This document shows, one piece after another, positions 1 through 64,000 of a stretch of DNA of 64,000 nt. The notes beneath the pieces were generated by a model. That model ran no database searches and was not told the origin of the DNA. It worked only from the letters and a program-made list of their open reading frames with translations. The translations under genes were made by a program, and so were the position numbers. Source of the stretch: an uncultured Alphaproteobacteria bacterium (lineage in GTDB: Bacteria > Pseudomonadota > Alphaproteobacteria > HIMB59); NCBI GenBank assembly GCA_902613845.1, contig CACMIW010000001.1:186001-250000 (forward strand), written 5' to 3'. How positions within the stretch are numbered: the first letter of the stretch is position 1; each line of letters begins with the position of its first letter.

Positions 1-150
1 GTTAATTAGAGCTAGTGTGTCTGTATCTATGAATCTTGGACTTTTTTCATAAAAAATTAATCCTTGATAAGAAATATTTAAATCAAGACAGTGATTTATA
101 ATTGCTGGATTATTTTGTCCACAAATTTTTATTTTTATGTTTTTCCCCAT
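1..150 (-). CDS. trpF: Phosphoribosylanthranilate isomerase, N-terminal part (cut by window edge)
   Basis: Only the first 50 codons are in the window. An ATG at 150 (read leftwards) gives a protein starting MGKNIKIKICGQNNPAIINH. The KICG motif close to the N terminus is the first beta strand and active-site Cys of TrpF, which isomerises phosphoribosylanthranilate in tryptophan synthesis. The frame stays open to base 1. It overlaps the end of pyrF by about 40 bases, and the pyrF-trpF order is usual in alphaproteobacteria. Too little is present to judge the rest of the protein. Confidence 0.8.
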   Translation of the reverse strand, partial: MGKNIKIKICGQNNPAIINHCLDLNISYQGLIFYEKSPRFIDTDTLALIN

Positions 151-817
151 ATTTTTTTAACAAATCTAATGGTTTTTTGCTTCCTATTAATTCTCTGCCT
201 ATTACAACAAAGCTTGCACCATCTTGTAAAGCATTATGAACAAAAGCAACTCTTTTTTGATCATCATTTCTAGCAAACATTTTAACACCAGGTGTTATCT
301 TAATTAATTTATTATATTTTTCTAAAATCCTAAGGTCATCACCTGAACAAATAAGGCCATAAATATTTTCATTATTTGCGATTTCAGTAAATTTTTTTGC
401 AAGTTTTTTTGTATTTTTCTCTTTATATATTTTTTCGCTATCTTTCCCATCTAAGCTCGTTAATAAGGTTACTCCTAAGATTTTAGTTTTAAGTTTATTT
501 TTCTTAATAGAGTTTAATGCAGCTTTCATCATCTGGTTGCCTCCTGATATGTGCAATGTAAGAAAATCAGGATTTATTTTCGATAAAGAGTCAATTGCAC
601 TACTTACAGTATTAGGGATATCATGAAGTTTTAAATCAAGAAATAATTTACTTTTTTTATTTTTAATTTCTGAAATTAGTTCATCTGAGCGTTCATTATA
701 GAAGGATCTATACCCAACTTTAAAACCGTATACATGATTGTAAAGTTTTTTTACAATGTTAATGTTTTGAGTATTTGATTTTAGATCTAGCGCTACAAAA
801 AATCTAAATTTTTTCAT
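110..817 (-). CDS. pyrF: Orotidine 5'-phosphate decarboxylase
   Basis: PyrF decarboxylates OMP to UMP, the last step of de novo pyrimidine synthesis. The 235-residue length is normal for the bacterial enzyme. It begins FFVALDLKS, where the Asp-x-Lys lies on strand 1, and it has the family signature DLKLHDIPNT near residues 62-71, carrying the catalytic Lys-Asp pair. The C-terminal part has TPGVKMFARNDDQKRV and FVVIGRELIGS, the phosphate-gripping loops. It overlaps the end of ihfB by 14 bases, which suggests translational coupling at the end of the rpsA-ihfB-pyrF-trpF unit. Confidence 0.95.
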   Translation of the reverse strand: MKKFRFFVALDLKSNTQNINIVKKLYNHVYGFKVGYRSFYNERSDELISEIKNKKSKLFLDLKLHDIPNTVSSAIDSLSKINPDFLTLHISGGNQMMKAALNSIKKNKLKTKILGVTLLTSLDGKDSEKIYKEKNTKKLAKKFTEIANNENIYGLICSGDDLRILEKYNKLIKITPGVKMFARNDDQKRVAFVHNALQDGASFVVIGRELIGSKKPLDLLKKYGEKHKNKNLWTK

Positions 818-1109
818 TTAATTTTTTTATAATATTTTCACTTGCTTTGAATGAGACTTTCCATTTAGGTGGAATATATATTTTTTTTTGACTTCTAGGG
901 TCAGAACCAAACCTAGAATTCATAAGTTTAGTTTTAAAAACACCAAAATTTCTTAACTCTATAGAAACATGATTACAAATATTTTTCTCTAAAATTTCAA
1001 AAAATCTTTTAAATATAGCCTCGTTAATTTTTGGAGTTAAATCAGTCTCTGATTGGAGATAAGTCCTAAGTATATCGGACCTATTCTTCTTTGGAGTCCT
1101 TATCCTCAT
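804..1109 (-). CDS. ihfB: IHF/HU-family DNA-binding protein, probably integration host factor beta
   Basis: This is a small HU/IHF-fold protein of about 101 residues. The family core is visible: a helical N-terminal half, then IELRNFGVFKTKLMNSR and GSDPRSQKKIYIPPKWKVSFKAS, matching the beta arm and the Pro tip of IHF. Its place directly after rpsA is the classic ihfB position. An upstream ATG exists at 1124, but I prefer 1109 because it gives a shorter overlap (29 bases) with the end of rpsA. Even so, the head (MRIRTPKKNRSDILRTYL) is more basic than usual. Sequence is divergent, so alpha or beta type rests on gene order. Confidence 0.8.
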   Translation of the reverse strand: MRIRTPKKNRSDILRTYLQSETDLTPKINEAIFKRFFEILEKNICNHVSIELRNFGVFKTKLMNSRFGSDPRSQKKIYIPPKWKVSFKASENIIKKLNEKI

Positions 1110-2778
1110 CCAAAGCCTTACCAAGAATATCCCCTAAAACAGACCCAGAGGACTTAGATCCATATTTTTCTAACAAACTTTGTTCTTCATCTATTTCTAA
1201 CTGTCTTATTGAAAGTGAAAATTTTCGATTTGTATGATCTATAGAGCTAATTTTAGCATCTATTTTTTGACCCTCATTATATCTTGTGATATTCTGCTCT
1301 TCCTTGTTTTTTGAGAGCTCTTTTCTTCTTATTGTCGTCTCGATAAAACTAGCTACTTCGACATCAATACCATTGTTGCTAATTTTTGTAATTGTTGCAG
1401 AGACAATATCTCCTTTAGTTTTGTCTTTGAAGAATTCATAAAAAGGATCTGCAGACAATTGTTTTATTCCAAAGCTAATTTTTTCTTTTTCTGGATCTAT
1501 TTCTAATATTTTAACCTGAATACTTTGTCCTTTTTGATACTTTTTTAGGGTTCTATCACCGTTAGTATCCGTCCATGATAAGTCATTTTTATGGATTAGT
1601 CCGTCTATGTTTTCATTAAGTTTAGCAAATATACCAAATTCAGTAATATTTTTAATTTCTGTATCAATTGTTTGATCTTTTTTGTATTCATTTAAAATAT
1701 TTTCCCATGGATTAGGCTCAGTTTGCTTAATTCCAAGGCTTATTCTTTTCTTCTCTTTATCTATTTCCAGAATTTTTACTCTAATATTAAAACCAACTTC
1801 TAAGATTTTATTTGGATGTATATTTTTTTTAGTCCAACTTATATCGTTTGAATGAACTAAGCCTTCTAAATCTTTTTCTGTAAGTTGTACAAAAGCACCA
1901 TAATCAGTAATATGGGTAATTTTTCCATCATAAATTTCATTATGGGTAATTTTATCCTCAATTTTTTCCCAAGGGTCATCTTTAAGTTGTTTATAACCCA
2001 AACTAATTTTATCTGAGTCGTCAGAAACTTTAAGAATTTTAAATTCATATTTTTTACCAATTTCTAAAACATCTGAAGGATGACTAATTCTACTCCATGA
2101 GATATCGCTTAGGTGAACTAAACCATCAATGCCACCAAGATCGACAAATGCGCCGTAATCTGTGAACGTTTTTACTTTTCCAGTAACAACAGAGTCACCT
2201 TGCGACTTTTCTAATAACTGATTTTTGATTTCTTTTTGTTTTTCCTCTAGTATTGCTTTTCTTGATACAACAATATTACCCTTTGTGTAATCCATTTTTA
2301 GTATTTCAAAAGTTTCTTCAGTTTTGATTAAATGACTTACATCTCTGACAGGTCGAACATCAATTTGACTTAATGGTAAAAATGCGTTTGTGCCCATAAT
2401 TTTTACATATAGACCAGCTTTAGCTTTACCTACGATAAATCCTTTCACTCTTTCCTTATTATCAAAAAGTTTTTGGAGTTTTTCCCATGATTTCATCTTT
2501 ATAGCCTTTTCATGAGAGACCTTGATATTGCCTTCTCTATCTTCTAATTTTTCAACAAATACTTCAATTACTTGTCCAGTTTTTAAATCATCTGTTGATC
2601 CAGTGTTAAAAAACTCTTCTTTTGGAATTTGACCTTCGCTTTTATATCCTATGTCAACTGTTATATGCTGATCATTTATTTTTAGAATAGTTCCAGAAAT
2701 TATTTTATTTGCAGCGATTGTGTTTTTAGTTTCGAATTGTTGGTCTAGCAACTTGCTATACTCGTCGTTAGATATCAT
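1081..2778 (-). CDS. rpsA: 30S ribosomal protein S1
   Basis: S1 binds mRNA on the small subunit and helps start translation on weakly structured or SD-poor messages. At 565 residues it has the usual proteobacterial length and six S1 repeats, roughly at residues 26-90, 110-175, 197-265, 282-352, 369-440 and 456-525. Repeats 3 to 5 carry the canonical DYGAFVDL, DGLVHLSDISW and KISLG motifs. The tail is acidic (DEDKDSKEE). It lies 68 bases downstream of aroA, without the cmk gene often found between these two, and overlaps ihfB. Confidence 0.97.
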   Translation of the reverse strand: MISNDEYSKLLDQQFETKNTIAANKIISGTILKINDQHITVDIGYKSEGQIPKEEFFNTGSTDDLKTGQVIEVFVEKLEDREGNIKVSHEKAIKMKSWEKLQKLFDNKERVKGFIVGKAKAGLYVKIMGTNAFLPLSQIDVRPVRDVSHLIKTEETFEILKMDYTKGNIVVSRKAILEEKQKEIKNQLLEKSQGDSVVTGKVKTFTDYGAFVDLGGIDGLVHLSDISWSRISHPSDVLEIGKKYEFKILKVSDDSDKISLGYKQLKDDPWEKIEDKITHNEIYDGKITHITDYGAFVQLTEKDLEGLVHSNDISWTKKNIHPNKILEVGFNIRVKILEIDKEKKRISLGIKQTEPNPWENILNEYKKDQTIDTEIKNITEFGIFAKLNENIDGLIHKNDLSWTDTNGDRTLKKYQKGQSIQVKILEIDPEKEKISFGIKQLSADPFYEFFKDKTKGDIVSATITKISNNGIDVEVASFIETTIRRKELSKNKEEQNITRYNEGQKIDAKISSIDHTNRKFSLSIRQLEIDEEQSLLEKYGSKSSGSVLGDILGKALDEDKDSKEE

Positions 2779-2846
2779 ATGACATTATTTACCTTTCAAA
2801 TTAAGTTAGGTTTTTTTAAAGTTTTATTGCTGTTTTTCAAGGAAAA

Positions 2847-4145
2847 TTAATTAATGAATTGAGATACATGTTTGAAAAACCTTGGATAACTGGTTTTAAC
2901 ACAAGATTTATCTTTAATTATATTGTTTTTTTTACAAATTATGTTTGCAATAAAAAAGGACATTAAGATCCTATGATCATCATTGTGTTTAATTATAGCC
3001 CCTCCTTTTTTTAAATTATTGTCACCATATATATATAAATCATAATTTTTAATTTTAGATTTTACCCCGATTTTCTTTAAATTCTCATGTATTAGTAACA
3101 ACCTATTGCTCTCTTTTACTGTAAGCTCCTTCAAACCTTTGAATACAGAAATACCACTTGCAAACGAAGCAGCAATAGACAAAATCGGTATTTCATCTAC
3201 TTGTAACGGAACCTGAATTGACTCTAATGTTGTTGAGTTCAATCTTTTTTTTTGTTCAATTTTAAGGTCAGCAATTAATTCGTTGTTAACCTTTTTTTTA
3301 CTAATAATTTTTATTTCTCCACCCATGCTTTTAAGAGTTTTTATAAAACCCACTCTCGTTTTGTTATATAGAATATTTTTAACAATAAGTTTACTTCCAG
3401 GCTTCAGGCAAGCTGCTGAGATAAAAAATGCTGCTGATGAGGGGTCACCAGGAACTTTATAATTTATCGTCTTCAGTTCTTTATTATTTCTCATTTCTAT
3501 AAATCTATATTTTGAAACTTCTTTAACTTTAATGTTGTATCCCATAGATTTGAGCATATTCTCTGTATGATCTCTTGTTGATTTAAACTCTTTAATTTTT
3601 ACGATACCTTTTGTATTCAAAGCTGAAAGCATGATCGCACTTTTTATTTGAGCAGATGGAATAACTATATTAAATGTAAGAGGTAATGCATTACCTGTGC
3701 CTTTTAATTTAATTGGAGGAAATAATTTTTTTTTTAATTTGATATTTGCGCCTATTTTAGATAGATGCTCTGTCACTCTTCTCATTGGTCTTTGACTTAG
3801 AGATTTATCACCAACTAATTTTACTTCAATATTGTTTGAAGAAATTAAACCAGATAAAAGCCTGATTCCAGTTCCGGAATTTCCAAAATCTATTAATTTA
3901 TCTGGTTGAAACAATCCACCAGGTGGAAGACCATAAACAAAGTATTTGTTCTTTTTTTTTAATATTCTAACCCCTAGCAATTTCATCGCTTTAAGTGTGT
4001 TCATTACATCTTCGCCTTCTAGTAAATTAAAAATTTGTGACCTTCCTATTGCCTGACCAGCTAAAATTAATATTCTATGACTTATAGACTTATCACCTGG
4101 CGGGTGGTATGTACCTTTAATTGAGCATCTGTTATTAAAGGGCAT
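2847..4145 (-). CDS. aroA: 3-phosphoshikimate 1-carboxyvinyltransferase (EPSP synthase)
   Basis: AroA joins phosphoenolpyruvate to shikimate 3-phosphate in the chorismate pathway. The 432-residue protein has the N-terminal PGDKSISHR substrate motif near residue 17 and NSGTGIRLL near 90. RPMRR, the late DEIPILSIAASFA with the catalytic Asp, and KESNRL are also present. The start at 4145 lies four bases after the lptB stop, so it is probably co-transcribed with the LPS genes upstream and with rpsA downstream. Confidence 0.96.
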   Translation of the reverse strand: MPFNNRCSIKGTYHPPGDKSISHRILILAGQAIGRSQIFNLLEGEDVMNTLKAMKLLGVRILKKKNKYFVYGLPPGGLFQPDKLIDFGNSGTGIRLLSGLISSNNIEVKLVGDKSLSQRPMRRVTEHLSKIGANIKLKKKLFPPIKLKGTGNALPLTFNIVIPSAQIKSAIMLSALNTKGIVKIKEFKSTRDHTENMLKSMGYNIKVKEVSKYRFIEMRNNKELKTINYKVPGDPSSAAFFISAACLKPGSKLIVKNILYNKTRVGFIKTLKSMGGEIKIISKKKVNNELIADLKIEQKKRLNSTTLESIQVPLQVDEIPILSIAASFASGISVFKGLKELTVKESNRLLLIHENLKKIGVKSKIKNYDLYIYGDNNLKKGGAIIKHNDDHRILMSFFIANIICKKNNIIKDKSCVKTSYPRFFKHVSQFIN

Positions 4146-4149
4146 TAGA

Positions 4150-4866
4150 TTAATTATAATTTTTACCTAAGTAGATTTTTTTTACTAATTTATCAGATGT
4201 AATATCTTTTGGGCTACCGGATTTAATTATTTCTCCATTATAAATTATATATCCAAAATCAACAATACTCAGGGCCTCTTTTACATTGTGGTCTGTTATT
4301 ATCATTCCTACATTCATCTTTTTCAATAATGAAATTGTGTTCTTGACTTCTTCTATTGCTATAGGATCTATGCCAGCAAATGGTTCATCTAGTAATAGAA
4401 ATTTTGGTTTGCTAGCTAATGCCCTGGCTATTTCAGTCCTTCTTCTTTCACCTCCAGATAATAATTTTCCTTTTGTATTTTGAAAATTATTCAGCGAGAA
4501 TTGCTGAATTAAGTTTTTAGTAATTTTGATTGAATTGTTTTTGCTATGAAAAAGTTCTGCTATTGAAAAAATATTGTCGTATACACTTAAATCTCTAAAA
4601 ATAGAGGCTTCTTGTGGTAGATAAGAGATACCTAATTTTGTTCTTAAACTAAGACTCTTATCGTTTAAATTAAATTCATCTAAAAAAACTTTACCTAAAT
4701 CTGGGGCTAGGAACCCAGCTACGATGTTAAAAAGAGTTGTCTTACCACTGCCGTTCGGACCAAGCAATCCATTGATTCTATTGCTTCTAAACTCAATATT
4801 TATTTTATGGAGGGCTTTTTTTGACTTGAAGCTTTTGCTAACTTCAACAAGTTTAATCGTTTGCAT
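4150..4866 (-). CDS. lptB: LPS export ABC transporter ATP-binding protein
   Basis: LptB is the cytoplasmic ATPase that drives LPS from the inner membrane through the Lpt bridge. Visible motifs are Walker A GPNGSGKTT, the Q-loop in SYLPQEASIF, the signature LLSGGERRRTEIARAL, Walker B FLLLDEPFAGIDP and the H-loop TDHNV. A longer reading from 4887 exists. I chose the ATG at 4866 (MQTIKLVEVSKSF), which fits the family N terminus and gives 238 residues. It overlaps the end of lptA by 14 bases, consistent with lptC-lptA-lptB coupling. Confidence 0.96.
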   Translation of the reverse strand: MQTIKLVEVSKSFKSKKALHKINIEFRSNRINGLLGPNGSGKTTLFNIVAGFLAPDLGKVFLDEFNLNDKSLSLRTKLGISYLPQEASIFRDLSVYDNIFSIAELFHSKNNSIKITKNLIQQFSLNNFQNTKGKLLSGGERRRTEIARALASKPKFLLLDEPFAGIDPIAIEEVKNTISLLKKMNVGMIITDHNVKEALSIVDFGYIIYNGEIIKSGSPKDITSDKLVKKIYLGKNYN

Positions 4867-5323
4867 TATTCTCAAGCAAAACCTCAACTAGAGATTCTTT
4901 GTCGGCAGAATTTAGTATTCTTTTATTATTATCAATATCAGCAATTAGCTCATTTCCTGTAAGTATTCTAGTTGGAGACTCAATTGATACATCTCCAATA
5001 AGTTTGATTATATTATTTTCTCTTGTATAAATCGCATAATTTCCTTTAAAAATTTCCTCCTCATATTTGATAATAACATTGTCAAAAAGTTCAATAATAG
5101 TAAAAATTTCGTCATTGTTTTCTTCTATATAATTAGCAACCATTTTATCAGCAAAGGCAATAAACCTCTCATTTTTAAACTCTACATCTACATTTGCGGT
5201 GTAGGTTTTATTTTCTGAGTCCCAAATTAAACTCTCACCAGCTTTGACATAACTTTCGGAATGTGCATTTTGAAAAAAAAATAAATACAAAACCAAGAGA
5301 GAAATTTTATTTACTAATGACAA
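4853..5323 (-). CDS. lptA: Periplasmic LPS transport protein LptA
   Basis: A 156-residue secreted protein. Residues 1-22 form a signal peptide (hydrophobic run LLVLYLFFFQNAHS before the likely cut). The rest is a beta-rich OstA-like domain with repeating strand patterns such as YTANVDVEFKNERFIAFADK and NIIKLIGDVSIES. LptA forms the periplasmic filament that carries LPS from LptC to LptD. The call rests on this pattern together with lptC and lptB on either side, because LptA sequences are poorly conserved. It overlaps lptC by 17 bases and lptB by 14. Confidence 0.85.
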   Translation of the reverse strand: MSLVNKISLLVLYLFFFQNAHSESYVKAGESLIWDSENKTYTANVDVEFKNERFIAFADKMVANYIEENNDEIFTIIELFDNVIIKYEEEIFKGNYAIYTRENNIIKLIGDVSIESPTRILTGNELIADIDNNKRILNSADKESLVEVLLENNAND

Positions 5324-5735
5324 ATTCTACCTTACCCTTAAAAAATATTTTACCATCATAATCTAAATTTTGAAAACCTTGTGCTTTTAGTAGCCCCATT
5401 CTATTAATTATTTCAACATATTCATCGCTGCTTGAAATTTCTTTTGAGAGGTTGATTGATATATTTCTTCCATATATTTTATATTCTTTATTTTCTAAAT
5501 GTGACTCACCTTCGAGGTAGATATTATCATCATCAATTTTATTTAATTTCTCAGATCCAATTTTTGTAATACCAGAGTTGCTCAAAACTATTGTGGAAAA
5601 ATTTTCTACTGTTATTTTTTTTTGACTAAAATTTTCAGTCAATGGTTTTTGATTTAAAAAATATATTATACCTTGTAAAGTTAAAAAAATTATTATCAAA
5701 CTGTTTATTATTTTTTTAATAAAATAATCAGTCAT
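5307..5735 (-). CDS. lptC: LPS export system protein LptC
   Basis: A 142-residue, poorly conserved protein with one N-terminal membrane helix (about residues 9-27, INSLIIIFLTLQGIIYFL) and a beta-rich periplasmic part, the layout of LptC. LptC anchors the periplasmic bridge to LptB2FG. It is on the short side for the family. Identification is mainly by topology and by its place between kdsD and lptA, and it overlaps both neighbours by a few bases. Confidence 0.75.
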   Translation of the reverse strand: MTDYFIKKIINSLIIIFLTLQGIIYFLNQKPLTENFSQKKITVENFSTIVLSNSGITKIGSEKLNKIDDDNIYLEGESHLENKEYKIYGRNISINLSKEISSSDEYVEIINRMGLLKAQGFQNLDYDGKIFFKGKVEFVISK

Positions 5736-6675
5736 TTTCCAAACACTTTTTAATATTCACAATACCTATTGGTTTATTTTTTCTTCCAATAATAAGACTT
5801 GTAATTGAATGTTTATTCATAAGAACGATGGCTGAGGAAATTAACAAATCGTCTGCAACGACTATAGGTTTGCTTTTCATGATATTAGTGGCCTTTTCCT
5901 GAATATCAATTTTTTCTATTGATCTTCTTAAATCACCATCTGTTATGATACCTTTTATATTATTACTTTTATCTAACACTACCACACAACCGTATTTTTT
6001 TTCCGTCATAACTAATACAGCATCAATTATTGATGATTTATTATGAATGATTGGAATATCAGTATCCATAATTTCACTTAAAGTTTTTAATTTTTTTCCT
6101 ATTTTTCCACCTGGATGAAGCTCACTAAATGATTTTTTATCAAATTTTCTAAGACTCAAAACACTGCAACAAAGAGCATCTCCAAGAGCTAATGACATTG
6201 TAGTGGATGTAGTAGGAATAGTCTGCAATTTATCAGCTTCTTTATGTGAGGGTAGTATTAAATTAATATCGGAATTCTTTGATAATAAACTTTTACTAGT
6301 GGAAGTAATCGAAATTATTTTAATTTTTTTTTTCTTACTAAAATTTATTAAATCTGATAATTCATGTGACTCACCAGAATTTGATAAAACAATTAAAATG
6401 TCATTTTTTTCCACTATACCCATATCTCCATGGCTAGCATCAACTGGATTTAAATATATAGCCGGTATTCCAGTGGAGGTAAAAGAAGCAGCAATTTTTC
6501 CTGCAATATTTCCACTTTTTCCTACTCCTGAAATAATTATTTTACCATTTTGGCTGGCAATTAATTCAACTGCTTGAACAAAATCTTTGCCTAAACTTCT
6601 TGAGAGTTTATTTAAAGCCATGGATTCTAACTTGATTACATCTTGTCCTACTTTTTTAATTTTAGATTTATTCAT
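5728..6675 (-). CDS. kdsD: Arabinose-5-phosphate isomerase (KdsD/KpsF family)
   Basis: It interconverts ribulose 5-phosphate and arabinose 5-phosphate, the first step towards Kdo for LPS. The 315 residues consist of a SIS domain (about 35-175, with SGVGKSGNIAGKIAASFTST and VLSNSGES) and two CBS domains (about 205-315, with KYGCVVVLDKSNNIKGIITDGDLRR). HPGGKIGKKL sits at the junction, as in the family. The location upstream of lptCAB matches the common Kdo-Lpt gene cluster. Confidence 0.95.
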   Translation of the reverse strand: MNKSKIKKVGQDVIKLESMALNKLSRSLGKDFVQAVELIASQNGKIIISGVGKSGNIAGKIAASFTSTGIPAIYLNPVDASHGDMGIVEKNDILIVLSNSGESHELSDLINFSKKKKIKIISITSTSKSLLSKNSDINLILPSHKEADKLQTIPTTSTTMSLALGDALCCSVLSLRKFDKKSFSELHPGGKIGKKLKTLSEIMDTDIPIIHNKSSIIDAVLVMTEKKYGCVVVLDKSNNIKGIITDGDLRRSIEKIDIQEKATNIMKSKPIVVADDLLISSAIVLMNKHSITSLIIGRKNKPIGIVNIKKCLEND

Positions 6676-6678
6676 TTT

Positions 6679-7311
6679 TCATTTGTGTGCAAAGATATCT
6701 ATACCTTCCCACCCCTGTAAATCTAATTCAACTCTTATTTCCATAAATTTCATTATCGATTTAAAAAGCTTCAATCTTTTTTGATTATGCAACTTATCAT
6801 TCAGAGAATTTTTAATTTTTGAAAGATACAAAACATCATTCATAGCATATTCAATTTGCTTTTTTGTAAGTTTTTTTCTACTCCAATCAGATGACTGTTC
6901 TGTTTTATCCAATTGTATATCTAATATTTCATAAACTAGATCTTTAAGACCATGTTTCGAGGAGTATGTACGAGTTAATTTTGAAGCAACTTTTGTGCAA
7001 AATACATTTTTAACATTGATTTTTAAATTTTCTTTTAATACTGCCATATCAAATCTTCCAAAATGAAAAATTTTGGTAAGGTCTTTATTTTCTAAAATTG
7101 TTTTAATATTTTTTGAGAATTTTGGTGATAGGTCTTCTTCAAATTTAATTAAATAAACTTTTTTATTTATTTCATTTCTTAACTGAATTAAACACAATCT
7201 ATCTCTTTTAATATTCAAGCCTAATGTTTCAGTATCTATAGAAATATCACCTTTAAAAGACTTCAAAAGTTTGCTTGGTAGGTCATTATGAAATAATTGA
7301 TAATTTGACAT
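6679..7311 (-). CDS. rnd: RNase D-like DEDDy 3'-5' exonuclease
   Basis: At 210 residues this is the short alphaproteobacterial form, with an exonuclease domain and no HRDC domains. Catalytic motifs are IDTET (ExoI, residues 26-30), HFGRFD (ExoII) and YAMNDVLYL (ExoIII with Tyr and Asp). The family trims 3' ends of structured RNAs such as tRNA precursors. Its stop lies three bases from kdsD, so it heads the LPS transcription unit. The 35-base spacer to the divergent gene at 7347 must hold promoters for both directions. Confidence 0.88.
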   Translation of the reverse strand: MSNYQLFHNDLPSKLLKSFKGDISIDTETLGLNIKRDRLCLIQLRNEINKKVYLIKFEEDLSPKFSKNIKTILENKDLTKIFHFGRFDMAVLKENLKINVKNVFCTKVASKLTRTYSSKHGLKDLVYEILDIQLDKTEQSSDWSRKKLTKKQIEYAMNDVLYLSKIKNSLNDKLHNQKRLKLFKSIMKFMEIRVELDLQGWEGIDIFAHK

Positions 7312-7346
7312 TGTAAAACATATATTTATATAAGATACATATTACA

Positions 7347-8276
7347 ATGAAAAACAAAAATGTATTAGTTTTCGGGTCTACAGGATTCATAGGTAGAAGT
7401 ATTACAAAAAGACTCTTACAAAACGGTGACAAATTAATATGTCCTGTAAGAAATGCTAGTAGGGTTAAAAGAAACATACTTTCTGGAGATATTGGTCAAA
7501 TTGAAGTCATAGATTTTGATATTAACAATTTAGATGAAATTAAAAATTTAATCAAAAAATCAGATTTGGTAATCAACTTAGTTGGTATTTTGTACGAAAA
7601 AAATAGTACATCATTTGAATTAGCTCATTATTTATTACCAAAAAAGATTGCTACCTATTGTGAAGCTTATAATAAACCGTTTCTTCATATTTCAAGCTTA
7701 GGTTCAACTTTTCAAACAAAATCAAATTATTTAATAAGTAAAAAAATGGGTGAAGAATTCATCGAAAACAACAACTCAAATTACATTATTATAAGGCCAA
7801 GCACTGTCTATGGTGAAGAGGATAATTTTTTCAATCTTTTTGGTAAGATGGCTAAAATTTTACCATTTCTTCCTCTAATTAAAAATGGAATGACTAAATT
7901 TCAACCAATTTATGTTAATGACTTATCCCTTTTTATTTTCAATATATTAAATAAATTTGATAAATACAAAAATTTAAATTTAGCTGCAGTGGGTAATGAG
8001 ATATTCACTTTCAAGGAAATTTTAAGTCATATATTCTTGTCTTTGAACAAAAAGGAGAGATTTTTTTACATTCCATCATTTTTAGCAATTATACAAGGAA
8101 AAATATTAGAAAAACTTCCAAAACCTTTATTTACCTATGACCAGTATGTAACTCTTTCTCATGACAGTATCTCAGAAGGGAGTCAAAAATTGGTAACAGA
8201 AGTATTGAAACAAGATTTATCAGATATGAAGATTATTACATCAGAATATCTTAAAAAGTTTATCGATAAAGTTTAA
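7347..8276 (+). CDS. NDUFA9-like NAD(P)-binding protein, complex I-associated family
   Basis: A 309-residue atypical short-chain dehydrogenase. The N terminus has VFGSTGFIGRSITKRLLQNG, the Rossmann nucleotide-binding turn. NLVGILYEKN, ISSLGS and the later YLISKKMGEEFI and IIRPSTVYGEED motifs follow the NDUFA9 pattern. In alphaproteobacteria and mitochondria this protein binds complex I as an accessory subunit. Whether it does so here cannot be read from sequence. It is divergent from rnd and convergent with uppP, sharing a TTAA in which both stop codons overlap. Confidence 0.8.
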   Translation: MKNKNVLVFGSTGFIGRSITKRLLQNGDKLICPVRNASRVKRNILSGDIGQIEVIDFDINNLDEIKNLIKKSDLVINLVGILYEKNSTSFELAHYLLPKKIATYCEAYNKPFLHISSLGSTFQTKSNYLISKKMGEEFIENNNSNYIIIRPSTVYGEEDNFFNLFGKMAKILPFLPLIKNGMTKFQPIYVNDLSLFIFNILNKFDKYKNLNLAAVGNEIFTFKEILSHIFLSLNKKERFFYIPSFLAIIQGKILEKLPKPLFTYDQYVTLSHDSISEGSQKLVTEVLKQDLSDMKIITSEYLKKFIDKV

Positions 8277-9028
8277 TAAACATATGCTAATATGAATAAA
8301 CCTATTAAAATTCTATAAATTACAAAAGGTGTAAAGCCAATTTTATTTATAAATTTAATAAACACAGATATTGTAAAATATGCTGCAAAAAATGTACTAA
8401 CAAATATCAAAGATAGATTTTTGTCTACAATAAAATTATCAAATTCTTTGATATTTGAAAAAAAAGATAAACAAATTATAGGTATTCCCATATATAAACT
8501 ATAAATAGATGAATATTTTCTATCTTCTCCAAATAGTCTGAATGCAATTATGCAACTTCCTGCTCTACTGAAACCTGGTAAAAAAGCAAGACATTGAAAA
8601 AATCCAGCTAGAATAAATTTGGTACTTTTATTTTTGATTTTTAATTTTAATTTTTTTTCTTTATCAGAAACATAGAGTAATATTGCTCCACCAATCGAAG
8701 TATACCCAATTAGCTCTAGACTAATATAAGTTACATCGTAAAATTTGATAATAAAACCGAGAAGAATTGCAGGTACGGTCGCAAAGATTAATATTTTCCA
8801 GTAAGCTTTGATATTTGATTTTGAAAAATGTTTGTTTGCGAGTAAATATAATAATAGAGCCATTAAAGAGGCAAAGTGTGCTGATGTTTCATATAAATAA
8901 TTTCTAGACTCTAAGTTTTTTACGAAGATCTCTATGATATTGAGGTGCCCACTGGAACTAATGGGGATAAATTCAGTGATTCCCTGCATTAAACCATAAA
9001 AAACGTAATAAATACTAATATTAGTCAT
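8273..9028 (-). CDS. uppP: Undecaprenyl-diphosphatase
   Basis: UppP (BacA) dephosphorylates undecaprenyl diphosphate at the cytoplasmic membrane, recycling the carrier for peptidoglycan and LPS. The 251-residue protein is strongly hydrophobic, with about seven or eight membrane segments. Both family motifs are present: the N-terminal QGITEFIPISSSGHL (Glu and Ser/His of the active site) and LPGFSRAGSCI near residue 145. It is shorter than the typical 265-270 residues but appears complete. It is transcribed divergently from gltD across 94 bases. Confidence 0.95.
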   Translation of the reverse strand: MTNISIYYVFYGLMQGITEFIPISSSGHLNIIEIFVKNLESRNYLYETSAHFASLMALLLYLLANKHFSKSNIKAYWKILIFATVPAILLGFIIKFYDVTYISLELIGYTSIGGAILLYVSDKEKKLKLKIKNKSTKFILAGFFQCLAFLPGFSRAGSCIIAFRLFGEDRKYSSIYSLYMGIPIICLSFFSNIKEFDNFIVDKNLSLIFVSTFFAAYFTISVFIKFINKIGFTPFVIYRILIGLFILAYVY

Positions 9029-9122
9029 AATTTATTATCATTTATGAGTTTACATAATTCATAAATACTAGTAATAATACAATCCATTTTATTTTAAAAG
9101 AATAAAGTAATATTTTATTATC

Positions 9123-10535
9123 ATGTTAGAGTTTCATAAAAAAAAATCTAAGAATCCAACTAAAACTGAACCTGAAAAAAGAATAAAGGATTTTCAGGAG
9201 ATTTATAGTCAGTTTGATAAAAACGACTCGGTTGAACAATCGTCAAGATGCTCACAATGTGGTATTCCATATTGTCAAATACATTGTCCTTTAAACAATA
9301 ATATACCAGATTGGCTACGTTATATTGCAGAAGGCCGATTGGAGGAAGCTTATCAAGTATCTGCCTCTACGAATGCATTTCCAGAAGTATGTGGAAGAGT
9401 TTGCCCTCAAGATCGTTTGTGTGAGGGTAATTGTGTTGTAGAACAGGCAGGCTTTGGAGCCATTACAATTGGTAATTTAGAAAAATACCTTACAGAAATA
9501 GCATGGGAAAAAGGATGGGTTAAAAACCTATCATCACAAAACCAATACAAACAGAAAGTTGCAATAATAGGATCTGGCCCTGCAGGAATGGCTGCATCAG
9601 CCTATTTAATTCAAAATGGATATAAAGTAGACGTCTATGAAAAAAATGACCGAGCTGGTGGCTTGATGATTTATGGCATACCTAACTTTAAATTAGACAA
9701 AAAAATTGTTGAGAGAAGAACTGAGTGGCTTACTGATAGTGGTGTTGGATTTATATTAAACACAGAAGTAGGAAAAAATATTTCCTTTCAAGATTTGGAA
9801 AAAGATTATGATGCAATATTAATTGCAACTGGTGTATACAAAGCAAGACAATTGGATATTGATACCTCAACAGTCAATAATAGCATTCCTGCTTTGGATT
9901 TTTTAATTGAGAGTAACAGAACCGGTTTAGGTGACTCTCCCTCAAAAAATAAATATCTCACAGCAAAAGATAAACATGTAGTTGTTATTGGTGGAGGTGA
10001 TACTGCAATGGATTGTGTTAGAACAGCCATTAGACAGCAAGCAAAAGAAGTTACTTGTCTTTACAGAAGAAACAAAGAAAATATGCCTGGATCAGCAAGA
10101 GAAGTTTTAAATGCAGAGCAAGAGGGTATCAAATTTAATTGGTTATCTGTTCCATCTAAAATTATTAGCGATAGTGCTACTGCAACAAGTATGACATACA
10201 AAGTGGCTACATTAGGTGAGGTGGATGAGAGTGGAAGAAGAAAACCAATTGATACTGGCGTTGAAAAACAAATAAAAAGTGACTTGATTATTCAAGCTCT
10301 TGGTTTTGAGCCTGAAGATTTAAACCATAATTTCAAAACAAATATTGAATTAACTAGCTGGAAAACAGTTAAAGTTGATTTTAAAAAGTTTCAAACTAGC
10401 AACCCAAAGATTTTTGCTGCAGGTGATATTGTTAGGGGCGCCTCTCTTGTTGTTTGGGCGATACATGATGGCCGAGAAGTTGCAAAATCAATTCATAACT
10501 TCTTACAGAGTTCGAAAATTAAAAAAGCATCATGA
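9123..10535 (+). CDS. gltD: Glutamate synthase (NADPH) small subunit
   Basis: GltD passes electrons from NADPH through FAD and iron-sulfur centres to GltB for glutamate formation from glutamine and 2-oxoglutarate. The 470 residues include the N-terminal cysteine clusters CSQCGIPYCQIHCPL and CGRVCPQDRLCEGNC. The FAD site is GSGPAGMAASAYL (about 145-160), the NADPH site GGGDTAMDCVRTA (about 290), and the C-terminal FAD contact is AAGDIVRGASLVVWAI. The gene precedes gltB, the reverse of the enterobacterial order, and overlaps it by four bases (ATGA). Confidence 0.97.
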   Translation: MLEFHKKKSKNPTKTEPEKRIKDFQEIYSQFDKNDSVEQSSRCSQCGIPYCQIHCPLNNNIPDWLRYIAEGRLEEAYQVSASTNAFPEVCGRVCPQDRLCEGNCVVEQAGFGAITIGNLEKYLTEIAWEKGWVKNLSSQNQYKQKVAIIGSGPAGMAASAYLIQNGYKVDVYEKNDRAGGLMIYGIPNFKLDKKIVERRTEWLTDSGVGFILNTEVGKNISFQDLEKDYDAILIATGVYKARQLDIDTSTVNNSIPALDFLIESNRTGLGDSPSKNKYLTAKDKHVVVIGGGDTAMDCVRTAIRQQAKEVTCLYRRNKENMPGSAREVLNAEQEGIKFNWLSVPSKIISDSATATSMTYKVATLGEVDESGRRKPIDTGVEKQIKSDLIIQALGFEPEDLNHNFKTNIELTSWKTVKVDFKKFQTSNPKIFAAGDIVRGASLVVWAIHDGREVAKSIHNFLQSSKIKKAS

Positions 10536-13500
10536 AAGACAATCCATTAGAGATTTTCAAAATAAATAGACAAAAACTAAAAGATTATCATGTTTATAAT
10601 GAAAAATATGAACATGATAATTGTGGTGTAGGTTTAGTAGCCTCAATAAACGGTGAGTCAAGAAGAGACATAGTCGAAAAAGGAGTTGAGGCACTTAAAG
10701 CAGTATTCCATAGAGGCGCGGTTGATGCTGATGGCAAAACTGGAGATGGTGCTGGTATTATGTTGGAGGTTTCAAATTCTTTCTTCAGCAAACAAGTTTT
10801 AAAAATGGGCCACAGAACAACTAAAGACACTGTGTTAGGTGTAGGCATGATTTTTCTGCCTAAAAGAGATTTTGGAGCCCAAGAAAAATGTAGAGCTATC
10901 GTTGAATATGAAATAATAAAATCTGGAATGAATCTGTTTGGATGGAGACAGGTTCCTGTTAATACAGAAATCATTGGTGAAAAAGCCAACTATACTAAAC
11001 CAGAAATAGAACAAATAATTTTCTCACCTAAAGAAAAAACACCCGATATCGAAAAGAAACTTTATTTAACAAGGAAAAGGATAGAGAATAAAATCAAAGC
11101 ACAGAGTATTAACGATTTTTATGTTTGCTCTTTATCTACACAAACAATTGTTTACAAAGGTATGTTTTTAGCTGAACAGTTATCGGAGTTTTATCCAGAT
11201 TTGCTTGATAATGAATTTACATCCAAATTTACCATTTACCATCAAAGATATTCTACCAACACATTTCCTACGTGGTCCTTAGCGCAACCATTCCGAGTTT
11301 TGGCTCATAATGGTGAAATCAATACTCTGAAGGGAAATATAAATTGGATGAGCGCACATGAACCAAGAATTACTCACCACTTTTTTAACGAGAGAATTAA
11401 TGATTTGAAACCGATACTCGACCCAGACGCCTCTGACTCTGCTTCGCTTGATGCTGCTTTTGAACTTTTTGTTCAAACTGATAGGGACATGCCGATGGCT
11501 AAATCAATGATAATTCCTGAGTCTTGGTCTAATCGATCTGATTTATCTGATCGATTAAAGGCTATGTATGCTTATTGTAACGCTGTCATTGAACCATGGG
11601 ACGGACCAGCTGCTGTCTGCGGAAATTTTGGAGATTGGATAATATCTGGTATGGATAGAAACGGGTTAAGGCCCCTACGATACATACTTACGGATGACGA
11701 TTTACTAATTTCAGGATCTGAAGTTGGAATGATTAATATAGATGAAAAAAATATTATAAAAAAAGGAAGAGTTGGGCCTGGTGAATTAATAGCAGTTAAT
11801 TATAAAGAGAATAAGTTTTATGAGAGCTTTGAATTAAAAGAATTACTCAGTCAACGTAATAATTACTCAGATTGGAATAAAAAAACTATAAAGTTAGATA
11901 ACATATTATCTAATGAAAAAATTTTTGAACCATCAACAAAGGATGATAAAAATGTTTTTCATATTGCTAAATCATTTAATTTAACATTAGAAACTCTTGA
12001 TTTAATTCTAGATCCTATGGTCAAAACAGGGCAAGAGGCTGTTGGATCAATGGGAGATGACGCACCACTAAGTGTACTCACTGAAAGATACAGAGGTCTT
12101 CATAGTTTTTTTAAACAAAATTTTGCTCAAGTCACAAACCCTCCAATTGATAGCCTTAGGGAACAAGTTGTAATGAGTTTAAAAACTAGGCTTGGAAACC
12201 TTGGAAATATTGTAGAAGAAGACTCTGAACAATGTAATTTGGTACTTTTAGAAAGTCCTTTATTACTAGATCATGAATTGGAAACACTAAAAAATCATTT
12301 ATCAAAGTTTACAACTGAGATTGACTGCACTTATAAATTGAATGAAGAGACTAGTTTTTTAAATGAAATCAAAAGAATATGCTCTGAGGCAGAACAGGCA
12401 GTAAGATCTGGTTCTCAACATCTAATTATAACTGATAATAACATTAATAAAGACAGAATTGCTTTACCAATGATACTTGCCACCAGCGCTGTTCATAGTT
12501 ATCTAATAAAAAATAATTTAAGGACTTTTACTTCTTTAAACGTCTCTTCTAAAGAGTGTCTTGATGTACACTACTTTGCAGTACTTATTGGTGTTGGTGC
12601 TACTACCGTCAATGCTTCACTAGTGGAAAAACTTATTGCAAATAGGTATAGAAAAAATATTTATCAGAATACTGATTACCCTCAACTAATTAAAAACTTT
12701 AAAAAATCCATAGAGAAAGGATTAAGAAAAATTATCAGTAAAATGGGAATTTCAGTAATCAGTTCATATCGTGGTGGAAGAAATTTTGAAATAATTGGTT
12801 TAAGCAGAAGCATGGTAGAGAGTTTTTTTCCAGGGATGTCCTCTAGAATTTCTGGTATTGGATTAGATGGATTAGAAAAAAGAGTAAGGCGACAGCATGA
12901 GGTATCATTTAAATCTGATAATATAATTTTAGATATAGGTGGTGAATATAGATTTAGAGCTAATAGTGAAGCACACGCTTATGAGGGTGTTTCAATACAT
13001 ATGCTTCAAGAAGCAGTAACTAGAGACTCATATAATCTTTATAAAAAATATACCTCAAGAATTTATAGCTCCAAACCAATTCAAATAAGGGATTTACTTC
13101 AATTTAATGAAAGTAGCAATTCTCTAAATTTGGACAATGTAGAGAGCATTTCTGAAATAAGAAAAAGCTTTGTATCTCCTGGAATTTCACTTGGTGCTCT
13201 TAGCCCTGAGGCTCATGAAACTTTAGCTATAGCAATGAACAGAATAGGTTCAAAATCAGATAGCGGAGAAGGAGGAGAGGATGCAAGAAGATATTCCAAA
13301 TTAAAAAATGGTGATAATCCAAGCTCAGCGATTAAACAAGTTGCAAGCGGAAGATTTGGTGTGACTGCAGAATATTTGAATAACTGCTCAGAATTAGAAA
13401 TTAAAATAGCTCAAGGTGCTAAGCCTGGAGAAGGTGGTCAATTACCTGGTTTTAAGGTAACTGATTTAATTGCTAAATTAAGACATAGTACAAAAGGTGT

Positions 13501-15046
13501 AACACTTATTAGTCCTCCCCCACATCATGATATTTATTCTATAGAGGATCTAGCTCAACTTATTTACGATTTAAAACAAATCAATCCAATAGCAAAAGTT
13601 TGTGTAAAACTAGTCGCACAATCAGGTATAGGAACTGTTGCTGCTGGTGTTGCAAAAGCTAAAGCTGATGTAATTTTAGTTTCAGGACATTCTGGTGGAA
13701 CAGGGGCAAGCCCTCAGTCGAGTATTAAGTATGTTGGCCTTCCATGGGAATTAGGTATAAGTGAGGTTCACCAAATTTTAGCTTTGAATGGTTTAAGAGA
13801 TAAGGTTCTTCTTAGAACAGACGGAGGAATTAAAACAGGAAAAGATATTGTTATTGCAGCAATATTGGGAGCTGAGGAATATGGAATTGGTACAGCCTCG
13901 TTGGTAGCAATGGGATGTATTATGGTTAGACAATGCCACTCAAATACATGTCCAGTTGGCGTCTGCACCCAAGATGAAAAACTTCGTGAAAAATTTGGAG
14001 GTACTCCTGAAAAAGTTGTAAATTTGTTTTCATTTATTGCCGAAGAAGTCAGAGAAATTCTTGCCTCTTTAGGCTACAAATCCTTAAAAGATATTATTGG
14101 TAAAACAGAATTATTATCTCAAATTCATTATGGTTCCAGTGATCTAGATAATCTCGACTTAAATCCAATATTAACAAAGATTGATGATGGCAAAATCTAT
14201 GATTACCATTCACCAAAAAAACGAAATGAAGTACCAAAAACACTTGACGATCAGTTTGAAAAAGACGGAAAAGATTTTATTAACTCAGGTCAAAAAATTG
14301 AACTTACATATAATATACAAAATACATTAAGAACAATAGGAACTAAAATTTCATCCATCATCACAAGAAAATATGGAATGAATACCTTATCTGAAGATCA
14401 TGTTACTCTAAAACTAAGAGGCTCAGCTGGTCAGTCCTTGGGAGCATTTGCCGTCAAAGGTCTTACTTTAAAAGTGTTTGGCGATGCTAATGATTATGTA
14501 GGCAAAGGTCTCTCTGGAGGAAAAATTATCGTTCAGCCAAGAAATTCATTTACTCAACCCAGTCATGAAAATGTAATTATTGGAAATGTCACCCTATATG
14601 GAGCGACTGATGGAAGGTTATATGCTTCTGGTCAAGCAGGTGACAGATTTTGTGTTAGAAATTCCGGTGCATTAGCAATTGTAGAGGGATGTGGTGCTAA
14701 TGGATGTGAGTATATGACAGGTGGTTCTGCAGTTATTTTAGGAGGTGTTGGCGATAACTTTGGTGCTGGGATGACTGGTGGATCTGCTTTTATTTACTCT
14801 GAACAAAAGAATATTTCTGATTTGATGAACATGGAAACCATTGGACTTTATGAAGTAGATAACAAAGAATGGAAAAACCACCTCCTAGATCTTTTAAATG
14901 ATTTCTATAAAGAGACTAAATCAAAAAGAGCTGAGTTTATTATTGAAAATTATGACTCTGAGATTAAAAAATTTGCTCACGTCGTTCCTGATGAAGTGAT
15001 TGATAAACTAGAATTCCCAGTTACAAAAAAATCAAAAATAGCTTAA
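10532..15046 (+). CDS. gltB: Glutamate synthase (NADPH) large subunit
   Basis: At 1504 residues this is a full-length GltB. Cys31 in DNCGVG is the expected N-terminal nucleophile after loss of a 30-residue propeptide. Order of domains: glutaminase (31 to about 410), central domain, FMN-binding synthase domain (about 830-1200, with GEGGEDARRYS and SGHSGGTGASP), the 3Fe-4S cysteines in CIMVRQCHSNTCPVGVC, and a C-terminal GXGXG helix (GNVTLYGATDGRLY onwards). Together with gltD it is the main route of ammonium assimilation after glutamine synthetase. The stop overlaps the stop of the convergent hydrolase in a shared TTAA. Confidence 0.98.
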   Translation: MKDNPLEIFKINRQKLKDYHVYNEKYEHDNCGVGLVASINGESRRDIVEKGVEALKAVFHRGAVDADGKTGDGAGIMLEVSNSFFSKQVLKMGHRTTKDTVLGVGMIFLPKRDFGAQEKCRAIVEYEIIKSGMNLFGWRQVPVNTEIIGEKANYTKPEIEQIIFSPKEKTPDIEKKLYLTRKRIENKIKAQSINDFYVCSLSTQTIVYKGMFLAEQLSEFYPDLLDNEFTSKFTIYHQRYSTNTFPTWSLAQPFRVLAHNGEINTLKGNINWMSAHEPRITHHFFNERINDLKPILDPDASDSASLDAAFELFVQTDRDMPMAKSMIIPESWSNRSDLSDRLKAMYAYCNAVIEPWDGPAAVCGNFGDWIISGMDRNGLRPLRYILTDDDLLISGSEVGMINIDEKNIIKKGRVGPGELIAVNYKENKFYESFELKELLSQRNNYSDWNKKTIKLDNILSNEKIFEPSTKDDKNVFHIAKSFNLTLETLDLILDPMVKTGQEAVGSMGDDAPLSVLTERYRGLHSFFKQNFAQVTNPPIDSLREQVVMSLKTRLGNLGNIVEEDSEQCNLVLLESPLLLDHELETLKNHLSKFTTEIDCTYKLNEETSFLNEIKRICSEAEQAVRSGSQHLIITDNNINKDRIALPMILATSAVHSYLIKNNLRTFTSLNVSSKECLDVHYFAVLIGVGATTVNASLVEKLIANRYRKNIYQNTDYPQLIKNFKKSIEKGLRKIISKMGISVISSYRGGRNFEIIGLSRSMVESFFPGMSSRISGIGLDGLEKRVRRQHEVSFKSDNIILDIGGEYRFRANSEAHAYEGVSIHMLQEAVTRDSYNLYKKYTSRIYSSKPIQIRDLLQFNESSNSLNLDNVESISEIRKSFVSPGISLGALSPEAHETLAIAMNRIGSKSDSGEGGEDARRYSKLKNGDNPSSAIKQVASGRFGVTAEYLNNCSELEIKIAQGAKPGEGGQLPGFKVTDLIAKLRHSTKGVTLISPPPHHDIYSIEDLAQLIYDLKQINPIAKVCVKLVAQSGIGTVAAGVAKAKADVILVSGHSGGTGASPQSSIKYVGLPWELGISEVHQILALNGLRDKVLLRTDGGIKTGKDIVIAAILGAEEYGIGTASLVAMGCIMVRQCHSNTCPVGVCTQDEKLREKFGGTPEKVVNLFSFIAEEVREILASLGYKSLKDIIGKTELLSQIHYGSSDLDNLDLNPILTKIDDGKIYDYHSPKKRNEVPKTLDDQFEKDGKDFINSGQKIELTYNIQNTLRTIGTKISSIITRKYGMNTLSEDHVTLKLRGSAGQSLGAFAVKGLTLKVFGDANDYVGKGLSGGKIIVQPRNSFTQPSHENVIIGNVTLYGATDGRLYASGQAGDRFCVRNSGALAIVEGCGANGCEYMTGGSAVILGGVGDNFGAGMTGGSAFIYSEQKNISDLMNMETIGLYEVDNKEWKNHLLDLLNDFYKETKSKRAEFIIENYDSEIKKFAHVVPDEVIDKLEFPVTKKSKIA

Positions 15047-15768
15047 ATAAATTTAGATAGTGTTATTAAACTCTCTTTATCAGACAGGCTATGATCTGCA
15101 TGTTTAATTAAAATGTTTTTAAAGTTTTTAAATTTTTTACTAAAATTGAAATTGTCATTATATCCATATGGAACAGCTTTATCTTGGCCACCATGAAGGA
15201 AAATAGTTTCTCCTAAAAAATTACCCTTAATTTTTTCAATTAGATATTTTTTACTTCTTTTAAAAAGTGCTGGAGAGTAATAATAATTAAAATCAGAACT
15301 AACCTTTTGTTTAACGATCTTATTATTTTTAATTTTATTTTTTTGATGAGTATTAAAATTTTTCCAAATTAACTTTGTAGTAAAATCTGGTGCAGGAGCA
15401 ATGCCAATAAGTTTCGTAACTTTTCTTGGATGTATCAAAGCATATATGATAGCAACCCATCCACCCATACTGCTGCCAACCAGAATAAAATTTTTTATTT
15501 TTAGATATTTTATAATATTGTCTAAATCATTATACCAATCACTAATACCAAAGTTAGTAAATTCACCGCTAGACTTGCCATGCCCTTGAAAGTCAAAACA
15601 CAAATATGAAATTTTATTTTTTTTGCAATAATTATTTAAAAAATTGGACTTTTTACCACTCATATCTGATAATAAGCCATGTAAAAAGATCAGAGTTTTT
15701 TTACTTCTTTTGTAATATCTATAAGATATTTTAACATCATCTTTTTTATAAAAGCTTGGTTTTGACAC
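15043..15768 (-). CDS. Alpha/beta hydrolase
   Basis: A 241-residue serine hydrolase of the alpha/beta fold. The oxyanion motif is LIFLHGLLSD, the nucleophile elbow VGSSMGGW (Ser near residue 95), the acid is in HGGQDKAVPYG, and the catalytic His is in KHADHSLS. Small cytoplasmic esterases of this type are common and the substrate cannot be told. The start is a GTG at 15768. Its 5' end overlaps the start of the divergent glycosyltransferase by about 13 bases, so the two genes have interleaved start regions. Confidence 0.8.
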   Translation of the reverse strand: MSKPSFYKKDDVKISYRYYKRSKKTLIFLHGLLSDMSGKKSNFLNNYCKKNKISYLCFDFQGHGKSSGEFTNFGISDWYNDLDNIIKYLKIKNFILVGSSMGGWVAIIYALIHPRKVTKLIGIAPAPDFTTKLIWKNFNTHQKNKIKNNKIVKQKVSSDFNYYYSPALFKRSKKYLIEKIKGNFLGETIFLHGGQDKAVPYGYNDNFNFSKKFKNFKNILIKHADHSLSDKESLITLSKFI

Positions 15769-16856
15769 AAATTAAAAATACAAAAAAAATAACTTGTTTA
15801 CAAATAATTCCATCCATGGGCATTGGAGGTATTGAGACTGGTGTGAGAGATATTGCAAAATATCTCAATAAAAAAAAAATTGATAACTATATTTTATGTG
15901 AAAATAGCAATAAAAATTTCAATATTAAAGGTTTAAAAATAATAAAATTATATAATTGCAAATTTAAAAACATTTTTGATCAAAACAAAATCAAAATCCA
16001 AATAAAGCAATTAATTAAACAAAAAAGAATAAACTTAGTACACATCTCTTCAAGAGCACCAGCTTTTTTTCTTATTAAATATATTAAAAATTTAAATATA
16101 AAAGTTGTTACAAGCGTTCACAACAAATATGAGTCAAAGTCATTTTTAAAAGACTGGTATAACAGTTTTTTATTGAAAGGTGATGCTATTATTTTTAATT
16201 CAAATTTTGTCAAAAAAACATATGAGCATAAATTTAATGATAAAACTAAACTCCATGTTATTCCAAGAGGCGTAGACACAAATTACTTTTCACCATCGAG
16301 AAAAAAACTTATGAGTAAAAATATTTTTATACCCTCTAGGATTTCAAGTTGGAAAGGGCATGAATTATTACTAAATTACTTCTCATTATTACAGCAAAAG
16401 CACAAAAACACATTCAATATTCACATTGTATCTTTAAATAAAAGTAAAGAAGAAAAAAAAATACAATTACTAATTAATAAATTAAATATATCAAAAAAAA
16501 TTATAATTCATAAACCCACATTAGATGTAAAAAAACTGTATCAAGGGGCATACTTGGTTGTAAATATCTCAAAGAGACCCGAAGGGTTTGGTAGAACTGT
16601 TTCTGAGGCATTATCCGTATCTAAAGTAGTTATAGCTCCTAATCAAGGTGGTACTAAAGAGCAACTTTTCAATTTTAATAAAAATTTGTTATTTGATGTT
16701 AACTCTTTTAAATCATTCCAAAAAACTTTTAAATACGCTTTAAAAAATTATAAAGAAATATCAAAAAAAGGTAGATCTTATGTAGAAAAAAATTACTCAT
16801 CTGATCTCATGTGCAGAAAAACTTTGGACATCTATAATTATTTAATTAATTCATGA
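15756..16856 (+). CDS. Glycosyltransferase, GT4 family
   Basis: A 366-residue GT-B glycosyltransferase. The N-terminal half has PSMGIGGIETGVRDIAKYL, the GG-E loop typical of GT4. The C-terminal half has VIPRGVDTNYFSP, RISSWKGHELLL, RPEGFGRTVSEALSVSKVVIAP and NQGGTKEQL, the EGFGxxxxEA donor-binding motif. A role in LPS or surface polysaccharide assembly is inferred from the GT9 gene that follows with a four-base overlap. The start is a TTG (15756, or another TTG at 15762) with no evident Shine-Dalgarno sequence, so the exact N terminus is uncertain. Confidence 0.85.
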   Translation: MVLTQIKNTKKITCLQIIPSMGIGGIETGVRDIAKYLNKKKIDNYILCENSNKNFNIKGLKIIKLYNCKFKNIFDQNKIKIQIKQLIKQKRINLVHISSRAPAFFLIKYIKNLNIKVVTSVHNKYESKSFLKDWYNSFLLKGDAIIFNSNFVKKTYEHKFNDKTKLHVIPRGVDTNYFSPSRKKLMSKNIFIPSRISSWKGHELLLNYFSLLQQKHKNTFNIHIVSLNKSKEEKKIQLLINKLNISKKIIIHKPTLDVKKLYQGAYLVVNISKRPEGFGRTVSEALSVSKVVIAPNQGGTKEQLFNFNKNLLFDVNSFKSFQKTFKYALKNYKEISKKGRSYVEKNYSSDLMCRKTLDIYNYLINS

Positions 16857-17761
16857 ATATTCTAGTAATTAAACATGGTTCACTTGGTGATTTAGTCTTA
16901 TCATTTGGAGCTATTAAAACACTTAGAGAAAATTATCCAAACTCGAACATATACTTACTTACACAGTCCAACTATAAACAAATTTTTAAAAACTTACCTT
17001 ATGTGAATGAAATTTTAGTTGATAATAGGATATCAATTTTCCCTTCAGTAAAAAATATTTTGAAAAAAGTTAAAGAAAAAAAAATAGATTTATTAATTGA
17101 TTTACAAAACTCATCAAGAACAGAAATTTATAATTTATTTATTAAGATATTTACTAAATGTAAAATCTTATCTGCAAGAAAATTTTCAGATTTCAAATAT
17201 AAGCAAAAAAAACTTGGCGTTCAACACATCACTAAAAATCATCAAGAACAATTAAAATATTTGGAAATAAATACCTACTTAAAGCCTGATTTAAGTTGGA
17301 TGCTTAAAGGTAATACAAAACAATCAAAAAAAGTAATTTTTATCCCAGGCACCTCTACATCAGGAGAATATAAAAAATGGCCTTCAGATAAATATGCTGA
17401 AGTGGCAAAGTATTTAGTTAGGAGAAACTATGAAATCTATCTGACAGGATCTGATTTGGATATAAATACAATTAATGAAATAATCAAATTGTGTCCAGAC
17501 TCTAAAAATAAAATTAATGAATCAAAAATTGAGGATTTCTATCAATTATGCATGTCGTCTGAGTTAATCCTTACAAATGATACAGGGCCAGCCCATATTG
17601 CAGGTCTTACAAATAAAAACGTAATTTGGTTAGCAAATGATAACGAAATTTCACGATCATGTTACCCGCTAGGGAATAATTTACATAAAATTACAGCATC
17701 TAACGTAAAAAATATTAGTGTGAACACTATTATCAATAAAATAGAACAAATATTAAAATAA
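16853..17761 (+). CDS. Heptosyltransferase-like glycosyltransferase, GT9 family
   Basis: A 302-residue protein with the GT9 pattern: N-terminal ILVIKHGSLGDLVLSFGAIK (acceptor region with the GxLGD turn) and C-terminal ELILTNDTGPAHIAG (ADP-heptose binding motif). PGTSTSGEYKKWPSDKYAE resembles the WaaC/WaaF middle region. GT9 enzymes add heptose to the LPS inner core. Which step this one does cannot be assigned. It begins inside the last codons of the GT4 gene, so the pair is co-translated. Confidence 0.85.
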   Translation: MNILVIKHGSLGDLVLSFGAIKTLRENYPNSNIYLLTQSNYKQIFKNLPYVNEILVDNRISIFPSVKNILKKVKEKKIDLLIDLQNSSRTEIYNLFIKIFTKCKILSARKFSDFKYKQKKLGVQHITKNHQEQLKYLEINTYLKPDLSWMLKGNTKQSKKVIFIPGTSTSGEYKKWPSDKYAEVAKYLVRRNYEIYLTGSDLDINTINEIIKLCPDSKNKINESKIEDFYQLCMSSELILTNDTGPAHIAGLTNKNVIWLANDNEISRSCYPLGNNLHKITASNVKNISVNTIINKIEQILK

Positions 17762-17774
17762 TTTATATTTACAA

Positions 17775-17804
17775 TTGACCTATCTTTGCTAATAATCCTA
17801 AAAT
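17775..17804 (+). promoter_or_regulatory. Probable sigma-70 promoter for infC operon
   Basis: TTGACC at 17775-17780 and TAAAAT at 17799-17804 are separated by 18 bases, close to the vegetative consensus. The position is about 70 bases ahead of infC, just after the GT9 stop. It would drive infC-rpmI-rplT and probably pheST-lepA. This is read by eye only. Confidence 0.5.
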
Positions 17805-17875
17805 GATTTTATTAAAGCAATCACTAGGACATTTATAATTGCAAACTTTCTCTCTTTCCTATTACATATAATATT

Positions 17876-18421
17876 TTGAATAAACCTTACCAAAGAAATA
17901 ATAACTTTCGTGGCAAAAAAGAACTCCACAAGATAAATAATTTTATTTCTGCAGCGGATGTTAGGGTTATTCTTGATGATGGGGAGCAATTAGGAGTTAT
18001 GAAAAAAAATGAAGCCTTAGACATTGCTAAAGGTAGAGGTATGGATTTAGTAGAAATAGCTCCAAATAATAATCCTCCAGTTTGTAAAATAGTAGACTAT
18101 GGAAAATTTAAGTATCAAGAACAGAAGAAAAAAAATGAAGCAAAAAAGAAACAAAAAGTAATTGAAACTAAAGAGCTTAAAATTAGACCCGGCACAGGAG
18201 AGCATGATTACCAAGTTAAAATCAGGAATGCTCAGAAATTTTTAAAAGAGGGAAACAGAGTGAAATTCAGCTTGAGATTTAAGGGTAGAGAGATGGAACA
18301 TTCTAATTTAGGTATTGATATGCTTAAAAGAGTAAAAACTGATTTGGGAGAACTTATTAGAGTTGAAATGGAACCTAAAATCGAAGGAAGACAAGCTTTC
18401 CTCGTAGTTGCACCCAAATAA
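17876..18421 (+). CDS. infC: Translation initiation factor IF-3
   Basis: IF-3 binds the 30S subunit and checks start codons. The protein, about 181 residues, has the N domain (INNFISAADVRVILDDGEQLGVM, AGRGMDLVEIAP-like KGRGMDLVEIAP), a lysine-rich linker, and the C domain (KELKIRPGTGEHDYQVK, VKFSLRFKGREMEH). No ATG is available near the 5' end: the best start is TTG at 17876, and the codon just before it in frame is ATT. Non-ATG starts of infC are used for autoregulation by IF-3 in other bacteria, so this looks meaningful. No strong Shine-Dalgarno is seen. Confidence 0.96.
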   Translation: MNKPYQRNNNFRGKKELHKINNFISAADVRVILDDGEQLGVMKKNEALDIAKGRGMDLVEIAPNNNPPVCKIVDYGKFKYQEQKKKNEAKKKQKVIETKELKIRPGTGEHDYQVKIRNAQKFLKEGNRVKFSLRFKGREMEHSNLGIDMLKRVKTDLGELIRVEMEPKIEGRQAFLVVAPK

Positions 18422-18513
18422 ATTATATGATATCAAATTGACCTCGGTTGGTCGAAGGGGCTTTTAAAAGGGTATGCCTTAAGACCTTAATAATTTACTC
18501 AAAAGGAGATTAA
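18422..18513 (+). promoter_or_regulatory. infC-rpmI spacer with possible structured leader
   Basis: This 92-base spacer is richer in G than its surroundings. Two nested complementary pairs, GGTC...GACC and GGC...GCC, could fold around TTTTAAAAGGG at about 18450-18487. It ends in a strong Shine-Dalgarno AAAAGGAG before rpmI. In other bacteria ribosomal protein L20 represses rpmI-rplT through a structured leader at this place, so a similar role is possible. The fold is not computed. Confidence 0.3.
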
Positions 18514-18714
18514 ATGCCCAAACTTAAAACAAAAAGTAGCGTCAAAAAACGCTTTAAAAAATCCTCATCAGGAAAATTAGTTGTCGGAAACGTTGGTAAA
18601 CGCCATGGCATGTCCAAAAGAACAAACTCTTTTATCAGAAATTCTAAAGGTACAAGGGTTTTATCAAAATCTGCATCAATAATAATTGATACAATGATGC
18701 CATATTCTAAGTAG
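18514..18714 (+). CDS. rpmI: 50S ribosomal protein L35
   Basis: A 66-residue basic protein beginning [20 protein letters not shown], the conserved L35 head, followed by [12 protein letters not shown]. It sits between infC and rplT as in most bacteria and has an AAAAGGAG ribosome binding site. L35 is part of the large subunit near the exit-tunnel side. Confidence 0.97.
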
Positions 18715-18730
18715 GTAAAGGAGAGATATT

Positions 18731-19090
18731 ATGCCAAGAGTTAAAAGAGGTGTTACAGCAAGAGCTAAACATAAAAAAGTTTTTGAATTTACGAAAGGTC
18801 ATCGCGGGAGAAGAAAAAATGTTTATAGAGTAGCAACACAAAGTATGGATAAAGCTCTCCAATATGCATATCGTGATAGAAGAAATAAGAAAAGAGATTT
18901 TAGAGGATTGTGGATCCAAAGAATTAATGCCGGTGTTAGAGAACATGGTCTTACTTATGCAAAATTTATTGATGGATTAAAAAAAGCAAACATTGAAATC
19001 AATAGAAAAATTCTGTCTGAAATTGCATTTCATGAACCCGCTGCTTTTAAATCAATTGTTGAGAAAGCAAAGGCTAATTTAGCCAACTAG
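18731..19090 (+). CDS. rplT: 50S ribosomal protein L20
   Basis: A 119-residue basic protein with the canonical start [17 protein letters not shown], then [13 protein letters not shown] and the C-terminal [22 protein letters not shown]20 is needed for early 50S assembly and in many bacteria represses its own operon. It lies 16 bases after rpmI with AAAGGAGAG as its ribosome binding site. Confidence 0.98.
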
Positions 19091-19097
19091 ATTAAAA

Positions 19098-20147
19098 ATG
19101 GACATTAAAAAAGTCCTAAACGAAGTTACTAAAGAAATAGAGCAAAGCTCTAGCCAACAAGAATTACAAAACGTTAAAGTAGCTTACTTAGGAAAAAAGG
19201 GGAAAATAACTGAGTTATTGAAAAGTCTTAAGGATCTCTCATTAGAAGAAAAAAAATCTTCAGGTTCAAAATTAAATTTACTAAGAATTGAAGTTGATAA
19301 TCTTATCAAAAATAAATTTAACGATTTAAAAATTGAAGAAATAAACTCTAAATTAAAAAACGAATATTTAGATATAAGTTTCCCTCCACCAAATTTTATA
19401 GCCTCGAAGGCTCATCCAATATCAAAAACATTTGATGAGGTTATCACTATTTTTGGATCAATGGGTTACTCTGTTGCCGAAGGCCCTGATATTGAGACAG
19501 ATTTTTTCAATTTTTCAGCATTAAATATTCCTGAAAATCATCCTGCACGTGAAATGCAGGATACTTTTTATATAGATGACAAGGATAAAGAAGGTAAGCC
19601 CTACGTTTTACGAACACACACTAGCCCAGTTCAAATTAGAACATTATTAAATCAAAAACCCCCAGTCAAAATAATTGCTCCTGGAAGAACATATAGGTGT
19701 GACTCTGACTCGACACATTCTCCAATGTTTCATCAAGTCGAGGGTTTGTTTATTAATGAGAATGCAAATATGGGAGATTTGAAGGGCACTCTAATTGAAT
19801 TCTGTAAACAATTTTTTAACGTACAGAATTTAAAAGTAAGATTTCGACCTAGTTACTTTCCTTTTACAGAACCTTCTGCTGAAATGGATATTGCTTATGA
19901 GATTGTGAATAACAAAATTCAATTAGGTCAAGGCGATCGTTGGCTTGAAATTCTTGGATGTGGAATGGTAAACCCAATAGTTCTAGAGAACTGCAATGTG
20001 GATACGAATACCTATCAAGGTTTTGCATTTGGAGTGGGCTTAGACAGAATCACAATGTTAAAGTATGGGCTTACAGATATTAGATCATTTTTTAGTGGAA
20101 ACTTAAATTGGATAGCTAGCAATGGCTTTACCATAGGAGATTTTTAG
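19098..20147 (+). CDS. pheS: Phenylalanyl-tRNA synthetase alpha subunit
   Basis: PheS carries the catalytic domain that charges tRNA-Phe. The 349-residue protein has an N-terminal coiled coil (1-90) for tRNA contact and class II motifs: motif 1 around HPISKTFDEVITIFGSMGY, motif 2 RTHTSPVQIR and APGRTYRCDSDSTHSPMFHQ, motif 3 GFAFGVGLDRITMLKYG. FTEPSAEMD is also conserved. The stop overlaps the start of pheT by one base. Confidence 0.98.
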   Translation: MDIKKVLNEVTKEIEQSSSQQELQNVKVAYLGKKGKITELLKSLKDLSLEEKKSSGSKLNLLRIEVDNLIKNKFNDLKIEEINSKLKNEYLDISFPPPNFIASKAHPISKTFDEVITIFGSMGYSVAEGPDIETDFFNFSALNIPENHPAREMQDTFYIDDKDKEGKPYVLRTHTSPVQIRTLLNQKPPVKIIAPGRTYRCDSDSTHSPMFHQVEGLFINENANMGDLKGTLIEFCKQFFNVQNLKVRFRPSYFPFTEPSAEMDIAYEIVNNKIQLGQGDRWLEILGCGMVNPIVLENCNVDTNTYQGFAFGVGLDRITMLKYGLTDIRSFFSGNLNWIASNGFTIGDF

Positions 20148-22540
20148 TGAAGTTTAGTTATAGTTGGTTGTGTGATCACTTAGAGACAGATAAAAGTGCA
20201 AATGAAATTGGTGAAGCTCTTACAAATTTAGGTCTTGAACTTGAAAGCTTGACTGACTATTCAGAATACTCAAAGTTTGTTGTAGCAACCATAAAAGATT
20301 TTAGAAAACATCCCAATGCAGATAGATTAAATATCTGTAAAGTTGATGATGGAACCAATACCTATCAGGTAATCTGCGGAGCAAATAATGTAAAGAAGGG
20401 ATTAAAAGGAATATTTGCCAAAGATGGCATGTACATTCCAGGTACACAGATAAATTTAAAAAAAGGAAAAATTAGAGGTGAAATATCTGAGGGCATGCTT
20501 TTGTCTGAGAGAGAACTTAACTTAAGTGATGATCATGAGGGCATTATTGAGTTATTAGATGATTTTCAAAATGGCACCTCAGCAGTTGAAGCTTTGAAGT
20601 TAAATGATCCTATTTTCGAGATAGGTATTACACCTAACAGAGGAGATTGCCTTGGTGTTAGAGGTGTTGCTAGAGATCTTTCAGCTAAAGGTGTTGGTAA
20701 ACTAAAGCCTTTGAATTTTAAAAAAATAAATCAGTTAGAATTTGCAAGCCCAATCATTTGGAATATTAACAATGATGATAATAGCTGTGAATATGTAGTA
20801 AGTAGATATTTTAAAAATGTAAATAACTCTAAATCTCCAGAATGGTTACAAAAAAAACTTATCAGCCTAGGATTAAGACCGATAAACGCTTTAGTTGATA
20901 TAACAAATTATATCACTATTGATTTAGGAAGACCTTTACACGTTTTTGATGCAGATAAAATTGGAAAAAAAATTGATATGAGGCTTGCAAATGCAAATGA
21001 AAGAATTCTTGCTTTAGATAATAAAGAATACACTTTAGATAAAAATACAACCGTGATAGCCGATGGAGATAATGCACTCGCTATAGCAGGGATTATAGGA
21101 GGAGACTACAGCGGATGCACAGATGATACTAAAAATGTATTTCTTGAGGTTGCTCTTTTTAATCCGAATAGCGTTGCACAAACTGGTAGAACTCTTGGAA
21201 TAAATTCAGATGCCAGGTATCGTTTTGAAAGAGGATTAGATAAAAATATGGTCATTGAAGGTTTAGAATACGCATCATATTTAATAAATAAAATATGTGG
21301 GGGCTTAGTAAGTAAAAATATTGAAGCTGGAAAATTAGATAATTTTGAGCATAAAATAAATTATAATTTTGACTATTTTAATAAGACTATTGGTTTAGAA
21401 CTAGATCCACAAAAACAAATCAAAACTCTAAAAGACCTTAAATTTCAAATTAATAAAAGTAATGAAAAGGAATGTGAAGTCTTAGTGCCATCATGGAGGA
21501 ATGATGTTAAAAACAAAATCGATATAGTTGAAGAAATTATAAGAATTTATGGATATGAAAATATTAAACAAAGTGTGCCCTCTGCATCAATCGATGAGAT
21601 TGATAAAATTGATAATTCATCAACAAATAAGAAATTTAAATCAATAAAAAAACTTAAAAAAACCCTTATATCTAATGGAATTTCTGAAGTTATAACTTTT
21701 TCTTTTCACTCAATTAGAGCTCAAGAAATCCTTAAAGGAGATAAATCCTTAAAAATTTTAAATGCAATCAGTGATGATCAATCTTATATGAGAAATTCAA
21801 TGATATTTAATCATTTAGAAAGTGCAGAATTAAATTTTAAAAAAGGTTTTAAAAATATTCAATTATTTGAAATTGGACCTATTTATAATTCATCTAAATC
21901 CCAAGAAAATATTCTATCATTGCTTATTTCAACTGAAGAAAATACAAACTCTATTTACAAATCTGAAGAATTTAATTTTTACTCTTTAACAGAATTAACC
22001 TCAATATTAATAAGTTCATTAAATTTTGACATAAAACAATTTAACATATCAAGATCAACTTCAAATACTTATCACCCAGGTCAGTCTGCTGAACTATTTA
22101 TGGGAAAAAAATTAATAGCTAGATATGGAAAAGTTCATCCACTAATTTTGGAGGAATTTTCAAAACTTAAAAATTGTTATGCAATTGAATTATTTTTTGA
22201 AAACCTTCCAATTGACTCAATTAGTAGAGCTAATAATATAAATATCATAGATTCCCAATTTCAGTTCAGTGAAAAAGACTTTTCTTTTTTATTCGAAAAG
22301 GAGCAAAATCTTTATGAAGTTCAGAGATACGTCAAAGGTTTAGATAAAAACTTAATTAAAAATGTAGAATTTTTTGATTTATATATAGCAAAAGACTTAG
22401 GTGATGACAGTAAAAGTGTAACTTTTAGGGTTACTATTCAATCTAAAGAAAAAACTCTTGAAGAAAAAGATTTAGAACAATTACATAAAAATATTTTAGA
22501 AAAAGTATCAAATAAATTTAAAGCAAAAATTAGAAGCTAA
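20147..22540 (+). CDS. pheT: Phenylalanyl-tRNA synthetase beta subunit
   Basis: The 797-residue beta subunit forms the alpha2-beta2 enzyme with PheS. Order: EMAP-type tRNA-binding domain (about 40-150, [15 protein letters not shown]), B3/B4 editing region (about 205-375, with [13 protein letters not shown] and [12 protein letters not shown]), B5 (about 400-475), the degenerate catalytic-like domain, and a C-terminal ferredoxin-fold anticodon domain (about 705-797). The start is GTG at 20147. Its TAA stop runs into the lepA start as TAATG. Confidence 0.97.
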
Positions 22541-24339
22541 TGGAAATTTCTAAAATTAGAAATTTTTCGATAATAGCTCATATTGATCATGGTAAATCCA
22601 CTCTAGCGGACAGAATAATTGAAATTTGCGGAGGGATGGATGACAGGACCAAAAAAGACCAAGTCTTGGACTCAATGGAGATTGAAAGAGAAAGGGGGAT
22701 CACTATAAAAGCTCAAACAGTACGATTAAACTATAAAAATAAAAAAGGCGATGAATATCAACTTAATATACTTGATACACCCGGACACGTTGATTTTTCC
22801 TATGAAGTTTCAAGATCACTATCAGCTTGTGAAGGCTCAGTTTTAGTTGTTGACAGCACACAGGGTGTTGAGGCACAAACTCTCGCAAATGCTTATCAGG
22901 CAATAGATGTAAATCATGAGATACTTCCAGTTCTCAACAAAGCAGATTTACCTGCATCCGAACCAGAAAGAGTAAAAGAAGACATTGAACAAACAATAGG
23001 AATAGATACCTCGGAAGCTCGTCTTGTTTCTGCAAAAACTGGACTAGGAGTTGAAGATTTATTAGACCAAATTGTAGAAAAACTCCCCTCTCCAAATACA
23101 AATGAAAAAAATCTCAAGGCTCTCTTAGTCGACAGTTGGTACGATAACTATTTAGGAGTAACAGTTCTGGTTAGAGTTCTTGATGGAGTTATGAAAAAGG
23201 GTATGAAGGTTAAGTTTTTATCTAATAATCAACAATACAATATCGATAGAATTGGATATTTCACGCCTGAAATAAATTATTGTGATGAATTAGGTCCAGG
23301 AGAAATAGGTTTTATTAATGCTAGTATAAAGTCAGTTGCTGACTGTAAGGTCGGTGACACAATAGCAGAATTAAATGATCAAAAAGTAAAACCACTTCCA
23401 GGTTTCAAGCCCTCATTACCAGTCGTGTTTTGCGGGATATATCCTGTTGATACGTCAGACTATGAGAGACTTAAAGAGAGTTTTGAAAAACTTGCATTAA
23501 ATGACTCAAGTTTTACATATGAAAATGAAACTAGTGCTGCTTTAGGTTATGGTTTTAGGTGTGGTTTTTTAGGTTTGCTTCACCTAGAGGTTACAACAGA
23601 AAGACTTAGAAGAGAATTTGATTTAGATTTAATTACTACTGCTCCAGGAGTTGTATACAAAGTAATTGACAGAAATAAAAACGAAATTGTAATAAGAAAT
23701 CCCTCTGAGCTGCCTGATCCAGCTGAAATAGATAAAATTTTAGAACCATGGGTTAAATCTACTATAATAGTGCCACAGGATTATTTGGGTACGGTAATAA
23801 CACTCTGTATTGAAAAAAGAGGTAAACAAAAAAACTTAAATATACAAAACAACAGAGCTATCTTAGAAATGGAATTACCTTTGAATGAAATCGTTATAGA
23901 TTTTTACGACAAATTAAAATCTTATTCAAAAGGTTATGCTAGTTTTGATTATCAGGTCTATGATTATTTTGAAGGAGATCTAGTAAAACTAAATATTCTT
24001 GTTAATTCAGAAACTGTTGATGCATTTTCAAATATAGTTCATAAAACAAGAGCTGAAACGATTGGTAGAAGGATATGTAATAAGCTAAAGGACTTAATCC
24101 CAAGACAAAACTTTCAAATACCAATTCAGGCTGCAATATATGGAAAAATTATAGCTAGAGAAACTATCAAAGCTTTTAGAAAAGATGTGACTGCTAAACT
24201 TTATGGCGGAGATGTGAGCAGAAAGAAAAAACTTTTGGAAAAACAAAAAAAGGGAAAGAAAAGAATGAAACAATTTGGTAATGTCGAAATTCCGCAGACT
24301 GCTTTTTTTGAGGCATTAAAAATAGGTGATAATGAATAA
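22540..24339 (+). CDS. lepA: Elongation factor 4 (LepA), ribosome back-translocating GTPase
   Basis: The 599-residue GTPase shows G1 [14 protein letters not shown]2 with [11 protein letters not shown]3 DTPGHVDF and G4 [11 protein letters not shown]-like domains II, III and V follow, then the LepA-specific C-terminal domain ([23 protein letters not shown]). LepA acts on stalled ribosomes and in 30S assembly. Translation is probably coupled to pheT through the one-base stop/start overlap. It ends four bases before the tRNA gene. Confidence 0.98.
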
Positions 24340-24343
24340 TCAT

Positions 24344-24433
24344 GGAGAGATGGCCGAGTGGTTTAAGGCGCACGCCTGGAACGCGTGTATAGGGGCAACT
24401 CTATCGTGGGTTCGAATCCCACTCTCTCCGCCA
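24344..24433 (+). tRNA. tRNA-Ser (anticodon GGA)
   Basis: The 90-base gene folds as a class II tRNA. The acceptor arms are GGAGAGA and TCTCTCC with discriminator G and an encoded CCA at 24431-24433. The D-arm is TGGCCGAGTGGTTTAAGGCG. The anticodon stem CACGC/GCGTG holds loop CTGGAAC, anticodon GGA. A long variable arm is followed by the T-arm GTGGGTTCGAATCCCAC. It reads serine codons TCC and TCT. Confidence 0.97.
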
Positions 24434-24443
24434 TACTTAAGAG

Positions 24444-25262
24444 ATGCAAGACAACACAATAAATAAAATTAAATCTAAAATAAGAAAAATTACAGAATAC
24501 CCACTTGTAGAAATACAAGATCAAACAGCAATAAGACCACCAAAACAAAGAATTTCGCCAGTGGTATATCAAACATGGATAGATAATAAGTTTGGAAAAA
24601 CTCATGCTAAATCAATTTTAAAGTTTAGAGAATTGAATAAAAATTTATCATTTAGGATATATTCAAATCAAATGATGGAAGATTATATGGAAAAAAATTG
24701 GGGCAAACAAAAAATTTACCAAATTTTTAAAAATTCATTAATCGGACCTCTCAAATCTGATATTTTTAGATATTGTATTTTATATGATCAAGGTGGATAC
24801 TATTTTGATATAAGCCGAGGTTGTGATGTCCCTCTTACAAAACTTCATGATAAAAATACTAGTTTCATTTTAACTTACGAAGATACTGATTGTTATATAC
24901 CACCCAATAATCAAAAAATATTTAATTTAAAAAGACCCTTTAATCATATGCTCCAATGGGGACTAGCCTTTGAAAGAAAATGTAAATTTTTAAAAATATT
25001 AATCGAAGAAATTGTTAAGTCATACTCATTTTATAAAAATAAAGTTTTTAAAAATCCTAAAGTCGCAATATTAAATTTTACAGGTCCAGGTATGTATACA
25101 AAAATAATGAGAGACTATATTTCTTATAACAAAAAAAATAATTACAAAGAACTTGATATTAAATTTAATGGAAAAGGAATATTTAAGTTGAAAGGTTCAC
25201 AGGTAAGGTATCATAAAGAACCAAGTTACACTTACTTAAAAAATAAAAAGATATGCAATTAA
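24444..25262 (+). CDS. GT32-like (OCH1/capsular polysaccharide type) glycosyltransferase
   Basis: A 272-residue protein. The conserved core is [20 protein letters not shown] (about residues 105-124), the KSD-xxR-Y-L-GG-Y-D motif of the GT32 glycosyl-sugar transferase group, with the DxD-like site reading FDIS rather than a clean DxD. VVYQTW near residue 48 also fits. Donor and product are unknown; surface polysaccharide is likely. Its ATG lies only ten bases after the tRNA-Ser CCA, so its message probably begins at the tRNA processing site. Confidence 0.75.
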
Positions 25263-25286
25263 TGTTTGTGTACAAAAAAACTGATA

Positions 25287-26171
25287 ATGAATAAAAATCT
25301 AATCGTAAGTTCCTCAGATGAAAATTATTCTCATCTCCTTAAAGAGCTCTATTTTTCTACGATAAATTTGAATGGTTATGATTTTGCAGTGTTGGATTGT
25401 GGTCTATCCGAAGACAGCAAAGAATTTTTCAAACAAAAAAATGTTCAGGTTTTAGAGTGTAAATGGGATATTGATGTCCCATCTTATAAAGTAAGAGGTA
25501 GAGAGTATTTAAAAGCACAATTTTCAAGGTTTTTTTTAGATTTATACTTTCCCGGATATGAAAATTATATTTGGATGGACTCTGACACTTGGATAGCTTG
25601 TCCAAATACTTTTGATTATTATATTCAGGGGTCCAATCAAAGAGGCTTTGCAATCACACCTCAAGTTGACAGAGCATCCCCAAAACTTGTTAATATTAAA
25701 TGGTTTATGAATATCCCATCAAAAATTAATTCTATTAATTTTAAGAATATATCTAAAAGTATTTCAAAAGATTTAGCAAAGAAATACGCTGGACATTATA
25801 CACTAAATGCAGGGTGTTTCGCCTACAATAAAAAGTTTGATGGTATGAAAACTATTAAAAAAAACTTAAATAATGCATCTAGAAAAGGAAGATTATTTGG
25901 TTCAGATCAAGTTGCATTGGCAATTTCATTGTTTGAAGATAATTTAGACTTTGAGCTCCTTCCGTCATATTGTAACTGGCTGTGTGAACATCACATGCCA
26001 AAATTTTCTATTGATAAAAATACTTTTGTTGAGCCATACATACCAAATCATAATATTGGAGTAATGCATTTAGCAGGTTTAGATGAAGATAGAAGTGCAA
26101 ACGTTTTTCACAAAATATCAACTACTGACAATAAATTTATTGAAAAATCCCTAAGATATAAATTAATTTAA
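25287..26171 (+). CDS. GT8-like glycosyltransferase, GT-A fold
   Basis: A 294-residue protein when read from the ATG at 25287; an earlier TTG at 25266 would add seven residues. NLIVSSSDENYSHLLKELYFS opens a nucleotide-sugar transferase fold. YIWMDSDTWIAC (near residue 98) supplies the DxD metal motif, and LNAGCFAYNKK and GSDQVALAISLF match the GT8/GT-A acceptor-side motifs. It follows the GT32-like gene closely and ends nine bases inside the 3' end of the convergent rmuC. Specific sugar unknown. Confidence 0.65.
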   Translation: MNKNLIVSSSDENYSHLLKELYFSTINLNGYDFAVLDCGLSEDSKEFFKQKNVQVLECKWDIDVPSYKVRGREYLKAQFSRFFLDLYFPGYENYIWMDSDTWIACPNTFDYYIQGSNQRGFAITPQVDRASPKLVNIKWFMNIPSKINSINFKNISKSISKDLAKKYAGHYTLNAGCFAYNKKFDGMKTIKKNLNNASRKGRLFGSDQVALAISLFEDNLDFELLPSYCNWLCEHHMPKFSIDKNTFVEPYIPNHNIGVMHLAGLDEDRSANVFHKISTTDNKFIEKSLRYKLI

Positions 26172-27116
26172 GTCTTTTTTATTATTTGCTCCAAGATTTT
26201 TCATTTGTTCAGCTCTGTAAAACAATGAACCTCGACCCTCTTTAAGATATTTTTTTGCATTTATCAAATTTTGAGTTGCCTTAATTAAACTACTTTCAGA
26301 ATCTTCAATTACATTGATTGATTTTATAATTTGATCAATCATTTGACCTCCGATATCAGCAATTTCTTTTGAGTTTTTATTTTGTTTTTCAAGTCTCCAA
26401 ATACTCTCAACTAACTTCATACACATTATAAGTGTTGACGGACCTACAATGATAATTTGTTTTTGTTGAGCAAAATTTAATATACTTTGATCATATTTTT
26501 GTGCTGTAATTAATGCAAATTCATGAGGCATAAAGATAAAAACATAGTCGGGTGAATTTATATTTAATAATTTTGAGTACTCTTTTTTATGAATACTAGT
26601 GATGTGATTTTTTAACGAAACTATGAAACTTTTGATTTCCAATTCTTTTGTTGACTGATCATCAGTATTTTGAAATTTGTACCAATGTTTCATGGGCACT
26701 TTCGAGTCAATGATAATATTTCTTTTTTCCGGCAGAAAAATTACAACATCAGGCCGATATACATCACCTTCATCATTCCTATCAGTATATTGAGTTTTGT
26801 AATCTCTGTCTTTTGTCATACCACAGTCTTGTAATATATTTTCAAGTATTACCTCCCCCATTTCTCCCATTTCGTTAATATTAGAGGTCATGGCATTAGT
26901 CATTTTTTTTGTAAGATCTCCAATTTCATCTATCTTTGAATTTACATATCCAGTTTGTTCCATTGTTTTATCAAATAGAGTTTGGAGATTTTGATTTATT
27001 TTTTGAATATCCAGATCAGAATTGGATCCGTCTTTAAGTTTTAATCTAAATATCAAAAAAATTAGCAAAAATATTATTGCTATTAAAAATATAATTATAA
27101 TTATATCAATACTCAT
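26163..27116 (-). CDS. rmuC: DNA recombination protein RmuC, short form
   Basis: RmuC-family proteins limit sequence inversions at short repeats and carry a nuclease-like fold. The 317-residue protein has an N-terminal membrane helix (about 4-25), a short coiled coil, then the conserved domain. The core includes GEVILENILQDCGM, RPDVVIFLPEKRNIIIDSKVPM (Asp and Asp-x-Lys of the nuclease fold) and YVFIFMPHEFAL. It is clearly shorter than the common 420-500 residues, mostly through a reduced coiled coil and tail. Confidence 0.9.
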   Translation of the reverse strand: MSIDIIIIIFLIAIIFLLIFLIFRLKLKDGSNSDLDIQKINQNLQTLFDKTMEQTGYVNSKIDEIGDLTKKMTNAMTSNINEMGEMGEVILENILQDCGMTKDRDYKTQYTDRNDEGDVYRPDVVIFLPEKRNIIIDSKVPMKHWYKFQNTDDQSTKELEIKSFIVSLKNHITSIHKKEYSKLLNINSPDYVFIFMPHEFALITAQKYDQSILNFAQQKQIIIVGPSTLIMCMKLVESIWRLEKQNKNSKEIADIGGQMIDQIIKSINVIEDSESSLIKATQNLINAKKYLKEGRGSLFYRAEQMKNLGANNKKDLN

Positions 27117-27137
27117 TATTTTATAAATTCTTGAAAC

Positions 27138-27512
27138 TTAAGAATAAATTTTACTAATTCTATCAAGGCTACTTTTTAATCTACTTTTCAGATTATTAAA
27201 AATTTTATCATCAAAAAAGTTATCATTTAAAAAGTGGTTAAAACTATCTCTAATATCCTTCGAGATACTCTCTATTTTAAGGAAGTCTTCTGGTATTTGA
27301 TCTTTTAGCTTGCTCATTTCTTCATTAAATTCATTTAAGGCATTTTTAAAGTGATTATCTGAAAAAGTTTCAAGTTTGTTTTTGAAATTCTCAATATTTA
27401 AATTTGTATCAAGTTTAGACTCGAGGTCATAAATAGTAAGACTAAAATAATCAAAAATTTGATTATACAAATCATACAATTTATTAGAATCGATGACTTT
27501 TTGTAAATTCAT
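27138..27512 (-). CDS. Small helical protein of unknown function
   Basis: A 124-residue, charged, Asn- and Lys-rich protein with no Cys, no signal peptide and no recognisable motif. The heptad-like spacing of Leu, Ile and Phe suggests one long or two antiparallel helices. It sits 21 bases ahead of rmuC on the same strand and may be co-transcribed with it. I do not recognise a family. The ORF is intact, starts with ATG and lies between two clear genes, which supports it being real. Confidence 0.5.
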   Translation of the reverse strand: MNLQKVIDSNKLYDLYNQIFDYFSLTIYDLESKLDTNLNIENFKNKLETFSDNHFKNALNEFNEEMSKLKDQIPEDFLKIESISKDIRDSFNHFLNDNFFDDKIFNNLKSRLKSSLDRISKIYS

Positions 27513-27561
27513 AAGAAAAGATTACTATAGTTACTTTTAAAATGTCAAAGTATTAATAATT

Positions 27562-27600
27562 TTGTAAAAAGCCCAGATTTACCAAATTTTATCTGGACTT
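27562..27600 (-). terminator. Rho-independent terminator of the demethylation operon
   Basis: On the minus strand AAGTCCAGAT and ATCTGGGCTT form a ten-base stem (one G-U pair) around a twelve-base loop, followed by a run of five T. It lies 16 bases after the stop of the DmdA/GcvT-like gene and would end that long transcript. Confidence 0.75.
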
Positions 27601-27615
27601 ATTAAAGGTATAATT

Positions 27616-28920
27616 TTAGTAAGCTGCGTCTCTTCCGTCTTCTTTTGCAATTTCACGTGCATTTGGATTTACAGACGGTCTAAACGGAATTTCTACTATC
27701 TCTCCATCAACCGGTGTTCCAGGTGTATCACAATATTGATCAGGGAGATGAAATTTAAATTTATTTCCAATATCCTTTTTTTCATAAGGAACATATCCCA
27801 TCGCTATATTGGTTTCCAATTCTGGAGAGTACCAAGGAGATGTTAGATAACCTATAGGTGTCGATCCATCTTCAGATACGAGCCAAAAATCAGGTGCATA
27901 TTCATCAATTGGCTTACCCCCTAATCTAAATCCAACAAGTTGGTTACTATAAGGTTTTTCTCCTGCTTCAATTTTAGATCTCATAGCCTCTAGTGCTTGC
28001 TTGCCAATGTAATCTCCTTGTTTTTTTCTTGGAACCTGGTAGCCGAGGTTACATTGAAAAGGGTAAGTTTCAGCATCAAGATCTTGACCCCAAGATAAAA
28101 TTCCTGCAGCTATTCTTCTATGGTGTGCAGGTGCTATTACTTTTAGACTATGTTTCTTTCCAGCCTCTAAAACTGCATTCCACATATCATCTGCATACAA
28201 AGTTGCATCTCTGAGGTAGATTTCATATCCCTTTTCCCCAGTAAAACCTGTTTGGGAAATAATACAATCTCTCCCTCCAACTTTTGCTGCCATTAATCCA
28301 TAGTAAGGAATGTCTCTAACAGCATTTCCAACTAAATCTGCCATAAGATCGATTGACTTTGGTCCTTGAATTTGAACAGGAGATACATCTATTTCATCAA
28401 TTTCTACATTAAATTTTTTATCGTGATTTACGCCTTGAAGAAAAAACATAATATCAGAGTCAGATAGTGAAAACCAAAACTCATCTTCTGCAATTCTGAG
28501 TAATATAGGATCATTTAACACTCCTCCTTTGTCATTACAAAGAATTACATATTTTCCTTTCATTACTTCAATTCTTGTTGCATCTCTTGTGATAACAAAA
28601 TTTGTAAATTTTAACGCATCAGGTCCTTTTACACGAATTTGTCTTTCAACTGCTACGTTCCACATTGTTACGTGATTAACTAATGCATCATATTCAACCA
28701 TTGCGCCACCATCTTCAGGTTTTACATAACCTCTAGGATGATACATTCTATTGTATACGGTGCATCTCCAACATCCTGCTTCAACTGATAAATGCCAATA
28801 AGGATTTTTTCTAACTCTAGTCGATATAAGCATTTGTTGAGGCGTTGGTCCTGATTGCCTTAAATTAAAAGGGACTTTTCTGTCAGATTGGTCCACTGAA
28901 TTTGGTTGCTTAAGCTTCAT
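27616..28920 (-). CDS. DmdA/GcvT-like tetrahydrofolate-dependent demethylase
   Basis: A 434-residue single-domain GcvT-fold protein. TRVRKNPYWHLSVEAG and the pattern TMWNVAVERQIRVKGPDALKFTN, GVLNDPILLRIAEDEFWFSLSDSD and VQIQGPKS follow the DMSP demethylase DmdA and related O-demethylases (LigM/DesA) more than the glycine cleavage T protein. Such enzymes move a methyl group to tetrahydrofolate. It is longer than DmdA (about 370 residues) and the substrate is unknown: DMSP, a methoxy-aromatic or an N-methyl compound are all open. A strong AGGAGG site precedes it, and a MetF-like gene lies just upstream, as expected for oxidising methyl-THF. Confidence 0.8.
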   Translation of the reverse strand: MKLKQPNSVDQSDRKVPFNLRQSGPTPQQMLISTRVRKNPYWHLSVEAGCWRCTVYNRMYHPRGYVKPEDGGAMVEYDALVNHVTMWNVAVERQIRVKGPDALKFTNFVITRDATRIEVMKGKYVILCNDKGGVLNDPILLRIAEDEFWFSLSDSDIMFFLQGVNHDKKFNVEIDEIDVSPVQIQGPKSIDLMADLVGNAVRDIPYYGLMAAKVGGRDCIISQTGFTGEKGYEIYLRDATLYADDMWNAVLEAGKKHSLKVIAPAHHRRIAAGILSWGQDLDAETYPFQCNLGYQVPRKKQGDYIGKQALEAMRSKIEAGEKPYSNQLVGFRLGGKPIDEYAPDFWLVSEDGSTPIGYLTSPWYSPELETNIAMGYVPYEKKDIGNKFKFHLPDQYCDTPGTPVDGEIVEIPFRPSVNPNAREIAKEDGRDAAY

Positions 28921-29000
28921 ATATCCTCCTATAAAAAATGCAGTAGCAATTTTTGAAAATTAATTTCTTTTTAGGGTCTATGCAATCGAAAAATTAGAAC

Positions 29001-29882
29001 TCAAAAGATTTTGTTGTGGAGGACTATTTTGTCATTTTCCATTGTAAAATCACCATTTTGAAGAGCATTTAACCAATGACAGGTCTTCTCGAAGCCACCA
29101 AAAGGAAAACAGTGAAAATTTTTAAATGAACTTTGTTCTTTAGAGAAGTTTGCTAATTCAATAAACATTTCATCGTTTGAAGTTTTTGTTAAAAGGTCAG
29201 TTACTTTAGATGAGTTCTTTTTCAAAAAACTTAATGAATTTCCAACACCACTCATTATGCCAAAATTAAGAAGTGTTTTAAAAGACGCCGGGCCTGGAAA
29301 GCCTACTCTGACGGGTAATTTTATATTTGAATTATCTAAAAATTTACACCATTTAATAAATGGTTCGGCATTAAAAAAAAATTGCGTAACAAGTTCTAAA
29401 TTTAAATTCTTATCTTTTGATAATTCATATTTTTTGTTCAAAAATTCGTTCACAGTATTTTGATCAATATCAGGTGAGCCTTCAGGGTGCCCAGCTATTC
29501 CTATTTCTTCAAAATCATTATCCTTTAATAAACCACACTCTAGTATTTCCAGTGAAGATGATACTGATCCATTCTGATTGCCTCCACCACCTATAACAAG
29601 AATTTTTTTACTATCTGTTCTATTCCTAAGTTCTTTTAGGAAGTCTGAAACATGATCTAAATCTTTCATTGTCCTTGCAGGCAAATGAGTAATAGGAGTT
29701 AATTCTTGTTTAGATACAAAATCAACAGTTTCTAAAATGTCGTTTTCCGTAGCATCAGGTAAATATGTTATGTAGACATTATTTTTTTTATCTAAAGGAA
29801 TCGACTGTAGTTTGTGTCTTACTTTTGGGTTAAGCTCTACGGTAAAGCCATCAACTAAAGAAACAATATTTTCTTTGATCAT
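29001..29882 (-). CDS. Methylenetetrahydrofolate reductase-like protein (MetF family)
   Basis: A 293-residue TIM-barrel protein with MetF landmarks: NVYITYLPDATENDI, THLPARTMK, ILVIGGGGNQNGS, IGIAGHPEGSPDI and LELVTQFFFNAEPFIKW (the folate/FAD-facing strand). MetF reversibly links 5-methyl-THF and 5,10-methylene-THF. The methyl-transferring demethylase downstream and the methylene-THF-forming dehydrogenases upstream suggest it runs towards oxidation here. The sequence is divergent from biosynthetic MetF, so I give no gene symbol. Confidence 0.8.
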   Translation of the reverse strand: MIKENIVSLVDGFTVELNPKVRHKLQSIPLDKKNNVYITYLPDATENDILETVDFVSKQELTPITHLPARTMKDLDHVSDFLKELRNRTDSKKILVIGGGGNQNGSVSSSLEILECGLLKDNDFEEIGIAGHPEGSPDIDQNTVNEFLNKKYELSKDKNLNLELVTQFFFNAEPFIKWCKFLDNSNIKLPVRVGFPGPASFKTLLNFGIMSGVGNSLSFLKKNSSKVTDLLTKTSNDEMFIELANFSKEQSSFKNFHCFPFGGFEKTCHWLNALQNGDFTMENDKIVLHNKIF

Positions 29883-29900
29883 ATTTTTAAAATATAATAG

Positions 29901-32375
29901 TTAAGACTTTAATCTATTATTTTCTGGGTCGAGCAAAGGTTCCTCAGTAACTGTTAATGGATACCTTTTGCCAAAGTACTCGACTTCTAACTTATTTCCT
30001 TTTTCTGACAATTCTGATGGTAAATATCCATAAACGATGTGTTTATCAACAAAATAGCCATAATTTGTACTTGTAACGTACCCTACAGCTTTACCATTTG
30101 AATAAATCGGTTCTGTGCCTAAGGCCATTCCTTCAGGGTCATCAATAATCATACAAGTAAGTTTCTTTTCAATTGGTTTTTCTTTTATTTTTTGAAGTGC
30201 ATTCTTACCAATAAAATCATCATCTTTTTTAAGCTTTACCGTAAAGCCTAAGCCTGATTCATAAGGGTTGTAATTTGTATGAATATCTGTACCCAGTGAT
30301 CGATAGCCTTTCTCCAATCTGAGTGACTCAAAAGCACCAGCACCTGAGCAAATCATGTTGAACTCTCTTGAGGTTTCTCGAAGTTCATCCCATAATGATA
30401 GCCCATACTCGGTAGGTGTATATATTTCCCAACCTAATTCACCTATGTAAGAAATTCTTACAGCAACACAAGGAATGTTACTGATTGAAATCTTTTTTAT
30501 ATGGAAGAATGGAAAACCTTCGTTAGATACATCATCATCATCACACAGTTTTTCAAGAACAGATCTTGAATTTGGTCCCCATAAGCCAATACCTGCAAAA
30601 GCAGATGTCCAATCTATGATCTGAACACTTCCATCATCAGGAGCATTTGCTCGAAGCCAACTAATATCAATCATTCCATTCCCAGCTCCTGCCAAGACCC
30701 AAAATTTATTTTCCTCAAGTCTACTAATTGTAAGATCACTCTTTATACCACCATACATATTAGAAATTACGCTATAAACAACTTTACCTACGGCAACATC
30801 AATATTATTTGTGCAAACTTTCTGCAATAATTTAAGAGCACCTTTTCCACTTACTTCAATTTTCACAAATCCTGTAATATCAAACAGGGCACCAGTTTGT
30901 CTTGTTACAAGATGTTCAGCTGCTTGAATAGGTGACCAATATTTTGCAGCCCAGCCTGTTCTATTTGGAAAGTTTTTACCTTTAATTAATTCAGCATTTG
31001 ACTCATACCATTGAGGTCTTTCCCAGCCCATAGTCTCAAAGAAATGTGCTTTTTGTCCTTCTAATTGAGAATAAAATGGACTTCTTCGTAGTGGTCTTGG
31101 CTGCTCCATTTGTTGAAGTGGGTGAATAATGTCATATACCTCTTTATAATTCTGCTTACCTCTAGACCTTAGATATTTCCTGACATGATGATGTTGATGA
31201 AAACGATTGATATCTCCTTGACGAACATCAAGTTCAGGCTCTCCATTTACTATCCACTCTGCCATAGCTTTTCCAACACCACCTGCATGTGTTATCCATA
31301 CAGCATTAGCGGTCCACAAACCTTTTACACTTGTCTCACCCATCAAAGGGTTACCATCAGTTGTAAATGAAAAAATTCCATTAATTTTTTTTGTAAGTTT
31401 TTTCTCAGAAAATCTTGGGAACAACCAATTCGACTCTTTATGTGCACCTTCAAAATCATCAGGTCTAAAGTCCACCAAAGAAGGCATTTCTTCAGCATCT
31501 TCAGGTTTCTTTAATTCTTCTGACTCTAAAATTCTTGGTTCATGTCTATAATTTCCAATAACATAAGTATCATTCCATTGTCTGAAATAGAGACTGTAAT
31601 CTTGGTGACGCATCAATGCGTGTTCAACCAAAGCTTCTTTGTGATCAGCTTTAAATTCTTTTAATTCTTCAAATGGTTCTAACCACACCATTTGATGTTC
31701 GCAGGGAACTAGGGGTAATGATATGTTTGCAAGCCTTCCCATTTTTGGAGCCCAGATACCAGTTGAGACAAGTACAATATCGGCTTCATAATCTCCCTTA
31801 GATGTTTGAACTCCACGAATTTGATTATTCTGAATTTTAAATCCATTAACTGCTGTATCACCAAAGAATTCCCCTGCTTTTAAATCAGTGACATATTTTG
31901 CCATTGCTCGCACGGCTCTTACAGGTGCTGCTAAACCATCAGTTGGAACATAATATCCCCCGTGAATTTTTTCTGGATCAATATAGGGGCTCATTTTTAA
32001 AACTTCATCTGGAGTAATTATTTTTGCATCAGTTAATCCATAACTGTGAGCTATACCAAGTTTTCGATAAAGGTCTTGATGTCTCTCTTTTGTCTTTGAT
32101 ACTTCAATTCCTCCAACAGTATGAAAACAAGGTTTTCCCTCAAATGATAAGGATCTAAGTAAGTCAACTGTGTACTGTGCAAATTTACACATCATTCGTG
32201 AAGGATTAGTTTGAAAAACACCTCCTGGTGCATGACTTGTAGAGCCTCCAGTTTCAAACAATGGCCCTTGATCAAGTATAACCATATCTTTCCAACCCAA
32301 TTGAGCTAAATGATAGGCAGTGCTCGCTCCAACAATACCACTACCAACGATTATTATTCTTGATTTTCTTGCCAT
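29901..32375 (-). CDS. Dimethylglycine/sarcosine dehydrogenase-like FAD protein with GcvT domain
   Basis: An 824-residue two-part enzyme. The N-terminal FAD oxidoreductase (1 to about 400) has IIIVGSGIVGASTAYHLAQLGW and STSHAPGG, whose His48 matches the covalent-FAD His of mammalian DMGDH and SARDH. The C-terminal half (about 430-824) is a GcvT-type tetrahydrofolate domain, with GALFDITGFVKIEVSGKGAL and GELGWEIYTPTEYG. The family oxidatively removes N-methyl groups and traps formaldehyde as methylene-THF. It follows soxG by 58 bases. Dimethylglycine is the likeliest substrate, because sarcosine is covered by SoxBDAG. Confidence 0.88.
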   Translation of the reverse strand: MARKSRIIIVGSGIVGASTAYHLAQLGWKDMVILDQGPLFETGGSTSHAPGGVFQTNPSRMMCKFAQYTVDLLRSLSFEGKPCFHTVGGIEVSKTKERHQDLYRKLGIAHSYGLTDAKIITPDEVLKMSPYIDPEKIHGGYYVPTDGLAAPVRAVRAMAKYVTDLKAGEFFGDTAVNGFKIQNNQIRGVQTSKGDYEADIVLVSTGIWAPKMGRLANISLPLVPCEHQMVWLEPFEELKEFKADHKEALVEHALMRHQDYSLYFRQWNDTYVIGNYRHEPRILESEELKKPEDAEEMPSLVDFRPDDFEGAHKESNWLFPRFSEKKLTKKINGIFSFTTDGNPLMGETSVKGLWTANAVWITHAGGVGKAMAEWIVNGEPELDVRQGDINRFHQHHHVRKYLRSRGKQNYKEVYDIIHPLQQMEQPRPLRRSPFYSQLEGQKAHFFETMGWERPQWYESNAELIKGKNFPNRTGWAAKYWSPIQAAEHLVTRQTGALFDITGFVKIEVSGKGALKLLQKVCTNNIDVAVGKVVYSVISNMYGGIKSDLTISRLEENKFWVLAGAGNGMIDISWLRANAPDDGSVQIIDWTSAFAGIGLWGPNSRSVLEKLCDDDDVSNEGFPFFHIKKISISNIPCVAVRISYIGELGWEIYTPTEYGLSLWDELRETSREFNMICSGAGAFESLRLEKGYRSLGTDIHTNYNPYESGLGFTVKLKKDDDFIGKNALQKIKEKPIEKKLTCMIIDDPEGMALGTEPIYSNGKAVGYVTSTNYGYFVDKHIVYGYLPSELSEKGNKLEVEYFGKRYPLTVTEEPLLDPENNRLKS

Positions 32376-32433
32376 TTATTCCCTTAAAAATACCTAATCA
32401 GTTCCAAAATTTGATGTCAATATGAAAAAAAAC

Positions 32434-32955
32434 TTAAAAGTTAACCGCGTCAATAAGACGATCTTCAAGATAGTCAGCAAATGATCGATTACAACTAAGT
32501 AATAATTTAAGATCAAGATTAAAAATAGAACAGTCTACTCTAGCTAATAATGTTTGCGCGGCAGTGGATTTTTTAAAGGATTTTTCTCTAAAGTCAAAAT
32601 GCGTTAATTTATTTAATATGTCAAAACTATTTTTTCCTTGAATTTCAAAAAATACTTGTGAGTCAGAAATATTTGTAGCTAATATTAAGGGTGATTTATT
32701 TAAATCATCTAATATTTTGTTGAGCTTTTTAATTTCAATTTCTTTTTCAAATATTAAATTCCATTGATCAAAAGACATTTTTGCTAAAGTATAATTATCA
32801 TTTGAAATTATCCTTAAATTATCTGATGGTGGTAAAAGCTTCAAAGATTTGTTTATGTGATTATTAAATTTTGAGTCACCAGATCCTCTTAACAGAATTT
32901 GTTGTATAACTTTTTTTTTTATTTCAATACCATCAGATCGGATTACTTCAGTCAT
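32434..32955 (-). CDS. soxG: Sarcosine oxidase gamma subunit
   Basis: A 173-residue protein with the truncated GcvT-like fold typical of SoxG: LRGSGDSKFNNHI..., FFEIQGKNSFDILNKLTHFDFR and SFKKSTAAQTLLARVDCSIF. SoxG is the least conserved subunit of heterotetrameric sarcosine oxidase, and its position right after soxA with an ATGA overlap makes the call firm. It helps assemble the tetramer and has no cofactor of its own. Confidence 0.88.
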   Translation of the reverse strand: MTEVIRSDGIEIKKKVIQQILLRGSGDSKFNNHINKSLKLLPPSDNLRIISNDNYTLAKMSFDQWNLIFEKEIEIKKLNKILDDLNKSPLILATNISDSQVFFEIQGKNSFDILNKLTHFDFREKSFKKSTAAQTLLARVDCSIFNLDLKLLLSCNRSFADYLEDRLIDAVNF

Positions 32956-35930
32956 GAAACTAACCTTTTATTATCTTCATCATAAAAAACGGGTTTTACT
33001 ATATCCACACCAGTTGTACTCATACTTGATGTAGAAGCGTAAGCTTTTGTTCCAATCATTGAGTGGCCATTTTTTATAATAGCTAATGCAAAATCATGAC
33101 CTAATGTAGAACTATAATAACAGGATGTAATATGACCAAGCATTGGGACAGGAGATTTAATTTCTTTATCAAGAATAATATGTTGTCCTTCCTCTAGTTT
33201 ATCGGCTTTATTCGAGGGAATTATACCAACAAGTTGTTTTCTATCTTCTCTTATAGTATCAGAACGAGTAAGTGATCTTTTACCTAAAAAATCTTTTTTT
33301 GATTTACCAATCATCCAGCTAAGTCCCAAATCTATAGGCGTTATAGAACCATCTGTGTCTTGGCCAACAATAATGTAACCTTTTTCTGCTCTTAAAAGAT
33401 GCATTGCCTCTGTGCCGTAGGGAGCAAGACCAAATTCTTTTCCAACACTTTGAATGTTATCCCAAATTTTAGGGGCACTATTTGAAGGAATATATATTTC
33501 GTAACCTAACTCCCCGGTAAAGCTTGCTCTAAGAATTCGTATTGGGATACCATTAAATTCATGAAATTGGAAAGTCATAAATGGAAATTCCTCATTGCTA
33601 AATTTGATATTTGGAAAGGCTTTTTTCATAATTTCTCTGGTTTTTGGTCCACTAATGTTGAAAGTTGCATATTGCTCCGTAATCGAGTTCATAAAAACTT
33701 TTAAATTTGGCCACTCGGTTTGAGCATATTCTTCCATGCAACCTAAAACAGTTGCAGCACCTCCAGTAGTTGTAGTGGCAATAAAATGCTGATCAGAAAT
33801 TTTACAAATTATCCCATCATCTTTTACCATTCCATCTTCCCCCAACATAAGAGCATACCTTGCAGAACCTTGTTTCATCTTAGTAAAACTGTTTGTGTAA
33901 ATTAAATTCATAAATTCCAACGCATCCTCACCTTTGATCTCAATTTTTCCTAATGTGCTACCATCTAAAATACCTGCGTTTTCTCTTACATTTATGCTCT
34001 CTCGTTGAATAGCATCATGCATAGACTCATCCTTATTAATTTGAAAATACCATGGCCTTTTCCATTGCCCGACATTCTCAAAAATTGCACCATTTTTTAA
34101 GTGCCAATTATGTATTGGTGATTTTCTCTCTGGGTCATAAAACTCATAGCAATTTCTGCCGGCTATTGCAGAAAAACTTAAAGGAGCATAGGGTGGTCGA
34201 TAAATAGTTGTGCCAACTTCATTTACTTTTTTATCCAGAAGATCAGAAACTATTCCAAGTGCGTTAATACTACTTATTTTACCTTGATCGGTTCCCATAC
34301 TATTTGTTGTATATCTTTTTAAATGTTCAATTCTATCAAAACCCTCTGTTATTGCTTGACGGATATCTTTAGTTGTTACATCATTTTGTAAGTCAATAAA
34401 TGATTTAGCCCATAATGATTTCTTTTGCGGAGAGACCTCCCACAATTTTTCAATGTTATACTTAGTGTTTGTATTTAATTCGAGTTTTACGTCTAAATTT
34501 TTGACTTTAAAAGTTTTCAATTTTTCATTTACATCAGAATTTAAATTATCAAAATTAAATTGTCCTGAAGCAGAACCAAGAGTTATGGTAGGTTGAAAAG
34601 GTTTTGAAGGTTTGTAAGTTAAATCTCTCTCATCCCAATCTAATAAACCTTTTGATTGAGTAAACAAGTGAACATCAGGATTTATTCCACCTGACAAACA
34701 TAAGCAGTCACATTTAACTTCATTTAAAGCACCAGAACTATCCTCAACAAGAATTTTTTCAATTTTTTTGTTTCCAAATGCTCCTTTTATTTGTGAATTT
34801 GTGTAGAGAGGTACATCATTTCTTCTTATCAAGTCAAACAAATTTGGCTCAATTTCTTTCCCGGATCGTGAGTCGATATATGCTTTTGGTTTTAAACCAG
34901 CTTTTATAAGACTATAAACTAAGCTGTTTGAATTCGAATTATTACTGAAAATAACAGGTTCTTTAGAAGGTGCTAGTCCATATCGGCACATATATTTTTC
35001 AAAGGAAGAGCTTAACATTATGCCTGGGAGATCATTATTTTGAAAAGATAAAAATCTCTCAATGTGTCCATTACATAATATTGTGTGACCTGTGCGTATC
35101 TTATGTAAAGTGCTATTAACTTTTCCTTCTATCGGTTTATAGCCAACAAATCTATCTTCAATGGCTATAAGATGATTTATGTAATTATAAGTTGTAACAA
35201 GTGTGTTCTTTAAAATCTTTACATTCTTGGATTCTTCTATTTCTTGTATAGTTTCTTTTAACCAATCTTTAGGCTCTTTATTATCTATTAATGAAATTTT
35301 GTTTGAATTATTGATAATGCCGCCAAGTTGCTCTTCAAATTCAATTAATAGCACATCATAATTTGAGTTGATGAAAGATTTGGCTGCTAGAAGTCCATTT
35401 AATCCTCCCCCTATAATTGTAACATCGACGTTGTGATGGATATGATTGCTTATGCCTTTGAAATCTTTGGGAGGTTTACCCAATCCAGCGGCCCTTCTAA
35501 TAAGGGGTTCATACAAATTTTTCCAAAATTTCTTATGCGGCCCCATGAATGTTTTATAGTAAAAACCAGCAGTAAAAATTGGGGAAAATAAGTTATTGAT
35601 ACTTCCAAAATCGTTTTCAAGAGAAGGCCATCTGTTTTGACTTTCAATTTCCATACCTTCATAAATTTTTTTTATAGTTGCTCTTGTGTTTGGTTCGGAA
35701 TATTCACTAATTATTTGGACTAGAGCGTTTGGTTCTTCTATACCACATGTATAAATTCCTCTTGGCCTATGGTACTTAAAACTTCTTCCGACAAGGTTAA
35801 TATTATTTCTTAATAGAGCTGAGGCTATAGTATCACCTTTGTAGCCAAAATATTTGACCCCATCAAACTTGAAGCTAATTTTTTGATGAAACTGAATAAA
35901 TTGATTTTCTTTTAAATTTATAGATTTCAT
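32952..35930 (-). CDS. soxA: Sarcosine oxidase alpha subunit
   Basis: The 992-residue alpha subunit binds NAD and tetrahydrofolate. An N-terminal ferredoxin-like part has GDTIASALLRNNINLVGRSFKYHRPRG-type features (about 30-60). Next comes the nucleotide-binding domain (VTIIGGGLNGLLAAKSF, about 170), a second dinucleotide region, and a C-terminal GcvT domain (about 600-980: GSTLGKIEIKGEDALEFMNL, GELGYEIYIPS, LRAEKGYIIVGQDTDGS). It oxidises sarcosine to glycine and methylene-THF together with SoxB, D and G. It overlaps soxD and soxG by four bases each. Confidence 0.96.
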   Translation of the reverse strand: MKSINLKENQFIQFHQKISFKFDGVKYFGYKGDTIASALLRNNINLVGRSFKYHRPRGIYTCGIEEPNALVQIISEYSEPNTRATIKKIYEGMEIESQNRWPSLENDFGSINNLFSPIFTAGFYYKTFMGPHKKFWKNLYEPLIRRAAGLGKPPKDFKGISNHIHHNVDVTIIGGGLNGLLAAKSFINSNYDVLLIEFEEQLGGIINNSNKISLIDNKEPKDWLKETIQEIEESKNVKILKNTLVTTYNYINHLIAIEDRFVGYKPIEGKVNSTLHKIRTGHTILCNGHIERFLSFQNNDLPGIMLSSSFEKYMCRYGLAPSKEPVIFSNNSNSNSLVYSLIKAGLKPKAYIDSRSGKEIEPNLFDLIRRNDVPLYTNSQIKGAFGNKKIEKILVEDSSGALNEVKCDCLCLSGGINPDVHLFTQSKGLLDWDERDLTYKPSKPFQPTITLGSASGQFNFDNLNSDVNEKLKTFKVKNLDVKLELNTNTKYNIEKLWEVSPQKKSLWAKSFIDLQNDVTTKDIRQAITEGFDRIEHLKRYTTNSMGTDQGKISSINALGIVSDLLDKKVNEVGTTIYRPPYAPLSFSAIAGRNCYEFYDPERKSPIHNWHLKNGAIFENVGQWKRPWYFQINKDESMHDAIQRESINVRENAGILDGSTLGKIEIKGEDALEFMNLIYTNSFTKMKQGSARYALMLGEDGMVKDDGIICKISDQHFIATTTTGGAATVLGCMEEYAQTEWPNLKVFMNSITEQYATFNISGPKTREIMKKAFPNIKFSNEEFPFMTFQFHEFNGIPIRILRASFTGELGYEIYIPSNSAPKIWDNIQSVGKEFGLAPYGTEAMHLLRAEKGYIIVGQDTDGSITPIDLGLSWMIGKSKKDFLGKRSLTRSDTIREDRKQLVGIIPSNKADKLEEGQHIILDKEIKSPVPMLGHITSCYYSSTLGHDFALAIIKNGHSMIGTKAYASTSSMSTTGVDIVKPVFYDEDNKRLVS

Positions 35931-36277
35931 TTCTCAACCGTAAAATTACCTGAACCAACTTCTGGTTCCCCAGATGGCGTTTTAACAACACTTTTGAAAT
36001 TATTTAAATTTGGTTTTTTTTCATCGAGCTTGTAGGTCACCAAAATTTCATCAGTAGATGTATCTCTAACACAATTAAACCATTTTCGACAACCATGTGT
36101 GTGAACCCAGCGCTCATAAAACAAACCTTTTGGATTCGCTCTTATAAAGACATATTCTCCCCATTCACGATCACCAATTTCTTTTGATCCATCGGGTCTT
36201 TTTACATGCGCTTCTCCTCCATTTGAAAATTCCGATTGATCTCGTGGGCCGCAATAAGGGCAATTAATTATAAGCAT
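35927..36277 (-). CDS. soxD: Sarcosine oxidase delta subunit
   Basis: A 116-residue zinc-binding subunit. Cys6 and Cys9 in NCPYCGPR and His59 and Cys63 in HTHGCRKWF occupy the positions of the four zinc ligands known from heterotetrameric sarcosine oxidase. GEYVFIRANPKGLFYERWVH is the conserved core. It lies five bases after soxB and overlaps soxA by four, giving the standard order soxB-soxD-soxA-soxG. Confidence 0.96.
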   Translation of the reverse strand: MLIINCPYCGPRDQSEFSNGGEAHVKRPDGSKEIGDREWGEYVFIRANPKGLFYERWVHTHGCRKWFNCVRDTSTDEILVTYKLDEKKPNLNNFKSVVKTPSGEPEVGSGNFTVEK

Positions 36278-36282
36278 ATTTA

Positions 36283-37533
36283 TTAATGTGCTACGGCTGC
36301 AGCACCGTGTTCGTCGACTAATCTTCCACTTGCAAATCTATCAAGATTAAAAGCACTATTAATTTGATGAGGTTCATTTTTTGCAATGGTATGTGCAAAA
36401 ACATTTGCACTTCCAGGAGTAGCTTTAAAACCACCTGTTCCCCAGCCACAATTAAAAAATAAACCATCAATGTCACATTTACTAATAATAGGACTAGCAT
36501 CTGGGCAGATATCAACAATACCACCCCATTGACGAAGCATTTTCATTTTGCCAAATACTGGATAAAGCTCGACCATAGCTCTTATAGTATCTTCAATAAT
36601 ATTAAAACCACCTCTTTGAGTGAAAGAATTATAACTATCGGTTCCTGCTCCAATAACTAATTCACCTTTATCAGATTGACTGACATAAGCATGAACTGCA
36701 GATGACATTACCACGGTATCAATAATGGGTTTGATTGGTTCAGAAACAAGAGCCTGAAGTGGCTTACTTTGTAAAGGCAATCTGATACCTGCACTCTCTG
36801 CTAAAACACCAGTATGCCCTGAAGCAACAACTCCAATTTTATTCGCCCTTAAAAAACCCTTGGAAGTTTCGACACCTTCTATTGTTCCATTTTTAGTCCT
36901 AATTTGATGTGCCTCACAATTTTGAATTATATCAACACCCATCTCATCAGCACGCATTGCAAAACCCCATGCTATTGCATCGTGTCTTGCTACACCACCA
37001 CGAGGTTGGTAAGACGCACCTAGTACTGGATATCGAAGATTGTCAGTGTTCATGATAGGAACCTTTTTTTGAATTTCTTCTTTAGATAACCAAAATGAGT
37101 CAATACCATTTAAATTATTCGCGCTCACTCTTCTTTTAATTTCTTTTATATCATGTTCGTTGTGAGCTAAATTCATTACCCCTCTTTGACTAAACATCAC
37201 ATTGTAATTGAGTTCAATTGATAGGTTTTCCCATAACTTCAAAGAGTGTTCGTACAAATGAGCACTATCATCCCATAAATAATTTGATCTTATAATAGTG
37301 GTATTTCTTCCTGTGTTACCTCCACCAAGCCAACCCTTTTCGATTACAGCAATATTTTTTAATCCATGTTCTTTTGCTAAGTAATATGCAGTTCCTAGTC
37401 CATGACCCCCACCACCAATTATTATGACATCATAAAACTCTCTAGGTTCCGGGCTTCTCCACATTTTTGGCCACTCTTTATGGCCAGATAGTGCATTTTT
37501 AGCAAGGCTAAATATTGAATATTTTTTCTTCAC
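36283..37533 (-). CDS. soxB: Sarcosine oxidase beta subunit
   Basis: The 416-residue flavoprotein subunit. The FAD site is [20 protein letters not shown] (about 34-53), and [15 protein letters not shown] carries His184, the position of the residue covalently bound to FMN in the tetrameric enzyme. [15 protein letters not shown] near the C terminus is also conserved. Length and motifs match the classical SoxB. It starts 28 bases after the dioxygenase-like gene. Confidence 0.97.
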
Positions 37534-37561
37534 AACAGCAAATTAGCAAAAAATAAAATAA

Positions 37562-38392
37562 TCAGCTAGTTATTTTCAGGGGCGAATTGTCGTTAATTTT
37601 TTTAAATATTTTTGGAAACTTCCATTGTAAATCGCAGTCTACATTTGGGGCTTGAGCTGAACTATTTAAGTCGTTTTCACAAATAGTTCTAATTTCAAAG
37701 CTTATCCTCGTATTTTCAGACTTTTCTTTTGATGAGCTATGTAAGTGGGCACCTGAAAAACATAAAATTTCTCCTGGTTTTATAGTTACTGGAATTTTAT
37801 TAATATTGCTGGGCAAGTCCTCTTTTAATTGTGGTGCTGAGGGATAAGAAAAATCACCTTTTTTTCTATTGGCTAAATAAATGTTTAAGTCCCAAGTCGA
37901 AGTAGTGTTTTTAACTGGAACATCAAAATAATCTGGATAAAAAATCATAGTATTTTTTTCCTCAACATTGCTGACTGGTGCCCACCAATTAATTTGTTGA
38001 TACAAATTTGTGCCCCAAGTATCACGATGAATATTTATTCTAGATGCTTCTCTGTAAGGTAAGTTATTTTCTGCTGGTGCTACTCTAACTACGAATCGAT
38101 CCCAAAAGGTCCCACCTTTGTTATACCCAATTTCGTTTAAAAAGTTTGTAAATAGTTTTCTAAAAGTTTCGTGGTTTTTTAATTTTGATACAATATCTTT
38201 ACTTATATCTTCAGAATTTTTTAAATAGTGTATTTTTTCTAATTCACCTTCATAAATAACTTGTACTTTTTTTTTTATTTGTTTGACTAATTCATTTGAT
38301 GTTTTTGATTTTTGAAATACAAAAATTTTTCCATTGAAAATATTTTTTTTAAATTCTTGAAGATTTGAAATTTTTTCTATTGGTGTGAACAT
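37562..38392 (-). CDS. Putative Fe(II)/2-oxoglutarate-type dioxygenase (PhyH-like)
   Basis: A 276-residue soluble protein. INIHRDTWGTNLYQQINWW supplies an HxD pair (His122, Asp124), and LCFSGAHLHSSSKEKSENTRISFEIRT supplies a distal His (216 or 218) and Arg229. This is the 2-His-1-carboxylate plus Arg arrangement of Fe/2OG oxygenases such as phytanoyl-CoA or ectoine hydroxylases. No ortholog is recognised. It starts at the base after the pfkA stop and is followed by soxB. That suggests, but does not prove, a role in making or hydroxylating a substrate that feeds N-demethylation. Confidence 0.65.
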   Translation of the reverse strand: MFTPIEKISNLQEFKKNIFNGKIFVFQKSKTSNELVKQIKKKVQVIYEGELEKIHYLKNSEDISKDIVSKLKNHETFRKLFTNFLNEIGYNKGGTFWDRFVVRVAPAENNLPYREASRINIHRDTWGTNLYQQINWWAPVSNVEEKNTMIFYPDYFDVPVKNTTSTWDLNIYLANRKKGDFSYPSAPQLKEDLPSNINKIPVTIKPGEILCFSGAHLHSSSKEKSENTRISFEIRTICENDLNSSAQAPNVDCDLQWKFPKIFKKINDNSPLKITS

Positions 38393-39475
38393 TCACTTTA
38401 TATCACCAACATATACTCCAAGAGCTAAAGCAGTTTCAATCAGAGGATCAGATCTATCCACAACTTTATAAGTTGAAATTCCCTCACTAATTGGAACATC
38501 GACAACTTTTCTATCTTTCCAGGCGACCATTCTTCCAAATTTTCCTTTAGCAATTAAATCAACAGCATAAACACCAAACGCACTTGCTAAAATTCTATCA
38601 CGTGGAGTAGGGGGCGCACCTCTTTGAACATGCCCTAAAGAAGTAACCCTGCATTCTATGTCAGTGCTTTTCATTATTTCCTCTGATAAATAGTTTCCTA
38701 TACCACCAAGTCTTTTTTGACCATCGGCGTACTCAATAGTATAGCTTTTTCCATTTTCTGTTTTTACTGCCTCTGCTACAACAATTAGAGAATGCACAAT
38801 TCCTCTATTTTTCATTTCTGTTAGTTTATTAACTATTCCTTTTATGGAGTAATTTAATTCAGGAATTAGGATTACGTCAGCTCCACCAGCTATACCAGCA
38901 TTAATGGCTATATGCCCAGCATCTCTCCCCATAACTTCTAAAATCATTGTTCTTTGATGGCTAGCAGCAGTTGTTTGTAAGTTATCAAGTGCTTGAGTAG
39001 CAACATTTACGGCAGTATTAAAACCAATTGAGCTTTCAGTAGCCCCAACATCATTGTCAATTGTTTTCGGTATGGCCACAATATTTAAATCACCCCTCTT
39101 AGCAATTTCAGTTAATATCGACATACTTCCATCACCTCCTATAACAATAAGTCCATCAAGCTCTAACTCTTTGTAACCATCAATAATGTCTTGAGATCTA
39201 TCTTTATATTCACCATCAGGCATTGGAAATTTAAAAGGATTACCCTTACTCGTTGTTCCCAAAAATGTCCCTCCTTGTCTAAGAAGAGAACCACTAAAAG
39301 TTTGATAATCTAATGGAACATAAGCTACAGGTCTTTGCATTAATCCAACTGTACCATCACGAATTCCCATAACTTCCATCTGGTATGTATTCTTTGCTCT
39401 AAAAAATATCGATCTTACTGCTGCATTTAAACCACCACAGTCCCCACCACTTGTTAGAATTCCAATTTTTTTCAT
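38393..39475 (-). CDS. pfkA: 6-phosphofructokinase
   Basis: A 360-residue PfkA-family protein: GILTSGGDCGGLNAAVR, VIGGDGSMSIL (113-121), PKTIDND (136-142, catalytic Asp), MGRDAGHIAI and LGHVQRGAPPTPRDR. Two residues that separate ATP from PPi enzymes read Gly116 after the GGD and Lys137 before TIDND. PPi enzymes usually have Asp and Lys, and the E. coli ATP enzyme has Gly and Gly; Gly plus Lys is known from actinobacterial ATP-dependent enzymes. Phosphoryl donor is therefore probably ATP. It abuts the ROK kinase upstream, giving fructose to fructose 1,6-bisphosphate in two adjacent genes. Confidence 0.93.
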   Translation of the reverse strand: MKKIGILTSGGDCGGLNAAVRSIFFRAKNTYQMEVMGIRDGTVGLMQRPVAYVPLDYQTFSGSLLRQGGTFLGTTSKGNPFKFPMPDGEYKDRSQDIIDGYKELELDGLIVIGGDGSMSILTEIAKRGDLNIVAIPKTIDNDVGATESSIGFNTAVNVATQALDNLQTTAASHQRTMILEVMGRDAGHIAINAGIAGGADVILIPELNYSIKGIVNKLTEMKNRGIVHSLIVVAEAVKTENGKSYTIEYADGQKRLGGIGNYLSEEIMKSTDIECRVTSLGHVQRGAPPTPRDRILASAFGVYAVDLIAKGKFGRMVAWKDRKVVDVPISEGISTYKVVDRSDPLIETALALGVYVGDIK

Positions 39476-40396
39476 TTAAAATTTATCTGAGTCCCACAAC
39501 CATGCTGCTCCTCGTACTCCGCTTGAGTCACCATGAGTATTTTGCAAGATCTTATTTCTTACTTTATCACTAAATGTATATTTAGGAAGTAGTTTTGGAA
39601 TATTTGAATAAAGTCTTTCAATATTAGACATACCCCCACCTAAAATTATAACATCAGGGTCGACTATACCAATCATGACAGCAATGAGCCTAGCAAACCT
39701 ATCCTCATATAAGTCAAATTCTTTTTTTGCACGTTCGTCTCCATTTAATTCTAAATCTACTATTTCTTTAGTTGTGAAATTTGTTTTATATTTTCTATTG
39801 AAAATATTAGTAAATCCAATACCAGAGATAAATTGTTCTGCACATAATGGTCTGCCACAATTATCAACTGGACATTTCAAATTTAAATCCCACTCCTCTT
39901 TTCTAGGGTAGGGTAATGGTTGATGACCCCAATCTCCTGCAACCTGATTTACACCCTCAACTACTTTTTTGTTATGAACAAATGAACCTCCAAAACCAGA
40001 TCCAATTATTACTCCCCAGACAGTATTATAATTTGCACCAGATCCATCAATTGCCTCTGATAATGCAAAACAATTTGCATCATTCATTATTTTGATTTCA
40101 CGATCTAGACTCATTTCTAGGTCTTTTTTGAATGGTTTTCCATTTAACCAAATACTATTTGCATTTTTTATCAAACCATTTTCTTTAGAGGAAGACCCAG
40201 GTATCCCGATCCCAACTGAATTTTTAGAATTAGTGTGCTTATCAAATTCTTCAACTAAATTTTTTATTGTATTAACACCACTTTCATAATTTTTTTCATA
40301 ACCTGACCTTTTTCTAAGAATTTCTTCTCCTTTATCATTGATTAGAATACCTTCAATTTTCGTTCCACCGTAATCAATGCCTATTTTATAATTCAT
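39476..40396 (-). CDS. ROK-family sugar kinase, probably fructokinase (Mak-like)
   Basis: A 306-residue kinase. IGIDYGGTKIEGILI is the ROK phosphate loop and Asp106 in MNDANCFA the catalytic base. The zinc site is His158 (GHQPLPYP) with Cys175, Cys180 and Cys185. The stretch from HQPLP to EQFISGIGF closely follows E. coli Mak manno(fructo)kinase, including the short insertion before the cysteines, though the usual CxCG pair is spaced more widely here. Product would be fructose 6-phosphate for the PfkA encoded next. It is divergent from the gene at 40496 across 99 bases. Confidence 0.85.
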   Translation of the reverse strand: MNYKIGIDYGGTKIEGILINDKGEEILRKRSGYEKNYESGVNTIKNLVEEFDKHTNSKNSVGIGIPGSSSKENGLIKNANSIWLNGKPFKKDLEMSLDREIKIMNDANCFALSEAIDGSGANYNTVWGVIIGSGFGGSFVHNKKVVEGVNQVAGDWGHQPLPYPRKEEWDLNLKCPVDNCGRPLCAEQFISGIGFTNIFNRKYKTNFTTKEIVDLELNGDERAKKEFDLYEDRFARLIAVMIGIVDPDVIILGGGMSNIERLYSNIPKLLPKYTFSDKVRNKILQNTHGDSSGVRGAAWLWDSDKF

Positions 40397-40495
40397 AATT
40401 TAGATAAATATTTAAAACATTATATGTTTTTGATATTTCATTAAAATCTTTAATTTAATTAGAAATAACACTGAAACAGGTGTAAGTTTTTTTCT

Positions 40496-41503
40496 ATGAA
40501 AAAGAAGATTATAAATTGGGGAATTCTAAGTTCGGCAAAAATCGCTTGGGAGCATGTAATACCCGCTATTCTAAAATCTAAAAATAGCAAATTAGTTGCT
40601 ATTGCAAGTCGCAATACATCACGGGCTAAAAAATTAGCACAAAAATTTAAAATCGACAAAAGCTATGGCTCTTATCAAGAGCTTTACAAAGATCAAGAAA
40701 TTGATGTCATATATAACCCTTTACCTAATCATTTACATATCAAATCAAGCATCGAAGCATGCAAAAACAAAAAAAATATCTTATTGGAAAAGCCTATATC
40801 ACTAAAAGCGACAGACATTGACCCTTTAATGAAATACGCTTCTGAGAATAAAGTTGTCATCAAAGAGGCTTTTATGGTTAGACATCATCCTCAATGGCAA
40901 TGGGTGAAAAAATATATAAAGTCAGGAAAATTAGGATCAATATCAAGCATTTCAACAGTATTTTCATACAATAATAAAAATCCTAAAAATATAAGAAACA
41001 TTAAAAAATTTGGAGGAGGAGCTATTTATGATATTGGATGTTATCCCACTGTAATATCAAGATTTTTGTTAGATAAAGAACCAAAGAGAGTTGTTGGGTT
41101 AGCAAAAAATGATAAAAAATTTAAAACAGACATACTTTCATCTGTAGTTTTAGATTTTGGAGAAATATACTCATCTTTTATTGTTGCAACTCAAAGTACT
41201 TTATCTCAACAAGTAACAATTTTAGGTACAAAAAAAACTTTGATACTAGAAAATCCTTTTAATGCGATTGCAACTAAGCCCACAACAGTAGTTATTTACA
41301 ATGGAAAATCTATTTATCGTAAAGAAAATACAATAAAAGTCTTCCCAGCAGCTGATCAATATGAGCATCAAGTTACAAAATTTTCTAATGAACTATTGAA
41401 TAAGACTAAAGCAGATTATGACTTAATAGATGCAAAAAAAAATATGAAGGTATTAGATGCAATATTTGTTTCTATAAAGAAAAATAAGTGGATTAAAATT
41501 TAA
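40496..41503 (+). CDS. Gfo/Idh/MocA-family NAD(P)-dependent dehydrogenase
   Basis: A 335-residue oxidoreductase: N-terminal Rossmann fold NWGILSSAKIAWEHVIPAI, the family EKPIS (catalytic Lys near residue 98) and a C-terminal alpha/beta domain with GGGAIYDIGCYPTVISRFLL. The middle pattern (GAIYDIGCY) resembles NADP-dependent D-xylose 1-dehydrogenases and glucose-fructose oxidoreductase. A sugar substrate is likely but not determined. It is a single plus-strand gene facing the convergent aldo/keto reductase 29 bases away. Confidence 0.85.
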   Translation: MKKKIINWGILSSAKIAWEHVIPAILKSKNSKLVAIASRNTSRAKKLAQKFKIDKSYGSYQELYKDQEIDVIYNPLPNHLHIKSSIEACKNKKNILLEKPISLKATDIDPLMKYASENKVVIKEAFMVRHHPQWQWVKKYIKSGKLGSISSISTVFSYNNKNPKNIRNIKKFGGGAIYDIGCYPTVISRFLLDKEPKRVVGLAKNDKKFKTDILSSVVLDFGEIYSSFIVATQSTLSQQVTILGTKKTLILENPFNAIATKPTTVVIYNGKSIYRKENTIKVFPAADQYEHQVTKFSNELLNKTKADYDLIDAKKNMKVLDAIFVSIKKNKWIKI

Positions 41504-41532
41504 TCTAATAAGTTGGATAAAAAATCAACTAG

Positions 41533-42558
41533 TTAATGAGCACTAGATGGAGCCCAAATATTTATATCTCCTTCTTTTGCAGTTCTATTAATTTCTTTTA
41601 TTTCTTTTTTTGAAAATTTTAAATTATCAAGTGTAGCTAAGTTTTCTTTAAGCTGTTTTACGGTTCTAGCTCCAATTAAAGCAGAAGTTATTGCACGATT
41701 ATTTAATACCCATGCTATAGCCATTTGGGATAGAGATTGATTTCTTCTTTTTGCAATTTTATTGAGTTCATTAATAATTTTAGTATTTTTTTTCGTTATT
41801 AAATCTTTGCTGAATGAGCTATTTTCACTAACCCTTGAAACTTTGGGAATTCCTTTCAAATATTTATTAGATAAAAAACCTTGGGATAGTGGAGAAAAAG
41901 CGATACAACCAACCCCTTTTTTTATGAGAGTTTTTGTTAAATCTTTTTCAATCCATCTATTGATTAATGAATAAGAAGGTTGATGAATTAATAATTTGAT
42001 TCCTTTGCCCTTTAAAATTGAAATCATTTTATTTGTCTTATTGGAGGAGTAAGAAGAGACACCAATATACAGGGCCTTACCAGATTTATAGATACTTTCT
42101 AAAGCATCAGCTGTTTCCTCAAGAGGTGTATTTGGATCAAAACGATGAGAATAAAATATATCTACATAATCCAGTTTCATCCTCTTTAAACTTTGATCGC
42201 AACTAGCAATTAAATGTTTTTTTGAACCCCATTCACCATAGGGTCCATCCCACATATCGTAACCTGCTTTAGACGATATAATTAATTCATCACGGTATTT
42301 TCCAAGATCACTTTTCATGACTTTTCCAAAATTAGACTCAGCACTGCCATAAGGTGGACCATAATTATTTGCTAAATCAAAATGAGTAATTCCTGCATCA
42401 AAAGACTCAAAAAGAATTTTTTTAGACTCAGAAGCCATTCCATTGCCACCAAAGTTATGCCATAACCCTATTGACAAGACAGGTAGTTTTAAACCACTAT
42501 CACCACAGTTTCTATAATGCATTTTTTGATAGCGATTTTTGTCTGAAATATATGGCAT
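41533..42558 (-). CDS. Aldo/keto reductase (YghZ/L-glyceraldehyde 3-phosphate reductase type)
   Basis: A 341-residue TIM-barrel NADPH reductase. It has THFDLANNYGPPYGSAESNFGK (Asp and Tyr of the tetrad), SSKAGYDMWDGPYGEWGSKKHL (Lys), YSHRFDPNTPLEETADAL (His) and the C-terminal SALIGARTVKQLKENL NADP loop. The WDGPYGEWGS stretch is typical of YghZ-like enzymes that reduce small sugar aldehydes. It ends an operon with ribokinase, a FucU-like mutarotase and a hydroxyacid dehydrogenase. Confidence 0.88.
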   Translation of the reverse strand: MPYISDKNRYQKMHYRNCGDSGLKLPVLSIGLWHNFGGNGMASESKKILFESFDAGITHFDLANNYGPPYGSAESNFGKVMKSDLGKYRDELIISSKAGYDMWDGPYGEWGSKKHLIASCDQSLKRMKLDYVDIFYSHRFDPNTPLEETADALESIYKSGKALYIGVSSYSSNKTNKMISILKGKGIKLLIHQPSYSLINRWIEKDLTKTLIKKGVGCIAFSPLSQGFLSNKYLKGIPKVSRVSENSSFSKDLITKKNTKIINELNKIAKRRNQSLSQMAIAWVLNNRAITSALIGARTVKQLKENLATLDNLKFSKKEIKEINRTAKEGDINIWAPSSAH

Positions 42559-42560
42559 TT

Positions 42561-43466
42561 TTAAAGTAATTCCTCTTTGTATGGCATTGAATTTGCTGCC
42601 CCCTCCCTTGTAACAGAAACACCTGCCACAAGATTAGCAAACTCAATAGCTTCTTTGTAGTTTTTATTTTGAGAGATTGCCACACTTAGAGCCCCATTAA
42701 AAGCATCTCCCGCACCTGTTGTGTCAACTACTGGTTTTTTTAAATTAGAAGCAGGTACTATAAACTCCTCTTTATTGTTTTTAAAATAACAACCATTTTC
42801 TCCAAGTGTAATAATTATATTCTTTATCCCTTTATCTAAAAAAAAATTTCCTGCTTTTTTACAGTCTTCCTCATTTTTAATTGATTGACCGTAATAAAAA
42901 CTCGCTTCCGTTTCATTGGGGGTAAAAAAATCAAAATATTGAAAGTTATCATCAGTTATTTCACTGGCGGGTGCTGGATTTAGAATTGTTGTACAATTAA
43001 AATTCTTTGCTTTTTTTATAGCATAGAGTGTTACCTCTTTTGGTGTCTCTAACTGAGTTAAGAAAACATGAGAAGACTCTATTATATTTAACTTTGAATC
43101 GATTAACTTTTCATCGATTGTACCAGCAGCTCCTGGAACAACATTTATTGCATTTTGACCAGTTTTTTCATTAATCAAAATACCTGCAGCCCCAGTTGAT
43201 TCACTTTCAGAGATAACCAAACCATCATAATTTATCTTATCTCTCTCATATAAAGAGATTGCAAGATCGGCATAGCTATCTTTACCTACTTTACTTATAA
43301 AAGATACATTACCTCCAGCTCTTGCTGCTGCAATTGCTTGGTTAGATCCCTTACCACCTGGTCCGATAATATATTTTTTTCCTAATATTGTTTGACCTGG
43401 TATTGGAATATCATTTGCAAAAAAACATAGATCTGCAACGAATATCCCAAATACACAAATACTCAC
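42561..43466 (-). CDS. rbsK: Ribokinase-like PfkB-family kinase
   Basis: A 301-residue PfkB kinase with the ribokinase pattern GPGGKGSNQAIAAARAGG (about 33-50), NPAPAS, FFTPNETEASF and the C-terminal DTTGAGDAFNGAL anion hole with catalytic Asp. It would phosphorylate D-ribose or a similar sugar. It overlaps the FucU/RbsD-like gene by four bases, a pairing common in ribose operons, which favours the ribokinase call over other PfkB kinases. Confidence 0.88.
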   Translation of the reverse strand: MSICVFGIFVADLCFFANDIPIPGQTILGKKYIIGPGGKGSNQAIAAARAGGNVSFISKVGKDSYADLAISLYERDKINYDGLVISESESTGAAGILINEKTGQNAINVVPGAAGTIDEKLIDSKLNIIESSHVFLTQLETPKEVTLYAIKKAKNFNCTTILNPAPASEITDDNFQYFDFFTPNETEASFYYGQSIKNEEDCKKAGNFFLDKGIKNIIITLGENGCYFKNNKEEFIVPASNLKKPVVDTTGAGDAFNGALSVAISQNKNYKEAIEFANLVAGVSVTREGAANSMPYKEELL

Positions 43467-43921
43467 TTATCTAGTACCCAAACAGTACCATCAGGTTTGA
43501 CAACTCCTTTAGTTAAGATAAAGCATCCAAATGGTCTAGTTTCGTTTGTTGTTATTATGGCAAATGCTTTCTTGGCTTCATCATAAAATTTAAACCTCTC
43601 AATAGATGAAATTTTCCAATGTTCTCCTGAGATTTTCTTAGTTATGTCAATTATTTCTTGGTGAACTTCATTTAACTGATCTGGATTTCCATCAATTTCC
43701 ATCCTTTGAATAGGAGAGTCAACAAAGCTATCTAGGGGAAATACGGAGAGTATAGCCTCGGCGGCTCTTGAAGCATTTACACCATCAATACGATGAACTC
43801 TGGAGTTCATCGAATATGCAGGAAAATTTGAGTCACATAAAATTAATTTATCTCCATGTCCCATTGCTCTTAGAGTGTGCAAAACCTCTGGACTGAGAGT
43901 AGGATCAATATTAATAAGCAT
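43463..43921 (-). CDS. RbsD/FucU-family sugar mutarotase
   Basis: A 152-residue protein. LRAMGHGDKLILCDSNFPA near the N terminus contains the conserved His and Asp, and FYDEAKKAFAIITTNETRPFGCFILTKG near the C terminus is closer to FucU (fucose mutarotase) than to RbsD. It interconverts sugar anomers so the kinase next to it can act. Because it is paired with ribokinase by a four-base overlap, ribose or fucose are both possible substrates. Confidence 0.88.
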   Translation of the reverse strand: MLINIDPTLSPEVLHTLRAMGHGDKLILCDSNFPAYSMNSRVHRIDGVNASRAAEAILSVFPLDSFVDSPIQRMEIDGNPDQLNEVHQEIIDITKKISGEHWKISSIERFKFYDEAKKAFAIITTNETRPFGCFILTKGVVKPDGTVWVLDK

Positions 43922-43960
43922 AGTATATAGAACTAAATTAATTCCTTGAATTCAACTTAA

Positions 43961-44977
43961 TTAATTAATATTTACTGGTTTGGATCTTAGCTTTCTGACA
44001 GTCTCTAGCTCTGCTTTCCTGCAAAGCTTTGGAGGGAGACCTTTATTTATGAGTTTTAAATCTTCAAACACTATTTCGCCCATTTCATAAAATACAGACT
44101 CTAGAGCTCCCGCTCTATGTGCTGAGAAAAGAATATTTTTTGATTTACGTATGGGATCATCTTTTTTTACTGGCTCTTCGGGAAATACATCTGTTGCAAC
44201 TTTTATTTTTCTTTTTTTTGAAATTTTTAGCAGGTCTTTAAAATTCACTACATTAGCCCTACTTAAAATTAGTAAACAAGAATTTTGTTTCATCAGATTC
44301 AGTAGCTTTTTATCAATCATATGTTTGTTTTTTGTCGTGATCGAACTTAGAACATATATCACATCTGATTTTTTAAATATTTCATTAAGAGAATTAATTT
44401 TACAATTATTTTCCTCAAGCAACTTGCTTGGAAGCCATGGGTCGTATGCAAGAAAATTATTTGTAAAAGGCTCTAACAAGGGTTTTAACTTTTTGGCTAG
44501 ATCTCCGAAACCAATAAAACTGACAGTGTTATTCTGCAATAAACTACAATTCATGTTACTTTCTAATCCATATTTTTCTTTATTATTTATAAAATCTATA
44601 TGTGATTGATGAATTTCCCTTTTAAGAGATAAAGTAAATCCAACAGCAATTTCAGCAACTGTTTGAGCAAATACTGGAGCAGTGGATAGAATATAGATAC
44701 CATTTCTAAAACAATATTCATAATCCATATTGTCCATGAAGTTGCTCTCAACATTGAATATAGCTTTAAGTTTTGCTGCCTTTTTTAAAATTGAATTCGG
44801 AAGGTCAGGTTGTCCAATTATAAAATCTGCTTTTGATATGTTGTTTTCATAAAATTTTTTTTTATTTTTTATTGGTGCATTAATAAGTTTGAAATTTTTT
44901 TTTAAATAAACAAGCTTATCTTTAGAGAAGATAAGATCCATTTGCCTTGGAAAAGGATCAACAATTATTGCTTTCAT
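43961..44977 (-). CDS. D-isomer-specific 2-hydroxyacid dehydrogenase family protein
   Basis: A 338-residue NAD-dependent dehydrogenase. FIGFGDLAKKLKPLLEPF is the cofactor loop, with GxGxxA in place of the last Gly. The catalytic set is Arg in ILSRANVV, Glu in DVFPEEP and His in FSAHRAG. Family members reduce 2-oxoacids such as glyoxylate or hydroxypyruvate, or oxidise phosphoglycerate. The sequence does not tell which. It heads the minus-strand ribokinase operon and is divergent from the lyxose isomerase gene 46 bases away. Confidence 0.82.
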   Translation of the reverse strand: MKAIIVDPFPRQMDLIFSKDKLVYLKKNFKLINAPIKNKKKFYENNISKADFIIGQPDLPNSILKKAAKLKAIFNVESNFMDNMDYEYCFRNGIYILSTAPVFAQTVAEIAVGFTLSLKREIHQSHIDFINNKEKYGLESNMNCSLLQNNTVSFIGFGDLAKKLKPLLEPFTNNFLAYDPWLPSKLLEENNCKINSLNEIFKKSDVIYVLSSITTKNKHMIDKKLLNLMKQNSCLLILSRANVVNFKDLLKISKKRKIKVATDVFPEEPVKKDDPIRKSKNILFSAHRAGALESVFYEMGEIVFEDLKLINKGLPPKLCRKAELETVRKLRSKPVNIN

Positions 44978-45023
44978 TACTTGATTATATCAATTATTTA
45001 TTTTTTTGATAATCTAAGTTGAA

Positions 45024-45689
45024 ATGAAAAGATCTGAAATAAATGCTGCAATATCTGAAGCTAAAGACATGATTGATAGATATTCATGGGTTCTACCTAA
45101 ATGGGCCTATTGGTCGAAAGAAGAGTACAACAATAATCCTAACCTAAAAAAATATTTAAAAAATCATCAAATGGGTTGGGATGTCACTGATTTTGGTAAA
45201 GGTGAATTCGAAAAAAAAGGTATCACCTTGTTTTGTATAAGGAATGGAATACAGGGTAATAACGATGACAAACCCTATGCAGAAAAGTTATTGTTTATGA
45301 GAGAGGGTCAAGAAATTCCTTTTCATAGCCATAAGGTAAAACTGGAAGATATAATTAACCGGGGAGGTGGGGAATTAGTAATTGAATTTTTAGAAGTCGA
45401 CTCAAATCAATTTGAATTAAACTCTAAAATTGACGTTCTTGTTGATGGTGAAATAGTTTCCATTGCACCAAGAGAGCCCTTAATTTTAAAAAGAGGTCAG
45501 AGCGTCACTGTTGAAAGAAATATATATCATAAATTTTACTCAGCTGAGGGCTCAGGAATGGTTATGGCAGGGGAGGTTTCTCAAGTCAACGATGATAATA
45601 AAGATAATTATTTTTTAGAAAATGTGGGAAGGTTCACTGAAATTGAAGAAGATGAAGTTGCGATACATCCTCTCTGGAATGAAATATAA
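45024..45689 (+). CDS. D-lyxose isomerase-like cupin sugar isomerase
   Basis: A 221-residue cupin of the D-lyxose/D-mannose isomerase family. The metal site is visible as His101 and His103 in PFHSHKVKLEDI, Glu108 and a later His169 in RNIYHKFYS, in the same spacing as E. coli EcSI. The family interconverts lyxose and xylulose, and mannose and fructose. Its stop overlaps the start of the PfkB kinase by one base, so the two are translationally coupled. Confidence 0.88.
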   Translation: MKRSEINAAISEAKDMIDRYSWVLPKWAYWSKEEYNNNPNLKKYLKNHQMGWDVTDFGKGEFEKKGITLFCIRNGIQGNNDDKPYAEKLLFMREGQEIPFHSHKVKLEDIINRGGGELVIEFLEVDSNQFELNSKIDVLVDGEIVSIAPREPLILKRGQSVTVERNIYHKFYSAEGSGMVMAGEVSQVNDDNKDNYFLENVGRFTEIEEDEVAIHPLWNEI

Positions 45690-46666
45690 TGCAAAAAGGT
45701 ATAATTGGCCTTGGGATGTGGTGTGTTGATACGACATACAAAATAGATAATTTACCTGAGAGAGGTAAATTAGAACCAATTTCTAATACTTTTCAATGCG
45801 TAGGTGGAGGTCCATCAAATGTTTTGACAGATTTAAATTCTTTAGGATTTAAACATCCAATGTACGCAATGGGATCAATTGGACTTGATACAGATGCATC
45901 AATTATAAAGAAACATTGTAGAGAAAATAAAATAGAGACTAAATATTTAATTGTATCAAAGCAAATTTCTACTTCTCATACCGTATGTATGTTTGAAAAA
46001 CAAAAAGAAAGAACTTTTTTATATTATCCAGGGGCAAACAGTTTACTTGATAAAAAACATTTTAAAATTAACCAATTAAAAATCGCACCTAAAGTTCTTT
46101 ATGTTGGATATATTACACTATTAGGTAAATTGGACAAATTTGATGTTGACAAAAAAACTCGATTATCAAAAGTTTTAAAAAAAGCTAAAAGTAAAAATGT
46201 GATAACGGTTTTAGATTTAGTTTCAAATAAGCACCCTAAATACAAAAATATTATTGAAAGCTCATTGCCATTCACCGATTATTTGCTTTTGAATGAAATT
46301 GAAGCAGAGATACTATTTAATAGAAAAATTTACGACTTCAATAAAAAACTTAATCAAAAAACCTTAACTAAGTTAATCAGTAAAGTTTTCAAAAAGGGCA
46401 TTATTAAAGGAGTTGTTATTCATAGTCCAACTGAGTCGCTCTATTTTGAAAGATCAAAAAAAATCTATACTAGATCAAAGGTTTTACCAAAAAGCAGAGT
46501 AATAAATTCAGTTGGAGCTGGAGATGCTTTTTGTGCAGCGTTTATATTTGGAATACATGAAAATTGGGATATAAAAAAAACTCTCAAAAAGGCTCATTCA
46601 GCTGGGACATCAATGATGAAAGTTAATGCCTCTTCTGGAAATTTACCCAATATATCTAAATTATAA
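45689..46666 (+). CDS. PfkB-family carbohydrate kinase
   Basis: A 325-residue PfkB kinase. The N-terminal substrate loop is CVGGGPSNVLTDLNSLG (about 37-53), and the C-terminal ATP/anion-hole motif is INSVGAGDAFCAAFIFG with the catalytic Asp. The opening IGLGMWCVDTTYKIDNLPERG and the SVGAGDAF variant are not those of ribokinase or fructokinase. Because it is fused by overlap to the lyxose-isomerase-like gene, a ketose such as D-xylulose or fructose is a plausible substrate. It shares a TTATAA with the convergent aldolase. Confidence 0.82.
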   Translation: MQKGIIGLGMWCVDTTYKIDNLPERGKLEPISNTFQCVGGGPSNVLTDLNSLGFKHPMYAMGSIGLDTDASIIKKHCRENKIETKYLIVSKQISTSHTVCMFEKQKERTFLYYPGANSLLDKKHFKINQLKIAPKVLYVGYITLLGKLDKFDVDKKTRLSKVLKKAKSKNVITVLDLVSNKHPKYKNIIESSLPFTDYLLLNEIEAEILFNRKIYDFNKKLNQKTLTKLISKVFKKGIIKGVVIHSPTESLYFERSKKIYTRSKVLPKSRVINSVGAGDAFCAAFIFGIHENWDIKKTLKKAHSAGTSMMKVNASSGNLPNISKL

Positions 46667-47653
46667 TTTTAAAACTTTTTCAGTGATCTCAACGTCTTTT
46701 AAAAGCTTCCTGTCGGGTATGAGTTTATTTTTCTTTAATTCAGAATGGTAAAGTTTAACAGCATCCTTTGGTTTAATGTTATTTTCAACAACTTCTCTCA
46801 TAATTTTTACTAATAAGATAGGATCTTCAGCTAAGTTAATTTTTCTCCCAAACAAAGCTACTTTCGCACCATATTGACTGGCTTTTTTAATTAATTCAAA
46901 ACAATCTCTTGTTGTGCCCTTGCTACCCCCAAGAATGCCAACGATAAGATTTTCAGGATCGAAGTTGGCTAGTTCCTCCATTGCTTTTGGACCATTGTAA
47001 GCTATTTTCAAAAAAAGAGGTCTCTCATCTTTAGTCTGACCAGCTATTGCTTTTATAATACAATCGTTAACATAGTCGCCCATTTGTCTTATGTTCATAT
47101 TTAGATCAATAGGGGAATTGAATACTTCTAAAAAATGTTTGAATTTATATTTAGAAGCTTCAATTCTAAAATCTTTGTAGGCATTTAACATTGCAAGGTC
47201 ATGGTCAACATTATTAGAAAACGTTACAGAAAATAAACCAAGGTTGACTAATTTACTTACTTTATTTATTTGAGCAGACCGAAAAGGTCTAGGGTTGGTT
47301 TTTCTATAATTTCCATTTCTCATCAGCCAGATATCAGTCGTATCATTCATTCTAATTGCAGGAGTAATACTTGAATTTTTAAATAAATTTCTTTTTACAA
47401 GATCTTCACCAACTGATGCGGACATTAGCATAATATCTACTAAATTAGATTTAGTCATCGATATCATTGCATTTTTGTAATCTACTAGGTTTTTATATCC
47501 TTTTAGTACTTTTCCATTTTTATTTCTTTTTGATCCAGGTGTTGTGATACCCATTGCTAGATCGCCATCTTTAGCATCTGCTATAATGAAGTCTCTTGGA
47601 GAATATTTATTATTTTTTATTCTAAGAATTTTTTGATCTAAAGACTTCTTCAT
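46661..47653 (-). CDS. Class I aldolase-like TIM-barrel protein (DeoC/FbaB/LacD group)
   Basis: A 330-residue protein. The segment RPLFLKIAYNGPKAMEELANF holds the likely Schiff-base Lys (LKIAYNG, compared with VKTxYxG in LsrF/FbaB aldolases). VGILGGSKGTTRDCFELIKKA and GAKVALFGRKINLAEDP form the phosphate-binding end of such barrels. No characterised ortholog is recognised. It is divergent from the xylulokinase gene and convergent with the PfkB kinase, so it may cleave the phosphorylated ketose those enzymes make. The phosphate site favours a sugar-phosphate substrate. Confidence 0.65.
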   Translation of the reverse strand: MKKSLDQKILRIKNNKYSPRDFIIADAKDGDLAMGITTPGSKRNKNGKVLKGYKNLVDYKNAMISMTKSNLVDIMLMSASVGEDLVKRNLFKNSSITPAIRMNDTTDIWLMRNGNYRKTNPRPFRSAQINKVSKLVNLGLFSVTFSNNVDHDLAMLNAYKDFRIEASKYKFKHFLEVFNSPIDLNMNIRQMGDYVNDCIIKAIAGQTKDERPLFLKIAYNGPKAMEELANFDPENLIVGILGGSKGTTRDCFELIKKASQYGAKVALFGRKINLAEDPILLVKIMREVVENNIKPKDAVKLYHSELKKNKLIPDRKLLKDVEITEKVLKL

Positions 47654-47714
47654 AATTTGATTATACTCAATTCTATAAATAGAAAATAGTTTTATTCTCT
47701 ATATAATATAAAAA

Positions 47715-49169
47715 ATGTATTTAGGTATTGATCTTGGTACTTCTTCGATGAAGTGTTTGCTACTTGGAGAAGAACAAGAAATTTTGTTGAGTGTCAATAG
47801 TGAAGATATACCATTGTCCACTCCTCAAAATGGGTGGTCAGAACAAGATCCATCATTTTGGATAAAAGCATTAGACCAGTGTATTAAACAAATTGTTTTA
47901 AAATTTGATTTATCGCAGATCAAAGCTGTATCTTTTTCCGGACACATGCATGGTGCAACTTGTATTGATAAAAATCATAAGGTCATAAGGCCTTGTATAC
48001 TATGGAATGATACACGTAGTTTTAGGCAGTGCAGTCAAATTATGGCTGACGAGACTGTTATGGATATAGCTGGAAATATAGCAATGCCTGGTTTTACATC
48101 ACCAAAAATCTTATGGATGAAAGAACACGAAAGTGAAAATTTTAATTCAATTGCAAAGGTTTTATTGCCGAAAGACTATTTAAGGTTTTATTTAACAGGA
48201 GAGTTTTTTAGTGATTTGTCAGACGCAGCAGGCACTTATTGGTTAGATGTAAAAAATAGAACTTGGTCTAATAAACTTTTAGATATCGGCTCAATGGATA
48301 TCTCGCAAATGCCTAAAATTTGTGAGGGGACAGATCAAACAGGTTTAATAAAAAAAGAGATTGCAGAAAAATATGGTTTTAATAACTCTTGCAAAGTTTT
48401 TGGTGGAGCAGGAGATAATGCTGCTGCCGCTGTTGGATTAGGGCTTTACCAAGAGGGAAATGCTTCATTATCTTTGGGTACTTCTGGTGTAATTTTTGGC
48501 TCAACAAAAAATTTTTTAAAAAATTATGATGATGCGATACATTCCTTTTGCCACTGCTTACCAGAAACATGGCATCTCATGTCAGTGATGCTCTCTTGTA
48601 CATCAAATGTTAATTGGTTTATAAATAATTTTAATTCATCAATTGATGAGATTAATAAAGTGTTAAGTTCTGTTTTAAATAATTTTTCTGATATAAATAG
48701 ATACCCTTATTATCTTCCTTATCTCACTGGTGAGAGAACCCCAATTAATGACCCTCATATAAGAGCAAGTTTTCACGAAATGGGTATTGACACTAATCGA
48801 GATACATTAATCTATAGTTTAATAGAAGGTATTTCTTTTGGTTTGTATGATAATTATTCTTCCTTAGTTAAGACAGGTATAAAGTTAGATAACATCTTTG
48901 TAATAGGAGGTGGTTCTAAAAATGAGAGCTGGATACAAATACTTGCTTCATTGATGGAGAGAGATTTATCTATAACGGATGCTTCAGATACAATGGCTGC
49001 TTTTGGGGCTGCTAGAATAGCATTTCTTGGTTACAATAATTTAAAACCAAGTGAAGCCCTTAGTCTTCCAAGAGTCAAAAAAATTATAGGTAAGAATGAA
49101 ATTCAAACGGATATTTTAAAAGACAGATTTTTAAGGTGGAAAAGCTTTTATTTAGGAAAAAATGTCTAG
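47715..49169 (+). CDS. xylB: Xylulokinase (FGGY family)
   Basis: A 484-residue FGGY kinase. It starts YLGIDLGTSSMKCLLL (phosphate 1 loop). It has SFSGHMHGATCID and CILWNDTR, both xylulokinase hallmarks. GAGDNAAAAVGLG carries the catalytic Asp, and IFVIGGGSKNESWIQILASLM is the adenosine motif. It makes D-xylulose 5-phosphate. With the D-lyxose isomerase-like gene nearby, lyxose to xylulose to xylulose 5-phosphate is a coherent two-step route. It overlaps the P-loop kinase gene downstream by eight bases. Confidence 0.92.
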   Translation: MYLGIDLGTSSMKCLLLGEEQEILLSVNSEDIPLSTPQNGWSEQDPSFWIKALDQCIKQIVLKFDLSQIKAVSFSGHMHGATCIDKNHKVIRPCILWNDTRSFRQCSQIMADETVMDIAGNIAMPGFTSPKILWMKEHESENFNSIAKVLLPKDYLRFYLTGEFFSDLSDAAGTYWLDVKNRTWSNKLLDIGSMDISQMPKICEGTDQTGLIKKEIAEKYGFNNSCKVFGGAGDNAAAAVGLGLYQEGNASLSLGTSGVIFGSTKNFLKNYDDAIHSFCHCLPETWHLMSVMLSCTSNVNWFINNFNSSIDEINKVLSSVLNNFSDINRYPYYLPYLTGERTPINDPHIRASFHEMGIDTNRDTLIYSLIEGISFGLYDNYSSLVKTGIKLDNIFVIGGGSKNESWIQILASLMERDLSITDASDTMAAFGAARIAFLGYNNLKPSEALSLPRVKKIIGKNEIQTDILKDRFLRWKSFYLGKNV

Positions 49170-49800
49170 TAACCAAAGAATAGAATTCCCTGAATTAGTA
49201 AAAAAAATATTAGAAAATGTTATTAAAATTAATCAAAGTCGTTATTTTATTGCAATTTCAGGAGCACCAGCATCTGGAAAAAGCACAATATCTGAAAAAT
49301 TAAAGTCTGAACTAATATCAAATAACCACACATCAAGTGTTCTTCAAATGGATGGTTTCCATCTAGATAATAATATCCTTGAGACAAAAAAATTGATTGA
49401 GAGAAAAGGGGCACCAGAAACATTTGATGTACTAGGTTTATTAAATTGTTTATTAAGATTAAAAAACGAGGGTGAAGTAATTGTCCCTATCTTTGATAGA
49501 TCATTAGAACTATCAAGATCATCTGCATTAGTCATATCTGAGAATACAAAAATTATAATAGTAGAGGGTAATTATTTATTGCTTGATCAAGAACCTTGGA
49601 GAAAAATTCATAATTTTTTTGATACAACTATAATGATTGATTGTGATAAAGATATTTTAGAAAAAAGATTAATTGAAAGATGGGAGAGTTATGGGCTATC
49701 TAATGATCAAATTAAAAATAAAGTTTACAAAAATGATCTTCCAAATGGATTAAATGTTATTAGTAAAAGTATTTCTGCTAAATTTAATTTAATAAATTAA
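49162..49800 (+). CDS. P-loop nucleoside/sugar kinase, YggC/FrcK type
   Basis: A 212-residue kinase of the uridine kinase/pantothenate kinase fold. The Walker A loop is SGAPASGKSTISEKL (33-47). MDGFHLDNNILE, RKGAPETFDVLGLL, VPIFDRSLE and IIIVEGNYLLLDQEPW are typical of the YggC group. In rhizobia a kinase of this kind (FrcK) belongs to the frcBCA fructose locus. Here it lies at the 3' end of frcA in the opposite direction, with the stop codons overlapping in TTAA, so a link to FrcBCA cargo is suggestive. Substrate is not established. Confidence 0.82.
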   Translation: MSSNQRIEFPELVKKILENVIKINQSRYFIAISGAPASGKSTISEKLKSELISNNHTSSVLQMDGFHLDNNILETKKLIERKGAPETFDVLGLLNCLLRLKNEGEVIVPIFDRSLELSRSSALVISENTKIIIVEGNYLLLDQEPWRKIHNFFDTTIMIDCDKDILEKRLIERWESYGLSNDQIKNKVYKNDLPNGLNVISKSISAKFNLIN

Positions 49801-50561
49801 TCTTGAGGTGGTTGCTTAGCACCTGTCATATATGCGACAGCATCAGACATTTCATGTTTCTTAGGGTCAATTACACATAATCGGGTTCCAAGTCTATGAA
49901 TATGTATTCTATCAGCTACTTCAAAAACATGAGGCATATTATGTGAAATTAATATGATGGGTATTCCTCTAGACCTCACCTCTCCGATTAATTCTAAAAC
50001 TCTTCTACTTTCTTTGACACCGAGAGCGGCAGTAGGCTCATCCATAATAACGACTTTAGTTCCAAATGATGTTGCTCTTGCAACTGCAACACCTTGGCGT
50101 TGACCTCCAGACAATGTTTCAACTAATTGATTTATATTTTGTATGGTTAATAGACCAAGATCAGACAGTCGTTTTCTAGCTTCATCTGCCATTGCTTTTT
50201 TATCTAAAAATTTTAAAAAACTACCCATAAAGCCTTTTTGTCTAATTTCTCTACCTAAAAACATATTATCAGTGATTGATAAAGCAGGTGAAAGTGCAAG
50301 GTTCTGATAAACAGTTTCGATACCTAATTTTCTTGCTTCTATGGGTGATGTAAAAGTAACTTTATTTCCATCAAGCAATATTTCACCACTGTCAGGTATA
50401 ACAGCACCACATAACACCTTAATTAGTGTAGATTTTCCAGCACCATTGTCTCCAATTACTCCCAAAACCTCACCTGGATAAAGCTCCAAATCAGCACTAT
50501 CAAGTGCAACAACTTTACCGTATTTTTTTGATAACTTCTTTGCTACTAGCACTGGCTGCAT
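49797..50561 (-). CDS. frcA: Sugar ABC transporter ATP-binding protein, FrcA type
   Basis: A 254-residue single-domain ATPase when started at the ATG at 50561, which overlaps the frcC stop as TAATG. A longer frame to 50639 would run deep into frcC and is unlikely. Motifs: Walker A GDNGAGKSTLIK, ETVYQNLALSPALSI, signature TLSGGQRQGVAVARA, Walker B VVIMDEPTAALG, H-loop ISHNM. ETVYQNLALSPALSITDNMFLGREIR and TIQNINQ match rhizobial FrcA almost word for word. It powers import with FrcC and FrcB. Confidence 0.92.
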   Translation of the reverse strand: MQPVLVAKKLSKKYGKVVALDSADLELYPGEVLGVIGDNGAGKSTLIKVLCGAVIPDSGEILLDGNKVTFTSPIEARKLGIETVYQNLALSPALSITDNMFLGREIRQKGFMGSFLKFLDKKAMADEARKRLSDLGLLTIQNINQLVETLSGGQRQGVAVARATSFGTKVVIMDEPTAALGVKESRRVLELIGEVRSRGIPIILISHNMPHVFEVADRIHIHRLGTRLCVIDPKKHEMSDAVAYMTGAKQPPQD

Positions 50562-51655
50562 TACGCTGAGACCTTTCTTATCCATTGATCTATTCCTACC
50601 GCCACTATAATAAGACAACCTAAAGCAAATCTTTGCCACAATACATCAAGACCTGCTATGGACAGACCTGAGCTAAATACTCCCACAATCAAAGCCCCAA
50701 ATAAAGAACCAATTATAGTGCCCCTTCCACCAAAAAGAGAAGTTCCACCTATCACAACAGCTGTAATGGAGTCTAAGTTACCTTCATAAAAAGATGTTGG
50801 AGACACTGAACCAACTCTACCTATGGAAACCCATGCTCCAATCGCAACAACAAGCCCAGCAACAGCATAAATTGAAACTAACATCCTGTCAGTTCTAATA
50901 CCCGATAACTCAGCAGCCTCCTTATCATCGCCAATTGCGTAAACATGTCTCCCCCAAGCAGTTTTATTGAGTAAAAACCATAGAAAAACAAAAATACCAA
51001 TCATGAGGAACGCACCGTAAGTGAATACAAAACCTCCAAGATTAATTCTTTCACCCCAAAAGTGTAGAAGAGGAGCATTTACCTCAATATCAGAGCTTCT
51101 GATAGATTGAGATCCAGTAAAGAAAATTACTAGTGCAAAAAATATATTCCAAGTTCCTAAAGTAACTATGAACGGAGGTAATCTTAAGCGGGTTACCAGT
51201 AACCCATTGAAAGCACCTGTTGCAATACCAGAGATAAACCCTACTGCTATTGCTGGGAGGGTTGGAACTCCCATTTCAACAGAAAGCTTACCCATGAACA
51301 CTGATGCTAACACCATCATTGCCGCAACACTTAAATCAATTCCAGCAGTTAATATTATTAGAGTCTGAGCTGCTGCAAGAATACCGACAATTGTAACTTG
51401 TTGTACAATCAGAGATAAATTAAAAGCAGAGAAAAATTTTCCTCCAGCTATGAAACCAAATGCAATAACGCTTAATATTAAAATAATAACAGGAACTATT
51501 GTTGGATTACCGTGAAGAAAATGTTGAATTTTTTTTAATGTAGTTTGTTCACCTAAATCAAAAGAGTGATGATCTTGATCTTTTTCACCTATATCAGTTG
51601 TGAATTTAGGTTGATCTTTTAGATCTTTAGAAATGTCGTCAGAAACTTTATTCAT
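50561..51655 (-). CDS. frcC: Sugar ABC transporter permease, FrcC type
   Basis: A 364-residue membrane protein with about ten transmembrane helices after a charged 45-residue cytoplasmic head. AGIDLSVAAMMVLASV, RLPPFIVTLGTWNIFFAL, AIGDDKEAAELSGIRTDRML (the EAA-like ATPase contact) and GGTSLFGGRGTIIGSLFGAL are the hallmarks of RbsC/FrcC permeases. It lies between frcB and frcA in the order of the rhizobial fructose transporter. Confidence 0.93.
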   Translation of the reverse strand: MNKVSDDISKDLKDQPKFTTDIGEKDQDHHSFDLGEQTTLKKIQHFLHGNPTIVPVIILILSVIAFGFIAGGKFFSAFNLSLIVQQVTIVGILAAAQTLIILTAGIDLSVAAMMVLASVFMGKLSVEMGVPTLPAIAVGFISGIATGAFNGLLVTRLRLPPFIVTLGTWNIFFALVIFFTGSQSIRSSDIEVNAPLLHFWGERINLGGFVFTYGAFLMIGIFVFLWFLLNKTAWGRHVYAIGDDKEAAELSGIRTDRMLVSIYAVAGLVVAIGAWVSIGRVGSVSPTSFYEGNLDSITAVVIGGTSLFGGRGTIIGSLFGALIVGVFSSGLSIAGLDVLWQRFALGCLIIVAVGIDQWIRKVSA

Positions 51656-51672
51656 TTAAAAAATATCATGAC

Positions 51673-51698
51673 TTCAGGGCAGAATAATCTGCCCTGAA
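51673..51698 (-). terminator. Hairpin between frcB and frcC
   Basis: TTCAGGGCAG and CTGCCCTGAA form a perfect ten-base stem around a six-base loop in the frcB-frcC spacer. No long T run follows immediately, so it may act as a partial terminator or as a 3' stabiliser that raises the amount of the binding protein relative to the membrane subunits. Confidence 0.7.
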
Positions 51699-51714
51699 TA
51701 ATAAAATTATTGGA

Positions 51715-52749
51715 TTAACCCCAACATCTATCCATACCTTCTTTGACACTAATTGATGGAACTCCGCTAGCAGCATCATCTGTAACTAAGTTCACACCAG
51801 TGTTAAAGAAGTCAAGACCTGGAGTATTTTCAGGCTTTGAACCATCTTCAGCCCAAGCTTTAATTGCCTCAACACCAAGTGAAGCCATTAATAGTGGGTA
51901 TTGCTGAGATGTAGCACCTATAATTCCTCTTTCAACGTCAGCTACACCTGGGCAACCTCCGTCAACTGAAGCAATAAGAACGCTACCATCATCTTTTCCA
52001 ACTGCTTTTAATGCCTCATAAGCACCAACAGCTGCTGGCTCATTAATAGTGTACACAACGTTTATGTCTGGGTCTTTTTGTAGACATTTTTCCATTGCAG
52101 TTCTTCCACCTTCTTCGTTACCGTTTGTAACTTCATTACAGATAATTCTTGGATCATCTTCATCTCCCCATCTGGAAACATCTTTTACATCGATTCCAAA
52201 TCCAGTTAAGAAACCTTGATCTCTAAGAACACCAACAGAAGGTTGACTCTCGTTAAGGTCTAACATTGCAATTTTGGCATTAGCAGCATCTGCCCCTAAC
52301 TTTGCAGCAACCCATGCTCCACCTAATTCACCTGCCTTGAAGTTATCAGTTGCAAAAGTAGAGTCTGCAGCTGTAATTGGCTCTAGTGGTGTGTCAAGAG
52401 CAATGACTAGTAAACCATTGTCTTGAGCATTTTTTAATGGAGTAACAATAGCTTTTGTGTCAGATGCAGCAATTAAAATACCTTTTGCACCTGAAGCAAT
52501 ACAAGTCTCAATAGCTCTTACTTGAGTCTCATGGTCACCATCAACTTTACCCGCAAAGAATGATAATTTGACACCTAATTCATTAGCTCTCGCTTCTGCT
52601 CCCTCTTTCATTTTAACGAAGAAAGGATTGATGTCTGTTTTTGTAATTAAGCAAGCTTCAACAGCATGACTTCCTGCTTTTGCTGGCATAGTAGCAAAAG
52701 TAAAAGCGACAGCCATAAGTGAAGCTAGAACTAGAGATAATTTTCTCAT
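51715..52749 (-). CDS. frcB: Periplasmic sugar-binding protein, FrcB type
   Basis: A 344-residue type I periplasmic binding protein with a signal peptide (about 1-25, cut near AKA). [95 protein letters not shown] and the terminal CWG match rhizobial FrcB, which binds fructose, mannose and ribose. The gene is the fifth in an operon whose enzymes do not look fructose-specific, so the actual ligand may differ. An AGGAGG site at about 52757-52762 suggests strong translation. Confidence 0.9.
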
Positions 52750-52772
52750 AGTTATTTCCTCCTATATATAGT

Positions 52773-52798
52773 CATGTTCACAATATCCTATTGTCATG
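52773..52798. promoter_or_regulatory. Dyad in the spacer before frcB
   Basis: ACAATA (52780-52785) and TATTGT (52789-52794) form a perfect six-base inverted repeat around TCC, with CATG outside each arm. It sits about 30 bases upstream of frcB, in the only sizeable spacer of the operon. It could be an internal operator or part of an extra promoter; TTGACA is present on the minus strand just upstream. Seen by eye only. Confidence 0.35.
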
Positions 52799-52825
52799 TC
52801 AACTTGCTAGTTAAATTTTAATTTT

Positions 52826-54301
52826 TTAGTCTTGATTTTTCACGAAATGTTTATCAACTATTTCTTTCCAGGAATTAAATGAATTTCTTATAGTATCATC
52901 GTTGTTAGGAGTAATTTTAGAGTTTTTCACCTTAAAATCCTTTAAATCACTTGTATTTTTTAAATTATGATAATATTGCATTCCAAAAAGTAACGCACCA
53001 TAAGATGACATATCCTCCATTTCAGGAATATTTAACTCAATTTCTAAAAGGTTACTAATAAGTTGAAGGAAAAACTTATTTTTAACCATACCTCCATCAA
53101 CAGATAAGTTTTTTAAATTAAGATTTCTTGATTTTTTCATAAACTCTAAATACACAACCATTTGATAAACAACAGACTCTAGTCCAGCTCTAACTAAATG
53201 ATTGGTATTTGTAGAAGCACTTATTCCAAAGAATGCAGCCCTTGCGTCGGATATCCAAAATGGAGGACCTAGACCTGAAAATGCAGGTATTAAATAGACC
53301 CCATTATTATCTTTTTCTTTTTTTGATAAGACTTCACTATCTTCAGCCTTATTAATCAATTTTAAATTGTTTTTAAGCCATGAAATTGTTCCTCCAGCAA
53401 ATGAGTTTAGGCATTCTAATGCGTAGATATTCCCTTTATCATTTGTGAAAGCCAGGGAGGTTAGTGAATTTTCATCGATAATCATTTCATGGCCAATATT
53501 TGTTTGAATGTTAAAACCAGTTCCTGTCGTGATTTTAGTATCACCTTTATCAAAACAAAAATTTGCAAAAAATGAAGCTTGTGCGTCACCAGCAACTCCA
53601 ATTATAGGTATTGACTTTTCAAATGCTTTATTAAAATCACTCTCTCCAAAAATATTTGAACTATTGAGTATTTTTGGGAGTTTAAGATTATTGCCATCAA
53701 AAATATTTAATAAATTTTGATCCCAAGAATTTTCTAAACAATTAAATAATAAGGTTCTTGATGCATTTGTAGTATCAGTCACATAAGAATTTAGGTTTGT
53801 AAGTCTATAAATGAGATATGTTTCGATTGTTCCAAATAAGATATCTCCATTGTCGATTTTCGATTTAACTTCTGATTTGTTCTCATAAACCCATTTTAAT
53901 TTACTGCCAGAAAAAAAAGTATTTGGTTTAAGGCCAGTTTTATCAACAATTTCTTTATTTTTTGATTTATTGTTTAGAATATCTTCACAAATTTTTTGAC
54001 CTCTAGTGCACTGCCAAACAACTGCATTATGAATTGGCTTTCCATCTTTTTTATTAAAAAGTGTAAATGTTTCTCTTTGGTTAGTAAGACTTATGAATTT
54101 AGGATTTGATTTAATTTCTGATGCTTTTTTAACTAACTCTAATAAGTTTTGATAAATTTCCTCTAAATCGTGTTCAATATAACCCTCATCTGTGATTATT
54201 TGCCGGTGTTCCTTTTGAAATCTTTTTACGATCTCTAATTTTTCGTTAAAAACAATAACTGTCGTAGATGACGTACTTGAGTCAATAGTTATATAACTCA
54301 T
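52826..54301 (-). CDS. GlpK-like FGGY carbohydrate kinase, candidate D-apulose kinase
   Basis: A 491-residue FGGY kinase closest in pattern to glycerol kinase: GYIEHD, SLTNQRETFTLF, VVWQCTRGQK, FGTIETYLIYRLT, VTDTTNASRTLLFN and GVAGDAQASFF with the catalytic Asp. Two positions that contact glycerol in GlpK differ: the Tyr of YFSG is Phe here (NTFFSGSKLKW), and the Phe after GTG-Cys is replaced in GTGFNIQTN. A substrate other than glycerol is therefore likely. It overlaps the transketolase C subunit by four bases and belongs to the isomerase/transketolase/FrcBCA operon, which fits an apulose kinase. Confidence 0.8.
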   Translation of the reverse strand: MSYITIDSSTSSTTVIVFNEKLEIVKRFQKEHRQIITDEGYIEHDLEEIYQNLLELVKKASEIKSNPKFISLTNQRETFTLFNKKDGKPIHNAVVWQCTRGQKICEDILNNKSKNKEIVDKTGLKPNTFFSGSKLKWVYENKSEVKSKIDNGDILFGTIETYLIYRLTNLNSYVTDTTNASRTLLFNCLENSWDQNLLNIFDGNNLKLPKILNSSNIFGESDFNKAFEKSIPIIGVAGDAQASFFANFCFDKGDTKITTGTGFNIQTNIGHEMIIDENSLTSLAFTNDKGNIYALECLNSFAGGTISWLKNNLKLINKAEDSEVLSKKEKDNNGVYLIPAFSGLGPPFWISDARAAFFGISASTNTNHLVRAGLESVVYQMVVYLEFMKKSRNLNLKNLSVDGGMVKNKFFLQLISNLLEIELNIPEMEDMSSYGALLFGMQYYHNLKNTSDLKDFKVKNSKITPNNDDTIRNSFNSWKEIVDKHFVKNQD

Positions 54302-55239
54302 TTGTTAAGTAAGTCTTTTGATATTTCAGCTATCTTTTCCGGACTCATATTATAGTGATCTAATACATCAGCTTGAGATCCATTAATCATATATTCGTCA
54401 GGTATGCCAAGTATTTTGAGTTTTACATTTATATTATTTTGAGCAATCAGGCTCGCACAACATTCACCAAGTCCTCCAAATATACTATGTTCTTCGACTG
54501 TTAAGATTACTTTTGAGTTTTTAGAAAATTCTATAAATGTTTTTTTATCAAAGGGCTTTATTGTATGCATGCTGATAATTGAACAATGAATATTACTTTC
54601 TTTTAGAATTTCACTAGCTAAGTATGCTCGTTGCAATGTTTCACCAGTTGCTACAATTGTTAAATCCTCTCCTTTTTTTACCACAATAGATTTTCCAATT
54701 TTAAATTCTGTACCTGGAGGATGAATATCCATCATTGGTTTTTTCCCATACCTAATGTAAAGAGGATGATTATATGAAATAGATTGTTTGATAGCTTGTG
54801 ATGCTTCAAAGTTATCCGCAGGTGCAACTATTGTCATATTATTAATTGCTCTCAATGTAGCAAAATCATGTATCGAGTGATGCGTTGATCCTAGCTGACC
54901 ATAACTAATGCCTGCACTAATTCCTATCAACGAGACATTGCGATCAGAATAAGCAACATCATTCTTAATCTGTTCTAAAGATCTTGCAGTTAAAAAACTT
55001 GCAGGGGAGACACCAAATACAATCTTTCCTCCTGTAGCTAAGCCTGATGAAACCCCGACTAAATTCTGTTCTGCGATACCTACTTCTATAATTTGATCAG
55101 GTAATTCTTTACCGAACGGAACTAATTTACCCGAACCTCTTGAGTCACTCGTTACAACAATAATATCTTTATTTTTTTTTGCCTCAGATATTAATGTCTC
55201 AGAAAAGATTTCTAGATTTGGTTTACCAATTTTATTCAT
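54298..55239 (-). CDS. Split transketolase, C-terminal subunit (candidate AptB)
   Basis: A 313-residue protein containing the pyrimidine-binding and C-terminal domains of a transketolase. DQIIEVGIAEQNLVGVSSGLA carries the Glu that activates thiamine diphosphate, STHHSIHDFATLRAINNMTIVAPAD and LYIRYGKKP are family motifs, and the tail domain has LTIVATGETLQRAYLAS and VLTVEEHSIFGGLG. It pairs with the N-terminal subunit encoded just upstream (eight-base overlap). Two-gene transketolases occur in apiose, sulfoquinovose and some pentose pathways. Confidence 0.88.
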   Translation of the reverse strand: MNKIGKPNLEIFSETLISEAKKNKDIIVVTSDSRGSGKLVPFGKELPDQIIEVGIAEQNLVGVSSGLATGGKIVFGVSPASFLTARSLEQIKNDVAYSDRNVSLIGISAGISYGQLGSTHHSIHDFATLRAINNMTIVAPADNFEASQAIKQSISYNHPLYIRYGKKPMMDIHPPGTEFKIGKSIVVKKGEDLTIVATGETLQRAYLASEILKESNIHCSIISMHTIKPFDKKTFIEFSKNSKVILTVEEHSIFGGLGECCASLIAQNNINVKLKILGIPDEYMINGSQADVLDHYNMSPEKIAEISKDLLNK

Positions 55240-56059
55240 ATGAATTTAGTTTCTCATTTAGCTCTGAGATTGCCCTCCTATATTCATCCTCGCTTGGCAC
55301 TTTATGATGCCAATTGATTTGATTTTCTATAAAACTTACACCGGACCCTTTAGTAGTTTTTGCAATTATGACAGTAGGCTTATTTTTTTGAATAGGTATT
55401 TCTTTAAAAACATTTAATAATTCAGAGATATTATTTCCATTTGTTGAAATACTTTCAAAACCAAAAGCTTCGAATTTTTTATCAATCGGCTCTATTGGGT
55501 TAACTTCTTCTGTTTTTCCTGTAATTTGCAAATCATTCCTATCAATAATTACGATTAAATTATCCAAATGATATTTAGAAGCAGTAGTACAAGCTTCCCA
55601 CACCGAACCCTCTGATAGCTCTCCATCGCCCAATAAAGAAAAAACTTTATTTGTTTTTTGATCTATTTTTTTAGATAGCGCTAAACCTACAGCAACTGAA
55701 AGGCCATGTCCTAAAGCGCCGGTGTTATGCTCAATTCCCAAAATTTTTCTAGTGGGATGTCCAATAAAATGAGAGTTAAAATGATTGAGTTTTTCAAGAT
55801 CTTTTCTTGAAAAAAAACCTTGATCACAAAGAACGGTGTAAAGAGCCTCAACTGAATGACCTTTACTATGGATATAATGGTTTCGGTCTTTTTCGTTAAA
55901 GTTTTTAGGATTTATATCTAAGACTCTATTATATAAGACATTCAAAATGTCGATACATGATAAACTCCCACCAGTGTGACCAGCGCCAGATTTATAAATA
56001 ATATCTAATATGGTCTTCCTGTATTCTAAAGATTTTATTTTAAGTTGATTTAAGTCCAT
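55232..56059 (-). CDS. Split transketolase, N-terminal ThDP-binding subunit (candidate AptA)
   Basis: A 275-residue protein with the diphosphate-binding domain of a transketolase. GAGHTGGSLSCIDILNVLY holds the first His, RNHYIHSKGHSVEALY the second, and TGALGHGLSVAVGLALS follows. SLLGDGELSEGSVWEA through IDRNDLQITG is the GDG-N ThDP/Mg motif. It makes up the full enzyme with the next gene. Its length matches the A subunits of two-component transketolases. It lies 23 bases after the isomerase gene. Confidence 0.88.
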   Translation of the reverse strand: MDLNQLKIKSLEYRKTILDIIYKSGAGHTGGSLSCIDILNVLYNRVLDINPKNFNEKDRNHYIHSKGHSVEALYTVLCDQGFFSRKDLEKLNHFNSHFIGHPTRKILGIEHNTGALGHGLSVAVGLALSKKIDQKTNKVFSLLGDGELSEGSVWEACTTASKYHLDNLIVIIDRNDLQITGKTEEVNPIEPIDKKFEAFGFESISTNGNNISELLNVFKEIPIQKNKPTVIIAKTTKGSGVSFIENQINWHHKVPSEDEYRRAISELNEKLNSYE

Positions 56060-56082
56060 TATTTATTGAATAGTAAATAGTT

Positions 56083-57072
56083 TTAGTCTTGGGATAAATG
56101 TTTATATAAAGCTTTTTGAGCAATTTTTAAAGCAGCCATAGCATCATGATTTGCTTGAGCTTTTGTTAATGCTTCAATGTCTAAATTATCTAGGGCTTTA
56201 TCAACAGCTTTTAAAAAATCTATAGCCATATTTGCCATCACCACACTATCTTCTCTAAATGGAAACTGATCAAGTTGCCAAACACCCTCCCAATTATTTT
56301 TTCTTAGAACATAAAAAAATTCAAAAAGCTCTATGGGGTGAAGGCTACCAGCTAAAAGATCATCGTCCCATGATCTAAAGTTATCATTAACATCCATTCC
56401 AAATAGCCTACCATAATCAATAGCTAATTGAGCCGAGTCAGCAGCTGACTCTCCACCATAAATAGCATGACCAAAATCAAGAAGAAGTCCAATATTAGGA
56501 AGACCTATTTTTTCAATACCAAGAATAGTTCTTGAAACAGAGTCATAGCTCATTTTTACCCTTGGCTCTCTTGGTTTATATTCTATTACAAAATTTAAAT
56601 CAGTATTTTCACTTGCTAAATTTCCTACACCATCCATCGAATTTTTCCATAACGATTTATGATCAACTTGAAATGGATAGTCCCAACCATCTTGTCCAGG
56701 CCAAAGCTTAACATATTTGGCATTAAAAAATCTCACAGCCTCGCAAGCTTGAGTAATTAGTTCATGCGCTCTTTTTCTAATACCCGGATCAGGATTTGTG
56801 AACGCTCCCTTTGAGAATTCTCTTGTATAAATTTCAGGAGTAATACCAATCACTTTTAAATTAGCTTTATCGAGAGCATCTTTTATTTGCTCATTTGAGT
56901 AACTTCCTCCAAAGTATGGAAAATTTAGATCTACGTATGAAAGGTCTTTTACTTGTCCAGCAAGTTCTATGGCATCGAGTACACTTCTTGGTTCGCCATA
57001 ACCATCTGTTGCATATCTATCAAGATAGGTGGCAAAATGCCAAATACCTGCGCCAAACTCTTGTTTTTTCAT
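56083..57072 (-). CDS. Xylose isomerase-like TIM-barrel sugar isomerase, candidate D-apiose isomerase
   Basis: A 329-residue TIM barrel, first gene of the operon. Candidate metal and catalytic residues are Glu164 (VIEYKPREP), Asp199 and His202 ([12 protein letters not shown]), Asp227/Asp230 (GMDVNDN) and Asp268 (WQLDQFPF). They are arranged as in the xylose/rhamnose isomerase-like superfamily. [21 protein letters not shown] at the N terminus is distinctive and carries no signal peptide. Followed by a two-part transketolase and an FGGY kinase, it fits the isomerase that turns D-apiose into D-apulose. Direct sequence proof is lacking. Confidence 0.75.
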
Positions 57073-57129
57073 GAATACATTTTCTATTATTTAAATTATT
57101 TTAGCTATCAATAATTTTAATTAACTCAT

Positions 57130-57146
57130 TGTTCAAGAATTGAACA
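57130..57146. promoter_or_regulatory. Perfect 17-base dyad, likely operator in the divergent spacer
   Basis: TGTTCAAGAATTGAACA is a perfect seven-base inverted repeat around GAA. It lies 58 bases ahead of the isomerase start. On the minus strand its half site contains TTGAAC, which with TATTGA 17 bases on could be a -35/-10 pair for the apiose-like operon. Binding of a dimeric repressor here would block that promoter. The rest of this 191-base spacer (57073-57263) holds no other gene or RNA that I can see. Confidence 0.55.
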
Positions 57147-57263
57147 GTTGAGATGATATTTTTGTCGCAAATGTCTTATTTGCATGATTTTTTTCAACAT
57201 TTATTTGGAATTGATCACAAAAATTGACTAATATGCATTCGTTTATAAACATAGGAGGAATTT

Positions 57264-58166
57264 ATGAAAAAAATAATTCTTACAATTCTTGTATCATTCC
57301 TATCTCTTTCTGCTTTTGCTGAGAGATTTGTAATGGTTACACACGGTGAGGGTAAAGACCCTTTCTGGCCTGTTGTGCAAAAAGGTGGTGAAGATGCTGC
57401 TAGACACGTAGGTGCAGATTTTGAATACATTTTCAATCCATCTGGAGACCTAGGTGACATGGCTAAGTCAATTGCAGCTGCCGCTGCTACTCAGCCTGAT
57501 GGTATGGTAGTTTCACTTCCTGATCCAGAAGCTTTAGGTCAAGCAATCAAAGATGCTGTTGCTGCTGGTATTCCAGTTATTACTATGAACTCAGGTTTAG
57601 AGTCTTCAGCTTCTCTTGGCGCATTAATGCACGTTGGTCAGCCTGAATTTCTTGCTGGTCAAAAAGCTGGTGAAAGAGCTAAAGCGGAAGGTGCAACTAA
57701 AGCACTTTGCATGATTCAGGAAGCTTACAACACTGCTCTTACAGATAGATGTGGCGGTTACGCAGAAGCTCTACCAACAACTAACGTAGATACTTCTAAT
57801 GACCCTGCTTCAATCCCAACAAGAGCTGCTGCTGGTTTACAAGCAAACCCTGACGTCGATGCTGTATTATCAGTAGGACCACACGTTTGTTCAGGTGTTC
57901 AAAAAGCTATTGATGATTTAGGTATGTCAGTACATCACTCTTGTTTTGACTTAAGTCCAGAAGTTATGGATTTAATCGCTTCAGGAAAAGTTGCATACAC
58001 AATCGACCAACAACAACGTCTACAAGGTTATATGCCTATCGTAGTTCTTCACCTATACAACAATGGTGCTGGACTATTACCAGGTGCTAATATTCCTTCA
58101 GGACCTGGATTTGTTGACAAGTCAAACGCATCATCAGTTTCTGCATTAGCAGGTATTGATAGATAA
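57264..58166 (+). CDS. Periplasmic sugar-binding protein of a second RbsB-like ABC transporter
   Basis: A 300-residue type I binding protein with a clear signal peptide (1-19, cut after SAFA). FVMVTHGEGKDPFWPVVQKGGEDAA, DGMVVSLPDPEALGQAIKDAV, GIPVITMNSG, GQPEFLAGQKAGERAK and DAVLSVGPHVCSGVQKAI follow the pattern of inositol/ribose-type binding proteins. A strong AGGAGG (57253-57258) precedes the ATG. It opens the transporter operon and is separated from the permease by a terminator-like hairpin, which would favour high expression of this subunit. The neighbouring iolG and iolE genes make a cyclitol a fair guess for the ligand. Confidence 0.9.
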   Translation: MKKIILTILVSFLSLSAFAERFVMVTHGEGKDPFWPVVQKGGEDAARHVGADFEYIFNPSGDLGDMAKSIAAAAATQPDGMVVSLPDPEALGQAIKDAVAAGIPVITMNSGLESSASLGALMHVGQPEFLAGQKAGERAKAEGATKALCMIQEAYNTALTDRCGGYAEALPTTNVDTSNDPASIPTRAAAGLQANPDVDAVLSVGPHVCSGVQKAIDDLGMSVHHSCFDLSPEVMDLIASGKVAYTIDQQQRLQGYMPIVVLHLYNNGAGLLPGANIPSGPGFVDKSNASSVSALAGIDR

Positions 58167-58180
58167 TTTTATTTAATCTC

Positions 58181-58209
58181 AAAGTGGGCAATTTATTGCC
58201 CACTTTTTT
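58181..58209 (+). terminator. Strong intra-operon hairpin after the binding-protein gene
   Basis: AAAGTGGGCAA and TTGCCCACTTT make a perfect eleven-base stem with a TTTA loop, and the stem runs into six T. This is a textbook rho-independent terminator placed between the binding-protein and permease genes. It probably lets only part of the transcription continue. Confidence 0.9.
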
Positions 58210-58243
58210 ATAAACTACAGAGAGTATTTATTTACATTTAATC

Positions 58244-59827
58244 ATGTCAGCTTCAACTCAAAGGCAAGAGTCAGATAGACATCAAAAAAAGACATGGTTT
58301 ACAGCATTAATATCTAGACCAGAAGTCGGTCCAATAGGAGTGATGCTCCTTTTATTTGGTATGTTGGGCTACTTTTCAATTCCAGCTGGGGAGATGTCAT
58401 GGAACCCCTTTACCGGTGAGGGTTTTAATGCTCTTGGTATTAGAAATTTTTTAAGAGTTATTTCTCAATTAGGTATAATTGCAATAGGAGCAGGTTTATT
58501 AATAATCGCTGGAGAATTTGATCTTTCAATCGGATCAATGATTGGTTTCGCTGGTGCCTGCATGGCAATGATTTTAAGATGGGGTTTTTCAGTCATCATA
58601 CCTTACATATCTTTTGAGGGTGGTTTTCATATTGAATTTTACACGTTATTTCACATCTCTGATGTCTCTCCAATTTTAGCTATCTTTATAACTTTATGCT
58701 TCACTTTATTTTTTGGTTGGTTACAAGGAACTATTGTTGTGAAGTCTGGTTTACCATCATTTATTGTTACACTTGGGGGCTTATTTTTTCTCAGAGGATT
58801 AACAGAAGTTTCTCTAAGATCTTTTAATCATAGACCAGATCAGACAAAAGGGGCGACTACTGTCACAGAGATTCCAGATATAAAAAATATTGTAAATGTC
58901 CCTGGCCATGGAGAAATGGTAAGAGAAAAAGCAAAAGCTTTACCGGAAGCTGATCTAGTAGCTATAGCCAAAGATTTACCAGCTGATACAGTTGCAACAA
59001 TTACAGATAGATTAGAATACACTTACCAAAGAGTAGCCGAAGCCAAGACACAAATTTTGCTTGATAAAGGAACTAAACCTTTACAAGAGGCTTTAGCAAA
59101 CGCTCAGCAAAGTGGAAATGATTATATGGTTGGCATGATTCAAGAAAAAATTGCTAACTTTCAAATCGATCCAGTAGTACCAAAAACAGTTACTGATGTT
59201 GATATAGCAAGAGTTTACATTGACTCTCTCATTACTGCTCGCCCCGTTGCGAATTTTTTTGGTGGAGATATTTTAGAACCTGTTTTTGATTGGCTTTATT
59301 ACCCGGTTGACTGGAACACTAATAATTTTGGAAATCAGTTTGCCTCTGGTTTATATTCCTGCGTCATGATTTGGCTAATTTTAGCGATTATTTGTTACAT
59401 TGTACTGAGCAAAACTCAAGCAGGTAACTGGATTTACTCAACTGGTGGAAATCTGAGTGCAGCCAAGGCAAATGGTGTACCTACAGATAAGGTTAAAGTA
59501 TCTCTATTTATGTTTTCTGCTTTTTGTGCAACAATTTTTGCAACCGCTCAAGTTTTTGAAGTTAATACAGCAGACGCGGCTAAAGGTAATTTAAAAGAAT
59601 TAGAGGCAATTGCTGCAGCTGTGATTGGTGGCGTTGTTTTAACAGGAGGTTTTGGCACCATACTCGGTATTGTTGTAGGCGCATTTATATTTGGTGTTGC
59701 TAAAGAAGCATTCTTTTATATTCCAGGCATAGACGGATCATTTTATAGAGTATTCTTAGGGTTAGTAATCATAGCTTCTGCTTTAACTAACGAAAATATT
59801 AGAAAACGAATTATGGGTAGTATTTAG
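58244..59827 (+). CDS. Sugar ABC transporter permease with large soluble insertion
   Basis: A 527-residue RbsC/XylH-like permease; relatives are usually 320-400 residues. The N-terminal membrane part (about 30-195) has AGEFDLSIGSMIGFAGA and KSGLPSFIVTLGGLFFLRGL, and the C-terminal part (about 365-520) has STGGNLSAAKANGVPTDKVK and AAVIGGVVLTGGFGTILGIVVGAF. Between them, about residues 197-360 form a hydrophilic, helix-rich stretch with no membrane segment, including EKAKALPEADLVAIAKDLPA. The reading frame is intact across it. The insert's side of the membrane and function are unknown. Confidence 0.9.
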   Translation: MSASTQRQESDRHQKKTWFTALISRPEVGPIGVMLLLFGMLGYFSIPAGEMSWNPFTGEGFNALGIRNFLRVISQLGIIAIGAGLLIIAGEFDLSIGSMIGFAGACMAMILRWGFSVIIPYISFEGGFHIEFYTLFHISDVSPILAIFITLCFTLFFGWLQGTIVVKSGLPSFIVTLGGLFFLRGLTEVSLRSFNHRPDQTKGATTVTEIPDIKNIVNVPGHGEMVREKAKALPEADLVAIAKDLPADTVATITDRLEYTYQRVAEAKTQILLDKGTKPLQEALANAQQSGNDYMVGMIQEKIANFQIDPVVPKTVTDVDIARVYIDSLITARPVANFFGGDILEPVFDWLYYPVDWNTNNFGNQFASGLYSCVMIWLILAIICYIVLSKTQAGNWIYSTGGNLSAAKANGVPTDKVKVSLFMFSAFCATIFATAQVFEVNTADAAKGNLKELEAIAAAVIGGVVLTGGFGTILGIVVGAFIFGVAKEAFFYIPGIDGSFYRVFLGLVIIASALTNENIRKRIMGSI

Positions 59828-59829
59828 TT

Positions 59830-60618
59830 ATGGAAAACAATAATTCACCATTTATAGAAATTACAGATCTTGTAAAAAAGTTTGGAACATTTACAGCTTT
59901 AAATGGTGTCTCTTTAAATGTCCTACCAGGAGAAGTTCACGCATTACTAGGTGATAACGGTGCTGGAAAGTCCACTCTTATTAAAGTCCTATCAGGAGTT
60001 CACCAGCCAACTTCTGGAATTATTAAAGTTGGAGGAAGTGAAGTAAAATTTAGCTCTCCAAGAGAGGCTACTAGTGCAGGTATTGGAACTGTCTATCAAG
60101 ATCTGGCACTTAATGCCTTGACCTCTGTTACACGAAATTTTTTCTTGGGAAATGAATTAAAAAAAGGACCTGGCCCTTTTGGAATATTAGATTTTAAAAA
60201 AATGGATGAAATTACGATTACTGAAATGGGAAAAATTGGTATAAATATCTCAGATCCTACTCAGCCAGTTGGAACTATGTCAGGTGGTCAAAGACAGACA
60301 CTTGCTATTGCAAGAGCTATATACTTTGGTGCTAAGATTTTAATTTTGGATGAACCTACATCTGCACTTGGGCAAAAACAACAAATGGAAGTTTTAAAAA
60401 CTATTAAAAAAGTCCAACAATTAGGGAATATAGCTATTATTTTGATTACTCACAATGAAATCCACGCAAGACTTATTGCTGATCGATTTACATTCTTAAG
60501 CTTAGGTGAAGTAATAGGATCTGGAAAGTCATCAGAATTAGGTGGAGATGATGTTAAGCGTTTAATGGCTGGCGGAGCTCAAATAGGTGATTTGGCCAAA
60601 GAGCTTGAAGCTGTATAA
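59830..60618 (+). CDS. Sugar ABC transporter ATP-binding protein
   Basis: A 262-residue single-domain ATPase: Walker A GDNGAGKSTLIK, GTVYQDLALNALTSV, signature TMSGGQRQTLAIARA, Walker B ILILDEPTSALG, H-loop ITHNE. It is the half-size type that works as a homodimer, unlike the two-domain RbsA. It lies two bases after the permease stop and completes the second transporter. It faces the HpcH-like aldolase gene with only eight bases between stops and no terminator. Confidence 0.93.
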   Translation: MENNNSPFIEITDLVKKFGTFTALNGVSLNVLPGEVHALLGDNGAGKSTLIKVLSGVHQPTSGIIKVGGSEVKFSSPREATSAGIGTVYQDLALNALTSVTRNFFLGNELKKGPGPFGILDFKKMDEITITEMGKIGINISDPTQPVGTMSGGQRQTLAIARAIYFGAKILILDEPTSALGQKQQMEVLKTIKKVQQLGNIAIILITHNEIHARLIADRFTFLSLGEVIGSGKSSELGGDDVKRLMAGGAQIGDLAKELEAV

Positions 60619-60626
60619 TATTTTTA

Positions 60627-61448
60627 CTAGTAAGAGCTAGGATTATTATCTTTATCAGACTCATCGTGTTTTTGATTAGTAAGCTCTTTGAATTTTCTCA
60701 CATGAGTGGCCGCTGCTCCAGATAACAACCTTACATCATTTGTAATTGTCACAAGATCAAAACCCCATTCGGATGCCTTGGCAGCATACTCTGGAGTCCC
60801 ACAATGAAGACATGCAACTTTTCCATGTTTATGAGCAATATCTAAAATTTTCTTTTTAGACTCAATCATCTCAGGTTCTGTTCGATCAAACCCAGGTGTT
60901 AACTTTCCTTGGTTCAGCCCTATTGTTAAATCTGCTGTCCCGATATAAAGGCCATCAAGACCAGGAGTGGATGCTATATCATCAAGATTATCAAATGCTT
61001 CTTGAGTTTCTATCATGGCAAGACAAAACGTTCCCTCATTTGACTCATAAAAATAATTTGAACTAACGGAAAAGTTAGCTCTCGTCGGACCAAAACTTCT
61101 AATACCTACAGGTGGATATTTACAATCTTGAACGAGTTTTTGTGCTTGCTCTTTATTATTAATCATTGGGCAAATGATACCCAAAGCACCTGCATCCATA
61201 ACTTTCGATATTACTGCGTGATCTAATCCTGAAACTCTACAGATTGGAGTGACACCACTATTTCTAATACTTTGCAACATTTTAAATAAATCACTAAAGC
61301 CAATCATCCCATGTTGATAGTCAATGGTAAGGGCGTCATAACCTTGCTCAGACATAATTTCAGCAGTAAAAGTATTAGGTATTGATAAAAAGCTATTAAC
61401 AACCACTTCTTTTTTTTGCCATTTAGCTTTTACTTTGTTTTCAATCAT
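60627..61448 (-). CDS. HpcH/HpaI-family class II aldolase
   Basis: A 273-residue TIM-barrel aldolase. SFLSIPNTFTAEIMSEQGYDALTIDYQHG opens with the family Asp and His. ICRVSGLDHAVISKVMDAGALGIICPMI holds the pyruvate-binding Arg, and IETQEAFDNLDDI with GLYIGTADLTI carries the metal Glu and Asp. Members cleave 4-hydroxy-2-oxo acids (for example 2-keto-3-deoxyglucarate) into pyruvate or a related 2-oxoacid plus an aldehyde. The C-terminal tail (HDESDKDNNPSSY) is acidic and unusual. Substrate unknown. Confidence 0.85.
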   Translation of the reverse strand: MIENKVKAKWQKKEVVVNSFLSIPNTFTAEIMSEQGYDALTIDYQHGMIGFSDLFKMLQSIRNSGVTPICRVSGLDHAVISKVMDAGALGIICPMINNKEQAQKLVQDCKYPPVGIRSFGPTRANFSVSSNYFYESNEGTFCLAMIETQEAFDNLDDIASTPGLDGLYIGTADLTIGLNQGKLTPGFDRTEPEMIESKKKILDIAHKHGKVACLHCGTPEYAAKASEWGFDLVTITNDVRLLSGAAATHVRKFKELTNQKHDESDKDNNPSSY

Positions 61449-61523
61449 TGAGTGTTAGATATCAAAATTATTTAAAAATATAATTATAACAATTATTTAT
61501 TATTCATGAATAAATGCATAAAT

Positions 61524-62528
61524 TTAATCAATATTCTCCATCCTCCCACTTTTGACAGATTTATAAGCAGTTTCGGCTAAGAGAAGAGCTCTTCTTCCGT
61601 CCTCAAAGCCAACAGATACAGGCTTTTTTTCCAAAATTGTTTCGACAAATGAGCTAATAGAATTCATATAAGACTCCTGGTATCTCTCAATAAAAAAATT
61701 TAAATAGGGTTCACTTTTGTCAACAAATTCTGAATTGTATTTTTTCAATTCATGTGGCTTTCTATTTTCAGATATAACCATCCCTTTGCTACCAAACAAC
61801 TCAACTCTTTGATCATATCCATAAGTTGCTGATCTAGAGTTGTTTATATGACATTGTTTTCCCGAGGCTGTTTCCATTATAATCATCAAGGTGTCACTAT
61901 CATTTAATTCAGATTTAATTTTTGGATCTATTAAAGCATTAGAAATTGCAAATACCTTAACTGGCTCTTCACCAAGCATAAAACGGGCTAAATCAAAATC
62001 ATGAATTGTCATATCTCTAAATTGCCCACCAGACACTTTTAAATAGTCCCAACTAGGCAGACCTGGATCTCTAGATGTAATCAGACATTGATGAAGCTCA
62101 CCAATTTCACCATTAATAAAAGATTTTTTTGCAGCCTGATGACCAGGATCAAATCTTCTATTAAAGCCTAATTGAATTGGAACTTTATTACCTTCAAGTC
62201 TTTTTGAAAACTCATCAACTTTTTTTATATCGAGGTCAATAGGTTTCTCACACAAAACAGGTTTTTTTGATGCAACAGATCTCTCTATGAAATCAATATG
62301 TGTATTTGTAGGGGAAGATATAAGAACAGCATCAATATCATTATTGTTAAAAATATCATCAACATTTTCCACAGCAAGTACGTTTAAATCATTTGATACT
62401 TTTTTTGCAAATTCTTCATTTGGGTCATAAATGCATACTAAATTTGTCTGCTCATGAAGTTGAATATTCTTAGCATGCATTTGGCCAATTCGCCCGCACC
62501 CAATAACTGCAATACTAACTTTTTTCAT
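61524..62528 (-). CDS. iolG: Inositol 2-dehydrogenase
   Basis: A 334-residue Gfo/Idh/MocA dehydrogenase with IolG features: IAVIGCGRIGQMHAKNI (NAD site), LCEKPIDLDIKKVD (catalytic Lys), LGFNRRFDPGHQAAK, TSRDPGLPSWDYLKVSGG, FRDMTIHDFDLARFM (catalytic Asp/His) and CHINNSRSATYGYDQRVE. It oxidises myo-inositol to 2-keto-myo-inositol. It is divergent from the IolE-like gene across a 116-base spacer, supporting an inositol role for the cluster. Confidence 0.87.
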   Translation of the reverse strand: MKKVSIAVIGCGRIGQMHAKNIQLHEQTNLVCIYDPNEEFAKKVSNDLNVLAVENVDDIFNNNDIDAVLISSPTNTHIDFIERSVASKKPVLCEKPIDLDIKKVDEFSKRLEGNKVPIQLGFNRRFDPGHQAAKKSFINGEIGELHQCLITSRDPGLPSWDYLKVSGGQFRDMTIHDFDLARFMLGEEPVKVFAISNALIDPKIKSELNDSDTLMIIMETASGKQCHINNSRSATYGYDQRVELFGSKGMVISENRKPHELKKYNSEFVDKSEPYLNFFIERYQESYMNSISSFVETILEKKPVSVGFEDGRRALLLAETAYKSVKSGRMENID

Positions 62529-62593
62529 ATCACAGAATTATAGTATTCTTTAAATTTTAGAAATAAAAAAAAATTCATTTTGAATAAAATTTA

Positions 62594-62625
62594 AGTATTC
62601 TTTAAAAGGTTTATATATCTATAAT
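62594..62625 (+). promoter_or_regulatory. Probable iolE promoter with repeated element
   Basis: A perfect TATAAT lies at 62620-62625, 20 bases before the iolE start. The -35 position falls in AGTATTCTTTAAA (62594-62606), and the same 13 bases occur again at 62542-62554 just ahead of the divergent iolG. The paired repeat looks like two binding sites for one regulator serving both genes. Confidence 0.45.
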
Positions 62626-62644
62626 CTTTTTATAGGAGGGGTTT

Positions 62645-63556
62645 ATGAAAGCAAAATTGGGAATAGCACCTATAGCATGGTCCAATGATGATTTACCTGA
62701 GCTTGGAGGAGAGACTTCTTTGGATACCTGCCTTAGTGAGTCAAAACTTGCTGGATTTACTGGTGTGGAAACAGGTGGAAAATTTCCAAAAACTCCTGAA
62801 AAACTTGGTCCAATTTTAAAAAATCACCAACTATACTTGGCATCAGGGTGGTATTCAGGAACTGTGCTAGATAATGACTTAGAAAATGAAAAAGATAAAG
62901 TCCTTCAACAACTCACTCTCTTCAGAGACCTAGGCGCAGCAGTTTTAGCATATGGAGAAACATCTGGAACTATCCAAAATATTAGACATGCTCCTTTAAA
63001 CACAAAAAGAAAAATACATAGCGAGGATTTTAAAGAGTATGGAAGGAAACTAACATTATTTGCAGAATTTTGTGCAGATTTTGGTGTGCCAATTTCATTT
63101 CATCATCACATGGGTACAGCGATTGAGACTGAGGATGAGCTTGATAAATTGATGAACCACACAGGTGAGGCAGTAAAAATCTTATTTGATACAGGCCATA
63201 TGACCTTTGCAGGAGGCAACTCTTTGAGAGTAATAAATAAATACGCAAAAAGAATAAATCACTTTCATGCTAAAGACATTCGCTCAAAGGTTGTAAATGA
63301 TTTAGATCGATCAAAAAAAAGTTTTTTAGATTTTGTATTAGAGGGAGCCTTCACAGTGCCTGGAGATGGAAATATTAATTTTAAGGAAGTAGTTGAGACA
63401 TTATCAAATAATAATTACGAAGGATGGTTCATTGTTGAGGCAGAGCAAGATCCTGCCAAAGCAAACCCATTTGAATATGCTAAAATTGGAAATAAAGAAC
63501 TTGTAGAATGCTTAAGTATGTATGGATATGAAATAGAGGATTATAGAGATGAATAG
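62645..63556 (+). CDS. iolE: IolE-like 2-keto-myo-inositol dehydratase
   Basis: A 303-residue TIM barrel of the xylose isomerase-like superfamily. KLGIAPIAWSNDDLPELGGE at the N terminus, GFTGVETGGKFPK, ISFHHHMGTAIETEDELD, VKILFDTGHMTFAGGN, HFHAKDIR and the closing GWFIVEAEQDPAKANP are the IolE pattern. The metal ligands are Glu, Asp and His on the barrel rim. IolE dehydrates 2-keto-myo-inositol in the step after IolG. An AGGAGG site precedes it. It overlaps the short-chain dehydrogenase by eight bases. Confidence 0.88.
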   Translation: MKAKLGIAPIAWSNDDLPELGGETSLDTCLSESKLAGFTGVETGGKFPKTPEKLGPILKNHQLYLASGWYSGTVLDNDLENEKDKVLQQLTLFRDLGAAVLAYGETSGTIQNIRHAPLNTKRKIHSEDFKEYGRKLTLFAEFCADFGVPISFHHHMGTAIETEDELDKLMNHTGEAVKILFDTGHMTFAGGNSLRVINKYAKRINHFHAKDIRSKVVNDLDRSKKSFLDFVLEGAFTVPGDGNINFKEVVETLSNNNYEGWFIVEAEQDPAKANPFEYAKIGNKELVECLSMYGYEIEDYRDE

Positions 63557-64000
63557 TATTAAGGGAAAGTTTGCACTAGTGACTGGAGGAACGCAAGGTT
63601 TAGGAGCAGCAATTGCAAAAAATTTTGCCGATAGCGGAGCTGAAGGTATTGTCACAATTGGTAGAAAAGAGGATAAAGGGAATGAGGTAGCAAAAAAAAT
63701 TCAAGATGAAACTGGGTGTAAAGTAATTTTTGTAAAAACAGACCTTGGAGAGGTCCAAGAGTGTAGAAATGCAGTTTCAGTTGCCAAACAAGAATTTGGG
63801 AGATTGGATGTTCTTGTAAACGCTGCCGGTATTACTGATAGGGGAGATATTGTTAATACGAGCGAAGAACTGTTCGATAAAATGATTGGCACCAACTTAA
63901 AAGGCCCTTATTTTCTTATACAAGATACAGTGAAAATTATGATTGAACAGAACATAGAGGGTTCAATTATTAATATTGGATCTGTGGCAGCTATGACTGG
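63549..64000 (+). CDS. Short-chain dehydrogenase/reductase, N-terminal part (cut by window edge)
   Basis: An ATG at 63549 opens a frame that runs to the window end (about 150 codons). FALVTGGTQGLGAAIAKNF is the TGxxxGxG cofactor loop, RLDVLVNAAGI the NNAG-type motif, and SIINIGSVAAMTG holds the catalytic Ser. The YxxxK pair would lie beyond the window. It follows iolE with an eight-base overlap, so it is probably a sugar- or polyol-related dehydrogenase in the inositol operon. Exact function unknown. Confidence 0.85.
   Translation, partial: MNSIKGKFALVTGGTQGLGAAIAKNFADSGAEGIVTIGRKEDKGNEVAKKIQDETGCKVIFVKTDLGEVQECRNAVSVAKQEFGRLDVLVNAAGITDRGDIVNTSEELFDKMIGTNLKGPYFLIQDTVKIMIEQNIEGSIINIGSVAAMT

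Follow-up and report, generated by a model that had tools for sequence, protein, structure and literature searches.

A predicted PhyH-type oxygenase gene in the dimethylglycine and sarcosine oxidase operon of the HIMB59 group of marine alphaproteobacteria

We analysed a window of 64,000 nucleotides from an uncultured alphaproteobacterium (contig CACMIW010000001.1, positions 186,001 to 250,000) and found that a gene for a small putative Fe(II)/2-oxoglutarate oxygenase, which we call OXY, is part of a conserved operon in its genus, the HIMB59 group (Table 1). The link of OXY to methylated-glycine catabolism holds beyond this one genus. OXY probably contributes the oxidation of a methylated compound, and we hold with about even confidence that it serves folate-linked breakdown of methylated glycines as an accessory oxygenase, acting on a methylated osmolyte upstream of dimethylglycine.

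Table 1 Features of the OXY locus in the window.
Feature	Position	Strand	Basis
DmdA-like GcvT-family protein, 434 aa, presumed THF-dependent demethylase	27616..28920	-	NF009133, 3TFH
MTHFR-like protein	29001..29882	-	no NCBIfam match of its own; similarity to sister-family protein
Dimethylglycine oxidase (DMGO) type flavoprotein with THF domain	29901..32375	-	best PDB match 1PJ5
soxG, sarcosine oxidase gamma	32434..32955	-	PF04268
soxA, sarcosine oxidase alpha	32952..35930	-	PF17806, PF01571, PF13510
soxD, sarcosine oxidase delta	35927..36277	-	PF04267
soxB, sarcosine oxidase beta	36283..37533	-	TIGR01373, 671 bits, above cut-off
OXY, predicted PhyH-type Fe(II)/2-oxoglutarate oxygenase, 276 aa	37562..38392	-	ORF, motif, profile matches
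R229 codon of OXY, presumed 2-oxoglutarate-binding arginine	37706..37708	-	invariant in 22 homologs
H218 codon of OXY, presumed distal iron ligand	37739..37741	-	invariant in 22 homologs; H216 not
H122-R123-D124 codons of OXY, HxD iron-binding motif within HRDTWG	38021..38029	-	invariant in 22 homologs; DNA read directly
pfkA, 6-phosphofructokinase, abuts OXY upstream	38393..39475	-	PF00365, 316 bits; upstream in all genus loci

OXY is a real gene. The pfkA stop codon and the OXY ATG are adjacent (38393/38392), and 28 bases separate the end of OXY from soxB (37533), which confirms the reading frame, the abutment and the spacing given in a preliminary description of the locus. The genus sample comprised 52 genomes, the source genome (G000) included; a one-contig genome of 1.41 Mb (G030) is one which we take to be that of strain HIMB59. 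Of the 52 genomes, 44 have an OXY frame uninterrupted by stops, with two copies ending at contig ends, and the gene is present in every genus genome which has a soxB ortholog. The eight genomes without OXY also lack that ortholog, and so look like assembly gaps. The dN/dS ratio of OXY among near relatives is about 0.07-0.11, indicating purifying selection. It is a fast-evolving gene: identity in the deepest clade of the genus is 53% for OXY, versus 82-86% for soxB and pfkA and 91% for the DmdA-like protein. The soxG gene evolves about as fast (44% identity in that clade), with dN/dS of up to 0.4 and near-saturated dS.

Motif and profile matches place OXY among the PhyH-type Fe(II)/2-oxoglutarate oxygenases, as had been suggested earlier. 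H122, R123, D124, H218, R229 and R235 are invariant in 22 homologs with identities down to 21%. H122, D124 and H218 correspond to the 2-His-1-carboxylate triad of the superfamily, and R229 lies 11 residues past H218, within the spacing of about 10-12 characteristic of the 2-oxoglutarate-binding arginine. The preliminary description placed the HxD motif at 122/124 and the arginine at 229, as found here, and left the distal histidine as either 216 or 218; since H218 is invariant and H216 is not fully so in the same 22 homologs, the distal ligand is taken to be H218. The family has a signature of its own, HRD[TSN]WG..N...Q.NWW.P, plus an APNvD tail.

OXY scores 15.2 bits against PhyH (PF05721), under the gathering threshold of 22 bits, and 9 of the 22 family members match this profile at E <= 0.01 (best 5e-5). 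The NCBIfam model TIGR04324, a 2OG-Fe(II) oxygenase, matches OXY with E of 6e-8 and 32.4 bits, under its cut-off of 150, and also matches 19 of the 22 members. Searched against the PDB, the family profile gave weak matches to the PhyH-type enzymes PtlH and CytC3, while the single OXY sequence gave chance matches only (phmmer). An AlphaFold2 model of OXY, made with 11 close relatives, has a pLDDT of 35, too low for the double-stranded beta-helix of the superfamily to be judged from it. One genus member (G046:C5) carries a true TIGR04324 gene, above cut-off, in a separate and unrelated cluster (L073:7463-8947), where it adjoins a second, weakly matching paralog which is 26% identical to OXY. A literature search for "sporadic carbohydrate cluster" returned no papers.

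The window shows the gene order pfkA-OXY-soxBDAG-DMGO-MTHFR-like-DmdA-like, all on the minus strand, and by gene content the neighbours of OXY cover every step from dimethylglycine to glycine. The flavoprotein downstream of soxG scores 728 bits with N,N-dimethylglycine oxidase (1PJ5) versus 399 with DMGDH, and is therefore considered an oxidase rather than a dehydrogenase. The MTHFR-like protein is 38% identical to a protein of the sister family, itself a weak match to methylenetetrahydrofolate reductase. The DmdA-like protein, whose best PDB match is the GcvT-like 3TFH, scores 268 bits against its nearest curated model, that of the DMSP demethylase DmdA (NF009133, cut-off 410). It is 66-80% identical across scattered alphaproteobacteria and may itself be an enzyme, so far uncharacterised, that demethylates an onium compound with THF as acceptor.

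The linkage to soxBDAG claimed for OXY proved strict within the genus. All 43 genus loci examined have the pfkA-OXY order, and wherever the contig is long enough OXY is followed by soxB-soxD-soxA-soxG-DMGO, down to 53% OXY identity. In HIMB59 and two further genomes (G013 and G009), the MTHFR-like and DmdA-like genes are present and colinear after DMGO. The ROK gene is inverted in the deepest clade, with pfkA-OXY-soxB still together. Upstream of pfkA, the ROK kinase and GFO oxidoreductase genes (39476-41503) are 90-99% identical to those of the window in a few close genomes and about 79-83% identical in most others, versus 97-98% for flanking genes, which suggests cassette recombination.

Beyond the genus the family is seldom met: when 385 alphaproteobacterial genomes were searched with a profile, about 20 scattered non-genus genomes had members, at 21-30% identity to OXY, and there are a few further members in other classes. 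The viral contigs searched held no OXY relative. Several of the distant neighbourhoods resemble that of the window. In G344, DmdA-like, MTHFR-like, formate-THF ligase (FTHFS), OXY and DMGDH genes run in one direction, with soxBDA divergent. In G281, OXY is followed by a DmdA-like gene, and DMGDH lies about 8 kb away; the DmdA-like proteins adjoining OXY in G344 and G281 are 70% and 79% identical to that of the window. In G461, the order is OXY, an MTHFR-like gene on the opposite strand, DMGDH and then pfkA. In G115, OXY is divergent from soxBDAG-DMGDH, and behind OXY lie a GbcA-like Rieske gene and an SDR gene. The pfkA of G461 (L176:10833-14343) is 53% identical to that of the window and convergent to the DMGDH gene beside OXY, an arrangement that echoes the pfkA-OXY adjacency. 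G260 has a 174-aa DmdA-like fragment (L175:10212-10736, minus strand) 12 bases upstream of its OXY homolog, possibly a decaying gene. Other homologs lie beside clpX, ribosomal protein L9, carotenoid, flagellin or acyl-CoA synthetase genes.

The rate of this linkage is above chance: OXY lies no more than 5 kb from a gene for a folate-dependent demethylase (GCV_T-type) in 4 of 16 non-genus lineages, versus 0.37 expected from GCV_T gene counts (P about 3e-4), with the count for G281 coming from a separate analysis. As G344 and G461 group with the unlinked G246 in the OXY tree (support 90-91) and may share an ancestor, the independent cases number three to four and not surely four. Only groupings within the family were used from this tree, because the TIGR04324 outgroup chosen for rooting has branches of >3.8 substitutions per site and falls inside the ingroup. 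OXY and the DmdA-like gene also co-occur in five genera outside their own genus versus 0.56 expected, P = 6e-5 in a calculation that treats the genomes as unrelated; in three of these five cases (G127, G397 and G461) the two genes are apart in the same genome, and about half of the genera with a DmdA-like gene have it without OXY. The linked lineages and the co-occurrence are our reasons for extending the link beyond the genus.

The preliminary description asked whether orthologs co-occur with sox genes, and expected the proposal to fail if they lay mostly elsewhere. OXY is linked to DMGDH, sox or DmdA-like genes in four other alphaproteobacterial lineages, which is above chance but not universal: it is away from GCV_T-type, sox and DMGDH genes in 12 of the 16 distant lineages, so that this objection is partly borne out. 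This means either that family members differ in role or that the genes need not be linked. Since OXY is only 21-30% identical across lineages in which the DmdA-like protein keeps 70-80%, the same substrate cannot be assumed for all of them. Open-access papers yielded nothing on a link between an OXY-type family and folate-dependent demethylation, and the connection of this small PhyH-type family to that chemistry is apparently unrecognised so far.

The neighbouring enzymes, DMGO (or DMGDH in other lineages) and SoxBDAG, would carry out the dimethylglycine and sarcosine steps and pass the methyl groups to tetrahydrofolate. OXY most likely holds Fe(II) through H122, D124 and H218 and 2-oxoglutarate through R229, and would oxidise a small methylated onium compound such as glycine betaine, another quaternary amine or a related osmolyte, releasing succinate and CO2. 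The chemistry could be removal of an N-methyl group as formaldehyde or hydroxylation of a carbon, and the product would enter the sequence dimethylglycine to sarcosine to glycine. The gene, its motif and superfamily, the operon and the recurrent linkage are observed; the catalysis, the substrate class and the pathway position are here inferred from sequence and gene context.

OXY had been proposed to fill a missing first demethylation step, since neither a Rieske monooxygenase nor a methyltransferase was reported in the window. This premise is not supported: the DmdA-like gene in the same operon is a GcvT-family candidate for such a step, with the MTHFR-like gene beside it, and the source genome also encodes a BHMT homolog (best PDB match human BHMT, zinc cysteines aligned) adjoining a DMGDH. 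Absence of a methyltransferase-type first step was accordingly rejected. OXY is thus one of three betaine-to-dimethylglycine candidates in the genome and would not be its sole entry route. Neither a Rieske oxygenase alpha subunit nor an MtgB-type methyltransferase was found in the source genome; the source subclade likewise has no Rieske alpha subunit, and the genus members tested have no MtgB. A Rieske system elsewhere in the genome, with the gene unlinked in relatives, had been named as grounds for doubt, and for the source genome these results favour OXY, but HIMB59 keeps OXY despite three Rieske proteins, one of them GbcA-like, and on this account we rejected a role for OXY as the substitute for an absent Rieske enzyme. 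The GbcA-like protein of HIMB59 sits with trimethylamine monooxygenase, TMAO demethylase and a second sox operon (L113, G030:C1:1212001-1231000), whose soxB is 54-56% identical to that of the window. OXY is absent from the sister family f2, which does carry soxB, FTHFS and MTHFR-like genes and, in G052, a DmdA-like gene; in the f2 loci (L105-L112), FTHFS and MTHFR-like genes precede the soxB ortholog where the genus has pfkA-OXY. Given the BHMT and DmdA-like genes of the source genome, the retention of OXY beside Rieske enzymes in HIMB59 and its absence from f2, we regard OXY as most plausibly an accessory entry step that is specific to certain lineages.

We weighed this accessory role against other explanations. 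OXY could itself be the first N-demethylase, converting glycine betaine to dimethylglycine and formaldehyde with 2-oxoglutarate and O2 in place of GbcAB, BHMT or MtgBCD. Its position before a complete set for dimethylglycine, sarcosine and glycine, the lack of Rieske and MtgB enzymes in the source subclade, and DMGDH as the next same-strand gene after OXY in G461 and G344 are consistent with this. We nevertheless think it unlikely: BHMT adjoins DMGDH in the source genome, a DmdA-like demethylase shares the operon, HIMB59 has OXY alongside its Rieske enzymes, f2 runs the pathway with no OXY, and our search of open-access papers found no 2-oxoglutarate-dependent betaine demethylase. The earlier suggestion of a 2-oxoglutarate oxygenase as an alternative first step is therefore retained for its connection to methylated-glycine genes but not as a specific, missing betaine demethylase. 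It is possible, though doubtful, that the DmdA-like protein performs the first demethylation, transferring a methyl group from an onium compound to THF, with the resulting 5-methyl-THF re-oxidised by the MTHFR-like protein, and that OXY hydroxylates or cleaves a different and larger osmolyte (for example of carnitine, proline-betaine or sulfonium type) to supply it. A MetF paralog of R. pomeroyi proposed to oxidise methyl-THF during betaine demethylation (PMC12478193) offers a precedent, and the DmdA-like and MTHFR-like genes accompany OXY in f1 and G344, as the DmdA-like gene alone does in G281; the genus-level co-occurrence with OXY agrees with such a division of labour, but the lack of OXY in about half of the genera with a DmdA-like gene argues against it.

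A role in carbohydrate or sugar-phosphate metabolism, tied to pfkA and the upstream sugar kinases and with the sox linkage as a by-product of genome streamlining, would explain why TIGR04324 is the closest named model and why pfkA abuts OXY in all genus loci and lies near it in G461. OXY is far under the TIGR04324 cut-off (32 of 150 bits), however, and its linkage to DMGDH, sox and DmdA-like genes recurs in unrelated genomes of 2-5 Mb, mostly with no sugar gene alongside, which leaves this explanation improbable. The family might also have no fixed pathway, the linked cases reflecting coincidence and clade inheritance, as the predominance of unlinked lineages and the grouping of G344 and G461 with G246 would allow. 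Three independent cases would still be surprising where about 0.37 are expected, and the co-occurrence with the DmdA-like gene is a separate signal; we consider this very unlikely.

In the surface ocean, nitrogen and one-carbon units are exchanged to a large extent as glycine betaine and related osmolytes. How aerobic bacteria begin to break these compounds down had been resolved only in part (PMC12478193). A small oxygenase family that recurs beside dimethylglycine and sarcosine demethylases, and that is present in a streamlined marine group with a cultured strain (HIMB59), offers a candidate for one more oxidative entry that can be tested directly, and its DmdA-like and MTHFR-like neighbours are just as open to testing. 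Should OXY turn out, against our expectation, to N-demethylate glycine betaine or another quaternary amine aerobically, with 2-oxoglutarate and without cobalamin, it would represent a fourth kind of entry beside GbcAB, BHMT and MtgBCD.

Among known systems, the GbcAB glycine betaine monooxygenase catalyses an oxygen-dependent step just before dimethylglycine, as proposed for OXY, but it is a Rieske protein and unrelated to it. SAR11-type BHMT and MtgBCD/MetF2, known marine entries to the dimethylglycine-sarcosine-glycine route (PMC3160333, PMC12478193), act by methyl transfer, whereas an oxidation is proposed for OXY. With the PhyH superfamily (phytanoyl-CoA hydroxylase, PtlH and CytC3), OXY shares the HxD...H...R arrangement and weak but repeated profile matches; it differs in its sub-threshold score, its own signature and a context free of CoA or carrier proteins. 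The TIGR04324 sporadic carbohydrate cluster oxygenase is its best-named full-length relative, but OXY occurs in a sox/DMGO context and not in a carbohydrate cluster, though pfkA and a ROK kinase lie upstream. Compared enzyme by enzyme rather than as an operon, the Arthrobacter-type dimethylglycine oxidase and heterotetrameric sarcosine oxidase are matched by the DMGO and SoxBDAG proteins of the window, to which its operon adds OXY, pfkA and the MTHFR-like and DmdA-like genes.
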